A stretch of 64,000 bases of DNA, taken from the NCBI GenBank assembly GCA_022648545.1, contig JALCMP010000004.1:1-64000 (forward strand), read 5' to 3'. Below, piece by piece: positions 1 through 64,000 of this stretch (position 1 is its first letter; the number at the start of each line of letters is the position of its first letter). Under the pieces are notes generated by a model that worked only from the letters and a program-made list of their open reading frames with translations, was not told where the DNA came from and ran no database searches. The DNA comes from Bacteroidales bacterium. GTDB lineage: Bacteria; Bacteroidota; Bacteroidia; Bacteroidales; UBA932. The translations under genes and the position numbers were made by a program.

Positions 1-180
1 TCGACGCTTTTATACGTCGCTCAAGTGTGAAATCGTAGTCCCTAAAATCCAATATCTCTATTCTTTTTTAAGAACTGATCTCTTTTATTTACCTCTTTTG
101 CTTCTCTCTCATTATTTCAATGAACTTCGCTTATTTCTCAAGCGGGCTGCAAAGGTAATTACTTTTTTTTAATATGCAAA
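1..180 (-). promoter_or_regulatory. Leftward promoter and leader, probably of an rRNA operon
   Basis: On the minus strand there is TTTG (177-180), 19 bases, then TACCTTTG (150-157), a full match to the Bacteroidota housekeeping promoter. The transcript would start near 143 and run left out of the window. The leader contains GTTCATTGAAATAATG, which resembles the GTTCTTTGACATATTG element seen in leaders of Bacteroidales 16S rRNA genes, and ends in a CGACG/CGTCG hairpin at the window edge. No ORF begins in it. The rRNA assignment is inference from this resemblance; the 16S gene itself is not visible. Confidence 0.55.
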
Positions 181-240
181 TCTTTTCCTGAAATTTTTCG
201 TAAAATATTTTAGCCATACATGCCTTGGAATGCAATCTGG

Positions 241-272
241 TTTCGATATTTTACAATATGTTCTTATCTTTG
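241..272 (+). promoter_or_regulatory. Promoter of the OPT transporter gene
   Basis: TATCTTTG at 265-272 matches the Bacteroidota -7 element TAnnTTTG; TTTC at 241-244 sits 20 bases upstream in the -33 position. It is 34 bases before the start codon at 307. It diverges from the leftward promoter at 150-180. Confidence 0.6.
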
Positions 273-306
273 TCTCTATTATAACTTATTAAAAACCTGA
301 AATAAA

Positions 307-2292
307 ATGGGAAAATCTACGGAAAATTCCGAAATGTCCGGAACCGCAGCAAAAAAGGAATACCGGCCTTTATTATCACCGGATAAAATTTATCCGGAAG
401 CCAATTTATGGAGCGTCAGCATAGGATTGCTGATGACCGTCATTTTTTCTGCTGCTGCAGCATATCTGGGCCTTAAAGTAGGACAGGTATTCGAAGCCGC
501 CATACCTATTGCAATAATAGCCGTCGGGTTGTCCGGGGCTATGAAAAGAAAAAACGCGCTGGGCGAAAACGTCATAATACAGTCTATAGGAGCATGCTCC
601 GGCGCAATTGTGGCAGGTGCCATATTTACCCTTCCCGCACTTTATATATTACAGGCTAAATATCCGGGAATAACTATAAATTTCTTTAAGGTTTTCATGA
701 GTTCCATGCTCGGCGGGGTTCTTGGAATATTATTCCTCATACCTTTCAGAAAATATTTCGTAAAGGATATGGACGGAAAATACCCGTTCCCCGAAGCTAC
801 TGCAACCACACAGGTACTCAAAAGCGGGGAAGATAAGGGCAACGGAGCTAAATTACTTATGATAAGCGGTCTCATAGGAGGATTGTATGATTTTATAGTT
901 TCCACATTCGGATATTGGGCCGAAACAGTTTCTACAACCGTAACAGCATGGGGAACTGCTATTGCCGACAAAATCAAACTGGTCGTAAAACTAGACGTGG
1001 GAGCAGCCGTACTGGGACTGGGCTATATTGTTGGACTGAAGTATGCATTCATAATATGCTGCGGATCGTTTCTCGTCTGGTTCGTAATAATCCCGGTTTT
1101 AAATCTGTTGTGCGGCCCTGATACGGTAAGTTTTCTGGGAACTACCTTTTCCAATGTTGCAGCAATGTCCCCCGATATGATTTTTAAGACATACGCACGA
1201 CATATAGGAATAGGCGGCATAGCTACCGCAGGTATAATAGGAATCATTAAATCATCAGGGATAATAAAATCCGCATTTTCACTTGCGGCAAAAGAGCTCA
1301 GGGGCAGCAAAGGGAGTAAGGCTGCCGAGGTTCCGAGAACGCAAAAGGATCTTTCCATGAAAATAATAATTATAGGAATGATAATCGCCCTGGCGGTTAC
1401 ATTCGTATTTTTCCTTACCGGCGTTGTTCCGAACCTGAAACTTGCCATAATAGCTCTTCTTATTGTTGCAATAATATCTTTCCTGTTTACGACGGTGGCG
1501 GCGAATGCAATAGCGATAGTGGGGACCAATCCCGTGAGCGGAATGACCCTTATGACGCTTATACTTGGATCTGTCATCCTGGTAGCTTTTGGTTTAAAGG
1601 GAACCGCCGGAATGGTCGCTTCACTTATAATAGGAGGAGTAGTATGCACTGCACTTTCTGTTTCAGGATCTTTCATTACGGACCTTAAGATAGGATACTG
1701 GATAGGATCTACGCCCAAGGTACAGGAAAGTTGGAAATTTCTGGGGACTCTGGTTGCTGCAGCTACTGTAGGAGGAGTTATGATAGTCCTCAACAAAACA
1801 TACGGATTCGTAGGTGAAAATGCTCTGGTAGCACCTCAGGCCAATGCAATGGCTGCAGTAATAGAACCTCTTATGAGCGGACACAGCGCACCATGGATGC
1901 TGTACGGAATAGGAGCTATAATAGCTCTCATCCTTAACGCCTTCGGCATTCCCGCCCTGGCATTCGCATTGGGTATGTTCATCCCTATAGATTTGAATCT
2001 GCCGATACTTGTTGGCGGTGCTATAGCATGGTATGTAAGTACCAGAAGCAAAGAGGCAAAAGTAAACGAAGAGAGAAAGAACAGGGGGACCTTGCTTGCA
2101 AGCGGATTCATCGCCGGAGGCGCTCTTATGGGTGTCGTTTCCGCATTAATTAAATTCGCCGGAAAAGATTTTATTGCAAAGCACTGGATGGAATCCGCAG
2201 GAGCTCAATATGTAGGGATCCTGGCATATATTCTTATTATAATATTCCTCATATACTATTCATTGCACGATTCCTCTTCAGATAAGAAATAA
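307..2292 (+). CDS. OPT family oligopeptide transporter
   Basis: A 661-residue inner-membrane protein with about 14-16 hydrophobic segments, typical of the prokaryotic OPT family. These proteins import short peptides, probably driven by the proton gradient. Near the N-terminus the sequence LGENVIIQSIGA (about residue 86) and the following Gly/Ala-rich helices are characteristic of the family, as is the KYPFPEATA segment near residue 157. pepT follows 46 bases downstream, so import and cytoplasmic cleavage of peptides are likely coupled in one transcript. The start ATG at 307 follows its own TATCTTTG promoter. Substrate range cannot be read from the sequence. Confidence 0.9.
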   Translation: MGKSTENSEMSGTAAKKEYRPLLSPDKIYPEANLWSVSIGLLMTVIFSAAAAYLGLKVGQVFEAAIPIAIIAVGLSGAMKRKNALGENVIIQSIGACSGAIVAGAIFTLPALYILQAKYPGITINFFKVFMSSMLGGVLGILFLIPFRKYFVKDMDGKYPFPEATATTQVLKSGEDKGNGAKLLMISGLIGGLYDFIVSTFGYWAETVSTTVTAWGTAIADKIKLVVKLDVGAAVLGLGYIVGLKYAFIICCGSFLVWFVIIPVLNLLCGPDTVSFLGTTFSNVAAMSPDMIFKTYARHIGIGGIATAGIIGIIKSSGIIKSAFSLAAKELRGSKGSKAAEVPRTQKDLSMKIIIIGMIIALAVTFVFFLTGVVPNLKLAIIALLIVAIISFLFTTVAANAIAIVGTNPVSGMTLMTLILGSVILVAFGLKGTAGMVASLIIGGVVCTALSVSGSFITDLKIGYWIGSTPKVQESWKFLGTLVAAATVGGVMIVLNKTYGFVGENALVAPQANAMAAVIEPLMSGHSAPWMLYGIGAIIALILNAFGIPALAFALGMFIPIDLNLPILVGGAIAWYVSTRSKEAKVNEERKNRGTLLASGFIAGGALMGVVSALIKFAGKDFIAKHWMESAGAQYVGILAYILIIIFLIYYSLHDSSSDKK

Positions 2293-2298
2293 ACACCT

Positions 2299-2320
2299 GG
2301 CCGCCCGATAAGGAACGGCC
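2299..2320 (+). other. Small intergenic hairpin between OPT gene and pepT
   Basis: GGCCG and CGGCC form a 5-bp G/C stem around a 12-base loop. No U-tract follows, so it is not a clear terminator. It may trim or stabilise the mRNA between the two genes, but that is a guess. Confidence 0.3.
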
Positions 2321-2338
2321 ATTAAATATAATACACAT

Positions 2339-3562
2339 ATGGAAAAATTATTGGAAAGATTCTTAAGGTATGTTGCGGTTGAAACTACATCAGATGAAGA
2401 ATCGGAGACTCAGCCGAGCGCAAAAAGAGAACTGGTTCTTCTAAATATGCTGAACGGAGAACTTCGTGCCATGGGGATAAAATCGGAACTTGACGAATAC
2501 GGATATGTTATGGCTTCCATTCCGTCGAATTGCGACAATAAGGGAATCCCGCCGATAGGATTCATAGCACACGTAGATACCGCACCCGATGCCAGCGGGA
2601 AAGATATTAAGCCGCAGATTATAAAGAATTACGACGGGAAAGACATTGTCCTCAACAAAGATAAGGGTATAGTCCTTTCTCCTTCCGAATTTCCGGAGAT
2701 GAAAATATATGAAGGCCAAACCTTAATAACAACTGACGGAACTACGCTTCTTGGCGCAGACGACAAGGGAGGTGTGGCAGCAATAATGACGGCAGCGGAA
2801 TATATAATCCAACATCCCGAATTCAAACACGGAACTATAAAAATAGCATTTACTCCCGATGAAGAGATAGGCCGCGGGGTAATCAAATTCGATGTCGAAA
2901 GATTCGGAGCCAAATATGCGTATACGCTGGACGGAGGACAGATAGGAGAACTGGAATATGAAAACTTCAATGCCGCATCCGCAAAGATAATAGTGCACGG
3001 AAGCAATTTGCATCCAGGGAGTGCAAAAGGGAAAATGAGAAATGCCATACTAATAGGGGAAGAATTCTCATCACTGCTGCCGGCAGGACAGAGGCCGGAA
3101 TATACAGAAGGATACGAAGGATTCTACCATCTTATCTCATTCCGGGGAGAAGTGGAAGAAGCTGTTCTTAACTATATAATAAGAGATCACGATACGTCAA
3201 AATTCGAAGAGAAAAAGAAATTCATAAAGGCATGTGCCGATCTTATTAACAAAAAATACGGAGCCGGTTCTATAGATATAGAAGTAAAGGACCAGTATTA
3301 CAACATGAAGAAGCAGGTTGAACCATATTACTTCATTATAGAAAAAGCCGTAAAGGCAATGGAAATGGCCGGCATCAAGCCTATCATACAACCTATCAGG
3401 GGAGGTACCGACGGAGCCAACCTTTCATTCAAGGGCCTTCCATGTCCCAATATTTTTGCAGGCGGACATAACTTCCACGGAAAACTCGAATATGTCCCTC
3501 TGGAGAGTATGGAAAAAGCCTCCGAAGTAGTACAGAATATAATAAAATTATTTGCGGAGTAA
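2339..3562 (+). CDS. pepT: Peptidase T (tripeptide aminopeptidase)
   Basis: A 407-residue M20B metallopeptidase that removes the N-terminal residue of tripeptides in the cytoplasm. The dinuclear zinc site is visible: HVD (H78, D80), DDKGG (D141), catalytic EE (E175/E176) in PDEEIGRG, the TLDGG aspartate, and the C-terminal GGHNFHG histidine. The length is normal for PepT. It follows the OPT transporter by 46 bases and probably shares its promoter, giving a peptide uptake and digestion pair. It converges on the glycerophosphodiesterase gene with only two bases between stop codons. Confidence 0.95.
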   Translation: MEKLLERFLRYVAVETTSDEESETQPSAKRELVLLNMLNGELRAMGIKSELDEYGYVMASIPSNCDNKGIPPIGFIAHVDTAPDASGKDIKPQIIKNYDGKDIVLNKDKGIVLSPSEFPEMKIYEGQTLITTDGTTLLGADDKGGVAAIMTAAEYIIQHPEFKHGTIKIAFTPDEEIGRGVIKFDVERFGAKYAYTLDGGQIGELEYENFNAASAKIIVHGSNLHPGSAKGKMRNAILIGEEFSSLLPAGQRPEYTEGYEGFYHLISFRGEVEEAVLNYIIRDHDTSKFEEKKKFIKACADLINKKYGAGSIDIEVKDQYYNMKKQVEPYYFIIEKAVKAMEMAGIKPIIQPIRGGTDGANLSFKGLPCPNIFAGGHNFHGKLEYVPLESMEKASEVVQNIIKLFAE

Positions 3563-3564
3563 TC

Positions 3565-4371
3565 CTATTTGCAAATCTTCATTGCAAGCAAAGGCTCGTT
3601 GGTAGTGATGTAATCGACCCCCATCCCGACGAGCTTTTTTATTGTAGAATCGTCGGATACCGTCCATGTATTTACTTTCATGCCCAATTTGTGTGCCTGT
3701 TCTATCCATTCAGGATGAGCCAACAGTACGGAATAATGGTAATCGATTCCGTTTATTCCCATGGATTTTAATAAAGAGGGCGCCTTGTCTCCTCCCAAAT
3801 AAGAAATAGATGAAGAAGGTGATAATTTTGCAAGTTGCCTGCATACATACAGACTAAACGATATATACTCCACCTGTTTTTCCATATGCATCTTCTTAAC
3901 CATATCCACACAACGCGAAACGACCTCCGACTCAAGAGCGGCATTCATATGAGGCTTTATCTCCAATATCATCTGCACTACTCTTTTGTCCTTTTTCAAT
4001 ATCCGTCCCTTCCCGCGTATTCCCTTTCTCCCTGCTTCAAGATATTTTTTCAACAGCGGAACACGCTCGCTGCCGGAAATCTTCTGCCCCTTTATTTCGC
4101 TGTAATTATAAAGCTGGACATTCTCCAGGTTATTTAATTTAGGACCGTGACAGACAATCAGTCTGCCGTCGGCAGTCATATTAACATCAAATTCTGATCC
4201 GTATACTCCGGCAAGGCATGCAGCCTGAAGCGATGCTATTGAATTTTGTGCAGCTCCCTTGCTCTTCCAAAATCCCCTGTGGGCTATAACTCCACATCTA
4301 CTCTGTGCATTTCCGGCAACTGGAGACAAGAGTACGGCAAAAAATGCAAATAATATCTGTAATTTTTTCAT
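3565..4371 (-). CDS. Secreted glycerophosphodiester phosphodiesterase
   Basis: A GDPD-family TIM-barrel enzyme expected to hydrolyse glycerophosphodiesters to glycerol 3-phosphate and an alcohol. I start it at 4371 (MKKLQILFAF), which gives 268 residues and a clean signal peptide ending near GNAQS; the track start at 4413 adds 14 residues before it. The active-site motifs are IAHRG (H31, R32), SEFDV (E60, D62) and the CHGP histidine (H75), with EIKPH further on. The usual PENT motif after HRG reads AQNS. It follows the Dabb gene by 16 bases and is probably last in the folE-to-GDPD transcript. Likely periplasmic. Confidence 0.88.
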   Translation of the reverse strand: MKKLQILFAFFAVLLSPVAGNAQSRCGVIAHRGFWKSKGAAQNSIASLQAACLAGVYGSEFDVNMTADGRLIVCHGPKLNNLENVQLYNYSEIKGQKISGSERVPLLKKYLEAGRKGIRGKGRILKKDKRVVQMILEIKPHMNAALESEVVSRCVDMVKKMHMEKQVEYISFSLYVCRQLAKLSPSSSISYLGGDKAPSLLKSMGINGIDYHYSVLLAHPEWIEQAHKLGMKVNTWTVSDDSTIKKLVGMGVDYITTNEPLLAMKICK

Positions 4372-4387
4372 AAACTTCTTAAAAAGA

Positions 4388-4678
4388 CTAATATTCAAAA
4401 TCCATGCTGGCACTTTCCGACGAAACCTTACCGAGAAAAGCCTTTACGGTGCCACAATGATATGGATCGTTTTGATAAAGTTCCAAAGCCTTCCAATCCT
4501 TTACTATTACGTCCAGCATAATGTCGAAAGAACGCTCGGAATGAAGAAGATCAATATGTGCAGCAACGTTCAGAGCCGAAGGGACCTTCCCTTTCATGGA
4601 TAATATCAGTTCTTTAGCCTTATTACAATTCTCATCTCTGTCGGATGCCATTTTAAACCATACAATATGTCTTACCAT
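4388..4678 (-). CDS. Dabb (stress-responsive A/B barrel) domain protein
   Basis: A 96-residue soluble protein made of a single Dabb domain: it begins MVRHIVWFK, with the basic/hydrophobic strand typical of the family, and has a central SFDIMLDVIVKDWKALELYQNDP segment and the conserved histidine in DPYHCG. Dabb proteins are dimeric ferredoxin-like folds; some act as enzymes but most have no known role. It lies between the DUF6515 gene (19 bases) and the GDPD gene (16 bases), so co-transcription is likely. Nothing here points to a substrate. Confidence 0.8.
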   Translation of the reverse strand: MVRHIVWFKMASDRDENCNKAKELILSMKGKVPSALNVAAHIDLLHSERSFDIMLDVIVKDWKALELYQNDPYHCGTVKAFLGKVSSESASMDFEY

Positions 4679-4697
4679 AATATTATTTATAAAATAA

Positions 4698-5444
4698 TCA
4701 ATATCTGCTCAAGGATCCCGCATAGCGGAAGAAAGGACGGCCGAAGGAATCTACATCGGCAATATAATAGCTGTCGCCGACAACATAATATGAAGTACCA
4801 TTGATTTCGGCTATCCCATAGCCAGCCGGCAACTGATATAATATCGCTCCCACTGGAGGATCGACCACAATAAAGACATTTCCGCTTTTTATATAGTAAA
4901 CACCGTCGTCATCGGTGTAATATCTCTGCCTTATACCAAAAGAACTCCTTACAACATAATCTGTAAGATGCAAGGCCCCTCTCAACAATGGTACGGCGAC
5001 TATGGCCCCGACAGGTGGGCGGCAGACAAAATATGCTCCGGATCTGCGGAGAAAATATCTTCCTTCGGCAAAGTAGTAATCTGTTCCCCCCCTGTGAATG
5101 ACAACGGGACGTCCGGGGAGAGAATTAAAACGCTTACCGTAATTATGATGAACGCTGGGTCTCGGTTCGGGACGAAAAGATCTGTTGCGTCCTGAAGAAA
5201 AATTATGACCTCCGTTATTATAAATCTTTACCGGTCTTCTGTCCTTTCTTATACCTCCGGAAGGAACGTAAACCGAATTGCGGGATCTCGATTTTGCAGA
5301 ACTTCCGTATTTGCGAATGTCTTTTCTGGTTTCATTCTTGTCCGACCGCCTGTAATTACTCTGAGCCCCGGCGGTAAATGAAAACATAAGAAGGCACGGA
5401 ACCAATATTCCGAGAAACACTTTCACTTTTTCAATCTTTTTCAT
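4698..5444 (-). CDS. DUF6515 family secreted protein
   Basis: A 248-residue exported protein of unknown function. A signal peptide (about residues 1-27, ending TAGAQS) is followed by a basic, Ser/Arg/Asn-rich low-complexity stretch to about residue 110. The C-terminal half is a compact domain with repeated YY/PPVGA segments (GAYFVCRPPVGAIVAVPL and NVFIVVDPPVGAILYQLP), suggesting an internal duplication. This arrangement matches DUF6515 proteins common in Bacteroidales. It sits 19 bases after the GH97 gene and likely shares its transcript. Family assignment is from recall. Confidence 0.7.
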   Translation of the reverse strand: MKKIEKVKVFLGILVPCLLMFSFTAGAQSNYRRSDKNETRKDIRKYGSSAKSRSRNSVYVPSGGIRKDRRPVKIYNNGGHNFSSGRNRSFRPEPRPSVHHNYGKRFNSLPGRPVVIHRGGTDYYFAEGRYFLRRSGAYFVCRPPVGAIVAVPLLRGALHLTDYVVRSSFGIRQRYYTDDDGVYYIKSGNVFIVVDPPVGAILYQLPAGYGIAEINGTSYYVVGDSYYIADVDSFGRPFFRYAGSLSRY

Positions 5445-5463
5445 AACGGAAAAAATTAAACGG

Positions 5464-7710
<2,247 letters not shown>

Positions 7711-7726
7711 TTAAGATCCGTCCCGT

Positions 7727-8326
7727 TCAATGCAGACTTGATCCGATAAGTCTCAGGAACTCTTCCCTGGTCCTGATATCCTTAAGGAAAATACCGGTAA
7801 AAGCAGATGTCGTCGTAACGGAATTCTGCTTTTCAACGCCGCGCATCTGCATGCACATATGGGCGGCTTCAATTACTACTGCAACACCCAGCGGATTCAA
7901 CGTCTGCTGCAGGCAATCCCTAATCTGAACCGTAAGGCGTTCCTGCACCTGAAGTCTCCTGGAAAAGGCGTCTACAACGCGTGCTATTTTGCTTAAGCCA
8001 GTAATATAACCGTTGGGTATATATGCGACGTGCGCTTTGCCGTAAAACGGCAGCATATGATGTTCGCACAGCGAATAAATTTCTATATCCTTTACAAGCA
8101 CTATCTGCCTGTAATCTTCCTTAAATAGCGCAGAGCTCAATATTGCAACAGGATCTTCTTCGTATCCCTGTGTAAGGAACTGCATTGCCTTTGCCACCCT
8201 CACAGGAGTCTTAAGCAAACCGTCGCGCTTGGTATCTTCTCCAAGAAGTTCCAGAACAGCCTTGTAATGCCCGGCCAGGGCAGCGGTAGTTTTATCGTCG
8301 AAAATTTCTTTTTTGGAATATGACAT
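7727..8326 (-). CDS. folE: GTP cyclohydrolase I
   Basis: A 199-residue enzyme converting GTP to 7,8-dihydroneopterin triphosphate, the entry to folate (and queuosine) synthesis. Zinc ligands are in [12 protein letters not shown] and in [10 protein letters not shown]; the [23 protein letters not shown] block and the [14 protein letters not shown] tail are diagnostic. The start at 8326 is set by homology ([10 protein letters not shown]) and by a near-consensus -7 box only four bases upstream, so the mRNA may be leaderless. It is divergent from mqnB, with 83 bases between the starts, and probably heads the run folE-GH97-DUF6515-Dabb-GDPD. Confidence 0.96.
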
Positions 8327-8330
8327 TTGT

Positions 8331-8338
8331 TAAAGTTA
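8331..8338 (-). promoter_or_regulatory. Putative -7 element of folE
   Basis: TAACTTTA on the minus strand, one base off TAnnTTTG, ends four bases before the folE ATG. The expected transcription start coincides with the start codon. Confidence 0.4.
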
Positions 8339-8395
8339 TAAGAACCTTCGCAACATGGAAGATTTCCGATAAAGGCAAATGTAGCCAAAAAACAT

Positions 8396-8403
8396 TATAT
8401 TTG
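8396..8403 (+). promoter_or_regulatory. -7 element of mqnB
   Basis: TATATTTG, an exact match to the Bacteroidota -7 consensus, with only six bases between it and the ATG at 8410. Transcription would begin at or next to the start codon. Confidence 0.6.
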
Positions 8404-8409
8404 TGCACT

Positions 8410-9108
8410 ATGAAAAGGATTTTGATCATCGCTTCGGACAAGGAGGAACTTGAAGGGACAATACAGACTTTTGAGATATTAAAAAGCCGCATAAACCCGG
8501 ACATATCCGTGGAATTTGAAGTCACGGGCATGGGAACCACATCTACAGGATATCTCCTTACAAAAAAGATCACGGAGGCGAAATGCAAGAACGAAGGCTA
8601 TGATCTCATAATAGATCTGGGTATAGCAGGAAGCTACAAAACGGGCGAAAATGAATTTCCAGTCGGTTCTGCAGCTCTTATAGAACGGGAATTTTTCGGA
8701 GACATGGGGTTCGAAACATTCGGAGGATTCAAAACACTTTTCGAATGTGATTCTCTGGACAAAAATATATTTCCGTATAAAAACGGATCGGTGGAAAGAA
8801 CTGCAAGCGACACAAAAACTGAAAAATTCCTGGCCGGCTTAAAAAAAGCCAACGGTATTACCGTACAAAAGGTAACCGGAAACGACGAAACCTTATCGGC
8901 CATAAAAAAGCATTTCGACGGAGATATCGAAAGCATGGAAGGAGCCGCGGTATACTACGTATGCGCAATGGAAAACATCCCGTGTTTCGAAATAAGGACG
9001 GTATCCAATGAAGTTGGAGAAAAGGACCGCGTTAAATGGAATATTACTCTGGCTCTGGAATCGTTAAAAAGTGTTATGGTCAAATTTATCGAAATTTTAT
9101 TATCATGA
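8410..9108 (+). CDS. mqnB: Futalosine hydrolase
   Basis: A 232-residue nucleoside-phosphorylase-fold hydrolase that splits futalosine into hypoxanthine and dehypoxanthine futalosine in the futalosine route to menaquinone. Key parts are the N-terminal [11 protein letters not shown] strand, [20 protein letters not shown] (the purine-site MEGA motif) and [12 protein letters not shown] near the C-terminus, which is typical of MqnB. I start it at 8410 (MKRIL), not at the track's 8320: the extra 30 residues are unlike the family, and 8396-8403 is a promoter. The stop overlaps the next start as ATGA. No other mqn gene is present in the window. A related nucleosidase such as MTA/SAH nucleosidase is the main alternative. 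Confidence 0.8.
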
Positions 9109-9824
9109 ATAAAGGAACGGAAAAGAAAGAGATCATAGAGATTAAGGATTTGAAAAAAATCTACAATCTCGGAATCCAAAAGGTATATGCATTGGCGGGT
9201 ATTTCGCTGACTATCCGTAAAAACGAATATGTGGCGATAATGGGGCCGTCAGGATCCGGCAAATCCACTCTTATGAATATTCTCGGATGTCTGGACACTC
9301 CAACTTCCGGAAAATACGTATTGAACGGCACGGATGTAAGTAAAATGGCTGACGGAGAACTGGCCGATACGAGAAATCGCGAGATAGGATTCGTTTTCCA
9401 GTCTTTCAATCTTTTGCCCAAGTACGACGCCATAGAGAATGTAGCACTTCCAATGATTTACTCCGGGATTCCAAAAGAAGAACGTGAAAAAAAGGCGCGC
9501 AGGGTTCTTTCGCTCGTCGGCCTGGAAAAAAGGATGGAGCATAAGCCTAACGAACTATCCGGCGGACAGAGACAAAGGGTAGCTGTAGCAAGAGCGCTTA
9601 TAAACGATCCGGCGATAATATTGGCCGACGAACCCACCGGCAATCTCGACACTAAAACATCCGTGGAGATAATGCACCTTTTCGAAAAGATTTACAAGGA
9701 AGGCAATACCGTAGTCATAGTTACGCACGAAGAAGATATAGCAAAACATGCAAGAAGAATAATCAAACTCCGTGATGGTCTCATTGAGAGCGACTTACCA
9801 AACAAGTCCATCCTGGACGAATAA
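9105..9824 (+). CDS. ABC transporter ATP-binding protein (LolD/MacB type)
   Basis: A 239-residue ATPase subunit with Walker [11 protein letters not shown]-loop VFQSFNLLP, signature [15 protein letters not shown], Walker [13 protein letters not shown] and the H-loop VTHEED. This pattern is that of the LolD/MacB/FtsE group, which power lipoprotein release or tripartite export rather than import. The start is ATG at 9105 (MNKGTEKK), overlapping the mqnB stop as ATGA; the track's start at 9036 lies inside mqnB. No permease gene is adjacent, so its partner must be elsewhere. Confidence 0.9.
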
Positions 9825-9849
9825 AAGGTCCTTTTTGATACATAAAAAC

Positions 9850-9881
9850 TTTAGCACATATCAATTATTTTTATATATTTG
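9850..9881 (+). promoter_or_regulatory. Promoter of the small acidic protein gene
   Basis: TATATTTG at 9874-9881 is an exact -7 element; TTTA at 9850-9853 lies 20 bases upstream in the -33 position. The 5' leader would be about 60 bases, with no ORF. Confidence 0.6.
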
Positions 9882-9947
9882 CGGCTCAGTAAAGTGTATG
9901 CAAATATGCTTTATATTATAAATGTTTAATAATTAGTCGTTTATAAA

Positions 9948-10169
9948 ATGTATTGGACATTAGAACTAGCATCTAAACTCGAGGATGCACCTTGGCCGGC
10001 AACAAAAGACGAATTGATAGATTATGCCAATCGTTCCGGGGCTCCCATGGAAGTAATTGAAAATCTTAAAGATTTGGATGATGACGACGAAGTTTACGAA
10101 AACATGGAAGATATTTGGCCGGATTATCCTACTAACGATGATTTTTTCTTTAACGAAGACGAATATTAA
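9948..10169 (+). CDS. DUF2795-like small acidic protein
   Basis: A 73-residue soluble protein. The N-terminal half (YWTLELASKLEDAPWPATKDELIDYANRSGAPMEVIENL) resembles DUF2795, a short helical domain; the C-terminal third is very acidic (DDDDEVYENMEDIWPDYP, ending NEDEY). Similar proteins are widespread in Bacteroidota and their role is unknown. It is monocistronic, with its own promoter at 9850-9881 and a strong terminator at 10201-10241, which supports it as a real and probably well expressed gene. Confidence 0.8.
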   Translation: MYWTLELASKLEDAPWPATKDELIDYANRSGAPMEVIENLKDLDDDDEVYENMEDIWPDYPTNDDFFFNEDEY

Positions 10170-10200
10170 ATATCCGACACTTTTGTCTTATTGTAAATAA

Positions 10201-10241
10201 ACGAAAGAGGGGAATCATGCGACTTCCCTCTTTCGTTTTTT
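10201..10241 (+). terminator. Intrinsic terminator of the small acidic protein gene
   Basis: ACGAAAGAGGGGAA pairs with TTCCCTCTTTCGT (one bulged G) around a 9-base loop and is followed by TTTTTT. It separates the small gene from the trkA promoter at 10264. Confidence 0.85.
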
Positions 10242-10263
10242 AACGGACTCTGCCGATTTTATA

Positions 10264-10271
10264 TATATTTG
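10264..10271 (+). promoter_or_regulatory. -7 element of trkA
   Basis: TATATTTG, exact consensus, 23 bases before the trkA ATG at 10295. Confidence 0.55.
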
Positions 10272-10294
10272 TAAGTACAACATAATCACAAGTC

Positions 10295-11644
10295 ATGAAT
10301 ATTATTATTGCCGGAGCCGGAGATGTTGGAACGCACTTGGCAAAGATGCTCAGCAACGAATCCAATAATCTTACCATAATAGGAGAAGACGAATATAATC
10401 TTAACAAAATAGGCCAGATAGCCGATGCCGTTACCGTACTCGGAAAACCGACATCCATAGATACGTTAAAAAAGGCAGGGGTTGAAAAGGCAGATCTTTT
10501 CATAGCGGTCAGTCCTGCCCAGGAACAGGATGTAAATATAATCAGCGCCCTGCTTGCAAAAAAGATGGGAAGCAAAAAAGTAACGGCCAGGATTAACAAC
10601 GAAGAATATCTTCATTCGGACAACAAGTTGCTTTTTAAGGATATGGGAATAGACCTCCTTTTTTACCCCGAAAAGATTGCTTCATACGAAATAGTAGATC
10701 TTCTTAATGAAACCGGCACATCTGAATTCATGAGTTTCGGAAAAGGGAAACTGCAAATGGTGGTACTGAGAATAGACGACGGCGCCCCGATAATAGATAA
10801 AAACATTTCCGAAATAACTTCCTACGAGGACTATATAAGCTATAAACCGGTTGCCATAGCAAGAAACGGCGATACGATAATCCCGAACAGTGAAACTAAA
10901 TTTATGGAAGGAGACCTCATATACGCCATTTCAACAAAGGAAGGAGTAAAAAAAGTAATGGAATTATCCGGCAAGAACGAAATAGATGTTAAGAAGCTGA
11001 TGGTAGTCGGAGGAGGCAGCATAGGTAAAATGCTTGCTGAAAAGATGGAAAAGCGAGTTGAAATGCTCAAAATAATAGAAATAAAAGAAAACAGATGCGA
11101 ATATCTAGCCCAGGCTCTGAGGGAATCCCTCATAATAAACGGAGACGGTCGCAATACTGATCTGCTTATTTCTGAAAATGTAAAGGATTTCGATGCTTTC
11201 GTTGCAGTTACCGGCAGCTCTGAAACTAATATAATATCCTGCATTGCCGCAAAGAGGATGGGTGTCCCCAAAACCATAGCCGAAGTGGAAAATATAGAAT
11301 ATATCAAACTTGCGGAAGATATGGGCGTGGATTCGGTTATAAACAAAAAACTAATAACAGCGGGCAGGGTATTCCGATTTACATTAACGAACAAGGTAGA
11401 ATCCATAAAATGCCTTAACGGTTCGGAAGCCGAAATACTGGAATATATTGTCAATCCTAAAAGCCTTATAACCCAAGGGCCCATAAAGGACCTCGACTTT
11501 CCCGTAGGAGCCATAATAGGAGGAGTAATGACTAACAAAGAAGGTAAGATTGCAAACGAATATACTACGATAAATCCTTATGACAGAGTTGTCGTTTTCG
11601 CTCTTCCTGAAGCTCTTTCAGACGTTAACAAATTTTTCATTTAA
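10295..11644 (+). CDS. trkA: Trk system potassium uptake protein TrkA
   Basis: A 449-residue cytoplasmic regulatory subunit that binds NAD(H) and gates the TrkH/TrkG potassium channel. It has two tandem RCK units: a first Rossmann domain beginning MNIIIAGAGDVGTHLAK, then a TrkA_C domain (about 140-220), and a second Rossmann domain beginning KLMVVGGGSIGKMLAE near residue 232, then a second TrkA_C. Length is normal. The channel gene trkH is not next to it here. The gene has its own TATATTTG promoter, and its last 8 bases overlap the convergent HTH gene. Confidence 0.93.
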   Translation: MNIIIAGAGDVGTHLAKMLSNESNNLTIIGEDEYNLNKIGQIADAVTVLGKPTSIDTLKKAGVEKADLFIAVSPAQEQDVNIISALLAKKMGSKKVTARINNEEYLHSDNKLLFKDMGIDLLFYPEKIASYEIVDLLNETGTSEFMSFGKGKLQMVVLRIDDGAPIIDKNISEITSYEDYISYKPVAIARNGDTIIPNSETKFMEGDLIYAISTKEGVKKVMELSGKNEIDVKKLMVVGGGSIGKMLAEKMEKRVEMLKIIEIKENRCEYLAQALRESLIINGDGRNTDLLISENVKDFDAFVAVTGSSETNIISCIAAKRMGVPKTIAEVENIEYIKLAEDMGVDSVINKKLITAGRVFRFTLTNKVESIKCLNGSEAEILEYIVNPKSLITQGPIKDLDFPVGAIIGGVMTNKEGKIANEYTTINPYDRVVVFALPEALSDVNKFFI

Positions 11645-12044
11645 CCTTCCCCCTGTTTTTCTCCTCTTTTAGGAGCGAACTTATATCCACTTTATTCCGT
11701 TTCATCGCATTATACAAAGTCCGCTTGTCCCCGAAACCGGATATAATAGCTATATCCTCCATATTAAGGCATTTGTCATCGCTTTTCCGCTCATTAAGTC
11801 CTTTTATGAACGATTCTGCATATTCCAGTCTTACTGAATTTATGAATTCTCTGAAATTGGTTCCGAATATCCTCGGAAACACGGAAGAGACATAAGTTCT
11901 ATTGCTGCCTACCTCGTTGACAAGGTCCGTCAACTTCATCTCCGGATTAAGATACAAATGTTTACCGTAAACAGCATCCAGAATACGTTTTGCAAGATCT
12001 TCCAGAATTTCCCTCCCGGGATGCTTTCCATTATTGCACGACAT
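11637..12044 (-). CDS. Small AraC-type HTH protein
   Basis: A 135-residue protein consisting only of an AraC-like (HTH_18) DNA-binding domain: a first helix-turn-helix around KLTDLVNEVGSNRTYVSSVFPRIFG and a second around MEDIAIISGFGDKRTLYNAMKRN. There is no sensor or membrane segment. Its ATG directly follows the TAA of the upstream membrane-bound AraC-type gene (TAAATG), so it is probably translationally coupled. Its domain parallels the C-terminal domain of that protein, which suggests duplication and perhaps a hetero-oligomeric pair; this is inference. Confidence 0.75.
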   Translation of the reverse strand: MSCNNGKHPGREILEDLAKRILDAVYGKHLYLNPEMKLTDLVNEVGSNRTYVSSVFPRIFGTNFREFINSVRLEYAESFIKGLNERKSDDKCLNMEDIAIISGFGDKRTLYNAMKRNKVDISSLLKEEKNRGKVK

Positions 12045-13196
12045 TTATAAAAAATATTCCGAGATAGATATTTCTTCCTTATGCTCGAGCTTGTCATTTA
12101 TCTCGCGACACCACAGGCCGGGGGTATATCCCGTATTTATCTTAAAAGCCGTAGAAAAAGAAGGAACAGTCTTGAATCCGCTCAACTTGCAAAGCTCGGG
12201 AACAGGCATATTTGGATTCCTTAAATACACAAGACAGGCCTCTCTTACCCTGTAATAATTAACAAACTGGTTAAAATTCTTGGATACCCTGGTATTCAAT
12301 GCCTTCGACAAATAAGACCGGTTCGTGTATATATTTCTGGCAACCTCTTCCATTTTAAGATCGGTTTTAAGGTAGGGCTTCTTCTCCTCAAAGAAATCCA
12401 CTAACCTGGTTATTACCCTGTAATCCTCGCACGCCCCCTTTTCCTCAACATATGGAGGATAGGATTTCTCCTTGTTCCTTTCCCCCGAGACATAGGATTT
12501 CACTCTGTACTTCTCCGACATTTCCCATATGAAAAAGCAAGTTTGAGCTGCAAAGGTTGCAATGAAGGAAAGCCATAAATGGAATCGGCCCAATCCGGAC
12601 ATAAAAGACCATAATAATATTCCGCAGAGACCCATTCCGAAAATAATGATTTTCCCCGATCTTGCAGCCAGGATTTCGGAAAATTCCCTTCCGAATTCAC
12701 CGAACCGCCTCATAAGATAAAAAATCGCAATGATCCCCAATACAATATACGCCGATATAGTTGCAGCTGACAGTATGATTATATAAAACCGGAAAGAAAT
12801 CAAGGATCCCGACAGCAGAATATCTATAACGGATATAAAAAACGGCACACCGGCCAAAACAGAATAGAAGATTTTCCGACTTCCTGCGATTATGCCGGAT
12901 TTCTGCATGGCCGCCACGGCCAAAGGCAGGGAAGATGCGATAAACAACAATATCGATCTTTTATTAAAACCGGCCTGCGGAATATCCAGACCGTAAACAC
13001 CGGCATAGTTCTGAATATGCACTATAAGGGACATGAGAATTATTAAAATAAAAGACAGTATGCTTCTGACTCTGAAGAATCTCAGATATTTATCCTTACT
13101 GAGAAAAGCAATGTAAACTATCAAAATACCGTAAAACGGTAACGACACCAGTTGAGGTGTAACTTCTAATTTTAAAAATACAGAATTCATAAACAA
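12045..13196 (-). CDS. Membrane-anchored AraC family regulator
   Basis: A 383-residue protein with about six or seven hydrophobic segments in residues 15-235 (for example SILSFILIILMSLIVHI, FYIIILSAATISAYIVLGIIAIFYL, LWLSFIATFAAQTCFFIWEM), a basic linker, and a C-terminal AraC HTH domain (about 275-370: KMEEVARNIYTNRSYLSKALN and VPELCKLSGFKTVPSFSTAFKINTGYTPG). Multi-pass membrane AraC regulators are known in Bacteroidota; their signals are mostly unknown. It heads a two-gene unit with the small HTH protein. A near-consensus -7 box (TAACTTTA, 13211-13218) lies 14 bases upstream of the ATG. Confidence 0.82.
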   Translation of the reverse strand: MFMNSVFLKLEVTPQLVSLPFYGILIVYIAFLSKDKYLRFFRVRSILSFILIILMSLIVHIQNYAGVYGLDIPQAGFNKRSILLFIASSLPLAVAAMQKSGIIAGSRKIFYSVLAGVPFFISVIDILLSGSLISFRFYIIILSAATISAYIVLGIIAIFYLMRRFGEFGREFSEILAARSGKIIIFGMGLCGILLWSFMSGLGRFHLWLSFIATFAAQTCFFIWEMSEKYRVKSYVSGERNKEKSYPPYVEEKGACEDYRVITRLVDFFEEKKPYLKTDLKMEEVARNIYTNRSYLSKALNTRVSKNFNQFVNYYRVREACLVYLRNPNMPVPELCKLSGFKTVPSFSTAFKINTGYTPGLWCREINDKLEHKEEISISEYFL

Positions 13197-13306
13197 AATT
13201 TTTCGTTTTGTAAAGTTACGAACCTGTAAAATTCATATGCAAGAAAATAACCCCCGATACATTAACTTTTTACGATTAAAAAATTAACAAAAAAAATTTC
13301 AGACGA

Positions 13307-14257
13307 TTATTGCTTTATTTTATCAAAACCTTTCCCGTAAACCCCCATTACATTGCCAACAGACATAAATGCATCTTTATCTACGGATTTTACTACTTTA
13401 TAAATGGAGTTCAGATCGGTTTTTCTTACCAGCACAAGCAATACTTTCCCGGGATTCTTCGTATACCAGCCCTGAGAATCGAGAACAGTAACGCCTCTGC
13501 CCATGACTCCGGTTATATAATCCGCAATTCCGGAATATTTTTTTGAAAAAATAAAGACCTGAAGTGATTGTTTGGTCCCGGATATATATAAGTCTATCGT
13601 ATAACTTGTGGTTCCTATCAACAAATAGCCGTAGAGGAGTCTGGCAAATCTTTCCCCGAAGCTTTCCATTCCTATGATATTTCCGGCGGCATCGGTAATT
13701 TCCTTAGCAGGAAGAAGAAGGGAAGATGCAATTACAAAAATATCTATTAGAAGTATAACCTTACCGGGAGAGATGTTCCGGTACTTGGAAACCATAAGAG
13801 CTATTATATCCGTTCCGCCCGTACTGCCTCCCTGGGAAAAGCACATGCCTATCCCGAAGCCGGCCACGGCACCTCCGAAAATGGAACAAAGTAATTTTCC
13901 GTTGGATATCGCAATTTCATTAATAAACGTTTGAGGAACAAAACGGGGAACCAGATCAAAAAATACGGATGCTATTATTATGGCGTACACGGTTTTTATT
14001 CCAAAAGATCCGCCGAGGACTTTAAGAGAGATCAAGAGGAGTATAAGATTCATTATGAAAAAGGAAATGCTTACCGGTATATCAAAGGCATACAATAATA
14101 TTGCAGAAATGCCGGTAACTCCTCCGCCCACCAGATTATTGGGGATCAGGAAGATGACCCATCCGAGCACATAAGAAAGAAGCCCCAGCGTTATAAAGAA
14201 ATACTCCTTCAAACCAATCCAGAAATGTCCGGATCCCGATTTTAATAAATTTCCCAT
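13307..14257 (-). CDS. YitT family membrane protein (second copy)
   Basis: A 316-residue protein with five or six membrane segments (DUF161, about residues 15-210) and a C-terminal soluble DUF2179 domain with MGRGVTVLDSQGWYTKNPGKVLLVLVRK and FMSVGNVMGVYGKGFDKI. The Gly-rich motif GGVTGISAILLYAF and SQGGSTGGTDIIALMVSKY are family hallmarks. The function of YitT proteins is not established. It starts immediately after the stop of a paralogue (TAAATG), so the two are one transcript. Compared with its neighbour it has an insert around KEITDAAGNIIGMESFGERFARL. Confidence 0.88.
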   Translation of the reverse strand: MGNLLKSGSGHFWIGLKEYFFITLGLLSYVLGWVIFLIPNNLVGGGVTGISAILLYAFDIPVSISFFIMNLILLLISLKVLGGSFGIKTVYAIIIASVFFDLVPRFVPQTFINEIAISNGKLLCSIFGGAVAGFGIGMCFSQGGSTGGTDIIALMVSKYRNISPGKVILLIDIFVIASSLLLPAKEITDAAGNIIGMESFGERFARLLYGYLLIGTTSYTIDLYISGTKQSLQVFIFSKKYSGIADYITGVMGRGVTVLDSQGWYTKNPGKVLLVLVRKTDLNSIYKVVKSVDKDAFMSVGNVMGVYGKGFDKIKQ

Positions 14258-15220
14258 TTAATTTAATATTTCGGATTTATTATCGTCACCACCTTCTATA
14301 ATACGCTGAAGGGTGGTCTTTTTTATCTTCTTACCACTGACAATTGCCGGCTTTTCCTTTATTTTTTCAAAACCTTCTCCGTAGACGCCCATTACGGAAG
14401 AGACGGAAATGAACGCATTATCATCTACGGCTTTTATTGCAGCGGTCAGATGAGACAGCTGGAACTTTCTGGCTATTACCAACAATACGTTGCTTTCTTT
14501 TTGAGAATACCACCCTACGGATTTAAGCGCAGTTACTCCTCTGTCCATATCATGGACGAGCATATCCGCAATATCCTTATATTTCGGAGAGATTATTATA
14601 ATCTGTACGGATTGCTTCGAACCGGTTAAAAGGAGATCCACCATAAATGAAAAGGAGACCAATTCTATATATCCGTAAACCACATCCTGAAGTCCTTTGC
14701 CGGGCAAGAATAAAATAGATCCTATTATTATTATATCGGAGTACATATAGAATTTGCCTATCGACAAATTCTTGTACTTTGCAACTATGAGAGCCAGAAT
14801 ATCAGTACCGCCTGTACTGCCCCCCTGGAAAAATATAGCAACTATACCAAAAGCGCTAAGGCTTCCTCCGATTATGGCATTTATTAACTTTTCATCTATA
14901 TCAGAAAAATTAGTTATACATCCGAAACGCGGCAGTACGTTGAATAAAAGCGTAGCCAGCAAAATACTGTATATCGTTTTAAATCCGAATTTGTTGCCAA
15001 GCACGATCGTTCCCATGAGCAACAAAACGGCATTTATGCCGACATAAGAATATGAAACGCCCAAACCGGTTGCAAAGTATATTATGGAAGACATACCGGT
15101 AACTCCCCCACCTGCAATACCTTTTGGTATTAAAAATGCTACCCATCCAAAGCAGTATAAAAATACTCCTACGGATATTATTCCGTAGCTCTTAAGAATT
15201 TTAAATAAACTGACGCGCAT
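14258..15220 (-). CDS. YitT family membrane protein (first copy)
   Basis: A 320-residue paralogue of the next gene, with the same layout: membrane DUF161 part containing GGGVTGMSSIIYFATG and FQGGSTGGTDILALIVAKY, then a DUF2179 domain with MDRGVTALKSVGWYSQKESNVLLVIARK. It carries a short basic C-terminal tail (SGKKIKKTTLQRIIEGGDDNKSE) missing from its partner. The tandem arrangement suggests a local duplication and possibly a hetero-oligomer. It starts 40 bases after the leuS stop and may be read from the leuS promoter, as I see no clear promoter in that gap. Confidence 0.88.
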   Translation of the reverse strand: MRVSLFKILKSYGIISVGVFLYCFGWVAFLIPKGIAGGGVTGMSSIIYFATGLGVSYSYVGINAVLLLMGTIVLGNKFGFKTIYSILLATLLFNVLPRFGCITNFSDIDEKLINAIIGGSLSAFGIVAIFFQGGSTGGTDILALIVAKYKNLSIGKFYMYSDIIIIGSILFLPGKGLQDVVYGYIELVSFSFMVDLLLTGSKQSVQIIIISPKYKDIADMLVHDMDRGVTALKSVGWYSQKESNVLLVIARKFQLSHLTAAIKAVDDNAFISVSSVMGVYGEGFEKIKEKPAIVSGKKIKKTTLQRIIEGGDDNKSEILN

Positions 15221-15260
15221 AAAAATAAATCAATAATATTAACGTGCACGACAGAACCGA

Positions 15261-18050
15261 TCAGCAAACTACATTAACTATTCGGCCTGGAACGACTATG
15301 ATTTTTCTGATCTGTCTGCCGTTCAAATATCTTACGGTATCTTTATATTCTATCACTTCTTTTCTTACATCTTCCTGTGACATGGATCTTGGCAAATTGA
15401 TTTTGAATCTTGTCTTTCCATTAAAAGAAACAGGATATTCCACTTCATCTTCTACGGTAAGAGATGCATCATAACATGGAAAAGGAGCAAAGGAGACACT
15501 TCTTTCATTGCCGAGCAAATGCCATAATTCTTCACAAAGATGAGGTGCAAAAGGAGATAGCAGCACAACAACTTTCTCTAATACAGCACGTTTGTTGCAT
15601 TTCATATCAGACAATTCATTAACGGCAATCATAAAAGCACTTACCGAAGTATTATATGAAAATGCTTCAATGTCTTCTTCAACTTTTCCTATAAGCTTAT
15701 GCAGGGTTTTCAATTCTCCGGCGGACGGCTTTTCTTCGGAAACAAGGAAAACGCCCTTATCGTCGAAGAACAATTTCCAGAACTTTCTAAGGAAACGGGA
15801 AACACCGTCTATTCCTTTGGTATCCCAAGGTTTCGATTGTTCAACAGGTCCGAGGAACATTTCATAAAGCCTTAGAGTATCGGCTCCGTATGTATCACAT
15901 ATATTGTCAGGATTAACAACATTGAACATGCTCTTGCTCATTTTCTCGACCGCATATCCGCAAACATATTCGCCGTCTTCCAGAATAAATTCGGCATCGG
16001 CATATTCCGGAGACAATTTACGAAAGGCTTCCGTATCCAGCTTGTCGTTATCCACTATATTTATATTGACATGTATCGGTGTCGTCTCGTATTTGTCTTT
16101 AAGGTTGTAAGATACGAATTTGTTCGTCCCTATTATCCTGTACACGAAATTCGAACGCCCCTGTATCATCCCCTGGTTTACAAGTTTCCTGAAAGGTTCC
16201 GGTTCGGCAACATACCCCAGATCATAAAGGAATTTGTTCCAGAAACGAGAATATATCAGATGCCCGGTAGCATGTTCCGTTCCTCCGACATAAAGATCCA
16301 CGTTTCTCCAATATTCGTCGGCTTCTCTGCTCACCAGCTCCCTGTCGTTATGTGGATCCATATACCTCAAATAGTATGCGCTGCTGCCCGCAAAACCCGG
16401 CATAGTACTAGTTTCCAAAGGATAGCCCTTGTATGTCCAGTTTTTAGCCCTGGCAAGAGGCGGTTCACCATCTTCCGTAGGGAGAAATTTATCAACATCA
16501 GGAAGCATAAGCGGAAGTTCGGATTCCGGAAGGGGGGTTGCAATACCATCCTTATAATATATAGGAAAAGGTTCTCCCCAGTAACGCTGGCGGGAAAATA
16601 TGGCATCCCTTATCCTGAAATTCGTTTTTTTCTTCCCTATATGCATTTTTTCAACCGCATCCAGAGCTGCAGGTATGGCTTCCTTTACGGTTTTGCCGTT
16701 CAGGAATCCGGAATTACACATGATTCCGTCTTTTGCATCAAAACTTTCGCGGCTTACGTCGCATCCTTCTATCACGGGAATTATAGGAAGATCGAATTTT
16801 CTTGCAAACGCATAATCCCTGCTGTCATGTGCAGGAACAGCCATTATAGCCCCTGTCCCATAACCCGACAGTACATATTCGCTTATCCAGACCGGGATTT
16901 TCTTTCCGGTAAAGGGATTTATGGAATAAGATCCTGAGAACACTCCGGTTACGGTCCTTGTCTCGGCCATCCTTTCCCTTTCGGTCTTCTTAGCACACTG
17001 CTTTATATAAGAATCGACGGCATCTTTTTGTCCTTTGGAAGTTAGTTTGGATACCCATTCGCTTTCAGGAGCAAGCACCATGAAAGTAACACCGAATATC
17101 GTATCCGCCCTTGTTGTGAAGATAATCATGTCGTATCCCTTATCTCCGGCATTAAAATTAACGGGATCCGGATTGAAAGTCTTGAATACTACTTCTGTTC
17201 CGGTTGATTTTCCTATCCAGTTACGCTGCATCTCCTTTAGGGAGTCGCTCCATTGAAGATCGTCAAGGCCATTCAAAAGCCTGTCTGCATAGGCAGAGAC
17301 TCTCAATTGCCACTGTTTCATTTTTTTCTGGATCACAGGAAAACCTCCTCTGACCGAAATTCCTTCCTTCACTTCGTCATTGGCCAGCACAGTACCAAGT
17401 TTAGCACACCAGTTGACCGAAGTTTCGCCAAGATATGCTATCCTGTAATTCATAAGGATATCGCTCTTTTCAGCTTCGGTTGCCGAATTCCACTCGGAAG
17501 CATCAAATATCCTTTCCGAACTGCATGCGGCATTTACGTTGGCATTGCCCTCCTTCTCAAATATACTTACAAGTTTTTCTACAGGTTCGGCTTTACCGGA
17601 ATTATTATCATAATAATGTCCGAACATTTTAAGGAAAGCCCACTGGGTCCATTTATAATATGAAGGATCACATGTTCTTACTTCACGACTCCAGTCGAAA
17701 GAAAAACCTATTCTGTCGAGTTGCTCCCTGTATCTCCTTATGTTGTTCTCGGTAGTTTTCTGCGGATGCTGTCCGGTTTGTATAGCATATTGCTCGGCCG
17801 GAAGACCAAAGGCATCGTACCCCATGGGATGAAGGACATTATACCCTCTGAGCCTCATATAACGGCTGTATATATCGCTGGCTATGTATCCGAGCGGATG
17901 TCCGACGTGCAGGCCGGCTCCCGAAGGATAAGGAAACATATCCAAAACATAATATTTTGGTCTGGATTTATCGGTCTCTACTTTAAATGTCTTATTTTTT
18001 GACCAATATTCCTGCCATTTTCTTTCAATTTTCAAGAAATCGTACTCCAT
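15261..18050 (-). CDS. leuS: Leucyl-tRNA synthetase
   Basis: A 929-residue class I synthetase charging tRNA-Leu. HIGH appears as [16 protein letters not shown] near residue 42, the KMSKS loop as [15 protein letters not shown] near 705, and the editing domain includes [19 protein letters not shown] and [15 protein letters not shown]. Relative to typical bacterial LeuRS (about 860 residues) it is somewhat long, with insertions in the N-terminal third ([19 protein letters not shown]...) and around [20 protein letters not shown]; similar insertions are seen in other Bacteroidota LeuRS. A TACCTTTG promoter lies 21 bases upstream. Confidence 0.97.
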
Positions 18051-18070
18051 TTTCGCGCATTTATAACACG

Positions 18071-18078
18071 CAAAGGTA
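18071..18078 (-). promoter_or_regulatory. -7 element of leuS
   Basis: TACCTTTG on the minus strand, exact TAnnTTTG match, 20 bases between it and the leuS ATG at 18050. No convincing -33 TTTG at the right spacing. Confidence 0.5.
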
Positions 18079-18089
18079 ACATAAATTAT

Positions 18090-19538
18090 TTATTTCTTGA
18101 GTTTAATGGAGGAGGATTTCTTCAATCTGAAATATACAGGTATTGAGGTTCTAACCTTAACCGGAGTTCCCTTAAGCATTGCGGGCATCCATTTTGGAGA
18201 GGCGGAAACAACCTTGAGCACTTCGGCATCTATTTCCGGGCTGACGGAATGGGTTATTTTCACATCAGATACATTGCCGTCCTTATTTATTACGAACTGA
18301 ACTTCCACAACTCCGCTTACCCTGTCCTTTACAGCCCTTTCGGGATATTTCATATACTTATAGACCCACCTGTTGAGAAAAGCCTTTTCGTCTCCGTGCA
18401 TGAAAGTCGCACGTTCGTCCACGTCGAATTGGGAATAACATTGTCCTCCTGCAGCAGAAGCATTTGCAGATTTAGGATTGTGTTTTATCCTTTCGGCCTT
18501 CTTTTCGGTGCATGCAGCAGCATTGGCGAAAGAATAAACATATCCGGTTATGCGCATCATCAAATCATAATCCAGCAGCCCCGGCACATCCCGGGCCGAA
18601 TGATAATCGGAATTCAGTCCGGTGGTAAACAGAAGCGAAGGAATCCCGGCTTCGTAAAACAGCCTGTGCGAAGAAGGAAAGCCATCTTCAACTATAAACC
18701 CCGGAGAGGGGAACATTATATTGGAGGAAACAGCTGCTACCAGTCTGCGCAAATAATTGTTTCCCGCGGAAGTAAACACCGAAAATCCCATTCCGGAATC
18801 ATCGCGTCCTACCATATCCAGATTTATCATCATGGATATATCCTTTACGTTATTTTTGAAGGAACGGTTTAAAAAACACCATGTTCCGGCAAGACTCTGT
18901 TCGTCCGCCCCGGTAAAAAGGAACAAAACCGACCTCTTGAACAGAAATGAAGTAGAACGGATCTGCTTTGCAAGAGCCAGAAGGCAGGCGACCCCGGAAG
19001 CATTAGCATCGGCACCCCGGTAAATCTGTTCCACGCTGCGGCCGTCGACAGTCATGTCGTTCACCCCCATTCCGTCGTAATGAGCGGCTATTACTATATA
19101 CTGATTCTTAAGCTTAGCGTCGTAGCCCTGAACCACGGCGGCAATATTTCTTGAATGTATAGTATCCTTAGATACTGCTCCGGCAAAAGGAGGAGCGGTA
19201 ATATAAAAATCATCACCTTCAAGCGGGGATAATAATTCGAGACCATCATCGGACAATCTTTTATAAATATAACGGGCGGCCGACATTTCACCGGGAGTTC
19301 CGGCATAACGGCCTTTAAGGGAATCAGAAGAAAGAACGGCTATATCTTTTTTAATATGACGTATTATTTCGGAATAATCTCCGCTCATCGATTTCGGGAC
19401 GAAATCCAGAGTATCGGCAGCAGTCTTCTTCCCATGTTTTCCCGACAGGGGAATCCTAATATCCTGCGCATATGTATTCGCAAGACCGAACGTAAAAATA
19501 AAAACGATCGGCGCAACGATTTCAAATATTTTTCTCAT
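18090..19538 (-). CDS. Secreted M28 peptidase fused to a TonB C-terminal domain
   Basis: A 482-residue exported protein. I start it at 19538 (MRKIFEIVAP), which gives a good signal peptide and a 17-base overlap with phoH; the track start adds 12 residues. Residues about 80-340 form an M28 zinc-aminopeptidase domain: VIAAHYDG, GADANASGVA, LFTGADEQSLAGT, MINLDMVGRDD and SDYHSARD. The last 90 residues are a TonB C-terminal domain (YMKYPERAVKDRVSGVVEVQFVINKDGNVSDVKI). The usual G-A-x-D-N-x-S-G motif has Ala in the bridging-Asp position, and the catalytic EE pair is DE. Activity is therefore uncertain. Confidence 0.85.
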   Translation of the reverse strand: MRKIFEIVAPIVFIFTFGLANTYAQDIRIPLSGKHGKKTAADTLDFVPKSMSGDYSEIIRHIKKDIAVLSSDSLKGRYAGTPGEMSAARYIYKRLSDDGLELLSPLEGDDFYITAPPFAGAVSKDTIHSRNIAAVVQGYDAKLKNQYIVIAAHYDGMGVNDMTVDGRSVEQIYRGADANASGVACLLALAKQIRSTSFLFKRSVLFLFTGADEQSLAGTWCFLNRSFKNNVKDISMMINLDMVGRDDSGMGFSVFTSAGNNYLRRLVAAVSSNIMFPSPGFIVEDGFPSSHRLFYEAGIPSLLFTTGLNSDYHSARDVPGLLDYDLMMRITGYVYSFANAAACTEKKAERIKHNPKSANASAAGGQCYSQFDVDERATFMHGDEKAFLNRWVYKYMKYPERAVKDRVSGVVEVQFVINKDGNVSDVKITHSVSPEIDAEVLKVVSASPKWMPAMLKGTPVKVRTSIPVYFRLKKSSSIKLKK

Positions 19539-20523
19539 TTTCTTCCTTGTCTCTTTCGTCAAAAGCCTTAACAATTTTGCTTACAAGAGGATGTCTTACA
19601 ATATCCTCTCTGGTAAAATTCACCTGCGCTATTCCGCGCACATGTTTCAGCAACCCTATAGCCTTAACAAGACCGGAATCCTCCTTATTGGGAAGATCTA
19701 TCTGCGTCATATCTCCGGTTACTATAAATTTTGAATTATTACCCATCCTCGTAAGGAACATCTTAAGCTGCCCCAGGCTGGTATTTTGCGCTTCGTCGAG
19801 TATAACGAATGAATTTTCGAGAGTGCGGCCACGCATATATGCCAAAGGGGCGATTTGTATTATACCCTCTTCCATGAGCAATTTAAGCTTCTGGTGGGGT
19901 ATCATATCCATAAGAGCATCGTAAAGAGGCTGCAGATAAGGATCCAGCTTATCCTTCAGATCTCCGGGGAGAAAGCCCAGCCTCTCGCCGGCCTCCACCG
20001 CCGGTCTGGTAAGAACCAGCTTTTTCACTTCTCTGTTCTTAAGAGCCCTGGCTGCCAATGCTATGGCAGTATAGGTTTTACCGGTACCGGCGGGTCCCAG
20101 GGCAAAAACCAGATCGTCCTTATAATAATCATCTACCAGCTTTTTCTGATGCCTGGTACGCGCCTTTATGATTTTACCATCCGTTCCGAACACTATTATG
20201 TCGGAATTTTCCATATCCTGAACAGAATCGCCTTCAAGTATTTCCTGTGCACTAAGTTCCGACTCGTAATCGTCGTGCTCAAACAATCTGTCCACGTCTA
20301 CTATCTCCAGTTTCCTGCCGGACTTGCGGAGATCTATCATGGATTTGAGCGAAGCTTCAAAATTAGCAATATCCTTATACCCTCCCTTTAACAAAATCAC
20401 ATTACCTCTAACCACACTCTTCATTTTTGGGAAAAAAGAACGCAGCCTGTCTATAAGTTTGTCGTTTACACCAAAGACATCCACAGGATCCACATCTCCT
20501 ACAACAATCTTCTTTTCTGCCAT
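19522..20523 (-). CDS. phoH: PhoH family ATPase
   Basis: A 333-residue cytoplasmic protein with a PhoH ATPase domain: Walker A GPAGTGKT (143-150), Walker B SFVILDEAQN and the arginine-rich RGRTLEN segment. The N-terminal 110 residues form the KH-like part typical of long bacterial PhoH proteins, which are linked to RNA metabolism and often sit near ybeY (not seen here). It starts three bases after the capA-like gene and overlaps the M28-TonB gene, so these are one transcript. Confidence 0.92.
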   Translation of the reverse strand: MAEKKIVVGDVDPVDVFGVNDKLIDRLRSFFPKMKSVVRGNVILLKGGYKDIANFEASLKSMIDLRKSGRKLEIVDVDRLFEHDDYESELSAQEILEGDSVQDMENSDIIVFGTDGKIIKARTRHQKKLVDDYYKDDLVFALGPAGTGKTYTAIALAARALKNREVKKLVLTRPAVEAGERLGFLPGDLKDKLDPYLQPLYDALMDMIPHQKLKLLMEEGIIQIAPLAYMRGRTLENSFVILDEAQNTSLGQLKMFLTRMGNNSKFIVTGDMTQIDLPNKEDSGLVKAIGLLKHVRGIAQVNFTREDIVRHPLVSKIVKAFDERDKEENEKNI

Positions 20524-20526
20524 ATA

Positions 20527-21756
20527 TTATTTTATTTTAATGAGTTTTTTACCTTTTATAAAATCCACGTTCACTTTCATCTGCCTTATTGCTTCGGGGA
20601 GGGCATGTCCGCAATCACCTTCCATATATTCACTTACCGGGACGGTAGTAAAGTCGGCACACAGCTCGCCTTTCCTGAAACACCAAATATAATGCCATTT
20701 GGGGAATAGGGGATAAACTGCGCCGGTATAATTGTCCTTTACAACATCCAGTTCCACCATAAGTCCCAAACGGGTATATCCGGGATCACTTTGATTGGAT
20801 ATGAAATTGCCCAGAGAATAAAATACCGCACTATCTATCGGAACCCCGGAAAGACTTTCCGGAGGCACCGCGACGGACCTTTCGCAAGATGCGGCACTTC
20901 CCATATAGACACACCCCTCTTCAGGTACATGGGGATGCGAACCTATTATTACTCTGACACCTTTCCTGAAAAGCATTGAGGCCACGCGCTGCTGCCATAG
21001 GGAAGGAGACAGTTTATATTCTATTCCCCAGTGCGGCAAAGCTATTATCATATCCGCTTTTTTTGATACGGCTCTTTTTATGATTTTAAATAATCCGGTG
21101 CTGTCCGTCAGGTCTACGACATACGGATGAGGTATGCCGATGCCGTTCGTTCCGAAAGTAAAATTAACGAATGCTATTCTTATTCCGTTAAGCACTATTA
21201 TAAGAGGATCTTCACTTTCTTCTATCCGTAGTGATGCGTATGCTCCAATATGTCTGACATGAAGAGAATCATAAATTTGCAAAGTACGGCCCAGACCTTT
21301 TCCCCCCTTATCCAGTATATGGTTGTTGGCCATCAGAAATAGACCTATCCCGCTTTTGCAGGCTTCCGCAGGCAATTCCTCAGGAGCGGAAAATCTCGGA
21401 TATCCGGAATATGGTTTTGTCCCGGAAGTAAATTCCATATTGGCAATTGCAAGATCGGCCTTTTCAAATGTTTCACGAAAAAAGCGGAAGTAATTGGAAT
21501 AATCATATCCGTGAGGGTGACCGTTTATTTCAGAAGCCGCCTTTATCTGAGGCATATGCTGCATTACATCTCCTATAAAAACAATCCGTGCAGTATCGCA
21601 GCGCCGTTCGGGTATCAAAGAAGGGAAAGGTACGTATGCTGGAGTAACAACATGTCCGGATGCGGGCTCCGGCAATTGTGCATAAACGGAAACAGGCAAA
21701 AGAACCGGAAGGACGGCAAATACCGTTTCCACTATTATATTAAAATATTTTCTCAA
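20527..21756 (-). CDS. CapA family (PGA_cap) metallophosphoesterase-like protein
   Basis: A 409-residue protein with an N-terminal signal peptide (to about YAQ, residue 27) and a CapA/PGA_cap metallophosphoesterase domain: FIGDVMQHMPQ, ADLAIANMEFTSG, MANNHILDKGGKG, ALPHWGIEY and IIGSHPHVPEEG. CapA proteins are required for poly-gamma-glutamate capsules in Bacillus, but here no capBC partners are present, so a capsule role should not be assumed. It lies five bases after the DUF389 gene and three before phoH. Probably periplasmic or lipid-exposed. Confidence 0.85.
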   Translation of the reverse strand: MRKYFNIIVETVFAVLPVLLPVSVYAQLPEPASGHVVTPAYVPFPSLIPERRCDTARIVFIGDVMQHMPQIKAASEINGHPHGYDYSNYFRFFRETFEKADLAIANMEFTSGTKPYSGYPRFSAPEELPAEACKSGIGLFLMANNHILDKGGKGLGRTLQIYDSLHVRHIGAYASLRIEESEDPLIIVLNGIRIAFVNFTFGTNGIGIPHPYVVDLTDSTGLFKIIKRAVSKKADMIIALPHWGIEYKLSPSLWQQRVASMLFRKGVRVIIGSHPHVPEEGCVYMGSAASCERSVAVPPESLSGVPIDSAVFYSLGNFISNQSDPGYTRLGLMVELDVVKDNYTGAVYPLFPKWHYIWCFRKGELCADFTTVPVSEYMEGDCGHALPEAIRQMKVNVDFIKGKKLIKIK

Positions 21757-21761
21757 ACTTC

Positions 21762-23105
21762 TTATTTTTCAACGATGACCTTTACTTTCGGCTCATCGAG
21801 ACGAACGGACAGCCAGTTTTCTATTTTCTCTATTACTTCCGTCCCCGGCATCTCCGAAAATTTTATTACGGCTATTATTTCATCAGAAGAAACACCATTT
21901 GCAATCTCCTTTCCACGGGCGATAGACAAGGAAACGACATCGGGATATTGCGCAGATAATTCTCTCGCAATCTGTTCGCCCGGGATTTCATTTCCCTTGA
22001 GGGTAAGTATTTCCTTTTCCATATCCCTTATTACTTCATCCTTCCTTCTCAACTCTACGTCGCTATGTTCCATAAGGCTGTTTATCATGGCTTTGTCTGA
22101 TTCCTGTTCAACGGGGAAGGTACTCGACTGATTGATAGCCAGCTGGGAAGAATCTATATCGTATTTCGACAATCCCGATTTCAACAGCCGCAAATCCGAC
22201 GGAGAAAGTTTAGCCCCGGCTATGGAAATTGTAAGGACCGAAGGTTTTCCGGTACTATGCCTTATCTTGTAATCAAATATATAGCTTCTTTCCAGATTAT
22301 TGTATTCCGACACGAAGTTTTTGGCATTTTGATTGAATCTGTTTTCTTCTATTACTACGAAAGCCGAATATATACTCGGCAATATAAGCAGAAGAGTAAT
22401 AAGAGATATCAGCCTGTGTACCTTTTTGCTTTTGGCAGGATCTGAAAATTTCACTACCGGAAATTTAAGGTATCTGACCATCAGAAACACGGCAAGGGCT
22501 ATAAAAACCGAATTTATGAAAAAAAGGTAAGATGCGCCAAAAAAGAAATGAAGCTTGCCATTGGCTATTCCGTATCCCGCCGTACATAAAGGAGGCATCA
22601 ACGCCGTGGCAATTGCAACACCGGATATTACCGTACTCTTTTCCTTTCTGGAAAACTCTATTATTATTGCCAAACCGCCGAACAGGGCTATGAACACATC
22701 ATATATGGTAGGATTTATTCTCGAGAGCAGCTCGGTGGGCTGGTCGAGCGACAGCGGAGTAATAAGGAAATATACCGTAGATGTTATCATTCCTATAACG
22801 GCCATTATCAGGAAGTTCTTCAGGGAACGTCTTAAGAGCGGAGCGTCGTTTACGCCGAGGGCAAGCCCCACCCCCATTACAGGTCCCAGGAGTGGAGATA
22901 TGAGCATTGCTCCTATAACGACCGGAATTGAGTTGACATTAAGCCCCACGCTGGCTATAAGTACGGCAAATATCAATACCCATACATTAACGCCTTTATA
23001 TTCTATATTTGAGATGATGCTGTTTTTGGCAGCCTCAACATCAACATGTTCAGTAAGATTTACTATATTTCTCAACTGTCTCAACAAAGAGGAGTTCCAT
23101 GTCAT
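21762..23105 (-). CDS. DUF389 (TIGR00341-type) membrane protein
   Basis: A 447-residue membrane protein. Residues about 30-245 hold five or six hydrophobic segments with the conserved ISPLLGPVMGVGLALG motif and ATALMPPLCTAGYGIA, which identify the DUF389 family. The C-terminal 200 residues are soluble and predicted exposed, with a coiled stretch (DVELRRKDEVIRDMEKEILTLKG). Function is unknown. It is first in the run DUF389-CapA-PhoH-M28/TonB. A near-match -7 box (TATATTTA, 23139-23146) lies 33 bases upstream of the ATG. Confidence 0.88.
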   Translation of the reverse strand: MTWNSSLLRQLRNIVNLTEHVDVEAAKNSIISNIEYKGVNVWVLIFAVLIASVGLNVNSIPVVIGAMLISPLLGPVMGVGLALGVNDAPLLRRSLKNFLIMAVIGMITSTVYFLITPLSLDQPTELLSRINPTIYDVFIALFGGLAIIIEFSRKEKSTVISGVAIATALMPPLCTAGYGIANGKLHFFFGASYLFFINSVFIALAVFLMVRYLKFPVVKFSDPAKSKKVHRLISLITLLLILPSIYSAFVVIEENRFNQNAKNFVSEYNNLERSYIFDYKIRHSTGKPSVLTISIAGAKLSPSDLRLLKSGLSKYDIDSSQLAINQSSTFPVEQESDKAMINSLMEHSDVELRRKDEVIRDMEKEILTLKGNEIPGEQIARELSAQYPDVVSLSIARGKEIANGVSSDEIIAVIKFSEMPGTEVIEKIENWLSVRLDEPKVKVIVEK

Positions 23106-23179
23106 ATTCCTTAAAAGTAAGTTAATTATACAGTTAGGTAAATATAATATAAAATTTTGCTAATGGCTCAATAAAATTT

Positions 23180-23187
23180 TACCTTTG
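23180..23187 (+). promoter_or_regulatory. -7 element of the SPOR lipoprotein gene
   Basis: TACCTTTG, exact -7 consensus, 29 bases before the ATG at 23217. It diverges from the DUF389 gene. Confidence 0.5.
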
Positions 23188-23216
23188 TTTAGCAAGTAAC
23201 GTTTTTCGCAACTATC

Positions 23217-23693
23217 ATGAAAACAAAAATCATTCTTTTCAGCATATTGCTAATGATCTCACTGTCGGGTTGCGACAGGATAAGAAGGAGTTTCGGGCTC
23301 CCCGATTCTTCTGATATAAAAAAAGCGGAAAGAGAACTGTCCGAAAAGGCTTCGGCCGAAAGCAGCAAAAGTGATTCAGTTGCATACAGGGCCGATACAG
23401 TTGCGGCGGTAAAAGAAATTTCCTCACGCGAATCTTCGGAATTCGGAACTGCATCGTCGGGAAACTATTACGTAATACTTGGAAGCTTCAAGGAAGACGG
23501 CAATGCCGCAAAATTTGGAAAAATAGTAAGGCAGGCTATCGGAAACGCCTACATAATACATAATGAATACGGATTCGATATGGTTGGTGTAGGGCCCTAC
23601 GGCGATATAAAATCCGCCTGCAATAAAAAAATCGATCTTCTGGATAATCATTCTTTTTGTCCGGATGATGTCTGGATCTATTACAACAAATAA
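23217..23693 (+). CDS. SPOR domain lipoprotein
   Basis: A 158-residue lipoprotein with lipobox LSGC (Cys19), a charged Ser/Lys/Glu linker (20-75) and a C-terminal SPOR domain (about 80-158: [19 protein letters not shown] to DDVWIYYNK). SPOR domains bind denuded glycan strands of peptidoglycan, so it probably sits in the periplasm at septal or remodelling sites. gcvT starts two bases after its stop and likely shares the transcript, with no evident functional link. Confidence 0.87.
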
Positions 23694-23695
23694 AA

Positions 23696-24799
23696 ATGAA
23701 AGATACTGCTTACACTAAAAAGCATATTGCGCTGGGCGCAAAAATGGGACCGTTTGCAGGTTATAATATGCCTATAGAATATACAGGGATAAAGGATGAA
23801 CACTTTGCGGTAAGAAATAATGCAGGAGTTTTTGATGTTTCCCATATGGGGGAATTTCTAGTAAAGGGCCCCAAAGCTCTCAAATTCCTTCAATATATTA
23901 CCACAAACGATGTTTCGGCGATTTACCCCGGTAAGGCCCAATATACCTGCTTTCCTAACGGGAAGGGAGGCATAGTTGATGATCTGATAATTTACCGTCT
24001 TGACGAAGAAACATATTTTCTGGTAGTTAATGCAGCGAATGTGGAAAAAGATTGGAAACACTGCTGCGAATACGCTCCTGATTTCGGACTTACTCCGGGA
24101 GACGAACTTTATAATGCATCCGACGAAATAAGCCAGCTGGCCATTCAGGGTCCAAATGCTTTGAAGATCATACAACGTATATGTCCCGACAATATAATGG
24201 AAATGCCATTTTATTCCTTTAAAAAGACCACCGTGGGAGGCGTGAACGCTATTCTGGCGACAACAGGATATACGGGATCCGGAGGCTGCGAAGTTTATGT
24301 ATACAACGGAGAAGCCAATAAGTTATGGGATGCGGTATTCGAAGCAGGAAAGCCCGAAGGCATAAAACCTATAGGACTCGGAGCAAGGGATACTTTGCGT
24401 TTGGAAATGGGATATTGTCTGTACGGCAACGATATGGATGAGACAACTTCACCCCTTGAAGCCGGACTGGGATGGATAACAAAATTCAACGACAGCAAAG
24501 GCGACTTCATAGACAGAGACTATATGTTAAAGCAAAGAGCCGACGGACTTACCAAAAGACTTTGCGGATTCGTCATGCTTGACAGAGGCATTCCTCGCCA
24601 CGAATACGAAATATGCGATGAAAACGGCGAGAACATAGGATACGTAACCTCCGGCAATATGGGACCGTCGGTCGGCAAAGGCATAGGTCTGGGATATGTA
24701 GCCGCACCAAAATTCAAGGCGGGGAATATCATATATATAAAAATAAGGGAAAAACTTCTTAAGGCCGAAGTTGTAAAACTACCCTTTTACAAGGGATAA
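23696..24799 (+). CDS. gcvT: Aminomethyltransferase (glycine cleavage T protein)
   Basis: A 367-residue tetrahydrofolate-dependent T protein of the glycine cleavage system, releasing ammonia and forming 5,10-methylene-THF from the aminomethyl lipoyl H protein. Diagnostic parts: [77 protein letters not shown] and [21 protein letters not shown]. The length is normal. The gcvH and gcvP genes are not here. It is co-directional with the SPOR gene and converges on the TPM operon. Confidence 0.96.
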
Positions 24800-24833
24800 T
24801 TACTTTTAATTTTAATACAGGAAATATAGAGTA

Positions 24834-25676
24834 TTACCAGCTCCCTCCGGCTCCGCCGCCACCGAAACCGCCGCCGCCAAAGCCGCCGAAACCGCCTGAA
24901 CTTCCACCGAGACCGCCGAAGCCGCCGCCTGATCCCCATCCTCCGGAACGGCGTCCGCTAAGAAGAGATCCCAGAAGTATGGCATCAAGTATTCCAAACT
25001 TGTCATCATGCTTTCCGCCTCCGTTTCTTCCTCCCATATTCTTGTTGTTTTTCCCTCCGGAAATAAGAAGTACTACAAATATGCAGAAAAGGAAAATTAT
25101 CATTACCGATGCTGCCGACCCTTTTCCTCCTTTACTCCGGGCGAATTCACTGCTGGAAATTTCCCCTGAGACAATCCGGAATATAATGTCAAGCGCAGCA
25201 TCTACGCCTCCGTAATAATCATTCCTTCTGAAGTGCGGAATAAGAATCGTTTCTGTAATTCTTTTACATACTGCATCGGTGAGTACCGATTCCAGCCCGT
25301 AGCCCGTAGCTATGAATACCTCGCCTCTCGAAGATCCGGTTTTCGGCTTTATTAGAATAACGACTCCGTTATCGAATTTTTTCTGACCTACTCCCCATTT
25401 TTCACCGATCGTATATGCAAGCCGGGCCTTATCCATACCGTAGAGATTATCAACGGTAACTACCGCTATCTGGTTGGAAGTGCTGTCCGAAAAGACATCA
25501 AGTTTCCGCTCCATGGCTGCTGCCTGTGAAAAGGAAAATACGGAAGCCAGATCATTTACCAGCCTCGAAGGCGACGGTCGCGGAGGAATATCGCCATAGC
25601 TTCTGAAAGGCATTAAGACAAACAGGAAAGCCAGGACGGCAATAAAACAATATATTTTTGATAAAGAACTTTTCAT
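24834..25676 (-). CDS. TPM domain protein with Gly-rich tail (YgcG-like)
   Basis: A 280-residue protein: signal or membrane segment (about 5-28), TPM domain (about 35-165, starting RLVNDLASVFSFSQAAAMERKLDVF and containing NQIAVVTVDNLYG), a second membrane helix (ASVMIIFLFCIFVVLLIS, about 190-208) and a Gly/Ser-rich tail ending GGGGAGGSW. This is the YgcG layout. The TPM fold is implicated in photosystem repair in plants and is of unknown role in bacteria. It is last in the operon FISUMP-LemA-TPM-TPM. Confidence 0.88.
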   Translation of the reverse strand: MKSSLSKIYCFIAVLAFLFVLMPFRSYGDIPPRPSPSRLVNDLASVFSFSQAAAMERKLDVFSDSTSNQIAVVTVDNLYGMDKARLAYTIGEKWGVGQKKFDNGVVILIKPKTGSSRGEVFIATGYGLESVLTDAVCKRITETILIPHFRRNDYYGGVDAALDIIFRIVSGEISSSEFARSKGGKGSAASVMIIFLFCIFVVLLISGGKNNKNMGGRNGGGKHDDKFGILDAILLGSLLSGRRSGGWGSGGGFGGLGGSSGGFGGFGGGGFGGGGAGGSW

Positions 25677-25687
25677 AAGGTCCGTAT

Positions 25688-26125
25688 TTATTTACCTATG
25701 GAAATATCGTCTGGAAGTTCGTTGACATCGTCGCTTTGATATGGAAAAAAGCTCTTGAGCGATTTGCCGGCTTCGCTTATTGCATTGCATAAGCCTCCGG
25801 CGAAATCCTCTCTCGAGAAGGCCTCCTGCATTCTTTCCTTTATGGAATCCCAGAAGTCGTCAGGAACTTTGGAATTTATTCCGGAACCGCCGATAATCGC
25901 AAATTTCTTGCTCTTGAGAGCTACATAAAACAGTATGCCGTTATGCAGTTTTGTTTTATCCATTCCAAGATAATAGAAAATATATACGGCACGACCCATT
26001 ACATCCCGTCCGCATTTCGACTCAAAATGCACCCTTATCTCGCCGGATGTATTCTGTTCAGCCTCGCCTATCGCCTCGACGATAGCCTTTTCTTCAACTT
26101 CGGAAACAAATTTTCTGAAGTTCAT
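25688..26125 (-). CDS. TPM domain protein, soluble
   Basis: A 145-residue TPM domain protein without signal peptide or membrane helix (FVSEVEEKAIVEAIGEAEQNTSGEIRVHFESKCG, DKTKLHNGILFYVALKSKKFAIIGGSGINSKVPDDFW). It is a cytoplasmic relative of the next gene. It starts four bases after lemA and is followed 11 bases on by the YgcG-like gene; LemA-TPM-TPM is a recurrent bacterial gene set. Confidence 0.87.
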   Translation of the reverse strand: MNFRKFVSEVEEKAIVEAIGEAEQNTSGEIRVHFESKCGRDVMGRAVYIFYYLGMDKTKLHNGILFYVALKSKKFAIIGGSGINSKVPDDFWDSIKERMQEAFSREDFAGGLCNAISEAGKSLKSFFPYQSDDVNELPDDISIGK

Positions 26126-26129
26126 GGCA

Positions 26130-26717
26130 TTAGAACTTTACGGCAGGTACTTTTTCTGACCCTTCAGCCGCCTTGAAATAAGGTTTCTTGGAAAAGCCGA
26201 ACATGCCTGCGAATATGTTTTTAGGGAACTGCCTTATCATTATGTTATACTGCCTGGCGGTCTCGTTGAATTTTTTACGTTCCACAGCTATTCTGTTTTC
26301 AGTTCCTTCCAGCTGTGACTGAAGTTCCAGAAAATTTTCATTAGCCTTAAGATCAGGATAATTTTCCTGTATCATAAGAAGTTTGCCTAAGGCCGCTCCG
26401 AGTTCTCCCTGTGCGTTCTGATATTTTTGCAGCGATGCCTCATTCATGTTTTCAGGATCCACTGTTATTTGAGTAGCCCTGGCTCTGGCCTGAACCACCC
26501 CCTCCAGCGTCCCTTTTTCATGAGCGGCATAACCTTTTACCGTATTCACCAGATTAGGAATCAGATCGGCTCTCCTTTGATAAACGTTTTCTACCTGGCT
26601 CCATGCAGTTTGCACTTTTTCATCTCCTTTTACCATGGAATTATACGAACTCCACGTAAACAGCACCACGATTGCCAAAATCGCAAGTACGACTATAAAG
26701 ACTCCTTTTTTCTTCAT
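26130..26717 (-). CDS. lemA: LemA family protein
   Basis: A 195-residue protein with one N-terminal membrane helix (about 6-24) and a helical LemA domain: NSMVKGDEKVQTAWSQVENVYQRRADLIPNLVNTVKGYAAHEKGTLE, a conserved AxALGxLLxxxExYPxLKAxxxFxxLQ-like block, and RKKFNETARQYN. The function is undefined; LemA proteins often sit with TPM proteins, as here. It lies three bases after the FISUMP gene, so transcription probably begins upstream of that gene. Confidence 0.93.
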   Translation of the reverse strand: MKKKGVFIVVLAILAIVVLFTWSSYNSMVKGDEKVQTAWSQVENVYQRRADLIPNLVNTVKGYAAHEKGTLEGVVQARARATQITVDPENMNEASLQKYQNAQGELGAALGKLLMIQENYPDLKANENFLELQSQLEGTENRIAVERKKFNETARQYNIMIRQFPKNIFAGMFGFSKKPYFKAAEGSEKVPAVKF

Positions 26718-26720
26718 AAT

Positions 26721-27749
26721 TTATTGTATTAATTTAACACATCTCACGGAAAAACCGCTGCCGGTTTTCGAAGTATAGTTATATCTAAAATCCGGGATAT
26801 TATAATATATATATCTGTAATACGCATTATCGGAATCCATTTCGGTAGAGCTCCAGAAATATGCGGAAGAGAACATATTCTTATAATTATTATAATCATT
26901 GGTGGAACGTCCTGCGGCGAGGGCAGCCCATCCATAATCATTCCCGGGATTGACATGCGCCGAATAAGGCCATATTCTTTTTCCGTTCAAACGGGCATCG
27001 ACTATAAGCTTTCCGCCAATATCCGGCCAGTCGGACTTGAATGCCAGCCCTGTTTCTCCGTTCAGGCCAGCTGCCAGATCCTCCCAGTCTTCGTTGGTAG
27101 GAATGGTCCATCCACTCGGACAAACACCTTGCGGTCCACTGCCCAAACCGCTGCCCGAAACGCCTCCGGTAGCATCTTTCCATGTATAGAACCTGCCGAA
27201 AAAGATACCGGCGTCATCGGCTCTGGAATAAGCCTCGCCTGCTCCGCCCCAGTCAAGATTTCTGGTAAACCATATAAGATTTCCTATATGTGCGGTAGGA
27301 TATTGCTTTCCGTCACGTTCATCTGTTATTAAATCCGTCGGAGCATTCATTCCCGTAAGAGAAGTCCCGAACTCGGGATTAATGGATGTAATGGTTCTGG
27401 AAGAAGTCCTGGAATAATAATCGTCGGCCGAGGCCAGCACTGTAATCGTATATGTAGCCAGAGAATCCGGAACGGTAAAAGTACATGTGGTTCCCTTTAT
27501 CGTATCTTTCTTGAATATACCGCTGCAAATCCATTTATAGGAAACCCCTTCGGAAGGAGTAAGTATTCCCGAAACGGAAGTTTTTATAACGCTTCCTACT
27601 TTTGCATAGACCGGGATGTCGAAAGTAATAGTACCGGACATTACGCCCTTGTCTTCCTTACTGCTTTTATGGCAGGAAGACAGAACGAAAGATACTGCTA
27701 TGAACATCAAAAGCGTGAAAAGGCGTGCGGCTCTGAAGAATATTTTCAT
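26721..27749 (-). CDS. FISUMP domain lipoprotein
   Basis: A 342-residue lipoprotein (lipobox VLSSC, Cys about 26) with a PKD/Ig-like middle region (about 40-125) and a C-terminal Fibrobacter succinogenes major paralogous domain (TIGR02145 type, about 140-342): QYPTAHIGNLIWFTRNLDWGG, GRFYTWKDATG, GVCPSGWTIPTNEDWEDLAAGL, AYFWSSTEMDSDNAYYRYIYY and GFSVRCVKLIQ. FISUMP proteins are surface or periplasmic proteins of unknown role with a C-type-lectin-like look. It is three bases upstream of lemA, an unusual partner. Confidence 0.85.
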   Translation of the reverse strand: MKIFFRAARLFTLLMFIAVSFVLSSCHKSSKEDKGVMSGTITFDIPVYAKVGSVIKTSVSGILTPSEGVSYKWICSGIFKKDTIKGTTCTFTVPDSLATYTITVLASADDYYSRTSSRTITSINPEFGTSLTGMNAPTDLITDERDGKQYPTAHIGNLIWFTRNLDWGGAGEAYSRADDAGIFFGRFYTWKDATGGVSGSGLGSGPQGVCPSGWTIPTNEDWEDLAAGLNGETGLAFKSDWPDIGGKLIVDARLNGKRIWPYSAHVNPGNDYGWAALAAGRSTNDYNNYKNMFSSAYFWSSTEMDSDNAYYRYIYYNIPDFRYNYTSKTGSGFSVRCVKLIQ

Positions 27750-27784
27750 TTAATATTAATTTTGAAATACAAAAATGGGGATTT

Positions 27785-27817
27785 TTTGTTCTTAAAGCAA
27801 TAAAATATTTACTTTTG
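27785..27817 (+). promoter_or_regulatory. Promoter of apbE
   Basis: TTTG at 27785-27788, 21 bases, TACTTTTG at 27810-27817: a complete match to the Bacteroidota promoter, 20 bases before the ATG at 27838. Confidence 0.7.
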
Positions 27818-27837
27818 CAAAATACTAAAATCGTGCC

Positions 27838-28881
27838 ATGAGCAAATATACGAACTATATCGCATTAATAACGATTGCCTTGATCGCCTTTTCCTGCAGC
27901 AAGAAAGACAAAAGATATATTACTGAAGACGGCTTTGCACAGGGAAGTACTTATCATATAATATACAGAGTCCCTGATTCGTGTGATCTTTCAACGTTCA
28001 AGAGAAAGGTAGAAGACAGTCTTGCAGTATATTTCAACAGAATAAGCAGATCCATCTCCGGATATGATTCATCTTCGCTGCTCTCACGAATAAACAGGGG
28101 GGAAGACATTCCACTGGACAGCATATTCATAGATAATTTCAATGCTTCTGAAAAAATGTATAAGATCTCTGACGGATATTTCGATCCTTCTGCGGCTCCT
28201 TTATTCGATATATGGGGCTTCGGATTTACCGATCGCGGATCGGTCTCTTCCGGACAGATCGACAGCATAATGAAATTCATCGGTATGGACAAACTTTCGC
28301 TATACCAACGCGACGGCAAAACATTCCTTAAAAAAGAATACCCCGGAATAAAATTAAACTTCAATGCAATAGCACAGGGATATACGTCGGATTACATATG
28401 CCGCAGATTCAGGCTCATGGGCCTTAAGAACTTCATGATAGACACCGGCGGCGGAGAATTATACTGCTCCGGACTAAATTCCACAGGCGGAAAATGGAGA
28501 ATAGGGATAGACAAGCCGTTTACAAACAACCAGATAGAAGGTAAAGACATACAGTCCGTACTTCTATCTTCAGACAACGGAATTGCAACATCCGGAAACT
28601 ACAGGAAATATTACATAAAAGACGGAAAGAAATATTCCCATGAAATAAATCCTAAAACCGGACGTCCCGTAGAACACAATCTGCTGAGCGCAACAGTTAT
28701 CGCAAAAAATTCTACCGTTGCCGATGCATATGCTACATACTTCATGGTAATAGGGCTTGAGAAATCCATCGAAATTTTAAAAGAGGAACCAGACATGCAG
28801 GCTCTGCTGATATACGGTAACGATAACAATATGAATGTCTATAAAACGCCCGGACTGCAACTACGAAAACCAACGGAATAA
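27838..28881 (+). CDS. apbE: FAD:protein FMN transferase lipoprotein
   Basis: A 347-residue ApbE protein that attaches FMN to threonines of membrane subunits such as those of Na+-NQR and RNF. It has a lipoprotein signal with Cys20 (AFSC). Family motifs are GSTYHI, LNFNAIAQGYTSDYIC (the usual DLGGIAKGYAVD region), FMIDTGGGELYCSG, YSHEINPKTGRPVEHNL (metal/flavin site) and VADAYATYFMVIGLE. No NQR or RNF genes are nearby. It is monocistronic, with its own promoter and a bidirectional terminator at its end. Confidence 0.92.
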   Translation: MSKYTNYIALITIALIAFSCSKKDKRYITEDGFAQGSTYHIIYRVPDSCDLSTFKRKVEDSLAVYFNRISRSISGYDSSSLLSRINRGEDIPLDSIFIDNFNASEKMYKISDGYFDPSAAPLFDIWGFGFTDRGSVSSGQIDSIMKFIGMDKLSLYQRDGKTFLKKEYPGIKLNFNAIAQGYTSDYICRRFRLMGLKNFMIDTGGGELYCSGLNSTGGKWRIGIDKPFTNNQIEGKDIQSVLLSSDNGIATSGNYRKYYIKDGKKYSHEINPKTGRPVEHNLLSATVIAKNSTVADAYATYFMVIGLEKSIEILKEEPDMQALLIYGNDNNMNVYKTPGLQLRKPTE

Positions 28882-28900
28882 GATATTAATTAATAAAATA

Positions 28901-28935
28901 AACGGGAACTGCGGTTAATCCCCGCGGCTCCCGTT
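28901..28935. terminator. Bidirectional terminator between apbE and fumarase
   Basis: AACGGGA/TCCCGTT with an inner CTGCGG/CCGCGG helix forms a long hairpin between two convergent genes. A-rich sequence on the left and T-rich sequence on the right could serve both strands, although the U-tracts are short. Confidence 0.65.
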
Positions 28936-28961
28936 ATTCATAATATCAAGGCTGAACGGAA

Positions 28962-30587
28962 TCAGTCCTTGCAGCAAAGCGGCTTGATCTGCGTAAAGAA
29001 ATCATTGCCCTTATCATCTACAAGAATAAATGCCGGGAAATCTACCACCTTTATTTTCCATATAGCTTCCATTCCCAGTTCGGGGTATTCTATACATTCC
29101 ACGCTTTTTATATTATTCTGGGCCAATATAGCTGCCGGCCCGCCTATACTCCCCAGGTAAAAACCTCCGTGCTTCTTGCAGGCATCGGTAACCTGCCGCG
29201 TACGGTTCCCCTTGGAAATCATAACCATGGAACCTCCGTGCGATTGAAAAAGATCTACATAGGGATCCATTCTCTGCGCGGTAGTAGGGCCGAAAGAACC
29301 GCTCGGCATACCTTTTGGAGTTTTTGCAGGACCTGCATAATAAACGGGATGATCCTTCATATATTGCGGAAGATCCTCACCGGCATCCAGACGCTCCTTA
29401 AGTTTGGCATGGGCTATATCTCTGGCTACCACGATTGTACCGCTAAGCAAAAGATAAGTAGATACGGGATACTTGCCAAGATCATTAAGAACATCTTTCA
29501 TAGGACGGTCGAGATCTATTTTAACACCGGCATTGCTTTTCCCTAAAAGTTCCTTGGGAATCAGCCTTCCCGGATTTTCATCAAGCTTCTCTATCCATAT
29601 TCCGTCCTTATTTATTTTGGCCTTCATATTTCTGTCGGCGCTGCAACTTACGCCTATGCCTATAGGGCACGAAGCTCCGTGGCGCGGCAGTCTGATCACC
29701 CTAACGTCATGGGCATAATATTTTCCGCCGAACTGTGCTCCTATTCCGAGATTATGGGCATCCTTAAGCAACTTCTTTTCCATCTCAAGATCTCTGAATG
29801 CGGAACCGCCGTCATTACCCTTTACAGGCAGAGAATCATAATATTTTGTAGACGCAACCTTTACGGTTTTAAGGTTCAGTTCCGCCGAAGTCCCGCCTAT
29901 GACGAATGCTATATGATAGGGCGGACATGCAGCGGTGCCCAAAGTCTTCATTTTTTCGACAAGGAAATTCTCCAGTTTTTCGGGATTAAGCAATGCCTTG
30001 GTTTCCTGGAACAAATAGGTTTTGTTGGCCGAACCGCCGCCTTTTGCTACGAAAAGAAAATTATATTCATCTCCGTCGGCAGCTTCTATTTCCACCTGGG
30101 CGGGAAGATTGCATCCAGAATTTTTTTCGGTAAACATATCCAAGGCAACAGTCTGCGAATACCTCAGATTATCTCCGGTATACGTATCAAAAACGCCGTG
30201 GGAAAGAGCTTCCTCATCGCCGCCTCCGGTATATACGTTCTGACCCTTCTTTGCCATTATTATTGCAGTTCCGGTATCCTGACAGAGCGGGAGCTGTCCC
30301 TTAACGGAAACATCCGCGTTCATGAGGAAGGTAAGAGCTACCGATTTATCGTTTTCCGATGCCTCGGGATCGCTCAGTATTTTGGCAACCATTTCATTGT
30401 GTGCCGGACGAAGTTTGAAAGAAACTTCATGAAAGGCTGTTTTGGCCAGCAGCCTCAATCCTTCCGGATCAACCTTAAGCATATTGTGCCCGTCAAATTC
30501 CGAAACGGAAACATACTTGTCCGTAAGGAGACGGTATTGAGTATCGTCTTTCCCCAACGGAAACATTTCATAATATTTAAACTCCAT
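28962..30587 (-). CDS. Class I fumarate hydratase
   Basis: A 541-residue iron-sulfur fumarase interconverting fumarate and malate. It carries the alpha-type region ([19 protein letters not shown] with cluster Cys, [31 protein letters not shown] with a second Cys, [18 protein letters not shown] with a third) and the beta-type region ([49 protein letters not shown]) fused in one chain, as in FumA/FumB. It has its own promoter at 30618-30625 and a terminator after it. A role in the branched fumarate-reducing TCA pathway of anaerobic Bacteroidales is likely. Confidence 0.94.
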
Positions 30588-30617
30588 ATCCTTAATATAT
30601 TAAAATTAAATTTGTGG

Positions 30618-30625
30618 CAAATTTA
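30618..30625 (-). promoter_or_regulatory. -7 element of the fumarase gene
   Basis: TAAATTTG on the minus strand, 30 bases before the ATG at 30587. The surrounding TAAATTTG and CAAATTTA copies form a near palindrome, so a + strand reading also exists but leads nowhere useful. Confidence 0.45.
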
Positions 30626-30636
30626 TCAAATCCTGT

Positions 30637-31753
30637 TTATTTGCCTGTATTTTCAAGAAGATAACGTCTCATAAATTCATTCAGATCTCCGTCAAGAACG
30701 GCCTGCGTATCAGAAGTCTGATATCCGGTACGCAAATCCTTTACCATTTTGTACGGATGCAGGACATAGCTTCTTATCTGTGATCCCCACTCAATTTTCT
30801 TCTTCTGTCCTTCGAGTTCGGCCTGTTTTGCACGGCGCTTTTCCAGCTCAAGTTCATACAAATGCGATTTCAATATTCTCAATGCGTTTTGTCTGTTGTC
30901 GAGCTGTGAGCGGGTTTCGGTATTCTCAACGGTTATTCCGGTGGGTATATGCCTCACTCTCACGCCTGTTTCTACCTTGTTTACATTTTGTCCGCCGGCT
31001 CCGCTCGAACGGAAAGTATCCCATTCGATATCGGACGGATTGATAGTAATTTCTATGGTATCGTCAACAAGAGGGTAAACAAATACGGATGAGAAAGTAG
31101 TCTGACGCTTCCCCTGTGCATTAAAGGGAGATATCCGAACCAATCTGTGCACTCCGTTCTCGGCTTTAAGATATCCGTAGGCATAATCGCCTTCTATTTC
31201 CATAGAAACCGATTTTATACCTGCTTCGTCGCCCTCTATCAGATCATGTACGGAAACCTTGTAGCCGTTCCTCTCTCCCCATCGGGAATACATTCTCATA
31301 AGCATTGCACTCCAGTCGTTGCTTTCCGTCCCCCCGGCTCCGGAATTAATTTTAAGCAGGGCTCCGAGGTTATCACCTTCTTCTCCGAGCATACCTTTCA
31401 TTTCAACTTCTTCCAGCAACGCCGTCAAGGAAGACATCGAACCGTCGAGTTCCCCGGAATACTCGTTCCATGTATCCGATCCTTCTTCGGGATTCTCTTC
31501 CTTCGCCATTTCGTAAAGGGTTTTGATATCTTCAATAAGGCCGGATATCTTTTCTATGGAATCCACCCAGTATTTTAAGGAAGAATTATGTTTCAGGAAA
31601 GCTTCGGCCTTCTTGGTATCGTTCCAGAAATCACCGGAAGCAATTATTTTTTCATTTTCCTTTATTGCGGAAGCTTTGGCATCATAGTCAAAGTGACCTC
31701 CTCAAGGCTTCGAGCCTCTTACAGCAATTCTCTATCTGATCTTGTATAATCAT
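30637..31753 (-). CDS. prfB: Peptide chain release factor 2, with programmed +1 frameshift
   Basis: RF2 releases proteins at UGA and UAA. The track shows only 31566-30637, but the gene starts at ATG 31753: MIIQDQIENCCKRLEALRRSL, then in-frame TGA (31690-31688). The site reads AGGAGG-TCA-CTT-TGA-C; a +1 slip on CTT gives L-D and opens the frame at 31689, which runs unbroken (DYDAKASAIKENEK...) to 30637. The total is 371 residues. The stop-recognition SPF (RISPFNAQG) and the catalytic GGQ (SGAGGQNVNKVETGVRVRH) are present. recX ends 17 bases upstream, so it is last in rlmN-patatin-recX-prfB. Confidence 0.95.
31688..31702 (-). promoter_or_regulatory. RF2 recoding site (Shine-Dalgarno-stimulated +1 frameshift)
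   Basis: AGGAGG TCA CTT TGA C. Spacing of the Shine-Dalgarno-like hexamer to the CTT slip codon is three bases, the same as in the E. coli prfB site (AGGGGG TAT CTT TGA C). When RF2 is scarce, UGA is decoded slowly and ribosomes slip, so RF2 controls its own level. Confidence 0.93.
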
Positions 31754-31770
31754 ATTTATTATATATTTCC

Positions 31771-32268
31771 TTAATTAAAATCATATTTTTCAAACTGGGC
31801 CGATATTTCGTCCATGCCGAAGCCCCGGCCTAAGGCAAATCTTATAACCCTGGCTTTTTTCTTTCCCATATCATTTTCCCCCGAGAGCGATTTCCATTTA
31901 TTTTTCAATAATTTATGAAGCAATTCTTCCGAAGTCACCGACATATTGCGGTCTGCTCCGGAATAATATATTTCTGACAAGGCACGTTCGGCCGCCTCCT
32001 CGGAAACGCCGGATCTGCGCAGATTATATCTTATCTTGACCGCCCCCCATCCGGAAAATTTCAATTTATCATTTACGAACGCACGGGCAAAGCGAAAATC
32101 ATCTATGAACTTCTCCTCTTTTAGCACGGATATTATATCTTCCATCTCTTCAGCGGAAAAACTACCCGGAGACGCCCACTTTTTCAAAAGCCGTTCCATC
32201 ATACCGGCGGAATATTCCCGTACGGCACATAACTTTCTGCCCCTTGCCAGAGCCTGTTCTTTAGTCAT
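31771..32268 (-). CDS. recX: Regulatory protein RecX
   Basis: A 165-residue all-helical RecX protein, which limits RecA filament activity. Family features: an N-terminal CAVREYSAGMMERLLKKWA helix, DIISVLKEEKFIDDFRFARAFVNDK, FSGWGAVKIRYNLRRSGVSEEAAERAL, and a C-terminal repeat with KKKARVIRFALGRGFGMDEI. recA lies about 3.5 kb away on the other strand. It is placed between the patatin-like gene (14 bases) and prfB (17 bases). Confidence 0.9.
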   Translation of the reverse strand: MTKEQALARGRKLCAVREYSAGMMERLLKKWASPGSFSAEEMEDIISVLKEEKFIDDFRFARAFVNDKLKFSGWGAVKIRYNLRRSGVSEEAAERALSEIYYSGADRNMSVTSEELLHKLLKNKWKSLSGENDMGKKKARVIRFALGRGFGMDEISAQFEKYDFN

Positions 32269-32282
32269 ACCGCGTGAAGATA

Positions 32283-34583
32283 CTAAAAATAATAACCCAA
32301 ATTGACATAAAGTCCCACTTTATGGGTATAATCAGACCAGTGGCAGTCAACGCTTATCGGACCGAACTTTGAATCATATGCATATCTTATTCCGACCCCC
32401 CAGCTGTCCGTGCAATTCTCGCCGAACATATCGGCGATATTGCCAACCGATCTTAAATAATTAGTTATTCCGTAAATATAATGCTTCTTCCCAATTCTTT
32501 CACGCATATCTAATCTGGCGATGGCAAGACTTGAAGCAAATGCATAAGCGTAATTTATTCCGACGAAAGGAAGTTGTCCGTCTACATAACGGCCCGGCTG
32601 CGATCCTCCCGCAAAATTATAAAACGATGTATATCTGTTGTCCTTCCCCACGATGAATGATCCCATAATTGAAGGGAGCAAGGTGAATCTATTGCTCAAT
32701 GATACTACCGGTGCCATTATAACTCTGAATCTCATAAATTTATGGAAGTCCCCGTGAAAATTGGTATGGAAGAAATCATGATGAAGATCAACCTTCATTC
32801 CTTCAGACGGGAAAGAGCTGTCGTCCCTGGTATCCATCTTTGCACTGATAAAATAGTTGAGAAAAAACTTGGAGGAACTATCGTATAAATATTCCTGCTT
32901 GGAAATCACATTTCTGAAATCGTAATACTCGAGCCTAAGTCCGGCAGTAAAATCAAAATTCCTCAGATAGGCATTGGAAAAGGAAACTTCCAACCTGTTC
33001 ATGTCAAACGAAACAAAATTGGAGCTGTCGCGTTTATATATGTTCATATCGTTGGATTTGAACATATAAGAGACATTTAGCTGCGGGAAATTCTTAAAGA
33101 CATAGGAATAGTCTATTCGTCCGTAGGGATTATAGCTGAGCCTTCCGGTTATCCCCAGTCGCGACCCCTTTAAGTCATAAGTATGTATACCCAAATGAAG
33201 AAGCAGGGCGGCAGCTTCCTCGCTGTCGTACCTGAAATTAAAAGCGAACTCGTTGGCGGGACCCTTTTCAAAATTTATAACCAGCTTGAAAGAATTTTTC
33301 CCATTATCCTTTATCAACTGGTATTTTACGCACTTAAAGGCTCCGGTACCCATGAATATGGATATCGCATTGCTTATTGACTGCCCCGATACGACCCTGT
33401 TTATTCCGAGTTCGGTTTTCTTCAGGAGCCACCTGCCGTCGTTCTCCGGAATACCGTCTACTTCTATTGCAGACAGCAAATATGATTTTGTTTTAAGTTC
33501 GTGCGCCTTTGTAAAAAGCCTTACGGCGTTATCTTTCTTATACCCCGACAGTTTTGTCGCAAGAGCCTCAAGCTCCGGCTTTTTCTTATCTGCGGCGGCA
33601 TATCCGCTTGCAATAAGAGTTTTAATCGCATCATGAGAAAAGCTCATGGTCGAAAAGCCTCTTACATCCGGTTTAATATAAACATCCACAAGTTTCCTGT
33701 TGGCCATATACCGCTCATTCCCCATAAGCAGAATTATCTGTGAGAATATCTGCGGAAGCGACTTCAGCTGTTCTGCTCCGGCCAGCTCATCCTGGACATC
33801 CACCCCTATTATGATATCCGCACCCATAGCCTTTGCCACATCCACCGGAAAGTTATTAACCATCCCTCCGTCGCAAAGGACCCTGCCGTTTATATTTACC
33901 GGAGCAAATACCCCAGGAATAGCCATCGTAGCCCTTATGGACAAAGGTAAGGAGCCGTGATTGAGTATAACCTCTTTCCCTGTAGAAATATCCGTGGCCA
34001 TACACGCAAAGGGAATAGGCAGATTATTAAAATCGAGAGAATCCTGATAGCCTATCGACAGGCTGTTCAGCATATTCATTACATTCTGTCCCTGAATAAG
34101 CCCTCCGGGAAGAATATATGACAGGGTCTGTCCTTCCTGGGTGGTATCGGCAACGCTTCTTCTTTTTATGGTATAAAAAGGAATACTTATAAGATACTTC
34201 TCATCAGTTTGCTTGGCATAGAACGATGAATTCCTACGGATAATATTATTACTGAGAAGAAATCCCCAGTCCATATTGCAGATCATGGAATCCAGTTCCT
34301 TTGCATTATATCCTATGGAATACAGACCTCCAACAACGCCGCCCATGCTAGTCCCTACTATCATATCCGGCACTATGCCGACTTCTTCCAGAACCCTTAG
34401 AACTCCAATATGGGCCGCCCCTTTCGCCCCTCCCCCGCAGAGGACCAGAGCCACTTTCGGACGCCCGCCGGATAAATCAGAAGCATGACTTCCCTTCTCA
34501 TTCCGCCCCGATCCATATGCCGTACCTGTCAAAAGGAAGGCGGAGGTCATAAAAAGAAAAAATATTCCGGGTCTAAGCTTCAT
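32283..34583 (-). CDS. Patatin-like phospholipase with outer-membrane barrel
   Basis: A 766-residue exported protein: signal peptide (about 1-24), patatin domain (about 40-250) with the oxyanion loop CGGGAKGAAHIGVL, nucleophile elbow GTSMGG and catalytic DGGMVNNFP Asp, then a POTRA-like region (about 345-430) and a C-terminal surface-antigen (BamA-type) barrel ending GLYVNLGYYF with a terminal Phe. This is the PlpD-like architecture of type Vd autotransporters, and the Ser-Asp dyad looks intact. It is the second gene of rlmN-patatin-recX-prfB. Confidence 0.93.
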   Translation of the reverse strand: MKLRPGIFFLFMTSAFLLTGTAYGSGRNEKGSHASDLSGGRPKVALVLCGGGAKGAAHIGVLRVLEEVGIVPDMIVGTSMGGVVGGLYSIGYNAKELDSMICNMDWGFLLSNNIIRRNSSFYAKQTDEKYLISIPFYTIKRRSVADTTQEGQTLSYILPGGLIQGQNVMNMLNSLSIGYQDSLDFNNLPIPFACMATDISTGKEVILNHGSLPLSIRATMAIPGVFAPVNINGRVLCDGGMVNNFPVDVAKAMGADIIIGVDVQDELAGAEQLKSLPQIFSQIILLMGNERYMANRKLVDVYIKPDVRGFSTMSFSHDAIKTLIASGYAAADKKKPELEALATKLSGYKKDNAVRLFTKAHELKTKSYLLSAIEVDGIPENDGRWLLKKTELGINRVVSGQSISNAISIFMGTGAFKCVKYQLIKDNGKNSFKLVINFEKGPANEFAFNFRYDSEEAAALLLHLGIHTYDLKGSRLGITGRLSYNPYGRIDYSYVFKNFPQLNVSYMFKSNDMNIYKRDSSNFVSFDMNRLEVSFSNAYLRNFDFTAGLRLEYYDFRNVISKQEYLYDSSSKFFLNYFISAKMDTRDDSSFPSEGMKVDLHHDFFHTNFHGDFHKFMRFRVIMAPVVSLSNRFTLLPSIMGSFIVGKDNRYTSFYNFAGGSQPGRYVDGQLPFVGINYAYAFASSLAIARLDMRERIGKKHYIYGITNYLRSVGNIADMFGENCTDSWGVGIRYAYDSKFGPISVDCHWSDYTHKVGLYVNLGYYF

Positions 34584-34598
34584 GGCATAAATATACTA

Positions 34599-35615
34599 TT
34601 ATTTTTCTCTGTTTCCGCTCAATAATCCGCATGCCGCAAAAATATCCTCGCCGCGCGAAGCTCTTATTGTAGAAACCAGTCCGTGTGCATTGAGCCTGCT
34701 TTCGAACTTTTCCATAATACTTAACGGCGACGGACGGAGCGGAGAATCGGGAATGGAATGGAATCTTATAAGGTTAACCCTGCAATTCAGTCCTTCCAGC
34801 AATCTTATTACCTCGTCTGCATACTTTTTCGAATCGTTTACCCTGTCGAACATTATATACTCGAAACTAACTCTTCTTTGTCCGGAAAAATCATATTTCC
34901 TTAAAACTTCGACAACCTTTCTTATATCAAACGCTTTTTGAGCCGGCATGAGTTTCTCGCGTTCTGCCGGGAAAGGATCATGCAGGCTTATAGCCAGGTG
35001 GACCCTGGTAGAATCAAGGAATTCCGTCAATGCCGGCATTACACCTATACTGCTTAAAGTTATACGTTTGGGACTCCATCCGAATCCCCATTCCGACGTA
35101 AGTATGTCTATTGCGGCCAGTACGTTACGCAAGTTATCCAGAGGCTCCCCCATTCCCATAAAAACGGCATTAGTAAGGATCTCCGATTCCTCAACGGAAA
35201 TGAATTGCGAAATTATTTCGGCAGTTTCCAGATTTCCATGGAATCCCTGCCTTCCGGTCATGCAGAATTTGCAACCCATCTTGCAGCCGGCCTGCGAAGA
35301 GACGCACAATGTGGCTCGTTCCTTATCAGGAATCATAACTGTTTCTATGAAAGATCCCGTGTGGCACGGAAAAAGATATTTTTTAGTACCGTCCGAAGAT
35401 ATCGCCGTTTCTGCAGCATCTTCCATCCCTACGGTATATTCCTCTTTAAGCAGATCCCTGAACCTTGCGGAAAGGTTGGTCATCATATCTATGGAACGTA
35501 CCTTCTTCTTGTACAGCCATCCGGCAATCTGCGACGCAGTATACTCCGGCATGGAATAAGATGCGGCTATATCCTTAAGATCCACAAGAGTACACCCTAT
35601 CAACTTTTTTTTCAT
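34599..35615 (-). CDS. rlmN: 23S rRNA/tRNA (adenine-C2)-methyltransferase RlmN
   Basis: A 338-residue radical SAM methyltransferase acting on A2503 of 23S rRNA and A37 of some tRNAs. The cluster motif [11 protein letters not shown], the upstream [23 protein letters not shown] and the C-terminal catalytic cysteine in [13 protein letters not shown] are all present. It heads a run of four genes (rlmN, patatin, recX, prfB) with gaps of 15, 14 and 17 bases. A TATTTTTG box ends six bases before the ATG, so the transcript may be leaderless. Confidence 0.96.
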
Positions 35616-35621
35616 AATTCA

Positions 35622-35629
35622 CAAAAATA
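35622..35629 (-). promoter_or_regulatory. -7 element of rlmN
   Basis: TATTTTTG on the minus strand, exact TAnnTTTG match, six bases before the ATG. It predicts a transcript beginning at the start codon. Confidence 0.5.
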
Positions 35630-35685
35630 CAAACAAATTCATACCGTACGGCATCATCAATAATAAAAATGCAGATTTATTTAAG

Positions 35686-35693
35686 TATATTTG
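35686..35693 (+). promoter_or_regulatory. -7 element of recA
   Basis: TATATTTG, exact consensus, 37 bases before the recA ATG at 35731. No obvious SOS-box palindrome is visible in the short gap to rlmN. Confidence 0.55.
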
Positions 35694-35730
35694 TAGACGA
35701 ATACTGCAATTAAAAAACAAACGAAATATT

Positions 35731-36807
35731 ATGGAGAAAGAGAACATTGCCGCAAAAGTAAAGGCTAAAGAAGAGGGAGCGAAAAAAACTGAAAACAAAA
35801 AAGGTACGGAAATAAACGCCGAAAAGATGAAAGCCCTCCAGGCTACCCTGGACAAAATCGAAAAGGATTTCGGAAAGGGCACTATAATGAAACTCGGAGA
35901 CAAACCCAAATGGGACGTATCGGTAATTCCTTCCGGATCCATAGCTCTTGACGATGCTCTCGGGATTGGAGGGTATCCGAGAGGAAGGATAATAGAAATT
36001 TTCGGCCCGGAAAGCAGTGGAAAAACCACGCTCGCCATCCACGCCATAGCAGAAGCGCAGAAACTGGGAGGTATAGCTGCAATAATAGATGCCGAACATG
36101 CCTTCGACAGAAATTATGCAAAGAATCTGGGGGTAAATGTAGACACCCTGCTCATATCCCAGCCTGACAATGGAGAGCAGGCGCTCGAAATTGTGGACAG
36201 CCTCGTAAGATCTTCCGCCATAGACATAGTAGTGGTAGATTCGGTTGCTGCACTTACGCCGAAGGCCGAGATTGAAGGAGAAATGGGAGATTCCAAAATG
36301 GGACTTCAGGCAAGGCTCATGAGCCAGGCGCTGAGAAAACTTACCGCAAGCATAAGCAGAACAAACACTTGCTGTGTCTTCATAAACCAGCTGAGGGATA
36401 AAATAGGAATAATGTTCGGAAATCCAGAAACCACCACCGGAGGAAACGCCCTTAAATTTTACTCTACCGTAAGGCTGGACGTAAGGAAAATAACCCAGAT
36501 AAAAGACGGAGACTCGGCAACCGGAAACAGAACGCGTGTTAAGGTCGTCAAAAATAAAATGGCTCCTCCTTTCCGCAAAGCCGAATTCGATATAGTTTTC
36601 GGAGAAGGAATTTCAAAGATAGGCGAAATCATAGATCTTGGTGTGGAACACGATATAATAAATAAAAGCGGGAGCTGGTTCAGCTATAACGGAAGCAAAC
36701 TTGCCCAGGGACGCGATGCCGTAAAAAGACTGCTGAAGGATAATCCCGAACTTTCCGAAGAAATAGAAGCCAAGGTAAGACAGGCAATTGCAGCCTCATC
36801 CGAATAG
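35731..36807 (+). CDS. recA: Recombinase RecA
   Basis: A 358-residue strand-exchange protein. Walker A is GPESSGKTT (92-100), Walker B is [13 protein letters not shown]2 includes [15 protein letters not shown], and MKLGDKP marks the start of the core. It has a Lys/Glu-rich N-terminal extension of about 28 residues before the usual [19 protein letters not shown] start, longer than in E. coli and not uncommon in Bacteroidota. The C-terminus is moderately acidic. It is followed after 11 bases by an AlkD-like gene, a plausible DNA-repair pair. Confidence 0.98.
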
Positions 36808-36818
36808 GAAGGACACAA

Positions 36819-37634
36819 ATGGATCTTTTCGTAAAAAAGATAACGGAAGAACTCGCGGAATTATCCGATCCTGAAAAGAAACGGATTCTTCCGCGTTTTT
36901 TTAAAACGGGGAAAGGTGAATACGGCGAAGGCGACAGGTTTATAGGAGTTACGGTCCCAAAAATAAGGGAAGTAGCCAAAAGACATGCCGATGCCGGGCC
37001 TGAATCAGTTGAAACCCTTTTGCGCAGCAGCTGGCATGAATGCAGAATGTGCGCATTACTAATGCTTTCAGACACTTTCAGTAAATCCGGGAAAGTACGT
37101 AAAAAGGATATATATGAATTTTACCTTCGCAACAGCAGGTACATAAACAACTGGGACCTAACGGATCTTTCTGCTCCTAAAATAACCGGAATTTTCCTAA
37201 GAGATTCTGCGCACATCACGGAGCACGTAATTAGGAAATTACCGGATTCATGTGCCGGATCATATTCATCGAAATACGGAATAGTGCCGTACGTAGAACA
37301 AAATCTATCCTTTTCTTTCGGCCGAGAGGATTTGTATGTTCTGGCAGGCAGCAAATGGCTGTGGGATCAGAGGATCGCCATATTATCCACCCTGCCGCTT
37401 ATAAAAAATGATGATTTCGAAGATATTATCCGCCTGTCGGAACTGCTGCTCAACCACAGGCATGATCTCATGCAGAAGGCGATAGGATGGATGCTCAGAG
37501 AAACCGGCAAAAGAGATGAAAGGGTTCTTACCGACTTTCTCGAACGAAATTGCACGCGCATGCCCAGGACAATGCTCAGATATTCGATAGAAAAACTTAC
37601 CCCGGAGCAAAAGGCCCGCTACATGAAAAAGTAA
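36819..37634 (+). CDS. DNA alkylation repair protein (AlkD-like)
   Basis: A 271-residue HEAT-like repeat protein of the DNA_alkylation family, which includes the AlkD glycosylases that remove bulky or cationic alkylated bases without base flipping. Visible hallmarks are the N-terminal RFFKTGKGEYGEGDRFIGVTVPKIREVAKRH, the WHECRMCALLMLSD helix, NNWDLTDLSAP, and WDQRIAILSTLPLI and QKAIGWMLRETGKRD toward the C-terminus. It follows recA by 11 bases. Its stop abuts the trpS stop with no base between. Confidence 0.88.
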   Translation: MDLFVKKITEELAELSDPEKKRILPRFFKTGKGEYGEGDRFIGVTVPKIREVAKRHADAGPESVETLLRSSWHECRMCALLMLSDTFSKSGKVRKKDIYEFYLRNSRYINNWDLTDLSAPKITGIFLRDSAHITEHVIRKLPDSCAGSYSSKYGIVPYVEQNLSFSFGREDLYVLAGSKWLWDQRIAILSTLPLIKNDDFEDIIRLSELLLNHRHDLMQKAIGWMLRETGKRDERVLTDFLERNCTRMPRTMLRYSIEKLTPEQKARYMKK

Positions 37635-38720
37635 TTATTCCGAATATTTCTTTATCTGCTCGGATATAAATTGCCTGTCTTCGAAATAATTTATCTTCAT
37701 GGCATCTTTTACTCTCGACATTGTTGCCGAAGCAGTTTCCAGTGCCTTTTCTGTTCCCTTTTTAAGAATATCATAAACTCCCGGAATGTCATGCTCGTAA
37801 ATTTTCCTGCGTTCGCGTATGGGTTCCAACTCTTCCTCCAGCACGGAAATAAGAAATTTCTTAACCTTAACATCTCCGAGTCCTCCCCTGCGGTAATGGT
37901 TCTTAAGAGCATCCAGATTCTCGTATTCGGGCAGATAACGATCGAAATGTTCCTGCTTTGAAAAGGCGTCAAGATAGATGAATACAGGATTCCCATCCAC
38001 TTTACCGGGATCGGCCACCCTCAGATGATCGGGATCGGTAAACATGCCCATCACTTTTTTACGTATCTGGTCCGCGGAATCCGACAAATATATGCAGTTG
38101 CCTAGTGATTTGCTCATCTTGGCCATTCCGTCCGTTCCGGGAAGCCTCAGGCTGGCCTTATTATCGGGGAGCAATATAGAAGGCTCAACGAGCGTTCTTC
38201 CGTAAACGGAATTGAACTTCCTTACAATTTCGGATGTTTGTTCCAGCATAGGTTTCTGGTCCTCGCCTACCGGAACCGTCGTAGCATCGAATGCCGTAAT
38301 GTCGGCAGCCTGGCTTATTGGATAAGTGAAAAAGCCTACAGGAATGCTGGCTTCGAAATTGCGCATTTTTATTTCGCTTTTCACCGTCGGGTTTCTCTGA
38401 AGTCGGGATACTGTAACCAGATTTGCATAATAAAACGTCAGTTCGCACAGCTGGGGTATCTGAGATTGTATGAGAATAGTCGATTTCTGCGGATCTATGC
38501 CGCAGGAAAGATAATCGAGTGCGACTTCAATAATATTCTGGCGTACCTTTTCGGGATTATCGGCATTGTCGGTAAGAGCTTGTGCGTCTGCTATCATTAT
38601 GAATATTTTATCATATTCACCTGAATTCTGAAGCTTTACACGGTTTTTCAAAGACCCCGCATAATGCCCGATATGCAATTTGCCGGTGGGCCTGTCTGCT
38701 GTAAGTATTATTTTTTTCAT
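37635..38720 (-). CDS. trpS: Tryptophanyl-tRNA synthetase
   Basis: A 361-residue class I synthetase. The HIGH motif appears as [16 protein letters not shown] near residue 15 and the KMSKS loop as [11 protein letters not shown] near 200; [17 protein letters not shown] and [14 protein letters not shown] are also typical. Length and order are normal. It is convergent with the AlkD-like gene and divergent from dnaG, with a TAACTTTG promoter 41 bases upstream. Confidence 0.96.
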
Positions 38721-38761
38721 TAGGAAATCATGTTATAACGCCTATATGTTTCACGTTTCGG

Positions 38762-38769
38762 CAAAGTTA
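38762..38769 (-). promoter_or_regulatory. -7 element of trpS
   Basis: TAACTTTG on the minus strand, exact consensus, 41 bases before the trpS ATG at 38720. Confidence 0.5.
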
Positions 38770-38834
38770 TAAAAATGCAGCTTATGTCATAACTACTCAG
38801 ATAAAGATGTTTTAGAGCGGACGTTATTTTTTAC

Positions 38835-38842
38835 TAAATTTG
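38835..38842 (+). promoter_or_regulatory. -7 element of dnaG
   Basis: TAAATTTG, exact consensus, with only seven bases before the dnaG ATG at 38850, which predicts a leaderless transcript. Confidence 0.5.
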
Positions 38843-38849
38843 TCCGATT

Positions 38850-40820
38850 ATGATAGACAGAGCTACGATAGATAAAATATTGGATACTGCAAGGATAGAA
38901 GAGGTAATAGGCGACTTCGTTTCGCTGCGCCGACGCGGTGCCAATTACGTAGCATGCTGCCCTTTCCACCATGAAAAGACACCGAGCTTTACCGTTTCTC
39001 CTTCCAAGGGGATATTCAAATGCTTCGGGTGCGGAAAAGCCGGCAATGTGGTTACATTCGTAATGGAACACGAACACATGAGCTACGTTGAAGCATTAAA
39101 ATTCATAGGGAAAAAATACGGCATAGAGGTAACTGACAAGGAGGAAAGCGCGGAAGATGTTGAGAGAAGGCTTCTTAGCGAATCACTGCTAATAGTAAAC
39201 GAATTCGCCGAAAAATATTATTCGGAGCAGCTATGGGATACTCCCGGCGGAAGGGCCGTGGGAATAAGTTATTTTAGGGAACGCGGATTTACAGACGATA
39301 CCATAAGAAAATTCAAACTGGGGTTCGCTCCCGCAGGCCGGGACGGCTTTACGTATTCGGCAATAAAGGCGGGATATAAGAAAGAGCATCTGACGACGGC
39401 CGGACTTTCCGTAAAACGCGAAAACGGAGAATATGCCGACAGATTTTTCGAACGCGTAATGTTCCCGTGGCATTCCATAAGCGGAAAGACGATAGCCTTC
39501 GGAGGAAGAATACTCACTTCCGACAAACATATGGCGAAATATGTAAACTCGCCGGAGAGCGTTATCTACGAAAAAAATAAATCATTATACGGAATATTCG
39601 AAGCCAAGGGAGCGATTTCAAAGGAACAGAAATGTTATCTGGTAGAAGGATATACAGACGTAATTTCCTTCAGTCAGGCCGGAGTGGAAAATGTGGTTTC
39701 AAGCGGGGGCACGTCACTTACTACCGGACAAATAGGGTTGATAAAAAGATTTTCCAATAAGATAACGGTGCTGTACGATGGGGATTCTGCGGGAATAAAA
39801 GCATCCCTGAGAGGCATCGACATGCTGCTCGAAGAAGGGATGGAGGTTAAGGTAGCGCTCTTCCCCAACGGCGAAGATCCCGATTCCTTTGCAAGGAAAC
39901 ACACAGCTTCCGAATTAAGGAATTTCCTCAGCGAAAATGAAGAAGATTTCATAGCCTTCAAGTACCGCCTGCTTAATGATGAAACAGGTAACGATCCGTT
40001 GCGCAGAGCCAATCTCATAAGGGAGATAGTAAAAAGCATTGCCGTAATTCCCGATGCTATAATACGAAACGTATACATTGAAGAAACGTCTTCCAAACTT
40101 TCAGTCGACCAGAACATGCTTTCCGGAGAAGTTGGAAAAATAATCTATGCCAGACACAGGAAAAACTTTTTTGAAAACAGGAGGGCGGCCGAAGCCGAAA
40201 AGGAAAACGTAAAGACGGAAGATCCCGGCAAAGATATGAATCTGCCGTCTTTCGTCATATCAACTTACTGTGAAGAAGCCGAAAAGGAAATATTATATTA
40301 TCTTATAAAATTCGGAAAATCAAGACTGGTGCTTCACGACAGCCTTAATATCGGATCTGAAAGAGATGAAGGACTTACGGTGGGCACTTATATCTTGAGC
40401 GAACTGCAAAACGACGAACTGGAATTGCAGAATCTCGTCTATAAAAACATCTTCGACGAATACTTCTCGCTGCGTGAAGATAGTCAGGAAAAAATAATAA
40501 GACATTTCGTAAACCATCCCGACGGATCCGTTTCACAGGTAATAGTTAACCTGCTGGCCGAACCGTACACCTTATCAATAAAAAGCTTCAGGGACTCCGT
40601 AGTCCCGGAATCCAACGTACTCGGCATGGTAGTACCCAAGGCCGTTCTGGTATATAAGGCAAAGATAACATCCCAGGCATGTCTTAAAATATGCAGGGAT
40701 ATGGAAAAAGCTCAGAAAGACAGGAACTCGGAAAAAGAAACGGCACTTATGGGACAACTTAACATATTAAATAAAATAAAAACCAGATTTCTAAAGGAAC
40801 TTAAAAGGACAAGCGCATAA
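38850..40820 (+). CDS. dnaG: DNA primase
   Basis: A 656-residue primase. The N-terminal CHC2 zinc finger is complete (CPFH with C37 and H40, then CFGCG with C58 and C61). The catalytic core (about 120-320) includes [22 protein letters not shown], the TOPRIM glutamate in [15 protein letters not shown] and the DGDSAGIKA aspartates. The last 200 residues form the DnaB-interacting region and diverge from proteobacterial forms, as expected for the phylum. metG follows after 14 bases. Confidence 0.96.
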
Positions 40821-40834
40821 AAATTTCAAATACG

Positions 40835-42904
40835 ATGGAAAAAAATTTCAAAAGATATACGATTACGGCCGCCCTCCCCTATGCCAACGGAGGAGTTCAC
40901 ATAGGCCATCTGGCCGGAGTTTATGTCCCGGCCGATATTTATGCCAGATTCCTGAGACTGCAGGGCAAGGATGTTCTCTTCGTCTGCGGGTCCGATGAAC
41001 ACGGCGTACCCATAACATTAAAAGCCAAACAGCTCGGCTGTTCGCCGCAGGATGTAGTTGATAAATATCACAACCTCATAAAAGATTCCTTCGAACAATT
41101 CGGCATAAGCTTTGACATATACTCCAGGACGACATCTAAAACACATACGGAAACGGCTTCGAAATTTTTCCGCGACCTTTATGACAAAGGTCTGTTCATA
41201 GAACGCGAGACCGAACAGTATTTCGACACTGAAGCAAATACTTTCCTGGCTGACAGATATATTACCGGAACATGCCCCAAATGCGGAAATCCTTCGGCAT
41301 ATGGAGACCAGTGCGAGAAATGCGGAAGTACCCTTAGCCCGGAAGAACTTATAAATCCGCGTTCTGCAATAAGCGGAAGCCCTCTTATAAAGAAAAAGAC
41401 AAAACACTGGTATCTTCCTCTGGATCATTATGAAGGATGGCTTAGACAATGGATACTTGACGGACACAAGGAGTGGAAAACCAATGTATACGGCCAATGC
41501 AAAAGCTGGCTCGACGGAGGATTGAAGCCCCGCGCCGTAAGCAGAGATCTTGACTGGGGAATACCGGTCCCAGTAAAGGGGGCTGAAGGAAAGGTACTGT
41601 ACGTATGGTTCGATGCTCCCATAGGATATATTTCTAATACCAGGGAACTCTATCCCGATGACTGGGAAAAATGGTGGAAAGACAAGGATACCGAACTGAT
41701 ACATTTCATCGGCAAGGACAACATTGTATTTCACTGCATAGTATTTCCTTCCATGCTTAAGGCGCACGGGGATTACATACTACCGGAAAATGTTCCTGCA
41801 AACGAATTCCTGAATCTCGAAGGCAACAAAATTTCAACATCCAGGAACTGGGCCGTATGGCTTGACGAATATCTCGTGGATTTCCCACAGAAACAGGATG
41901 TTTTAAGATATGTCCTTTGCGCAAACGCTCCCGAAACCAAGGACAACGATTTTACATGGAAAGATTTCCAGACAAGGAACAACAGCGAACTGGTTGCAAT
42001 CTACGGAAACTTCGTTAACAGGGCACTGGTCCTTACCAGAAAATATTTCGACGGAAAAGTCCCTTCGGCCGACAATCTGACCGATACGGACAGGAATATA
42101 CTTTTGCAGATAGGATCGCTCAGATCATCCATAGAAAACAGTCTTTATGCTTTCAGATTCAGGGAAGCCCTGAAAACGGCAATGGACATGGCAAGGCTTG
42201 GAAACAAATACCTGGCCGATTCCGAGCCGTGGAAACTTGCAAAAAGCGACATGAACAGAGTTGCGACAATACTGAACACGGCTTTGCAAATATGCGCCAA
42301 CCTAACGATAATATTTGATCCGTTCATACCTTTTTCATCAGAGAAGCTGCGCAAGATGCTTGACATAAGAAAAATGGAATGGAATGATCTCGGAAGGACC
42401 GATATCATGAAGGCCGGACACGTATTGGGGAAAACGGCTCTGCTTTTTGAGAAAATAGAAGACGATCAGATAGAGGCTCAGATAATGAAACTTCAAAAAG
42501 CAAAAAAGGATAACGAAGCCAAAGCTGCGGAACAGGCATTGAAGACGAGCGGCAAGAATCCTCCCAAGCCGTTGAAGAACGGATGCGTCTACGGCGACTT
42601 TGAAAAGATGGATATAAGGACAGCCACGGTAAAAGAAGCCGTCAGGGTCCCTAAAACGGACAAATTGCTAAAGCTGACGATTGATACAGGTGTCGACATA
42701 AGAACCATAGTTTCCGGCATTGCGGAATTTTATACTCCTGAAGAAATGACAGGCAGACAGATATGCATACTGGCAAATCTCGAGCCCAGGATAATAAGAG
42801 GAATTTCTTCAAAGGGCATGATTCTCATGGCGAAAGATGAAAACGGCCGTATGAGATTCATTACTCCGCAGGATAAGGTGGACAACGGAGCTTCGGTATG
42901 CTGA
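40835..42904 (+). CDS. metG: Methionyl-tRNA synthetase
   Basis: A 689-residue class I synthetase. HIGH is [13 protein letters not shown] (HIGH at 22-25); the zinc knuckle is [18 protein letters not shown] with four cysteines; the KMSKS equivalent reads NKISTSRNW, a variant usual in this branch. The last 110 residues form a tRNA-binding OB-fold domain ([31 protein letters not shown]). It follows dnaG by 14 bases and converges on the HU-CCDC81-like gene. Confidence 0.97.
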
Positions 42905-42912
42905 TCAGCAAT

Positions 42913-43995
42913 CTAAAGCATACCGGCGTCCTTTAGGGTTTTCAATTCGTCGCCGGAATAAAGAAGTTTTTCAAGAAAAGGCCTGCATTGATCCCTGAAA
43001 ACGTACAGGAAAATTACAGCCAGGACGATTATCGCTATTACCGAAACCGTAATAAGAAGAGCCCGGCCTTTCATGGAATTAACGGCCGTATCTTCCGCTG
43101 GCTCAGCGAGAGGTTCTTCTTTCTTTTCATGTTCAACATAATCAGAAGACTGCGAATCCTCCGCATTGCTATTAGCAATATCGTTTGCCTCTTCCTCTGC
43201 GGGAATGATTTCTTCAACTTCCAGATCTTCCTTCTCCTCTTTGATTCTCCCCGATAGCGGATCTTCTACCGGATTTTCGGACTGGTCACCATTACTACTA
43301 CCTTCTGTGCCCAAATCGACCCTGAGATCCCCTGAAATTTCCGGTATGGGAGGCAGTTTTGATTCCAGCCCCCCCTCCTCTTCTATCTGGGCTTTATCAA
43401 TTTCAATTTTCATTTCCTCATCTTCGGATATTTTATCATGTACGGCATGCTTATCATCGGAAACAACGGGTGAGTCGGCGGAAAATTTCTTCCCGGCGGC
43501 TCCCGAAACTTCGGCCACTGCTTCTTCGGGAGTAATATTCAACTGCGGATTAGCCGTAATATCGGCATCTACGGCATCAAGGGAGATAGGAGGCAAAACA
43601 CCGCCTTCGGATTCGTCGTTCTCGCCGATTTTTTCGGCATTAAAAACAAATTCGAAATTATAATCTAAAGATAAGCTGCCGAATCCCGGAAAATTATATT
43701 TCATATCAGAGACAAGCGATTTTCTTATTTCGGCAATAATCGAAGATAATTCGGAATTAACCTCCTGAGACGTAATTTTCAACCTTTCTGAAAGAGCCCC
43801 CGTTAATTTTCCATCGTCTCCCACCATCATATTGCTGAATACTATTCCGGTGACGGGAGGCAATAACAGACCTTTGTCTTCGCTGAATTTTGCAGGAAAT
43901 TCCTTAACATAGAAATAGCCTATGCCGGGCAGGGCGACCTTTTCATTATCGGCTAAAAGAGCCTTAAGGCAGGAAGATACATCATCGATATTCAT
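42913..43995 (-). CDS. HU-CCDC81-like membrane protein without SPOR domain
   Basis: A 360-residue protein. Residues about 1-58 and 60-120 look like the two HU-like domains of bacterial CCDC81-type proteins (LLADNEKVALPGIGYFYVKEFPAKFSEDKGLLLPPVTGIVFSN; LKITSQEVNSELSSIIAEIRKSL...FPGFGSLSL). A long acidic, low-complexity linker (about 130-305) leads to one membrane helix (about 312-334: LLITVSVIAIIVLAVIFLYVF) and a 25-residue tail. Relatives commonly end in a periplasmic SPOR domain after the helix; none is present here. The topology suggests cytoplasmic HU domains. Promoter TAAATTTG at 44023-44030. Confidence 0.75.
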   Translation of the reverse strand: MNIDDVSSCLKALLADNEKVALPGIGYFYVKEFPAKFSEDKGLLLPPVTGIVFSNMMVGDDGKLTGALSERLKITSQEVNSELSSIIAEIRKSLVSDMKYNFPGFGSLSLDYNFEFVFNAEKIGENDESEGGVLPPISLDAVDADITANPQLNITPEEAVAEVSGAAGKKFSADSPVVSDDKHAVHDKISEDEEMKIEIDKAQIEEEGGLESKLPPIPEISGDLRVDLGTEGSSNGDQSENPVEDPLSGRIKEEKEDLEVEEIIPAEEEANDIANSNAEDSQSSDYVEHEKKEEPLAEPAEDTAVNSMKGRALLITVSVIAIIVLAVIFLYVFRDQCRPFLEKLLYSGDELKTLKDAGML

Positions 43996-44022
43996 AATAA
44001 TCGCTTTTTTACAACAGTTTTA

Positions 44023-44030
44023 CAAATTTA
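44023..44030 (-). promoter_or_regulatory. -7 element of the HU-CCDC81-like gene
   Basis: TAAATTTG on the minus strand, exact consensus, 27 bases before the ATG at 43995. It is back to back with the tRNA-Asn promoter. Confidence 0.5.
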
Positions 44031-44054
44031 GGAAAAACTATCTTTAATAAAACA

Positions 44055-44086
44055 TTTGCAAGATATTCAAAAAAAATATACTTTTG
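44055..44086 (+). promoter_or_regulatory. Promoter of tRNA-Asn
   Basis: TTTG (44055-44058), 20 bases, TACTTTTG (44079-44086): a full consensus promoter. The predicted 5' leader of about 40 bases contains a small CCGC/GCGG hairpin and would be removed by RNase P. Confidence 0.75.
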
Positions 44087-44132
44087 TACCCGCTAAGCGG
44101 AAAACACCGCTGAGGCACTTTACAGAAAAAAT

Positions 44133-44206
44133 TCCTGAATAGCTCAGTTGGTTAGAGCATCTGACTGTTAATCAGAGGGTCGCAGGTTCAAGTCCTGCTT
44201 CAGGAG
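44133..44206 (+). tRNA. tRNA-Asn (GTT)
   Basis: A 74-base cloverleaf: acceptor TCCTGAA/TTCAGGA with discriminator G; D-arm AGCTCAGTTGGTTAGAGC; anticodon stem CTGAC/ATCAG with loop TGTTAAT giving anticodon GTT; T-arm GCAGG TTCAAGT CCTGC. The CCA end is not encoded (CAA follows). It stands alone with its own promoter and terminator rather than in a tRNA cluster. Confidence 0.97.
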
Positions 44207-44210
44207 CAAT

Positions 44211-44247
44211 AAAGCGACATGATTACTCATGTCGCTTTACTTTTTTA
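44211..44247 (+). terminator. Intrinsic terminator of tRNA-Asn
   Basis: A perfect 12-bp stem AAAGCGACATGA/TCATGTCGCTTT with a TTAC loop, followed by ACTTTTTT, beginning four bases after the tRNA. Confidence 0.93.
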
Positions 44248-44265
44248 TAAGTTTCAACAAATGGG

Positions 44266-44313
44266 AAATAAATAAAAAAAAGAAGCCTTTCGACCTCTTT
44301 TTTTTATTTATTT
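44266..44313. terminator. Perfect 18-bp hairpin between tRNA-Asn and the M16 gene
   Basis: AAATAAATAAAAAAAAGA is exactly complementary to TCTTTTTTTTATTTATTT with a 12-base loop. It lies 10 bases after the stop of the minus-strand M16 gene (44323) and after the tRNA terminator. The built-in A/T tracts suit a terminator, mainly for the M16 transcript. Confidence 0.6.
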
Positions 44314-44322
44314 TAAAACGAA

Positions 44323-47175
44323 CTACTTTTCCGGCGTACTGCCGTGGCCCGATTCAGACGGATTCATAAGGATCTTACCAAAATGTCCCTTATCTACTAT
44401 TTTCTTTGCAAATTTCTTTAGATTCTCCTTCGTAAGAACCTCCTTAACGGTCTTCACATAGTCGGAATGACGATCATATCCATATGATAAATAATCGCTC
44501 AGGACACCGAGCCAATAGCCGTTGGTTGTTATATCTTCAGGAAATTGCTTGAGCATATTTTCCCTGGCCTTGGTAAAATAATCATCGTCTACTCCATTTT
44601 CAGCAGTTGCCTTAAGTTCGTCAAGAGTCTTCTTTACAAGCCTGTCGCTGTTCTTAGGTTCCATATCGAAATTTATCATGAATAAATACTCGTCGGACGG
44701 AATATTGGCTATATAACCGGTAACACCTACTCCGTAGGTTCCGCCTTCATCTTCCCTTATCGTCTTTGTATAATTCATTGTCATGATATCGGAAAATGCC
44801 TTCATTAAAATGGAATTCTTCATATCTTTCTTCATTTTGCCGCTATAGTAAAGAATGACTGAAGTCTTGGGAGTTTTCATTGGAGTTTCGAATACGTTCG
44901 AGATACCCTTGTTCGTAAAGTGCACTATATTCTTTTTATCATATTTGCGGGATCCGGAGGATTTTACATCAAGGGATCCGAGATATTTTTGCAAAAGAGG
45001 TCTTATGGAATCATCGCTTATATTTCCTATTACTATCATTTTCATTCCCGAAGGATCGGAAAACATTTTCGAGTATGCTTCAAGGAAATCCTTGGCGTTT
45101 ATCTTGGACAACATTTCATCATTAAGAAGCGGTTTTCTGGACGAGTTTTCGAACAAGACCTTAAGAAATTCATTCTGGAATATTACAGAAGGATCCTTCG
45201 TATAATTTTTCAAGGCCTGCTTCATTTGATTTACAGCAAGTTCAACTTCGCTTTCTTCCGAACGGGGATGGGAATACTGAAGATAAATCAGCTGCAATGC
45301 CGTTTCAAAATCTTTCACGGAAGATCTTCCGGAATATCCGTTTTCAGTGGTTGCCACATATGGAGAACAACTTACGTTCCTGCCGGAAAGCACTTTCGAC
45401 AAATCGGTCATCTTGAATCCTGCAACGCCCTTGCTGGTTGCAAGATAAGGGAATATGCTTCTGTATACTTCCGGCATGCACCTGTCATCGAGAAGGGAGG
45501 AGCCTCCGGTAGTTATGGTTTTGAAAAGTATTTGGTCTTCCTTGAATTTGGTAGGTTTCAAAATAACTTCAATACCGTTATCAAGCGTTATCTTCCTTGT
45601 TCCGAATTCATATTCGCTGTCGGATTTTATTCCGCACCCCTTGAGCGAATCGGAATTCATAAGAGAAGATGAAACCGCATTTATCTTTAAAGGTTTAACT
45701 TCGGCATTAAGCGAAGAATCGAAGGCTTTCAGCAATTCTTTTTCCGACGGAACGGATACTCCTTCCTTCTCGGGAGCACTGTATGATATGAAGGCATTTT
45801 TGGAAAGATCCATTCTGGAGACCATTGCATTGAATATTTGCGGGGTAAATATTGCAAAACAAGCCTTTGCCTGTTCATAATCATATGAAGGAGAAGTAAA
45901 CGGAACTCCGTCTATGAAATCGTTTACATAATCGGGAACGATACTTCTGTTCTTACGACTGTTCTCATTTGCCGCCGCATTTTCCAAAGATGAAAGTATT
46001 GACTTTTTAGCCCTGTCGAATTCATCGTCGGTGAATCCGTACTTTATCATCCTTTTAACTTCTGTTAGGCCCCTTTCGAACGCAGGGATGGCCTTTCCTT
46101 CCTTGGGCATTACATATAATACAAATGCATCGAGATATCTCAGCACATTTTCGTTGGCGGCAAGCTGCGCCATTACGAACGGAGCATCCGGGGTCTGTGC
46201 TATATCACTCAACCGGCTGTTGGCCATTTCATCGAATAACGAATAAAAGATATCGGTCATAAGTGAAATCTTCATGCCGCGGAACTGCCTTGGCATAGGA
46301 GAGCTCTTGACAATCAATTGAACGGATGTATTTGTAAGCTCGGGATCGGTAAATATATTAACCACAGGCTTCTCATTATCGACTGGCTTTATCTCCGGTC
46401 TGACAAGCGGATTTTGCGGATCCTCTAAATCTCCGAAAATGGATTTTATCTTTTTTTCCACCTCGGCAGGATTTATATCACCTACTACTATTATAGCCTG
46501 GTTATCGGGACGGTACCATTTTTTATAATAATTCCGCAATGTATCCCTCTTGAAATTTTTAAGATTATCTTCGCTTCCGATGATCGTAAGATCTCCCAAT
46601 TTGGTTCCGTTGTACAACTTATGAACCAGCGACATGGAGTTTCTGTAACTCGCGGTATTGGTAGTCCGTTTTTCTTCCAGGATTACCCCCCTTTCGTCGT
46701 CCACTTCCTTGGGATCCAGCGTTACATAAGCAGAAAAATCCTTCAATATAAGCAAAGAAGTATCTATTACGCCTTCTCTTATAAGCGGAACGTTGTTCAG
46801 CATATATTGTGTTTTCTCGAAACCCGTCTGCGCATTTATGTTCTTGCCGAATTTGGCACCTATGGACTCCATATATGAAATTATTCCCTTTCCAGGAAAA
46901 TGGTCTGTCCCGTTGAAACACATATGTTCAAGGAAATGGGCAAGGCCGTCCTGAGCTGGCGTTTCATTTACGGCTCCGGAATTGGTTACAATATAGAAAT
47001 CAGCACGTTTTGCAGGTTTCTCATTGTGCTTAATATAATAAGTCAGGCCGTTGGCAAGTTTGCCGGTTACAACGCTCGAATCCCTCTTCAACGGGGCCTG
47101 CGGATTAAACCCCTGTCCGAATGCCATTAATGTAGACAAAAGGAAAGCGGTAATGGTAATAAATGTTTTCTTCAT
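44323..47175 (-). CDS. M16 family zinc peptidase
   Basis: A 950-residue secreted (signal peptide about 1-20, ending MAFGQ) pitrilysin-type protease. The inverted zinc motif HFLEH (H80, E83, H84) is followed by the distal zinc Glu in DDERGVILEE, so the first M16 half is active. The second half (about 520-930) contains the inactive M16 copy with the R/Y substrate signature near EDEGGTYGVGVTGY. Such full-length two-half proteins degrade oligopeptides in the periplasm. It is monocistronic with a TATATTTG promoter at 47202-47209. Confidence 0.95.
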   Translation of the reverse strand: MKKTFITITAFLLSTLMAFGQGFNPQAPLKRDSSVVTGKLANGLTYYIKHNEKPAKRADFYIVTNSGAVNETPAQDGLAHFLEHMCFNGTDHFPGKGIISYMESIGAKFGKNINAQTGFEKTQYMLNNVPLIREGVIDTSLLILKDFSAYVTLDPKEVDDERGVILEEKRTTNTASYRNSMSLVHKLYNGTKLGDLTIIGSEDNLKNFKRDTLRNYYKKWYRPDNQAIIVVGDINPAEVEKKIKSIFGDLEDPQNPLVRPEIKPVDNEKPVVNIFTDPELTNTSVQLIVKSSPMPRQFRGMKISLMTDIFYSLFDEMANSRLSDIAQTPDAPFVMAQLAANENVLRYLDAFVLYVMPKEGKAIPAFERGLTEVKRMIKYGFTDDEFDRAKKSILSSLENAAANENSRKNRSIVPDYVNDFIDGVPFTSPSYDYEQAKACFAIFTPQIFNAMVSRMDLSKNAFISYSAPEKEGVSVPSEKELLKAFDSSLNAEVKPLKINAVSSSLMNSDSLKGCGIKSDSEYEFGTRKITLDNGIEVILKPTKFKEDQILFKTITTGGSSLLDDRCMPEVYRSIFPYLATSKGVAGFKMTDLSKVLSGRNVSCSPYVATTENGYSGRSSVKDFETALQLIYLQYSHPRSEESEVELAVNQMKQALKNYTKDPSVIFQNEFLKVLFENSSRKPLLNDEMLSKINAKDFLEAYSKMFSDPSGMKMIVIGNISDDSIRPLLQKYLGSLDVKSSGSRKYDKKNIVHFTNKGISNVFETPMKTPKTSVILYYSGKMKKDMKNSILMKAFSDIMTMNYTKTIREDEGGTYGVGVTGYIANIPSDEYLFMINFDMEPKNSDRLVKKTLDELKATAENGVDDDYFTKARENMLKQFPEDITTNGYWLGVLSDYLSYGYDRHSDYVKTVKEVLTKENLKKFAKKIVDKGHFGKILMNPSESGHGSTPEK

Positions 47176-47201
47176 CGTTATAATTTTAACTATTCTTTAA
47201 A

Positions 47202-47209
47202 CAAATATA
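47202..47209 (-). promoter_or_regulatory. -7 element of the M16 peptidase gene
   Basis: TATATTTG on the minus strand, exact consensus, 26 bases before the ATG at 47175. Confidence 0.5.
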
Positions 47210-47283
47210 TAAAAAAAACATTTTGGATCTGGCATATTATTTGATTTTCTAATAAAATAAATAGAATTCAAAATCACATCATT

Positions 47284-48018
47284 ATGAAAAAATCATTACT
47301 TCTTGCAATAACGATATTGCTGGCGCTGGGATCGGCCGGAGCACAGGAATCACCAGAACCCGGACGGGAATTCATAGACGTATCGGCAAGCATCAGTAAA
47401 GATGTCACGCCCGACGAAATATATGTCGGTATTATAATAAACGAAAGAGACAATAAGGGCAAGGCCTCGGTCGAACAACAGGAAAAGAATATGATAAAAC
47501 TGCTGGAAGAAATGGGAACCGATCCTGGAAAGAATCTAACCGTAGACCATATGGACAGCAGCCTGCAAAAATACTTCATGAAGAAAAACGCCATATACGC
47601 AACAAAGAGCTACACTCTTAAGCTATCAGACGAACAGCAGCTTGCGGCTGTATTCGACGCTTTGAATTCCATAAAGATATCCGAAATTTCCTTAAAAAAG
47701 ACAAGGATATCCGACGAACTTCAGGAAAAAGTTAAACGCGAAATGCTAACCGAAGCCGCATCCAAGGCCCGGAAAAATGCAGAAATCCTTGCAGAAGCCG
47801 TCGGCAGCAAAGCAGGAGGAGCAATATACATACACAACTCCTATTCGCTGCAACGGCCTTCCAACAGAATACTTTTAAAGTCTGAGACCCTCGAAGTTGC
47901 AGGGAACGGCAGTACCATAGAATCAATTCCATCCATAAATATTTCGAAAACTACCGTTTTCGTTTCCGTCGAATGTAAATTCCGCCTCCTTTCCTCAACC
48001 GGATCCGATTCAAAATAA
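47284..48018 (+). CDS. SIMPL (DUF541) domain protein
   Basis: A 244-residue exported protein (signal peptide about 1-19, ending AGAQE) with one SIMPL/DUF541 domain: EFIDVSASISKDVTPDEIYVGIIINERDNKGKASVEQQEKNMIKLL, then KSYTLKLSDEQQLAAVFDALN and EKVKREMLTEAASKARKNAEILAEAVGSKAG. Members form periplasmic oligomers of unclear function. It has an imperfect -7-like box (ATTATTTG) upstream and a hairpin terminator downstream; it converges on the rpsF operon. Confidence 0.9.
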   Translation: MKKSLLLAITILLALGSAGAQESPEPGREFIDVSASISKDVTPDEIYVGIIINERDNKGKASVEQQEKNMIKLLEEMGTDPGKNLTVDHMDSSLQKYFMKKNAIYATKSYTLKLSDEQQLAAVFDALNSIKISEISLKKTRISDELQEKVKREMLTEAASKARKNAEILAEAVGSKAGGAIYIHNSYSLQRPSNRILLKSETLEVAGNGSTIESIPSINISKTTVFVSVECKFRLLSSTGSDSK

Positions 48019-48030
48019 TATTGATAGCAA

Positions 48031-48079
48031 ATTGTAAAAAACAAAGAGGGACCGCATCATTTTAATGCGATCCCTCTTT
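48031..48079. terminator. Bidirectional terminator between the SIMPL gene and the rpsF operon
   Basis: AAAGAGGGAccGCAT/ATGCgaTCCCTCTTT forms a hairpin at 48043-48079. On the minus strand it is followed by GTTTTTTAC, a good U-tract for ending the rpsF-rpsR-rplI transcript; on the plus strand the tract is weak. Confidence 0.82.
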
Positions 48080-48107
48080 AATATTGTCAGGCAGCTAAAC
48101 TGCTATT

Positions 48108-48581
48108 TTATTCTGCTTTTTCCTTTTCGGAAGCATCTTCGTCTACTACTTCGACATTTACAGTGGCATATATGTTTTTATAGCAGCCGATTTTAGCATT
48201 ATACTCACCGATTTCCTGAATTTTGTCATCGGCAACCTCTATGCTCTTTCTGTCTATATCAAATCCTTTTGCAGCAAGTGCATCGGCAATCTGTATACTG
48301 TTGACAGAACCATATATCTTACCGGAATTGCTCACTTTGGTTGCTATAGTAACCTTTATACCTTCGAGTTTGGCAGCCAAAGCCTTTGCATCATCTATAA
48401 GCTTGGCTTCCTTATGTGCTCTCTGTCTCGTATTTTCCGCAAGCACTTTCTTTGCGGAGACAGTTGCTATAGTAGCCATTCCCCTTGGTATGAGGTAATT
48501 TACGGCATAGCCATTCTTTACATTAACGATATCGTCCTTGTGTCCCAAATTACGGACATCCTGTTTCAAAATAATCTCCAT
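48108..48581 (-). CDS. rplI: 50S ribosomal protein L9
   Basis: A 157-residue bL9. The N-terminal RNA-binding domain starts MEIILKQDVRNLGHKDDIVNVKNGYAVNYLIPRGMA, then comes the long connecting helix (LAENTRQRAHKEAKLIDDAKALAAKLEG) and the C-terminal domain (GKIYGSVNSIQIADAL). The C-terminus has an acidic tail (DEDASEKEKAE). It is preceded by a strong AGGAGG six bases before the ATG, unusual for this genome. Last gene of rpsF-rpsR-rplI. Confidence 0.98.
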   Translation of the reverse strand: MEIILKQDVRNLGHKDDIVNVKNGYAVNYLIPRGMATIATVSAKKVLAENTRQRAHKEAKLIDDAKALAAKLEGIKVTIATKVSNSGKIYGSVNSIQIADALAAKGFDIDRKSIEVADDKIQEIGEYNAKIGCYKNIYATVNVEVVDEDASEKEKAE

Positions 48582-48587
48582 TGTAAA

Positions 48588-48593
48588 CCTCCT
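48588..48593 (-). promoter_or_regulatory. Strong Shine-Dalgarno site of rplI
   Basis: AGGAGG with a six-base spacer to ATG 48581. Most starts I inspected in this window have only A/T-rich sequence here. Confidence 0.75.
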
Positions 48594-48866
48594 CTACTTC
48601 AATAAATCAGTTACATAAGGCAGCAAAGCCAAATGTCTGGCACGCTTTACAGCCTGAGCTACCTTTTTTTGGAACTTCAGCGAAGTTCCTGTAATCCTGC
48701 GCGGAAGCAATTTACCCTGTTCGTTAAGGAATTTCTTAAGAAACTCGGGATCCTTGTAATCCACATATTTTATATGCGCCTTTTTGAAACGGCAATATTT
48801 CTTTTTCTTAACTTCCACCGTAGGCGGATTAAGATATCTTATTTCATTATTATTGCGACCTGCCAT
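48594..48866 (-). CDS. rpsR: 30S ribosomal protein S18
   Basis: A 90-residue bS18 with the conserved [64 protein letters not shown] core. It binds S6 in the 30S platform. The start is preceded by AGGAGG eight bases upstream, embedded in the last codons of rpsF (GAG GAG GAA TAA). Confidence 0.98.
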
Positions 48867-48869
48867 AAT

Positions 48870-49286
48870 TTATTCCTCCTCTGCTTCTTTATTTTCGTTG
48901 GCTTTTGCCTTCGATTGCTCTTTATTCTTGTTTACTTCGGTCTTATCGGAATTTGAGCTCTTGTTGCTTCTTCTTTTCTCAGCATAGGCAACGGCGTTCT
49001 TATCCAGGGATACGGTAAGATACCTTATTATCCTCTCATCCCTTTTGTATTGCGTTTCAAGTACATCTATAAATTGAGAATCCGCAACAAACTCAATAAG
49101 ATGATAAAAACCCGTGGTTTTCTTCTGGATCGTATAGGCCAGCTTCTTAAGGCCCCAATCCTCATCATATACAATCTCCCCTCCGTTATCTCTTATAAGG
49201 TCGAGATACTTGGTGACCGCTTCCTTCATCTGGGTTTCAGACAAAACGGGAGTTGCAATGAAAACGGTTTCGTAATGCTTTAACAT
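48870..49286 (-). CDS. rpsF: 30S ribosomal protein S6
   Basis: A 138-residue bS6: KHYETVFIATPVLSETQMKEAVTKYLDLIRDNGGEIVYDEDWGLKKLAYTIQKKTTGFYHLIEF, then a long charged tail (KRRSNKSSNSDKTEVNKNKEQSKAKANENKEAEEE). First gene of rpsF-rpsR-rplI, with promoter and structured leader upstream. The start at 49286 has no Shine-Dalgarno, unlike the two genes after it. Confidence 0.98.
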   Translation of the reverse strand: MLKHYETVFIATPVLSETQMKEAVTKYLDLIRDNGGEIVYDEDWGLKKLAYTIQKKTTGFYHLIEFVADSQFIDVLETQYKRDERIIRYLTVSLDKNAVAYAEKRRSNKSSNSDKTEVNKNKEQSKAKANENKEAEEE

Positions 49287-49366
49287 TTCTCGTTGTGTTA
49301 AATTATTTTAATTAATTATAACCCGCCCTCCATCAATGTAATTTGCAACATTACTCCGGATTACGG
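49287..49366 (-). ncRNA. Candidate S6:S18-binding leader of the rpsF operon
   Basis: The leader reads AACCC...GGGTT (outer helix) enclosing GTAAT-GTTGCAA-ATTAC (inner hairpin), with an asymmetric internal loop carrying CCGGA. A known rpsF leader motif, found in many phyla, places a CCG in a bulge where the S6:S18 complex binds to repress translation. The fit here is by eye. An A/T-rich single-stranded stretch of about 40 bases then leads to the rpsF ATG. Confidence 0.5.
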
Positions 49367-49371
49367 GGTTG

Positions 49372-49403
49372 CAAATGTATACAAATTATTTATATTCAAC
49401 AAA
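49372..49403 (-). promoter_or_regulatory. Promoter of the rpsF operon
   Basis: On the minus strand TTTG (49403-49400), 20 bases, TACATTTG (49379-49372): full consensus. The -33 element overlaps the U-tract of the upstream hairpin terminator at 49401-49438. Confidence 0.75.
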
Positions 49404-49438
49404 AAAAAGGAAAAGACAACCATAAGGCCGTCTTTTCC
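49401..49438 (-). terminator. Intrinsic terminator upstream of rpsF
   Basis: GGAAAAGAC/GTCTTTTCC 9-bp stem followed on the minus strand by eight U residues. It could end the candidate small RNA and any read-through from the TPR gene. Confidence 0.85.
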
Positions 49439-49480
49439 TCCGCTTAAATACGATTGTTAATAATTCTTTTACTTCGTTTC
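49401..49480 (-). ncRNA. Candidate small RNA, about 80 nt
   Basis: A perfect promoter at 49486-49517 and a strong terminator at 49401-49438 bracket a transcript of about 80 bases (AATTGAAACGAAGTAAAAGAATT... to the U8 tract) with no ORF; the only ATG lies within the terminator stem-loop. It sits between the TPR gene and the rpsF promoter. I know of no family name for it. It could instead be an attenuated upstream start for the rpsF operon. Confidence 0.5.
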
Positions 49481-49707
49481 AATTGCAAAGATAAACCCTG
49501 CAGAATGCAGATACAAATAAAACGAAGTCTATTTTCTTGCATTTGCTATTATCAGCAACCTATAAATAAGGTATTTACGACAGAACAGGAATTACAAATC
49601 TTGCGAAAACATTAAAGCATTAATAATTAGTCCATTACAGCAACAGAGGCCAACACTAATAGGTAACTGTTTAATAATAAGCCAATTATCCGCAAACACG
49701 ACAGCAA
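49440..49707. other. Non-coding gap between rpsF terminator and TPR gene
   Basis: No ORF of note. It holds the candidate small-RNA promoter (49486-49517) with its flanking inverted repeat. The remainder (49530-49707) is A/T-rich, and I see no further signal or a clear terminator for the TPR gene. Confidence 0.5.
49486..49517 (-). promoter_or_regulatory. Promoter of the candidate small RNA
   Basis: On the minus strand TTTG (49517-49514), 20 bases, TATCTTTG (49493-49486): full consensus. It is flanked by a 9-bp inverted repeat, ACTTCGTTT (49471-49479) and AAACGAAGT (49520-49528). Confidence 0.65.
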
Positions 49708-51393
49708 TCAAAAATCCATGGACTCATCTTCTTTTATAAGATCGGAAATTTTCCTTTTAAGTCTGCTTTTGCGTACATATATATTTTGAGGGGTATCATT
49801 CAATATAACACTCATTTCCTGCGGAGAGAATCCGGCATATATGAGATTCAGCAATTTTATATTATCCTCGCATATAGAAGGATAACTTTTTCTTATCTTA
49901 GAGATGGCTCCGTTGTTCTTTGCATCCACCACCTCTTCCATGGTCCTGAACATATCGGTTTCCGGAGAACGCAGCGATATGAGCTCATCAACTTTTTTTT
50001 GCAATTTTTTGGAAGAGCCGTATTGGTAATATGTCCCGGCGAGCTCCCTTACTTCCGCAAAACGATTTTCAAGCAATCCCTTAAGTTTCTTCTCATTTTC
50101 CTTATGCTCGTCCAGATCGTCCAGGAGTGCGTTTCTATATTTTGAAGCTTCTTCGGCCATTACCAGATATTCTTCGATTTTCTTGTTTTTTTCACGAATA
50201 CGGTTCCTGATATATGAAAAAATCATGAACGATATAAATATTACGGCCGTTATTACCAATAAGAAAATTATAAGCATGAGTCTATTCCTGATCTTAACGG
50301 CTTTATTTTCCATGACCAGCCTCCGGTTCCTGTATTCCTGTTCGATATCCCTTATAGACCTTACCTTGTCCGAAGAATTGATATCGTCCATTATCTCTGC
50401 GTATTTGCGATTATATTCGAGGGCCTTTTCATAATCTCTGTCCGACTGCGCAACCGAACATAAAAGAGAATAAATCCCGGCTTTCTCTACAGGCTTAAGA
50501 TCCGACGAAGCTGTCATGTATTTTTTGGCATACCCCGCGGCCTTTTTCCCGTCGCCTCTGTCCATATAAAGGCAGGCCAGCATAATATAATTATCCAAAG
50601 GCACGGTATCATGCGTATAAGTTTTGTATATATAAGAAAGATTATGCAATATTCCGTCTGAAGAAGCACCAATGGAAAATTTAACGCCTTCTATGGATGT
50701 CAGATAGGAAACATAAGAAACAGTATCGGCCAATTTCCGGGAAATCACAGCAGCGCGTGAATAATATGATACCGCCTTTATATTGGCACCAAGCATTCCG
50801 CACTCTTTCCCGGCAGATCCCAGAAGCCTCATGTACAAGCTGTTGCACGTATCGCGCTTTATAATTGAAACACCTTTCTCGTACATTGAAAGAGCTCTGG
50901 TAAAATTCATGCGTTCATGATAAAGTCTCCCCTTGTGCAAATATATCTGTGCCGAATAATACACTCCGGGATACCTCAGCCTGCCATTCCAATAACCGGC
51001 AAGAACATATTGTTCCATAGCTCCGTAATAATCGTCCCCTTTTTCAAGAAGACGTCCCAGATAATACCGCGACAGCATTTTCTCCCTTGCAGTACCATTA
51101 GATGAAAAATAGCCGGCGGCCTCCTTCATTTCGCTTTCGCCGATAAGAGGAAGTCCGCTTCTGTCGAGAGCCATTATATTGCATAAAAAAAAACGCGATT
51201 TTTCAGCAGTAGTGGAAATATCGCTCATTTTAACAGTATTTAATACTGCCAGCGCACTGTCGGGGTTATAAGATAAAAGACTATCCGCCTTTTGTACTGC
51301 AAGCATTACACCGGAGGGTCTGTCTCCACTGCACGCCACAGCCAAAAGGCAGGATAGTAGACCTGTAAATAATAAATTGCGAAAGGAATCCAT
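49708..51393 (-). CDS. TPR lipoprotein with cytoplasmic HTH domain
   Basis: A 561-residue protein: lipoprotein-like signal (LAVAC, Cys21), TPR-type helices (about 30-350), one membrane helix (about 371-395: MLIIFLLVITAVIFISFMIFSYI), a coiled coil (about 400-440), and a C-terminal LuxR-like HTH (CEDNIKLLNLIYAGFSPQEMSVILNDTPQNIYVRKSRLKRKI). It matches a Bacteroidales family of membrane-bound TPR regulators. The likely topology is an outside sensor with an inside DNA-binding domain. It starts directly at the pepD stop (TAGATG), so it is coupled to DUF4831-pepD. Confidence 0.82.
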   Translation of the reverse strand: MDSFRNLLFTGLLSCLLAVACSGDRPSGVMLAVQKADSLLSYNPDSALAVLNTVKMSDISTTAEKSRFFLCNIMALDRSGLPLIGESEMKEAAGYFSSNGTAREKMLSRYYLGRLLEKGDDYYGAMEQYVLAGYWNGRLRYPGVYYSAQIYLHKGRLYHERMNFTRALSMYEKGVSIIKRDTCNSLYMRLLGSAGKECGMLGANIKAVSYYSRAAVISRKLADTVSYVSYLTSIEGVKFSIGASSDGILHNLSYIYKTYTHDTVPLDNYIMLACLYMDRGDGKKAAGYAKKYMTASSDLKPVEKAGIYSLLCSVAQSDRDYEKALEYNRKYAEIMDDINSSDKVRSIRDIEQEYRNRRLVMENKAVKIRNRLMLIIFLLVITAVIFISFMIFSYIRNRIREKNKKIEEYLVMAEEASKYRNALLDDLDEHKENEKKLKGLLENRFAEVRELAGTYYQYGSSKKLQKKVDELISLRSPETDMFRTMEEVVDAKNNGAISKIRKSYPSICEDNIKLLNLIYAGFSPQEMSVILNDTPQNIYVRKSRLKRKISDLIKEDESMDF

Positions 51394-52848
51394 CTATTTT
51401 TCCGGGGCTTTTTCAAGCACGGCGGTAATGAATTTCCATAATTTGGCTACACTTTTTATTTCACATCTCTCCATTGGAGAATGCGGGGATTTTAAAGTAG
51501 GGCCGGTAGAAACCATATCCCAGTTCGGATATGTAGCCCCCAAAATGCCACACTCCAGTCCGGCATGTATAGACATTACTTTTGCAGGCTTTCCGAATAA
51601 TCCTTCATAGACGGAAATCATCTCTTTTAATATAGGAGATTCCATATTTGGATTCCAACCGGAATAGCCGCCGGAAAACTTCACTTCGGCTCCACCAAGT
51701 TCAAGAACGGACCTTATCTTCTCCGCAAGATTATATTTGGCGGAATCCACCGAACTCCTCATAAGAGTTATAACATGTACGGCTTTTTCATCCGTTGAAA
51801 CTATAGCCATATTATTGGAGGTTTCAACCATGCCGGGCATCTCATCGCTCATTCTTTCAACTCCGTCGGGACATCCGTATATTGCCTTTATTATATTAAG
51901 GGCATCTTTTCCGGATATAGCCGCAGCTGGAACCGCAACGGGAGAGACTTCGATCTTCTGATCTTTGTCGGTCGCAGAATATTCGCTTTTAACAGCTTCT
52001 GCTATTTCCGCAATCTTTTCAGATGCTTTGTCGTATTTATCAGACGGAACAGCTATTACTGCTTCACACTCGCGAGGAATGGAATTTCTCATATTGCCAC
52101 CGTTCATGCTCACAAGCACGGCACCCGTATCGCGTAAAAGAGGAAGGATGATTCTGGTCATAACTTTGTTGGCATTAGCCCGGCAGAGTATTATATCCAT
52201 ACCGGAATGGCCGCCTACGAATCCAGAAGCTTCTATCTTCAAAGCCTTGTATCCCGAAGGGATTCGTTCCCTGGAATAAGAGAAAGAAGCGTCGCAATCC
52301 AGTCCGCCGGCACAACCGACGTAAAGCTCTCCTTCTGTTTCCGAATCCAGATTTACAAGTATGTCGCCTCTCAGAAGGCCGGGTTTAAGAGCCCTGGCTC
52401 CGGTCATTCCCGTCTCTTCGTCAACTGTAAACAATGCTTCCAGAGGGCCATGGGACAAATCGGTCGATTCCAGCACGGCAAGTGCTACGGCAACGCCCAT
52501 GCCATCGTCGGCCCCAAGAGTAGTTCCGGTAGCGTAAACCCATTCTCCCTCTATTCTCGGCTGAATAGCATCTTTGGTAAAATCAAAGATAACATCGCCG
52601 TCTTTCTGAGGTACCATATCCATATGGCCCTGAAGGATTATCCCTTTTCTGTTTTCCATTCCGGGTGTTGCAGGTTTACGTATTATTACGTTGCCGGCTT
52701 CGTCCCTCACGGTTTCCAGGCCAAGCTTTCTGCCGAACTGATAAAGATAATCGGCCACCTTTTCCTCATGTTTAGACGGACGTGGGATTTTTGTAAGTTC
52801 ATAGAAATTCTTCCACACGCATTTTGGATCCAATTCTGTTATTTTCAT
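51394..52848 (-). CDS. pepD: Aminoacyl-histidine dipeptidase (peptidase D)
   Basis: A 484-residue M20C metallopeptidase that cleaves Xaa-His dipeptides in the cytoplasm. Zinc site: GHMDMVP (H75, D77), TTLGADDGMGVA (bridging Asp), DEETGMTGA (catalytic and ligand Glu), LVNLDSE, and the C-terminal HAGLECG histidine. The lid domain contains GGHSGMDI and GGNMRNSIPRE. It lies between DUF4831 (33 bases upstream) and the TPR-HTH gene (no gap). Confidence 0.95.
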   Translation of the reverse strand: MKITELDPKCVWKNFYELTKIPRPSKHEEKVADYLYQFGRKLGLETVRDEAGNVIIRKPATPGMENRKGIILQGHMDMVPQKDGDVIFDFTKDAIQPRIEGEWVYATGTTLGADDGMGVAVALAVLESTDLSHGPLEALFTVDEETGMTGARALKPGLLRGDILVNLDSETEGELYVGCAGGLDCDASFSYSRERIPSGYKALKIEASGFVGGHSGMDIILCRANANKVMTRIILPLLRDTGAVLVSMNGGNMRNSIPRECEAVIAVPSDKYDKASEKIAEIAEAVKSEYSATDKDQKIEVSPVAVPAAAISGKDALNIIKAIYGCPDGVERMSDEMPGMVETSNNMAIVSTDEKAVHVITLMRSSVDSAKYNLAEKIRSVLELGGAEVKFSGGYSGWNPNMESPILKEMISVYEGLFGKPAKVMSIHAGLECGILGATYPNWDMVSTGPTLKSPHSPMERCEIKSVAKLWKFITAVLEKAPEK

Positions 52849-52881
52849 GATAACAATGTATTTTATTAATTATACAACTGA

Positions 52882-53964
52882 TTATTTCACTGCTATGTTC
52901 AAGGGGAAAGAAAGCATTTTCCCGAACTGATACACCGGCAAACGCAAATTCAGCAAAATTCTGCGATTATCGGAGATCTTAAGGGAAACCACCTCGGGCT
53001 GCCTGTAATAAATTGTCCCGCCCTTAAATGATTCTCCGGAGACATTCTGCCCGGCGGCCGATATTTTTCCGTCTTTTGCGGAAAATTCCATTATTACGGG
53101 ACGTCCCGACAAATTATCAGCAGGCAGAAGTCCATCCTTGTCGGATATTCTGAATGCTATATAAATCTGATTGCTTCTTGATTGATCGGGAACCACTTCA
53201 AAATAAGCGGTCTGTTCATTCTTTACCGTTTCGCCGATAAACAGGCTCATATATTGTTTTTCCAGCTTGTCTATTTCCGAAAGGACGGCTCCCATCGCCT
53301 GACCGCTGTATGTGGCATCAGTATTGCCGGTAATAATATCTATCCTTTTCTGCCTCAATTTAAAAATCAGGTCGGCAGTTTCAGAAGCCTTTTCATCGAG
53401 ACTTTTCTCCACTATCTGCGACTGACGGACAGGAACCTTTTTAAATCCGTCCGCTGTCTTTTCGCTTTTATATAGTACTGAAGAACGTCTGCCAAGGTTC
53501 GAAACAAGGATATTCCCGGAAAAATCGCTTTTCGCTTCGGTTGCAGGAAAACGCCATTTCGCCACGCCTGTCTCATAAGGATCCCCAGCTGCAACAAGTC
53601 CCTGGGTAGAGAAATTAAGGAAATTCAGAGCAGCCGTCTTCGAACCTCTCAAAGACAGGGCTATTTTATAAGCCGGATCTATTTCTGAAAAAGGTTCAAC
53701 TTCTAAGGATTTTATATTATATGTCTGTTTGTCCTGCAATCCCGCTTTAACGCCCAGATACTTTTCGGCATATTCGGCATAAGGGCCGGCGGTAAAATAT
53801 TCACGTTCCGCAGTAACCTTAAGCGAAACGACGGTCCTTGGCAAAGAATAAACTACAACGCCGTCCGGCAATTGTTCACCTTTGGAAAATATCTGTCCTC
53901 TTGCATTAAAGGAAGCGGCAAAGGCCAATACCATGGCTGCCAGCTTGTAACAATTGATTTTCAT
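52882..53964 (-). CDS. DUF4831 family secreted protein
   Basis: A 360-residue exported protein of unknown function. Signal peptide about 1-23 (ending FNARGQI). The pattern VVVYSLPRTVVSLKVTAEREYFTAGPYAEYAEKYLGV near residue 35 is the hallmark I associate with DUF4831, common in Bacteroidales. The middle includes SLDEKASETADLIFKLRQKRIDIITGNTDATYSGQAMGAVLSEIDKLEKQYMSLFIG. It heads the run DUF4831-pepD-TPR/HTH and has a TAACTTTG promoter. Confidence 0.75.
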   Translation of the reverse strand: MKINCYKLAAMVLAFAASFNARGQIFSKGEQLPDGVVVYSLPRTVVSLKVTAEREYFTAGPYAEYAEKYLGVKAGLQDKQTYNIKSLEVEPFSEIDPAYKIALSLRGSKTAALNFLNFSTQGLVAAGDPYETGVAKWRFPATEAKSDFSGNILVSNLGRRSSVLYKSEKTADGFKKVPVRQSQIVEKSLDEKASETADLIFKLRQKRIDIITGNTDATYSGQAMGAVLSEIDKLEKQYMSLFIGETVKNEQTAYFEVVPDQSRSNQIYIAFRISDKDGLLPADNLSGRPVIMEFSAKDGKISAAGQNVSGESFKGGTIYYRQPEVVSLKISDNRRILLNLRLPVYQFGKMLSFPLNIAVK

Positions 53965-53989
53965 GATCGTATAATTATATAATCTCTAA

Positions 53990-53997
53990 CAAAGTTA
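53990..53997 (-). promoter_or_regulatory. -7 element of the DUF4831 gene
   Basis: TAACTTTG on the minus strand, 25 bases before the ATG at 53964. It is back to back with the glycosyltransferase promoter. Confidence 0.5.
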
Positions 53998-54020
53998 CCA
54001 TTTTTTGACGGAAAAAAGCA

Positions 54021-54028
54021 TATATTTG
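54021..54028 (+). promoter_or_regulatory. -7 element of the glycosyltransferase gene
   Basis: TATATTTG, exact consensus, 35 bases before the GTG start at 54064. Confidence 0.5.
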
Positions 54029-54063
54029 CCGTATTCGGTTCTAAAAAACCTCAAAGACCAAAA

Positions 54064-55254
54064 GTGAAAACTGCAATAGTCATACTTAACTGGAACGGGA
54101 AAAAATTCCTCTCGGAATACCTTCCGATACTGTTAAAGAAAACCTCAAAAGAACTCCGCAAGAAAAAGGACGGCAGCTCGGTAATAGTCGTCGACAACGG
54201 TTCGGAAGACGATTCCGTAGAATGGATGAAAAAAACATTCAGGACAGCTCCGGCGAAATCGATGCTGGCTGACGGCGGAGAAGACATTCCTCCCGAACTT
54301 TATATAATTGAATTCGACAGAAATTACGGTTTCAGCAAAGGATACAACAAAGCTTTCGAAGAAATACATGCAGAATATTATCTCCTGTTAAATTCCGACG
54401 TAAGGGTATCCGAAGGATGGCTGGAGGTATTGAATGACTATATGGACCTGCATCCCGATATTTCCATATGCATGCCCAAGATTTTGTCTGAATTCAGGCA
54501 CAGGGAGATAATGGACGGCAAACTGGAAAAAGAAAAGTTCGAGTATGCCGGAGCGTGCGGAGGTTTCATAGACAAATTCGGATTCCCCTTCTGCCGGGGG
54601 AGGATATTGTCCTGCATAGAAGAAGACGAAGGTCAGTACGATACTCCTGCAGAGATTTTCTGGGCCTCCGGAGCCTGTCTTATGATAAGGAGCGAAGTGT
54701 ATGATTCCCTGGGAGGTCTGGATGAAGCATTCTTTGCCCATATGGAAGAAATAGACATGTGCTGGCGGGCAAAACTCGCAGGTCATAAGATTTTTGTGGT
54801 ACCCCAAAGCGTGGTCTACCACGTAGGAGGAGGAGCATTGCCCAACAATTCCCCAAGAAAGTTATACCTGAATTACAGGAACAATCTGCTGATGCTCTAT
54901 AAAAATATTCCCGGGGAAAAAATGCTTGAAGGGAAAACGGACAAGTATAAGGCTCTTGCTGCGGAAAGGAAAAAACGCAGATTTATAACAATACGCAAGA
55001 TAATAGACGGGCTTTCCGCATTTGTTTACATTTTACAGGGGAATTGGGAATATGCCAGAGCCGTATATAAAGCACATGCCGATTTCGAAAAGACGAAACC
55101 GGCAGTGAAAATATCTGAAATAAAAAATATCCCTCAATCAAATATGCCTTTGCCTTATTACGGCAAAAGCATAATAATAAGTTTTTTTACGGGGAAGAAT
55201 AAATTTTCCGTACTGCACTTCCCCGCAATACGCAAATCCATTAGGAATCTATAG
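54064..55254 (+). CDS. Family 2 glycosyltransferase
   Basis: A 396-residue GT2 enzyme, probably peripheral at the inner membrane. The GT-A domain has TAIVILNWNGKKFL, VVDNGSEDDSV, RNYGFSKGYNKAF, the metal-site LLNSDVRVSEGW, WASGACLMIRSEVYDSLGGLDEAFFAHMEEIDMCWRAKLAG and YHVGGGAL. This resembles rhamnosyl- and related cell-envelope transferases; donor and acceptor cannot be told. The start is GTG at 54064, since the homology begins at once. Its 3' end overlaps the convergent PII-like gene by 14 bases. Confidence 0.9.
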   Translation: MKTAIVILNWNGKKFLSEYLPILLKKTSKELRKKKDGSSVIVVDNGSEDDSVEWMKKTFRTAPAKSMLADGGEDIPPELYIIEFDRNYGFSKGYNKAFEEIHAEYYLLLNSDVRVSEGWLEVLNDYMDLHPDISICMPKILSEFRHREIMDGKLEKEKFEYAGACGGFIDKFGFPFCRGRILSCIEEDEGQYDTPAEIFWASGACLMIRSEVYDSLGGLDEAFFAHMEEIDMCWRAKLAGHKIFVVPQSVVYHVGGGALPNNSPRKLYLNYRNNLLMLYKNIPGEKMLEGKTDKYKALAAERKKRRFITIRKIIDGLSAFVYILQGNWEYARAVYKAHADFEKTKPAVKISEIKNIPQSNMPLPYYGKSIIISFFTGKNKFSVLHFPAIRKSIRNL

Positions 55255-55528
55255 TCCACGTAAAGAAACGCAATCCCATTGCCTCCGATTTTGCGTCGAG
55301 ATCCTTCAACTTCGCTTTCAACGAAGGTATGAGCGAATCATCAGCAAAAATCAACAATGCGGAATTAAGAGTAGGCCAGGCATGGTCCCCCAAATGAGGT
55401 TCTCCCCTGAAACTGCCCTTTCCCTTTACTGTTTCCCAGTAGGTATAGCCGCGGATTTGTGATCTTTCCATTATGTCTATTATCTCTTCGTGATATGCCT
55501 GATTATATGAAATGAATATCGCTTTCAT
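55241..55528 (-). CDS. Small PII-like protein
   Basis: A 95-residue protein with the beta-alpha-beta pattern of PII-like ferredoxin folds: MKAIFISYNQAYHEEIIDIMERSQIRGYTYWETVKGKGSFRGEPHLGDHAWPTLNSALLIFADD...LRFFTWTIDS. The RGYTYWE and GxHAWPxLNS blocks match a small family found in Bacteroidota, usually unnamed or labelled nitrogen-regulatory-PII-like. A nucleotide-binding role is a guess. It starts eight bases after the RND pump and ends the tetR-tolC-MFP-RND transcript. Confidence 0.7.
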   Translation of the reverse strand: MKAIFISYNQAYHEEIIDIMERSQIRGYTYWETVKGKGSFRGEPHLGDHAWPTLNSALLIFADDSLIPSLKAKLKDLDAKSEAMGLRFFTWTIDS

Positions 55529-55536
55529 GATTCTCT

Positions 55537-58500
55537 TTATTTTAATTCCTTTTTTCTAAGTCTCTTGATTCCGTTCCCGGCAAATACACAATACATTGTA
55601 GGAACTATGACAAGGGTTACCAATGTAGATATGGAAAGTCCCCAAGCCACGGACAATCCCATACCGCGCCACATCTCGGAACCTTCTCCACGCCCCATTG
55701 CAAGAGGCAGCATACCAAGGACTGTGGTAAGGGTGGTCATAAGAACCGGCCTCAAACGTGATCTACCTGCTGTAACTACTGCATGAGCAACACCGAGTCC
55801 CCTTTCGCGGCAGAGTCTTATATAGTCTATGAGCACTATACCATTTTTCACCACAATTCCGAGCAACATCAGCAATCCAATCATGGACATTACGCTCAAA
55901 GGTGTATTATTTATAACTAGCCCCATTATAACGCCTACAAGAGCGAATGGTATTGAAAGCATTATGACAAAAGGATATGTAAGCGATTCGAATTCCGCAG
56001 CCATAACTATAAAGACCAAAATCAATACAAGGAGCATTAGAGTTATTATATCCGCATAAGTACTTTGCTGGTCTTCGTAAGTTCCTCCGAAATCCCATGT
56101 TATGCCGGTCGGCAGATCTATGGAATTCATATCGTCGGTGGCTATTTGTATAAGATCGCTCAGCGCCATATTCGTAGGAACCATAGCAGTGACGGAAACA
56201 ACCCTTTCACGGTCTTTCCTTTCAATGGTAGGAGGAGTCATGTTTTCTACAATATCGGCCACATCCCTTACTCTTACACCATTGCCGCTATTATTGTAAA
56301 TTATGATATTCTCTATATCCTCGAGAGATTCCCTGAACTGGGGTGCGTATCTTACTATTATATCATATTCATCACCCTGTTCACGATATTCGGAAGCGGT
56401 AACACCATTAACCCTGTTTCTCAGGTATGTTGAAGCCGTAGTTATATCCAGGCCGTTCATTGCAAGTTTTTCCCTGTTGAATACCACATGATATTCCGGC
56501 GTATACTCGTCCCTGCTTATAACAACCTGATTTATGGATTTATTGCTCATCAATTTTGATTTCACACTTGCGGCAACCGCATCTGTATTTGCAAAATCAT
56601 ATCCGTAAATATCTATTTCGACCGAACCTTGTCCGCCCATTCCTCCCTGCTGGCCTCCCATTACAGAGAATGTCCTTATTAAAGGATACTTATGAAGATC
56701 CTTACGCATGCTGGCGCATATCTCGTTAAGGTTCCTTTTCCTTTTTGCAGGTTTTACGACACGTATATTAAACGATATTATATTTGTACCGTTGTCGCGA
56801 AGCGAAGCGAACGTATTATCCGAATTAGCAGAGCCTTCGGAGAAGTTACATACTTCTATTTCAGGATAATCCCTTATAAAATCATTTGTAATCCTCTTAG
56901 AAAGGGCTCTTGTAATATCCTGTCGCGTTCCCGTAGGAAGTTTTATATTTATCGTAACTCTTGAATTATCCTGTGCCGGAAAGAATTCGGTCTTCATCAT
57001 AGGGCCAAGAATAAAAAGCGAAGCCAGAAAGATTACAAGCGCGGATGAAAGCACCAGGCTTCTGTGATGTACAGCCCAGCCCAACAATTTCGCATATCCG
57101 TTGTTCAAGCTTTCGATCCCCCTGTTTATTACCCCGAACACAACCCTGTGAAATTTGCTTTCCTTATGTTTTAATTTAAGCATCTTGGAGCATAACATAG
57201 GAACCAGAGCCATTGCGGAAATCAAAGATACCAGCATTATAATACTAACGGTCCATCCCAGCTGCCTGAAAAGGACACCGGTCATACCCTGAACCATAGT
57301 CAGCGGCAGGAATACGGCAAGCATCGTCAGAGTTGAAGCAATGATGGAAATGGCAACCTCGTTGGTTGCATAAACCGAAGCCTGCGCAGGCCTGCTGCCC
57401 CGCTCTATATGCGTGGTTATATTCTCGAGCACCACTATGGCGTCATCCACTACCATACCTATGGCTATGGAAAGGGAACTCAGTGATATTATGTTCAACG
57501 TATTCCCCGAGGCCAGCAGATATATAAGAGAGGCCAGCAACGAAATAGGAATAGTCAATATGATTATGAATGTCGCTCGCCATCTGCCGAGGAATATAAA
57601 TACCACCAACATTACTATGAGGAACGTAATTAATATGGTTTCCTTCAAACTGTCTATGGTATTTACAATATTGTCGGAAGTATTTATTATCACCCCCAGC
57701 TTTACGTCTGAAGGAAGCTTCTTTTCAAGAGAAGGCAATTTAGACATCACCTGCTTTGATATAGAAACGGAATTTGCCCCGGACTGTTTTTGGATAATTA
57801 TAATTCCGCCTTTCTTGTTATTTACATACGCTTCCTGAGTTCGTTCTTCCAAAGTATCCTTTATAGTGGCAACGTCCTTCAAATAAATATTCTTTCCTCC
57901 TGTACTACTTATTACGATATTCTTAAGTTCGGAAGGATCTGTAAATTCCTGCTGTACCCTGAGTGAATATGTATTGGACCCTATGTCTATGCTTCCGGAA
58001 GGAATATTCCTGTTGTTCTTGCCTATAACAGAGGCTATGCTTTCAACGGATAAATTATATGCGGATAACTTATAAGGATCGCAGTAAACCATAATTTGCC
58101 TTTTTGGTATACCAGATATGGACACCGCTCCAACACCATTTATTCTCGCAAGCGGATTTACCACGGCATCAGTCAAAATCCTGTAAAGACCAGGTTCGCT
58201 CTCCTGTGATGTTACCGATAATATTAATATAGGTATATCGTCAGTACTGAATTTGAAGAGAACTGGATTTTCAGCATTATCCGGAAGGGATGATTTTATC
58301 ACGTCAAGTTTATCCCTTATGTCATTGGTCGCCACATCCGGATCAGTTCCATAATTAAATTCCAAAGTTACTACTGAAACATTTTCTCTGGATTGTGAAG
58401 TAATATGTTTTAGATTGGAAACGCTGTTTAGTCCGTTTTCCAATACCTTGGTTACGTTGTTCTCTATATCCGAAGCACTTGCCCCGGCATAATATGTGAC

Positions 58501-58641
58501 CACCATTATTTGATCCATATCTATTTCGGGATAAAGATCTATTGGCAGTTTCATCAAAGAGAAAATACCAAAGATGGCTATAGCCACAAAAATAAGCGCA
58601 GTGGTAATAGGTCTTTTAACAGCTGTTTGATATAAACTCAT
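55537..58641 (-). CDS. RND efflux pump permease (HAE1/AcrB family)
   Basis: A 1034-residue inner-membrane proton antiporter with 12 membrane segments and two large periplasmic loops. The start MSLYQTAVKRPITTALIFVAIAIFG is typical; the proton-relay region reads SIAIGMVVDDAIVVLENI (Asp pair in TM4), and PTMYCVFAGNG closes the last helix. The porter domain has QQGGMGGQGSVEIDIYGYD. It is of the HAE1 drug/amphiphile type by overall pattern. Genes for the adaptor and outer-membrane factor lie directly upstream, giving a complete tripartite pump. Confidence 0.95.
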   Translation of the reverse strand: MSLYQTAVKRPITTALIFVAIAIFGIFSLMKLPIDLYPEIDMDQIMVVTYYAGASASDIENNVTKVLENGLNSVSNLKHITSQSRENVSVVTLEFNYGTDPDVATNDIRDKLDVIKSSLPDNAENPVLFKFSTDDIPILILSVTSQESEPGLYRILTDAVVNPLARINGVGAVSISGIPKRQIMVYCDPYKLSAYNLSVESIASVIGKNNRNIPSGSIDIGSNTYSLRVQQEFTDPSELKNIVISSTGGKNIYLKDVATIKDTLEERTQEAYVNNKKGGIIIIQKQSGANSVSISKQVMSKLPSLEKKLPSDVKLGVIINTSDNIVNTIDSLKETILITFLIVMLVVFIFLGRWRATFIIILTIPISLLASLIYLLASGNTLNIISLSSLSIAIGMVVDDAIVVLENITTHIERGSRPAQASVYATNEVAISIIASTLTMLAVFLPLTMVQGMTGVLFRQLGWTVSIIMLVSLISAMALVPMLCSKMLKLKHKESKFHRVVFGVINRGIESLNNGYAKLLGWAVHHRSLVLSSALVIFLASLFILGPMMKTEFFPAQDNSRVTINIKLPTGTRQDITRALSKRITNDFIRDYPEIEVCNFSEGSANSDNTFASLRDNGTNIISFNIRVVKPAKRKRNLNEICASMRKDLHKYPLIRTFSVMGGQQGGMGGQGSVEIDIYGYDFANTDAVAASVKSKLMSNKSINQVVISRDEYTPEYHVVFNREKLAMNGLDITTASTYLRNRVNGVTASEYREQGDEYDIIVRYAPQFRESLEDIENIIIYNNSGNGVRVRDVADIVENMTPPTIERKDRERVVSVTAMVPTNMALSDLIQIATDDMNSIDLPTGITWDFGGTYEDQQSTYADIITLMLLVLILVFIVMAAEFESLTYPFVIMLSIPFALVGVIMGLVINNTPLSVMSMIGLLMLLGIVVKNGIVLIDYIRLCRERGLGVAHAVVTAGRSRLRPVLMTTLTTVLGMLPLAMGRGEGSEMWRGMGLSVAWGLSISTLVTLVIVPTMYCVFAGNGIKRLRKKELK

Positions 58642-58651
58642 CTTCCTTTTA

Positions 58652-59704
58652 TTAATTATTTACTTTTGAACTGTCGCCTGCAACTACCGGAGTTACTTCC
58701 ATTCCGTTTATAAGCCTGTTCTGGCCCTCCAGTATTACTTCGTCTCCGGAATCGAGTCCCTTCAATATTTCATATTCATACCCGAGTCTCCTTCCGAGTT
58801 CGACTTGCCTGAAAATTATTTTCCCGTTTTCTACCACATAGACGAAACGGGTTCCGGCACCGCTCAGCTTCACCACTGATTTGTCGGGAACTACTACGTG
58901 CCTGGCCATTCCGTAGGAAAACAAAACCCTGGCAAACATACCCGGACGTACGCGTTCATTCTTGTTTTCAATTCTTACTTCTACAGGGAACGTACGTGTA
59001 GAAACATCTACCGTAGGATAAACTATAAAGACCTTTCCCTTGAACACTTCATCGCCGTATACGTCGAGTTTTACATCCACCGTCATTCCTTTTTTTATAT
59101 GTGGATAAAGAGTCTCTGAAACGTTTACAAGTATTTTTACGGGACGTATCTGCTGAACTACATAAAGTGGCGTTCCCATATTAAACACATCACCTTCGTC
59201 GTAATTTCTTGCTGTTACGATTCCTGTAATAGGACTTCTTAATATAGTATTTTCCAGCAAATTGGAATAAGTAGTTGCAGAAAGTCTGTATGCAAGCCTC
59301 TTGGCATCCCAGTCGCTTTTGGATGTCCCTCCTATTTTATATAGTTCGTCTTCTCTTTTAAATTCCATGGAATCGTTTTTCATTTTCAGTTCGGCCTGCT
59401 TCAAATTCGTGGATTCCATTTCCGCCAATTTCTGTCCTGCGGAAACATGATCTCCTATTTCCGCATAAATGCGGGAGATCCTTCCGGAACTCTTTGGAGA
59501 GATATTGTTTACTGCCTGCGCTTCTACGGAAGCAGAAAATTCACTTATCTGTTCTACGTCCCTGGCATAAACCTTCTGAACGTTCACACTGACTTTAGCC
59601 GTACCGGATACAGCTTTTTCTTTGTTGTCCTTCGTTGATCCGCATGATACGGCAAAGAGACCCATGCCAAGGATCAAAATAGATTTAAACAAAATTCTTT
59701 TCAT
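58652..59704 (-). CDS. RND efflux periplasmic adaptor (membrane fusion protein)
   Basis: A 350-residue lipoprotein adaptor (lipobox AVSC, Cys21) linking the RND pump to the outer-membrane channel. It has a lipoyl/barrel-sandwich pair (SVEAQAVNNISPKSSGRISRIYAEIGDHVSAGQKLAEME and ILRSPITGIVTARNYDEGDVFNMGTPLYVV), a short hairpin between them, a beta-barrel domain (VSTRTFPVEVRIENKNERVRPGMFARVLF) and a membrane-proximal domain. It lies 14 bases after the TolC gene and 10 before the pump gene. Confidence 0.95.
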   Translation of the reverse strand: MKRILFKSILILGMGLFAVSCGSTKDNKEKAVSGTAKVSVNVQKVYARDVEQISEFSASVEAQAVNNISPKSSGRISRIYAEIGDHVSAGQKLAEMESTNLKQAELKMKNDSMEFKREDELYKIGGTSKSDWDAKRLAYRLSATTYSNLLENTILRSPITGIVTARNYDEGDVFNMGTPLYVVQQIRPVKILVNVSETLYPHIKKGMTVDVKLDVYGDEVFKGKVFIVYPTVDVSTRTFPVEVRIENKNERVRPGMFARVLFSYGMARHVVVPDKSVVKLSGAGTRFVYVVENGKIIFRQVELGRRLGYEYEILKGLDSGDEVILEGQNRLINGMEVTPVVAGDSSKVNN

Positions 59705-59718
59705 ATCTTTAATTATTC

Positions 59719-61113
59719 TTATTTCTTATTATTTATGACTGCCATGGCATAATCTACGCCGAGCGTATTGTCGAGACCTGCTTTTGAAACCAGAAAATTA
59801 TATATTGCCTGATTTACATTCAGCTTTGCCCTTAAAAGCGAAACCTGCGAATCGTTCAGCTGGAGCCATGTTCCGCGTCCTACTTCATACCTTTTTTTAG
59901 ATATTTCATATCCTACCTTAGCCCCTTCCACGCTTTGTTCGGCAGCATCATATTGCTTGATGGAGGTTCCCATCGAGTTTAGGGATTGTTTTAAGCTAAC
60001 TTCGAGATCGCGCTGAGTCTGTTCCCTTTGCATTTTCAGCTGTTCACGCTGGATTTTAGTAGCCCTGAGATTATTATATCTCTGTCCGCCTGAAAAAACC
60101 GGGATGGAGAGCGTTACTCCCGCTATCGAATACGGGTTCCATGTATAGTCCTTAAACTTGTAGCTGTCATCCATAGCTATCCATTTATAAGACATGGAAA
60201 AGTTTAGGGAAGGATAATATTTCGCCATTTCCATTTTATAAGTCTCTTTCAATTGATCCATCTGTATGTCCAGCTGTTTGAGAGAACTGTTCTTATTCAA
60301 CGAAAGATTGCCCGTGTAGAATTCGAGTTCTCCGTTGAAGTCAGTAAGTTTGCCCCTGCATGATATCTCCGTTTTCAAATCTATTCCCATAAGCGCCTTG
60401 AGCTGCCATAATGAAACAACTACCATATTTTTTGCATCATAAACATTGGGCTCGGCATTTCTCATGTTCACCTCGGCCGTAATAAGATCGTACTTCGAAA
60501 CGGTTCCTGCTTCGTATTTGGATTTCACCTCATTGTAGTTGGCAACGGAATTATTATAATTTTCGAGATATACTCCGTAGGAATCCTGAGCCAGCAGGCA
60601 TGCATAAAAAGCCTTGCGGACTTCTCCTACCATATTTTGTTTGGAAGCACGGGCCTTCTCTACAGCCATTTCAACATCCATAGCCGAAATCTTTATACTT
60701 TTCCACAAAGTAGCCGATATCAGAGGCATGGAAAGGCTTGCTCCACCGCTCCACGTATTACTCGTACCGACAGACACTGACTGACCGGCAAAATGCATTA
60801 CCTGTTTTTTAATGGTTCTCTGGTAATTGCCGTCAATATTTATTTGAGGGAAAAGCTGCCCGTAGGAGCTTTTATTCATATATTCTCTCCTTCTGATTTC
60901 CTTATCGGCCACCTTGACGGCTATATTATCGCTAAGAGCTATCTGCAGTGCGTCATGCAAAGTAAGCACGAGAGTATCGCTCTCCGCCGCATCGTTCTTC
61001 AAAGAATCGGCGGCCTGCGCATATGAAACCGAAGCGTTGCCGAACGAACAAATCGCCAGAAAAGGCACTGACAAGAGAATGAATTTAATGTTCTTTTTAA
61101 TTTTACTTATCAT
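59719..61113 (-). CDS. TolC family outer-membrane efflux protein
   Basis: A 464-residue outer-membrane channel. I start it at 61113 (MISKIKKNIKFILLSVPFLAIC), which gives a signal peptide ending near YAQA and avoids overlap with tetR; the track's 61167 start adds 18 residues. Two OEP repeats are visible: LTLHDALQIALSDNIAVKVADKEIRRREYMNKSSYGQLFPQINIDG and, later, DIQMDQLKETYKMEMAKYYPSLNFSMSYKW, with the closing YEVGRGTWLQLNDSQVSLLRAKLNVNQAIYNFLVSKAGLDNTLG. First structural gene after tetR. Confidence 0.93.
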   Translation of the reverse strand: MISKIKKNIKFILLSVPFLAICSFGNASVSYAQAADSLKNDAAESDTLVLTLHDALQIALSDNIAVKVADKEIRRREYMNKSSYGQLFPQINIDGNYQRTIKKQVMHFAGQSVSVGTSNTWSGGASLSMPLISATLWKSIKISAMDVEMAVEKARASKQNMVGEVRKAFYACLLAQDSYGVYLENYNNSVANYNEVKSKYEAGTVSKYDLITAEVNMRNAEPNVYDAKNMVVVSLWQLKALMGIDLKTEISCRGKLTDFNGELEFYTGNLSLNKNSSLKQLDIQMDQLKETYKMEMAKYYPSLNFSMSYKWIAMDDSYKFKDYTWNPYSIAGVTLSIPVFSGGQRYNNLRATKIQREQLKMQREQTQRDLEVSLKQSLNSMGTSIKQYDAAEQSVEGAKVGYEISKKRYEVGRGTWLQLNDSQVSLLRAKLNVNQAIYNFLVSKAGLDNTLGVDYAMAVINNKK

Positions 61114-61129
61114 ATCGTTATTTGTTTTT

Positions 61130-61726
61130 TCAATACATATTTTGAGCTTCAATAACATCAAGGGCATCGCGTCCCTTTTCTGTAGCGACTCCTCTTAATA
61201 CAGTTACAATACAATAATAGCAAATATGTTCCGCTGAAAATATGGAATCGGTTTCTTTAAAAACCCTTGTAACCTGATCCCTCAACATATCACCTATTAT
61301 TTCATAATCGCGATCCGGCAAAAGGAAGCCGCTTTCTATTGCGGTTTTCAAACTTTTCCGGCCATATTCCGAACAACTTTTTACAAAATCATTTAGATAT
61401 TTCTCGGATTCGGGATAAATTTTAAGTTCGTTCCAGAACAAACCGGAGAAATTTTTAAAGAACTTGAAAATTTCCACGCCGGACAACACTATAGCATAAA
61501 TCACATTAGGAGCTTCTTCATAAATATTCTTTACCTTAGCACTTGCGGAAGCCACATCAAAAGTTATGGCATCTTCTATCATCTTATCCTTGCCTCCGAA
61601 AATGCCATACAAAGATTTCTTCGAAATCATCAATCCCTGTGCGACCTGATCCATTCCGAGACTTTTGGGACCACAGGTATTGAAGAGGCCTGTGACGCAT
61701 GTTAATATTTGTTCTTTGCCTATCAT
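61130..61726 (-). CDS. TetR family regulator of the efflux operon
   Basis: A 198-residue regulator. The N-terminal HTH is KEQILTCVTGLFNTCGPKSLGMDQVAQGLMISKKSLYGIFGGKDKMIEDAI; the C-terminal ligand-binding part is divergent (YPESEKYLNDFVKSCSEYGRKSL...). It is first in tetR-tolC-MFP-RND-PII, 16 bases before tolC, so it very likely controls its own operon. A TTGCA-N7-TGCAA repeat lies 21 bases upstream of its ATG. Confidence 0.93.
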   Translation of the reverse strand: MIGKEQILTCVTGLFNTCGPKSLGMDQVAQGLMISKKSLYGIFGGKDKMIEDAITFDVASASAKVKNIYEEAPNVIYAIVLSGVEIFKFFKNFSGLFWNELKIYPESEKYLNDFVKSCSEYGRKSLKTAIESGFLLPDRDYEIIGDMLRDQVTRVFKETDSIFSAEHICYYCIVTVLRGVATEKGRDALDVIEAQNMY

Positions 61727-61746
61727 ATTAAGAGCCGGATATCGAG

Positions 61747-61763
61747 TTGCAAAAGTCGTGCAA
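61747..61763 (-). promoter_or_regulatory. Candidate TetR operator
   Basis: TTGCA-AAAGTCG-TGCAA, an interrupted 5-bp inverted repeat just upstream of tetR, is a possible autoregulatory site. No clear -7 box for tetR was found, so its position relative to the promoter is unknown. Confidence 0.3.
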
Positions 61764-61842
61764 AATGAGGAAACTTATTTGGTGTAAAACGTATAATTTT
61801 GGTTCAATTCTATACAAAAACCATAAAAATACATTATATTGC

Positions 61843-61854
61843 CTAATATATTAG
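61843..61854. promoter_or_regulatory. Palindrome upstream of the AraC gene
   Basis: CTAATATATTAG, a perfect 12-bp palindrome 34 bases before the AraC-type start. A/T-rich palindromes can occur by chance in such gaps. Confidence 0.25.
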
Positions 61855-61888
61855 TTATCTTTTATACAATATTTAACATATTCTTAAA

Positions 61889-62764
61889 ATGTCAGGACGA
61901 ATTTACCAATACAAGGATCATTTACGTTTCATGCATTACGGACAATGGGATAAGTTATTAGGAAACAATAAAGAAATAGAAAAAAACTTCCGCCACGGCA
62001 GAGACCAGATAATCTCGCTTGTTTTAAACGGATCTATGGAAATAAACATAAACGGCAAGCACAAATTACTTAAAAAGAATTCGCTGGTTGAAATACATCC
62101 TTACTGCACGGTAGATTCTCCCGTTATACACAAAGGGCTGGAAATTTATTCGTTCATACTTTCCGAATTCCTAATAAGGGACCTTTCCCCCCAAAATTTT
62201 CATATTCCTCTTTCACATCTGGTAGATATTTCAAATAATCCTGTAACCATATTGTCCGACGAAGAGGCAGACAGGATAAAAAACAGCATGGAAAGAGTAG
62301 CATATTACCTGAAGCAGGAATTTTATCCTTTCAAGTGGGATGCGCTCAGAAATACGCTTTATAATCTTTTTATGGAAATTGGAACTGTATTCACCCTTAG
62401 ATTAGGAGAAAAAAACGAGAATTCCACTAAAGACAGAAAAGACGAGCTTCTCATGGAATTTTTCAAATTGCTTGGAGAAAAAGGGCACAGGGAACACAAT
62501 CCATCCTTCTATGCAAACGCCTTATGCATAAGTCCTCAATATCTTTCTCTAATACTAAAGAAAAAGACCAATCTTCCTGCAAGTAAATGGATATCCACAA
62601 GAATAATACTCGAAGCTCAGACCAAACTCAGGCAGCCGGGCATACCTATAAATACAATAGCCGACGACCTCAATTTTTCTGACCAGTCCTCTTTCGGGAA
62701 ATTTTACAAAAAACACACAGGCATCTCACCCAGGGAATACCGCTACAAGCATGCCGATTTTTAG
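61889..62764 (+). CDS. AraC family transcriptional regulator
   Basis: A 291-residue soluble regulator: a cupin-like N-terminal sensing domain (about 30-120: GRDQIISLVLNGSMEINING, LVEIHPYCTVDSP) and a C-terminal AraC HTH (about 195-288: HNPSFYANALCISPQYLSLILKKKTNLPASKWISTRIILEAQTKL and PINTIADDLNFSDQSSFGKFYKKHTGISPREYR). It is divergent from the tetR efflux operon by 162 bases and may respond to small molecules related to the pump; this is inference from position. Confidence 0.93.
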   Translation: MSGRIYQYKDHLRFMHYGQWDKLLGNNKEIEKNFRHGRDQIISLVLNGSMEININGKHKLLKKNSLVEIHPYCTVDSPVIHKGLEIYSFILSEFLIRDLSPQNFHIPLSHLVDISNNPVTILSDEEADRIKNSMERVAYYLKQEFYPFKWDALRNTLYNLFMEIGTVFTLRLGEKNENSTKDRKDELLMEFFKLLGEKGHREHNPSFYANALCISPQYLSLILKKKTNLPASKWISTRIILEAQTKLRQPGIPINTIADDLNFSDQSSFGKFYKKHTGISPREYRYKHADF

Positions 62765-62775
62765 TACGTCTACCT

Positions 62776-64000
62776 TTATAAAAATTCCACAGTTTTTTCC
62801 AGATGGATTCCGTGCGAACCCTTAATAAGAATCGACATTCCGGAAATATTATCGTCCGACAAACGGGATAACAGAATATCCACATTCGGATAAAGGGAAA
62901 CAGGTTGACTGTCCCCGTGGAAATAGCGTTCATATGCAGTACGGAATATCTCCCCAACCAAAACAAGAGACTCAGGTTTTAGGGAAAGTGCATATTCTAT
63001 AACTGCTTCATGTTCTTCAACTGCATTATCGCCAAGTTCGAGCATATCGCCGAGTATCATCATCTTGTGATCAAAATTAAGAAGCCCAAAATTCTCGAGG
63101 GCAGCCTTCATGCTTGTTGGATTGGCATTGTAGGCATCTATAATAAGAGTATTACGTCCGGTCCGCTTCATCTGGGAGCGGTTGTTTGACGGAACATAAT
63201 CGCTTATCGCCTTTACGGCTTCGGCGGTAGGAACGGCGAAATAAGTAGCCACGCTTAAGGCCGCCAGTACATTATCCGCATTATAATTACCTATAAGATT
63301 AGTCTTTAATACATAAGACGGTTTTGAAGAAGAGGAGGAGTAACTCGGATTAAGTATAACCATTTTAAGATACGGATTATCCTTCCCTCCGTTTAAAATT
63401 CTTGCCCCGTTCTGCGCCAAGCCATATGGGACAAGCCTCATATTCGTTCTCGTACGAGCCATCCCGGTTAATACCGGATTATCCATATTTATAAAAACAA
63501 GCTTTTTACGGGCATTCAGATAATCGTACAATTCACCTTTTGTCTTTTTCACACCTTCAATCGACCCAAAGAATTCCAGATGAGCCTTTCCTATACTCGT
63601 AATAATACCAAAAGAAGGGCATACGAGATTAACCAACTCTTTTATTTCTCCCGGATGGCTCGCCCCCATTTCCACAACTGCGATTTGCGTAAGTCCGTTT
63701 ATCTTTAGCATGGTAAGAGGAACACCTATGGCATTGTTAAAATTTCCGGAAGTTGAAACAACATTATATTTTGTGGAGAGTACCGCGGCAATAAGTTCCT
63801 TAGTAGTTGTTTTTCCGTTGGTTCCGGTAAGAGCTATGACAGGAAGCCTGTATCTAAGCCTGTGGTATTTTGCCATTTTCTGGAGAGTCTCCAGCGTGTT
63901 TCCGGTTAGGATAAGCCTTTCCCTGTAAATTTCTTCTTTTTCATAAAGTCCGGCATCGTCTATCACTGCCATGGAAGCACCGGAGTTCAGGGCGGCAACG
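62776..64000 (-). CDS. murF: UDP-N-acetylmuramoyl-tripeptide--D-alanyl-D-alanine ligase, 5' end outside window
   Basis: A Mur ligase adding D-Ala-D-Ala to the UDP-MurNAc tripeptide in the cytoplasm. The P-loop is IALTGTNGKTTTKELI; GNFNNAIGVPLTML, VVEMGASHPGEI and the AYNANPTSMKAALENF motif are MurF-specific. The track starts it at ATG 63972, but the frame stays open to the window edge with in-frame VAALNSGAS before that ATG, which fits the internal MurF segment, so the true start lies beyond 64000. About 407 residues are visible. It converges on the AraC gene with 11 bases between. Confidence 0.95.
   Translation of the reverse strand, partial: VAALNSGASMAVIDDAGLYEKEEIYRERLILTGNTLETLQKMAKYHRLRYRLPVIALTGTNGKTTTKELIAAVLSTKYNVVSTSGNFNNAIGVPLTMLKINGLTQIAVVEMGASHPGEIKELVNLVCPSFGIITSIGKAHLEFFGSIEGVKKTKGELYDYLNARKKLVFINMDNPVLTGMARTRTNMRLVPYGLAQNGARILNGGKDNPYLKMVILNPSYSSSSSKPSYVLKTNLIGNYNADNVLAALSVATYFAVPTAEAVKAISDYVPSNNRSQMKRTGRNTLIIDAYNANPTSMKAALENFGLLNFDHKMMILGDMLELGDNAVEEHEAVIEYALSLKPESLVLVGEIFRTAYERYFHGDSQPVSLYPNVDILLSRLSDDNISGMSILIKGSHGIHLEKTVEFL

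Follow-up and report, generated by a model that had tools for sequence, protein, structure and literature searches.

A predicted free-standing small RNA gene upstream of rpsF, found in a subclade of one Bacteroidales genus

GibS and FopS, two small RNAs (sRNAs) of B. thetaiotaomicron, consist of a single-stranded 5′ region followed by a terminator, and they pair at translation start sites (PMC7366714, PMC11697453). RRM_1 is the domain of the FopS partner, RbpB. Here, we describe a candidate sRNA gene of a similar type in the window –the whole 64-kb stretch of DNA that was analysed. It is alike in having a single-stranded conserved stretch and a terminator, together with a TAnnTTTG promoter. 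Like GibS (PMC7366714), it would be a free-standing sRNA from an intergenic region, in which a terminator accompanies a long conserved stretch without structure. However, GibS is ~145 nt long, with promoter motif PM2 and seeds R1 and R2, whereas the candidate is ~80 nt long and has a TAnnTTTG promoter. FopS forms a paralogous family of 12-15 copies in Bacteroidaceae (PMC11697453), whereas the candidate is single copy, and its conserved block lies beside the hairpin, not at the 5′ end. The Rfam scan gave no FopS match in a release whose inclusion of a FopS model is uncertain. Finally, the ribosomal protein leaders of rpsF occupy a similar position in nine of the 13 genomes with the unit, but the candidate brings a promoter and a terminator of its own and also occurs where rpsF is absent downstream.

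On the minus strand of the window, the predicted sRNA (~75-80 nt) spans 49401-49481, with the 5′ end placed from the −7 box. An earlier note on this DNA had read a promoter TTTG-N20-TATCTTTG at 49517-49486, and we confirmed both letters and positions: the −7 box TATCTTTG lies at 49486-49493 and the TTTG of the −33 position at 49514-49517. The TGCAA element, a possible regulator site, is found 48 nt upstream of the −7 box (49537-49541). Downstream, a conserved block of 19 nt, TTAACAATCGTATTTAAGC (49442-49460), is the presumed seed, and it borders the intrinsic terminator hairpin GGAGGAAAAGACGGCC-TTAT-GGTTGTCTTTTCCTTT (49406-49441). The earlier note was right about this hairpin being present but wrong about its length, since the stem has 15-16 bp (49441-49406) and not 9 bp. 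The U8 tract that it described, ending at 49401, is the T8 at 49408-49401, and the first bases of this tract pair in the hairpin as well. The separate rpsF promoter, TTTG-N20-TACATTTG (49372-49403, minus strand), is not part of the sRNA and does begin inside the U-tract of the terminator, as proposed: its −33 box, TTTG at 49403-49400, overlaps the tract and is followed, after N20, by TACATTTG at 49379-49372.

When folded and compared with shuffled sequence, the 84-nt RNA reached −25.6 kcal/mol (z = −4.7), a value equalled by 0 of 200 shuffles. Scanning both strands of the window for TAnnTTTG followed by a terminator 60-115 nt later retrieved two places, this unit and one other, against none in 30 first-order Markov shuffles. 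The second match, at 40584 on the minus strand, is antisense within dnaG and was judged a probable chance match. Judged by its sequence, the unit has its own promoter and its own intrinsic terminator outside coding genes, with ~40 bases that hold no ORF between the two. A short transcription unit with these two signals could in principle encode a small protein, but we give this reading next to no credence: the sole ATG of the window copy sits in the hairpin loop and opens a frame that extends past the terminator, and indels of varied length occur between the promoter and the block.

The promoter-terminator unit was found in 13 of the 39 genomes of the window's genus, all genomes compared being metagenome assemblies or drafts. 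A pattern search together with a sequence-only model on the 39 genomes retrieved seven members with E-values of 5e-12 or better, here called type A, and a second pattern search on the same genomes retrieved six members of type B. The model gave one strong match per genome. No second copy was found in the window genome (G000), where the block TTAACAATCGTATTTAAGC is unique at up to 3 mismatches, and the weak pattern and model matches inspected as extra copies fell in coding sequence or at gene 5′ ends. One of the type A genomes, G030, corresponds to the MAG Candidatus Egerieousia excrementavium (its contig L022 matches L068).

Outside the genus, the pattern search on 393 genomes of the order returned matches at about control level, no unit was found in the family sample, and the sequence-only model gave nothing convincing. 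G440, considered as a possible member at 24 bits, presented a promoter and the start of a coding gene with no unit. The viral contigs, phages, and plasmids searched gave no match, and Rfam 15 gave no family at gathering or relaxed thresholds (best sub-threshold match, 19.9 bits against the 55 needed). We also compared the regions upstream of rpsF in 30 genome loci –the window's and those of congeners– and in 80 further Bacteroidales loci, which partly represent the same genomes as the 30. Nearly all of them have a TAnnTTTG box upstream of rpsF, but the extra promoter-terminator unit was confined to genus-mates. The unit, for which the earlier note had suggested a search upstream of rpsF in other Bacteroidales, turned up solely in a subclade of one genus and is not a general feature of rpsF in the order.

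All 13 units share the same order: promoter, variable AT-rich stretch, conserved block, and hairpin. Each presents the TAnnTTTG −7 box and a T-run that begins 81-96 nt after the start of this box. The hairpins range from −22 to −34 kcal/mol and are followed by a run of T4-8. The promoter-terminator unit is kept among these relatives, but the TTTG at −33 is not. Every unit has TGCAA 48 or 49 nt upstream of the −7 box. Among 1005 TAnnTTTG sites in the DNA collected, no comparable peak was seen at that offset beyond the units themselves, so that TGCAA probably marks a specific regulator site.

The block defines the two types. In type A, the 19 nt of TTAACAATCGTATTTAAGC are identical in G000, G014, G019, and G030, as opposed to poorly conserved flanking intergenic DNA between G000 and the other three genomes, and G021, G017, and G011 show two differences over 17 nt. 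Type B genomes carry AAGCAAGTATTTTTATAGTTGAAC with small variations. The position of the block and its 5′ stretch TGAAATTTGAGT, common to some members of both types, suggest that the two blocks are homologous, with common synteny and promoter layout as the main grounds; the sequence-only model recognised type B loci at E = 0.01 to 0.07, a weak sequence similarity. For the terminators, the RNAalifold consensus on a MAFFT alignment was poor, with stems of different register misaligned, and stems were compared by pair ladders in its place. Hairpin pairs changed on both sides were 7 of 15 between G000 and G014 and 10 of 14 between G000 and G005. On this comparison, the terminator stems are rebuilt, with the structure kept and the letters changed.

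The usual gene order is pepD, the gene of a TPR protein, the unit, and rpsF-rpsR-rplI. The TPR-protein gene, which adjoins the sRNA in most unit-bearing genomes, is encoded in the window at 49708-51393 (minus strand). Its product, of 561 aa, is lipoprotein-like and has a membrane helix, a possible helix-turn-helix in its C-terminal part, and a weak TPR_12 Pfam match below the cut-off.

Nine of the 13 genomes have the unit immediately ahead of rpsF and co-oriented with it, although for G030 this arrangement is seen solely on a contig ending inside rpsF. This position would fit the second reading of the earlier note, an upstream start of the ribosomal operon ended by attenuation. On that view, some transcription of rpsF-rpsR-rplI would begin ahead of the hairpin, and ribosomal protein synthesis would be set by read-through there. 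We regard this as very improbable. Four units have no rpsF downstream, and the next gene is convergent, which contradicts an attenuated start. The intact unit of G017 and G011 has an acyltransferase gene on one side and a convergent pepD on the other, with the TPR gene not adjacent, and in G017 the distance to rpsF is ~9 kb. In G022, the unit is separated from rpsF by HigB/HigA-like genes and a gene for a 1239-aa protein, in the opposite orientation. In G015, where rpsF is on another contig, a 1004-aa ORF converges on the unit. At least two independent rearrangements underlie these displacements, and every displaced unit is complete. Moreover, rpsF has its own promoter after the hairpin, and no conserved alternative antiterminator helix was seen.

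Some side observations concern the same neighbourhood. The HigB/HigA-like genes of G022 form a toxin-antitoxin-like pair at L199:5122-5887, between the sRNA unit and rpsF. In the window (49287-49371, minus strand) and in relatives, the 5′ UTR of rpsF may contain a separate hairpin, GCAACCCCGTAATCCGGAGTAATGTTGC in the window and AAGTAGT...ACTGCTT in type B genomes, possibly a ribosomal protein S6/S18 leader. G030 carries two rpsF copies, a full one without the unit (L022) and a partial one at a contig end with the unit (L132), which suggests that this MAG is a mixed bin.

The unit could also be a mere terminator of the TPR gene, which lies upstream on the same strand and ends ~200 nt before it with no other terminator found between, and the TAnnTTTG could be a chance match in AT-rich DNA. 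This explanation, however, has very little probability in our judgement. A terminator needs neither the −7 box nor the TGCAA element, each present in 13/13 units, nor a conserved block. The unit is complete in G017 and G011, where the upstream gene encodes an acyltransferase, and in G007 the TPR gene does without such a terminator: it is followed by 87 nt and then rpsF, with neither unit nor terminator between. The displaced intact units and the arrangement in G007 speak against the attenuator and the mere-terminator readings alike, although the unit may also end transcription of the TPR gene. It is conserved independently of the neighbouring genes. The free-standing sRNA, the first reading of the earlier note, gains support from the 13 genomes and from the four of them without rpsF downstream. 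As read from these genomes, the promoter box, the upstream element, the block, and the hairpin are kept together even without rpsF downstream or the TPR gene upstream.

A tree of the S6, S18, and L9 proteins from 34 genomes –short proteins, midpoint-rooted, with G030 entered through its full-length rpsF copy and not the one adjoining the unit– groups the unit-bearing genomes with three that lack it (G009, G007, and G035). The window genome is placed on a long branch at the base of this subclade. Type B genomes come out as a single group (support 87), and the remaining unit-bearing genomes are type A. Probably the ancestor of the subclade already had the unit, and the three genomes nested within it lost it; in these, either the unit is dispensable or the MAGs are incomplete.

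Altogether, this is very probably a real, free-standing, lineage-restricted sRNA gene of uncultured gut Bacteroidales, a new family that is ordinary in kind. We consider it likely that it is an independent minus-strand gene whose product acts in trans, the block base-pairing with mRNAs and an RRM protein possibly assisting. Transcription would start near 49480 from a promoter of the sigma-ABfr type (−7 box, 49493-49486), probably controlled by a DNA-binding factor that recognises TGCAA near 49540, and would end at the intrinsic terminator (49408-49401). The expected product is an RNA of ~75-80 nt with a mostly unstructured 5′ half ending in the ~19-nt block, followed by the terminator hairpin. 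We infer transcription of the predicted sRNA and, because its architecture resembles that of GibS/FopS-type sRNAs, base-pairing in trans, with the block as the seed, probably near start codons as in those sRNAs. An RRM protein may take part, and the window genome encodes two RRM_1 proteins.

Extended complementarity to the block was at or below control level in seven genomes, and the start regions of pepD, the TPR gene, and rpsF gave no pairing better than shuffles consistently across genomes. Short imperfect sRNA-mRNA pairing can escape the complementarity scan used. As an alternative, the block could bind and titrate a protein, for example an RRM protein, instead of pairing with mRNA. It is a long, AT-rich, mostly single-stranded stretch, the search for a long complementary target was negative, and the two RRM_1 proteins would be at hand. 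We find this unlikely: the scan can miss ordinary sRNA-mRNA pairings that are short or imperfect, and the block is not the same in types A and B, a difference more in keeping with changing targets than with a protein site that stays constant. A more far-reaching form of the base-pairing reading, in which an RRM-assisted sRNA family is driven by a regulator at TGCAA and its seed was rewritten between the sister lineages A and B while promoter, position, and architecture were kept, is a tentative idea that we put forward as rather unlikely.

Studies of Bacteroidota sRNAs have mostly been in Bacteroides, and this locus adds a comparatively well-supported family outside that genus, obtained from genome sequence alone. 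The family leaves a clear phylogenetic footprint of upstream element, −7 box, block, and rebuilt terminator, and rearrangements in nature set it apart from the genes around it. It offers a testable case for the origin, seed change, and loss of young lineage-specific sRNA genes. If the seed was indeed rewritten between the two types, sRNA target switching would have occurred here naturally.
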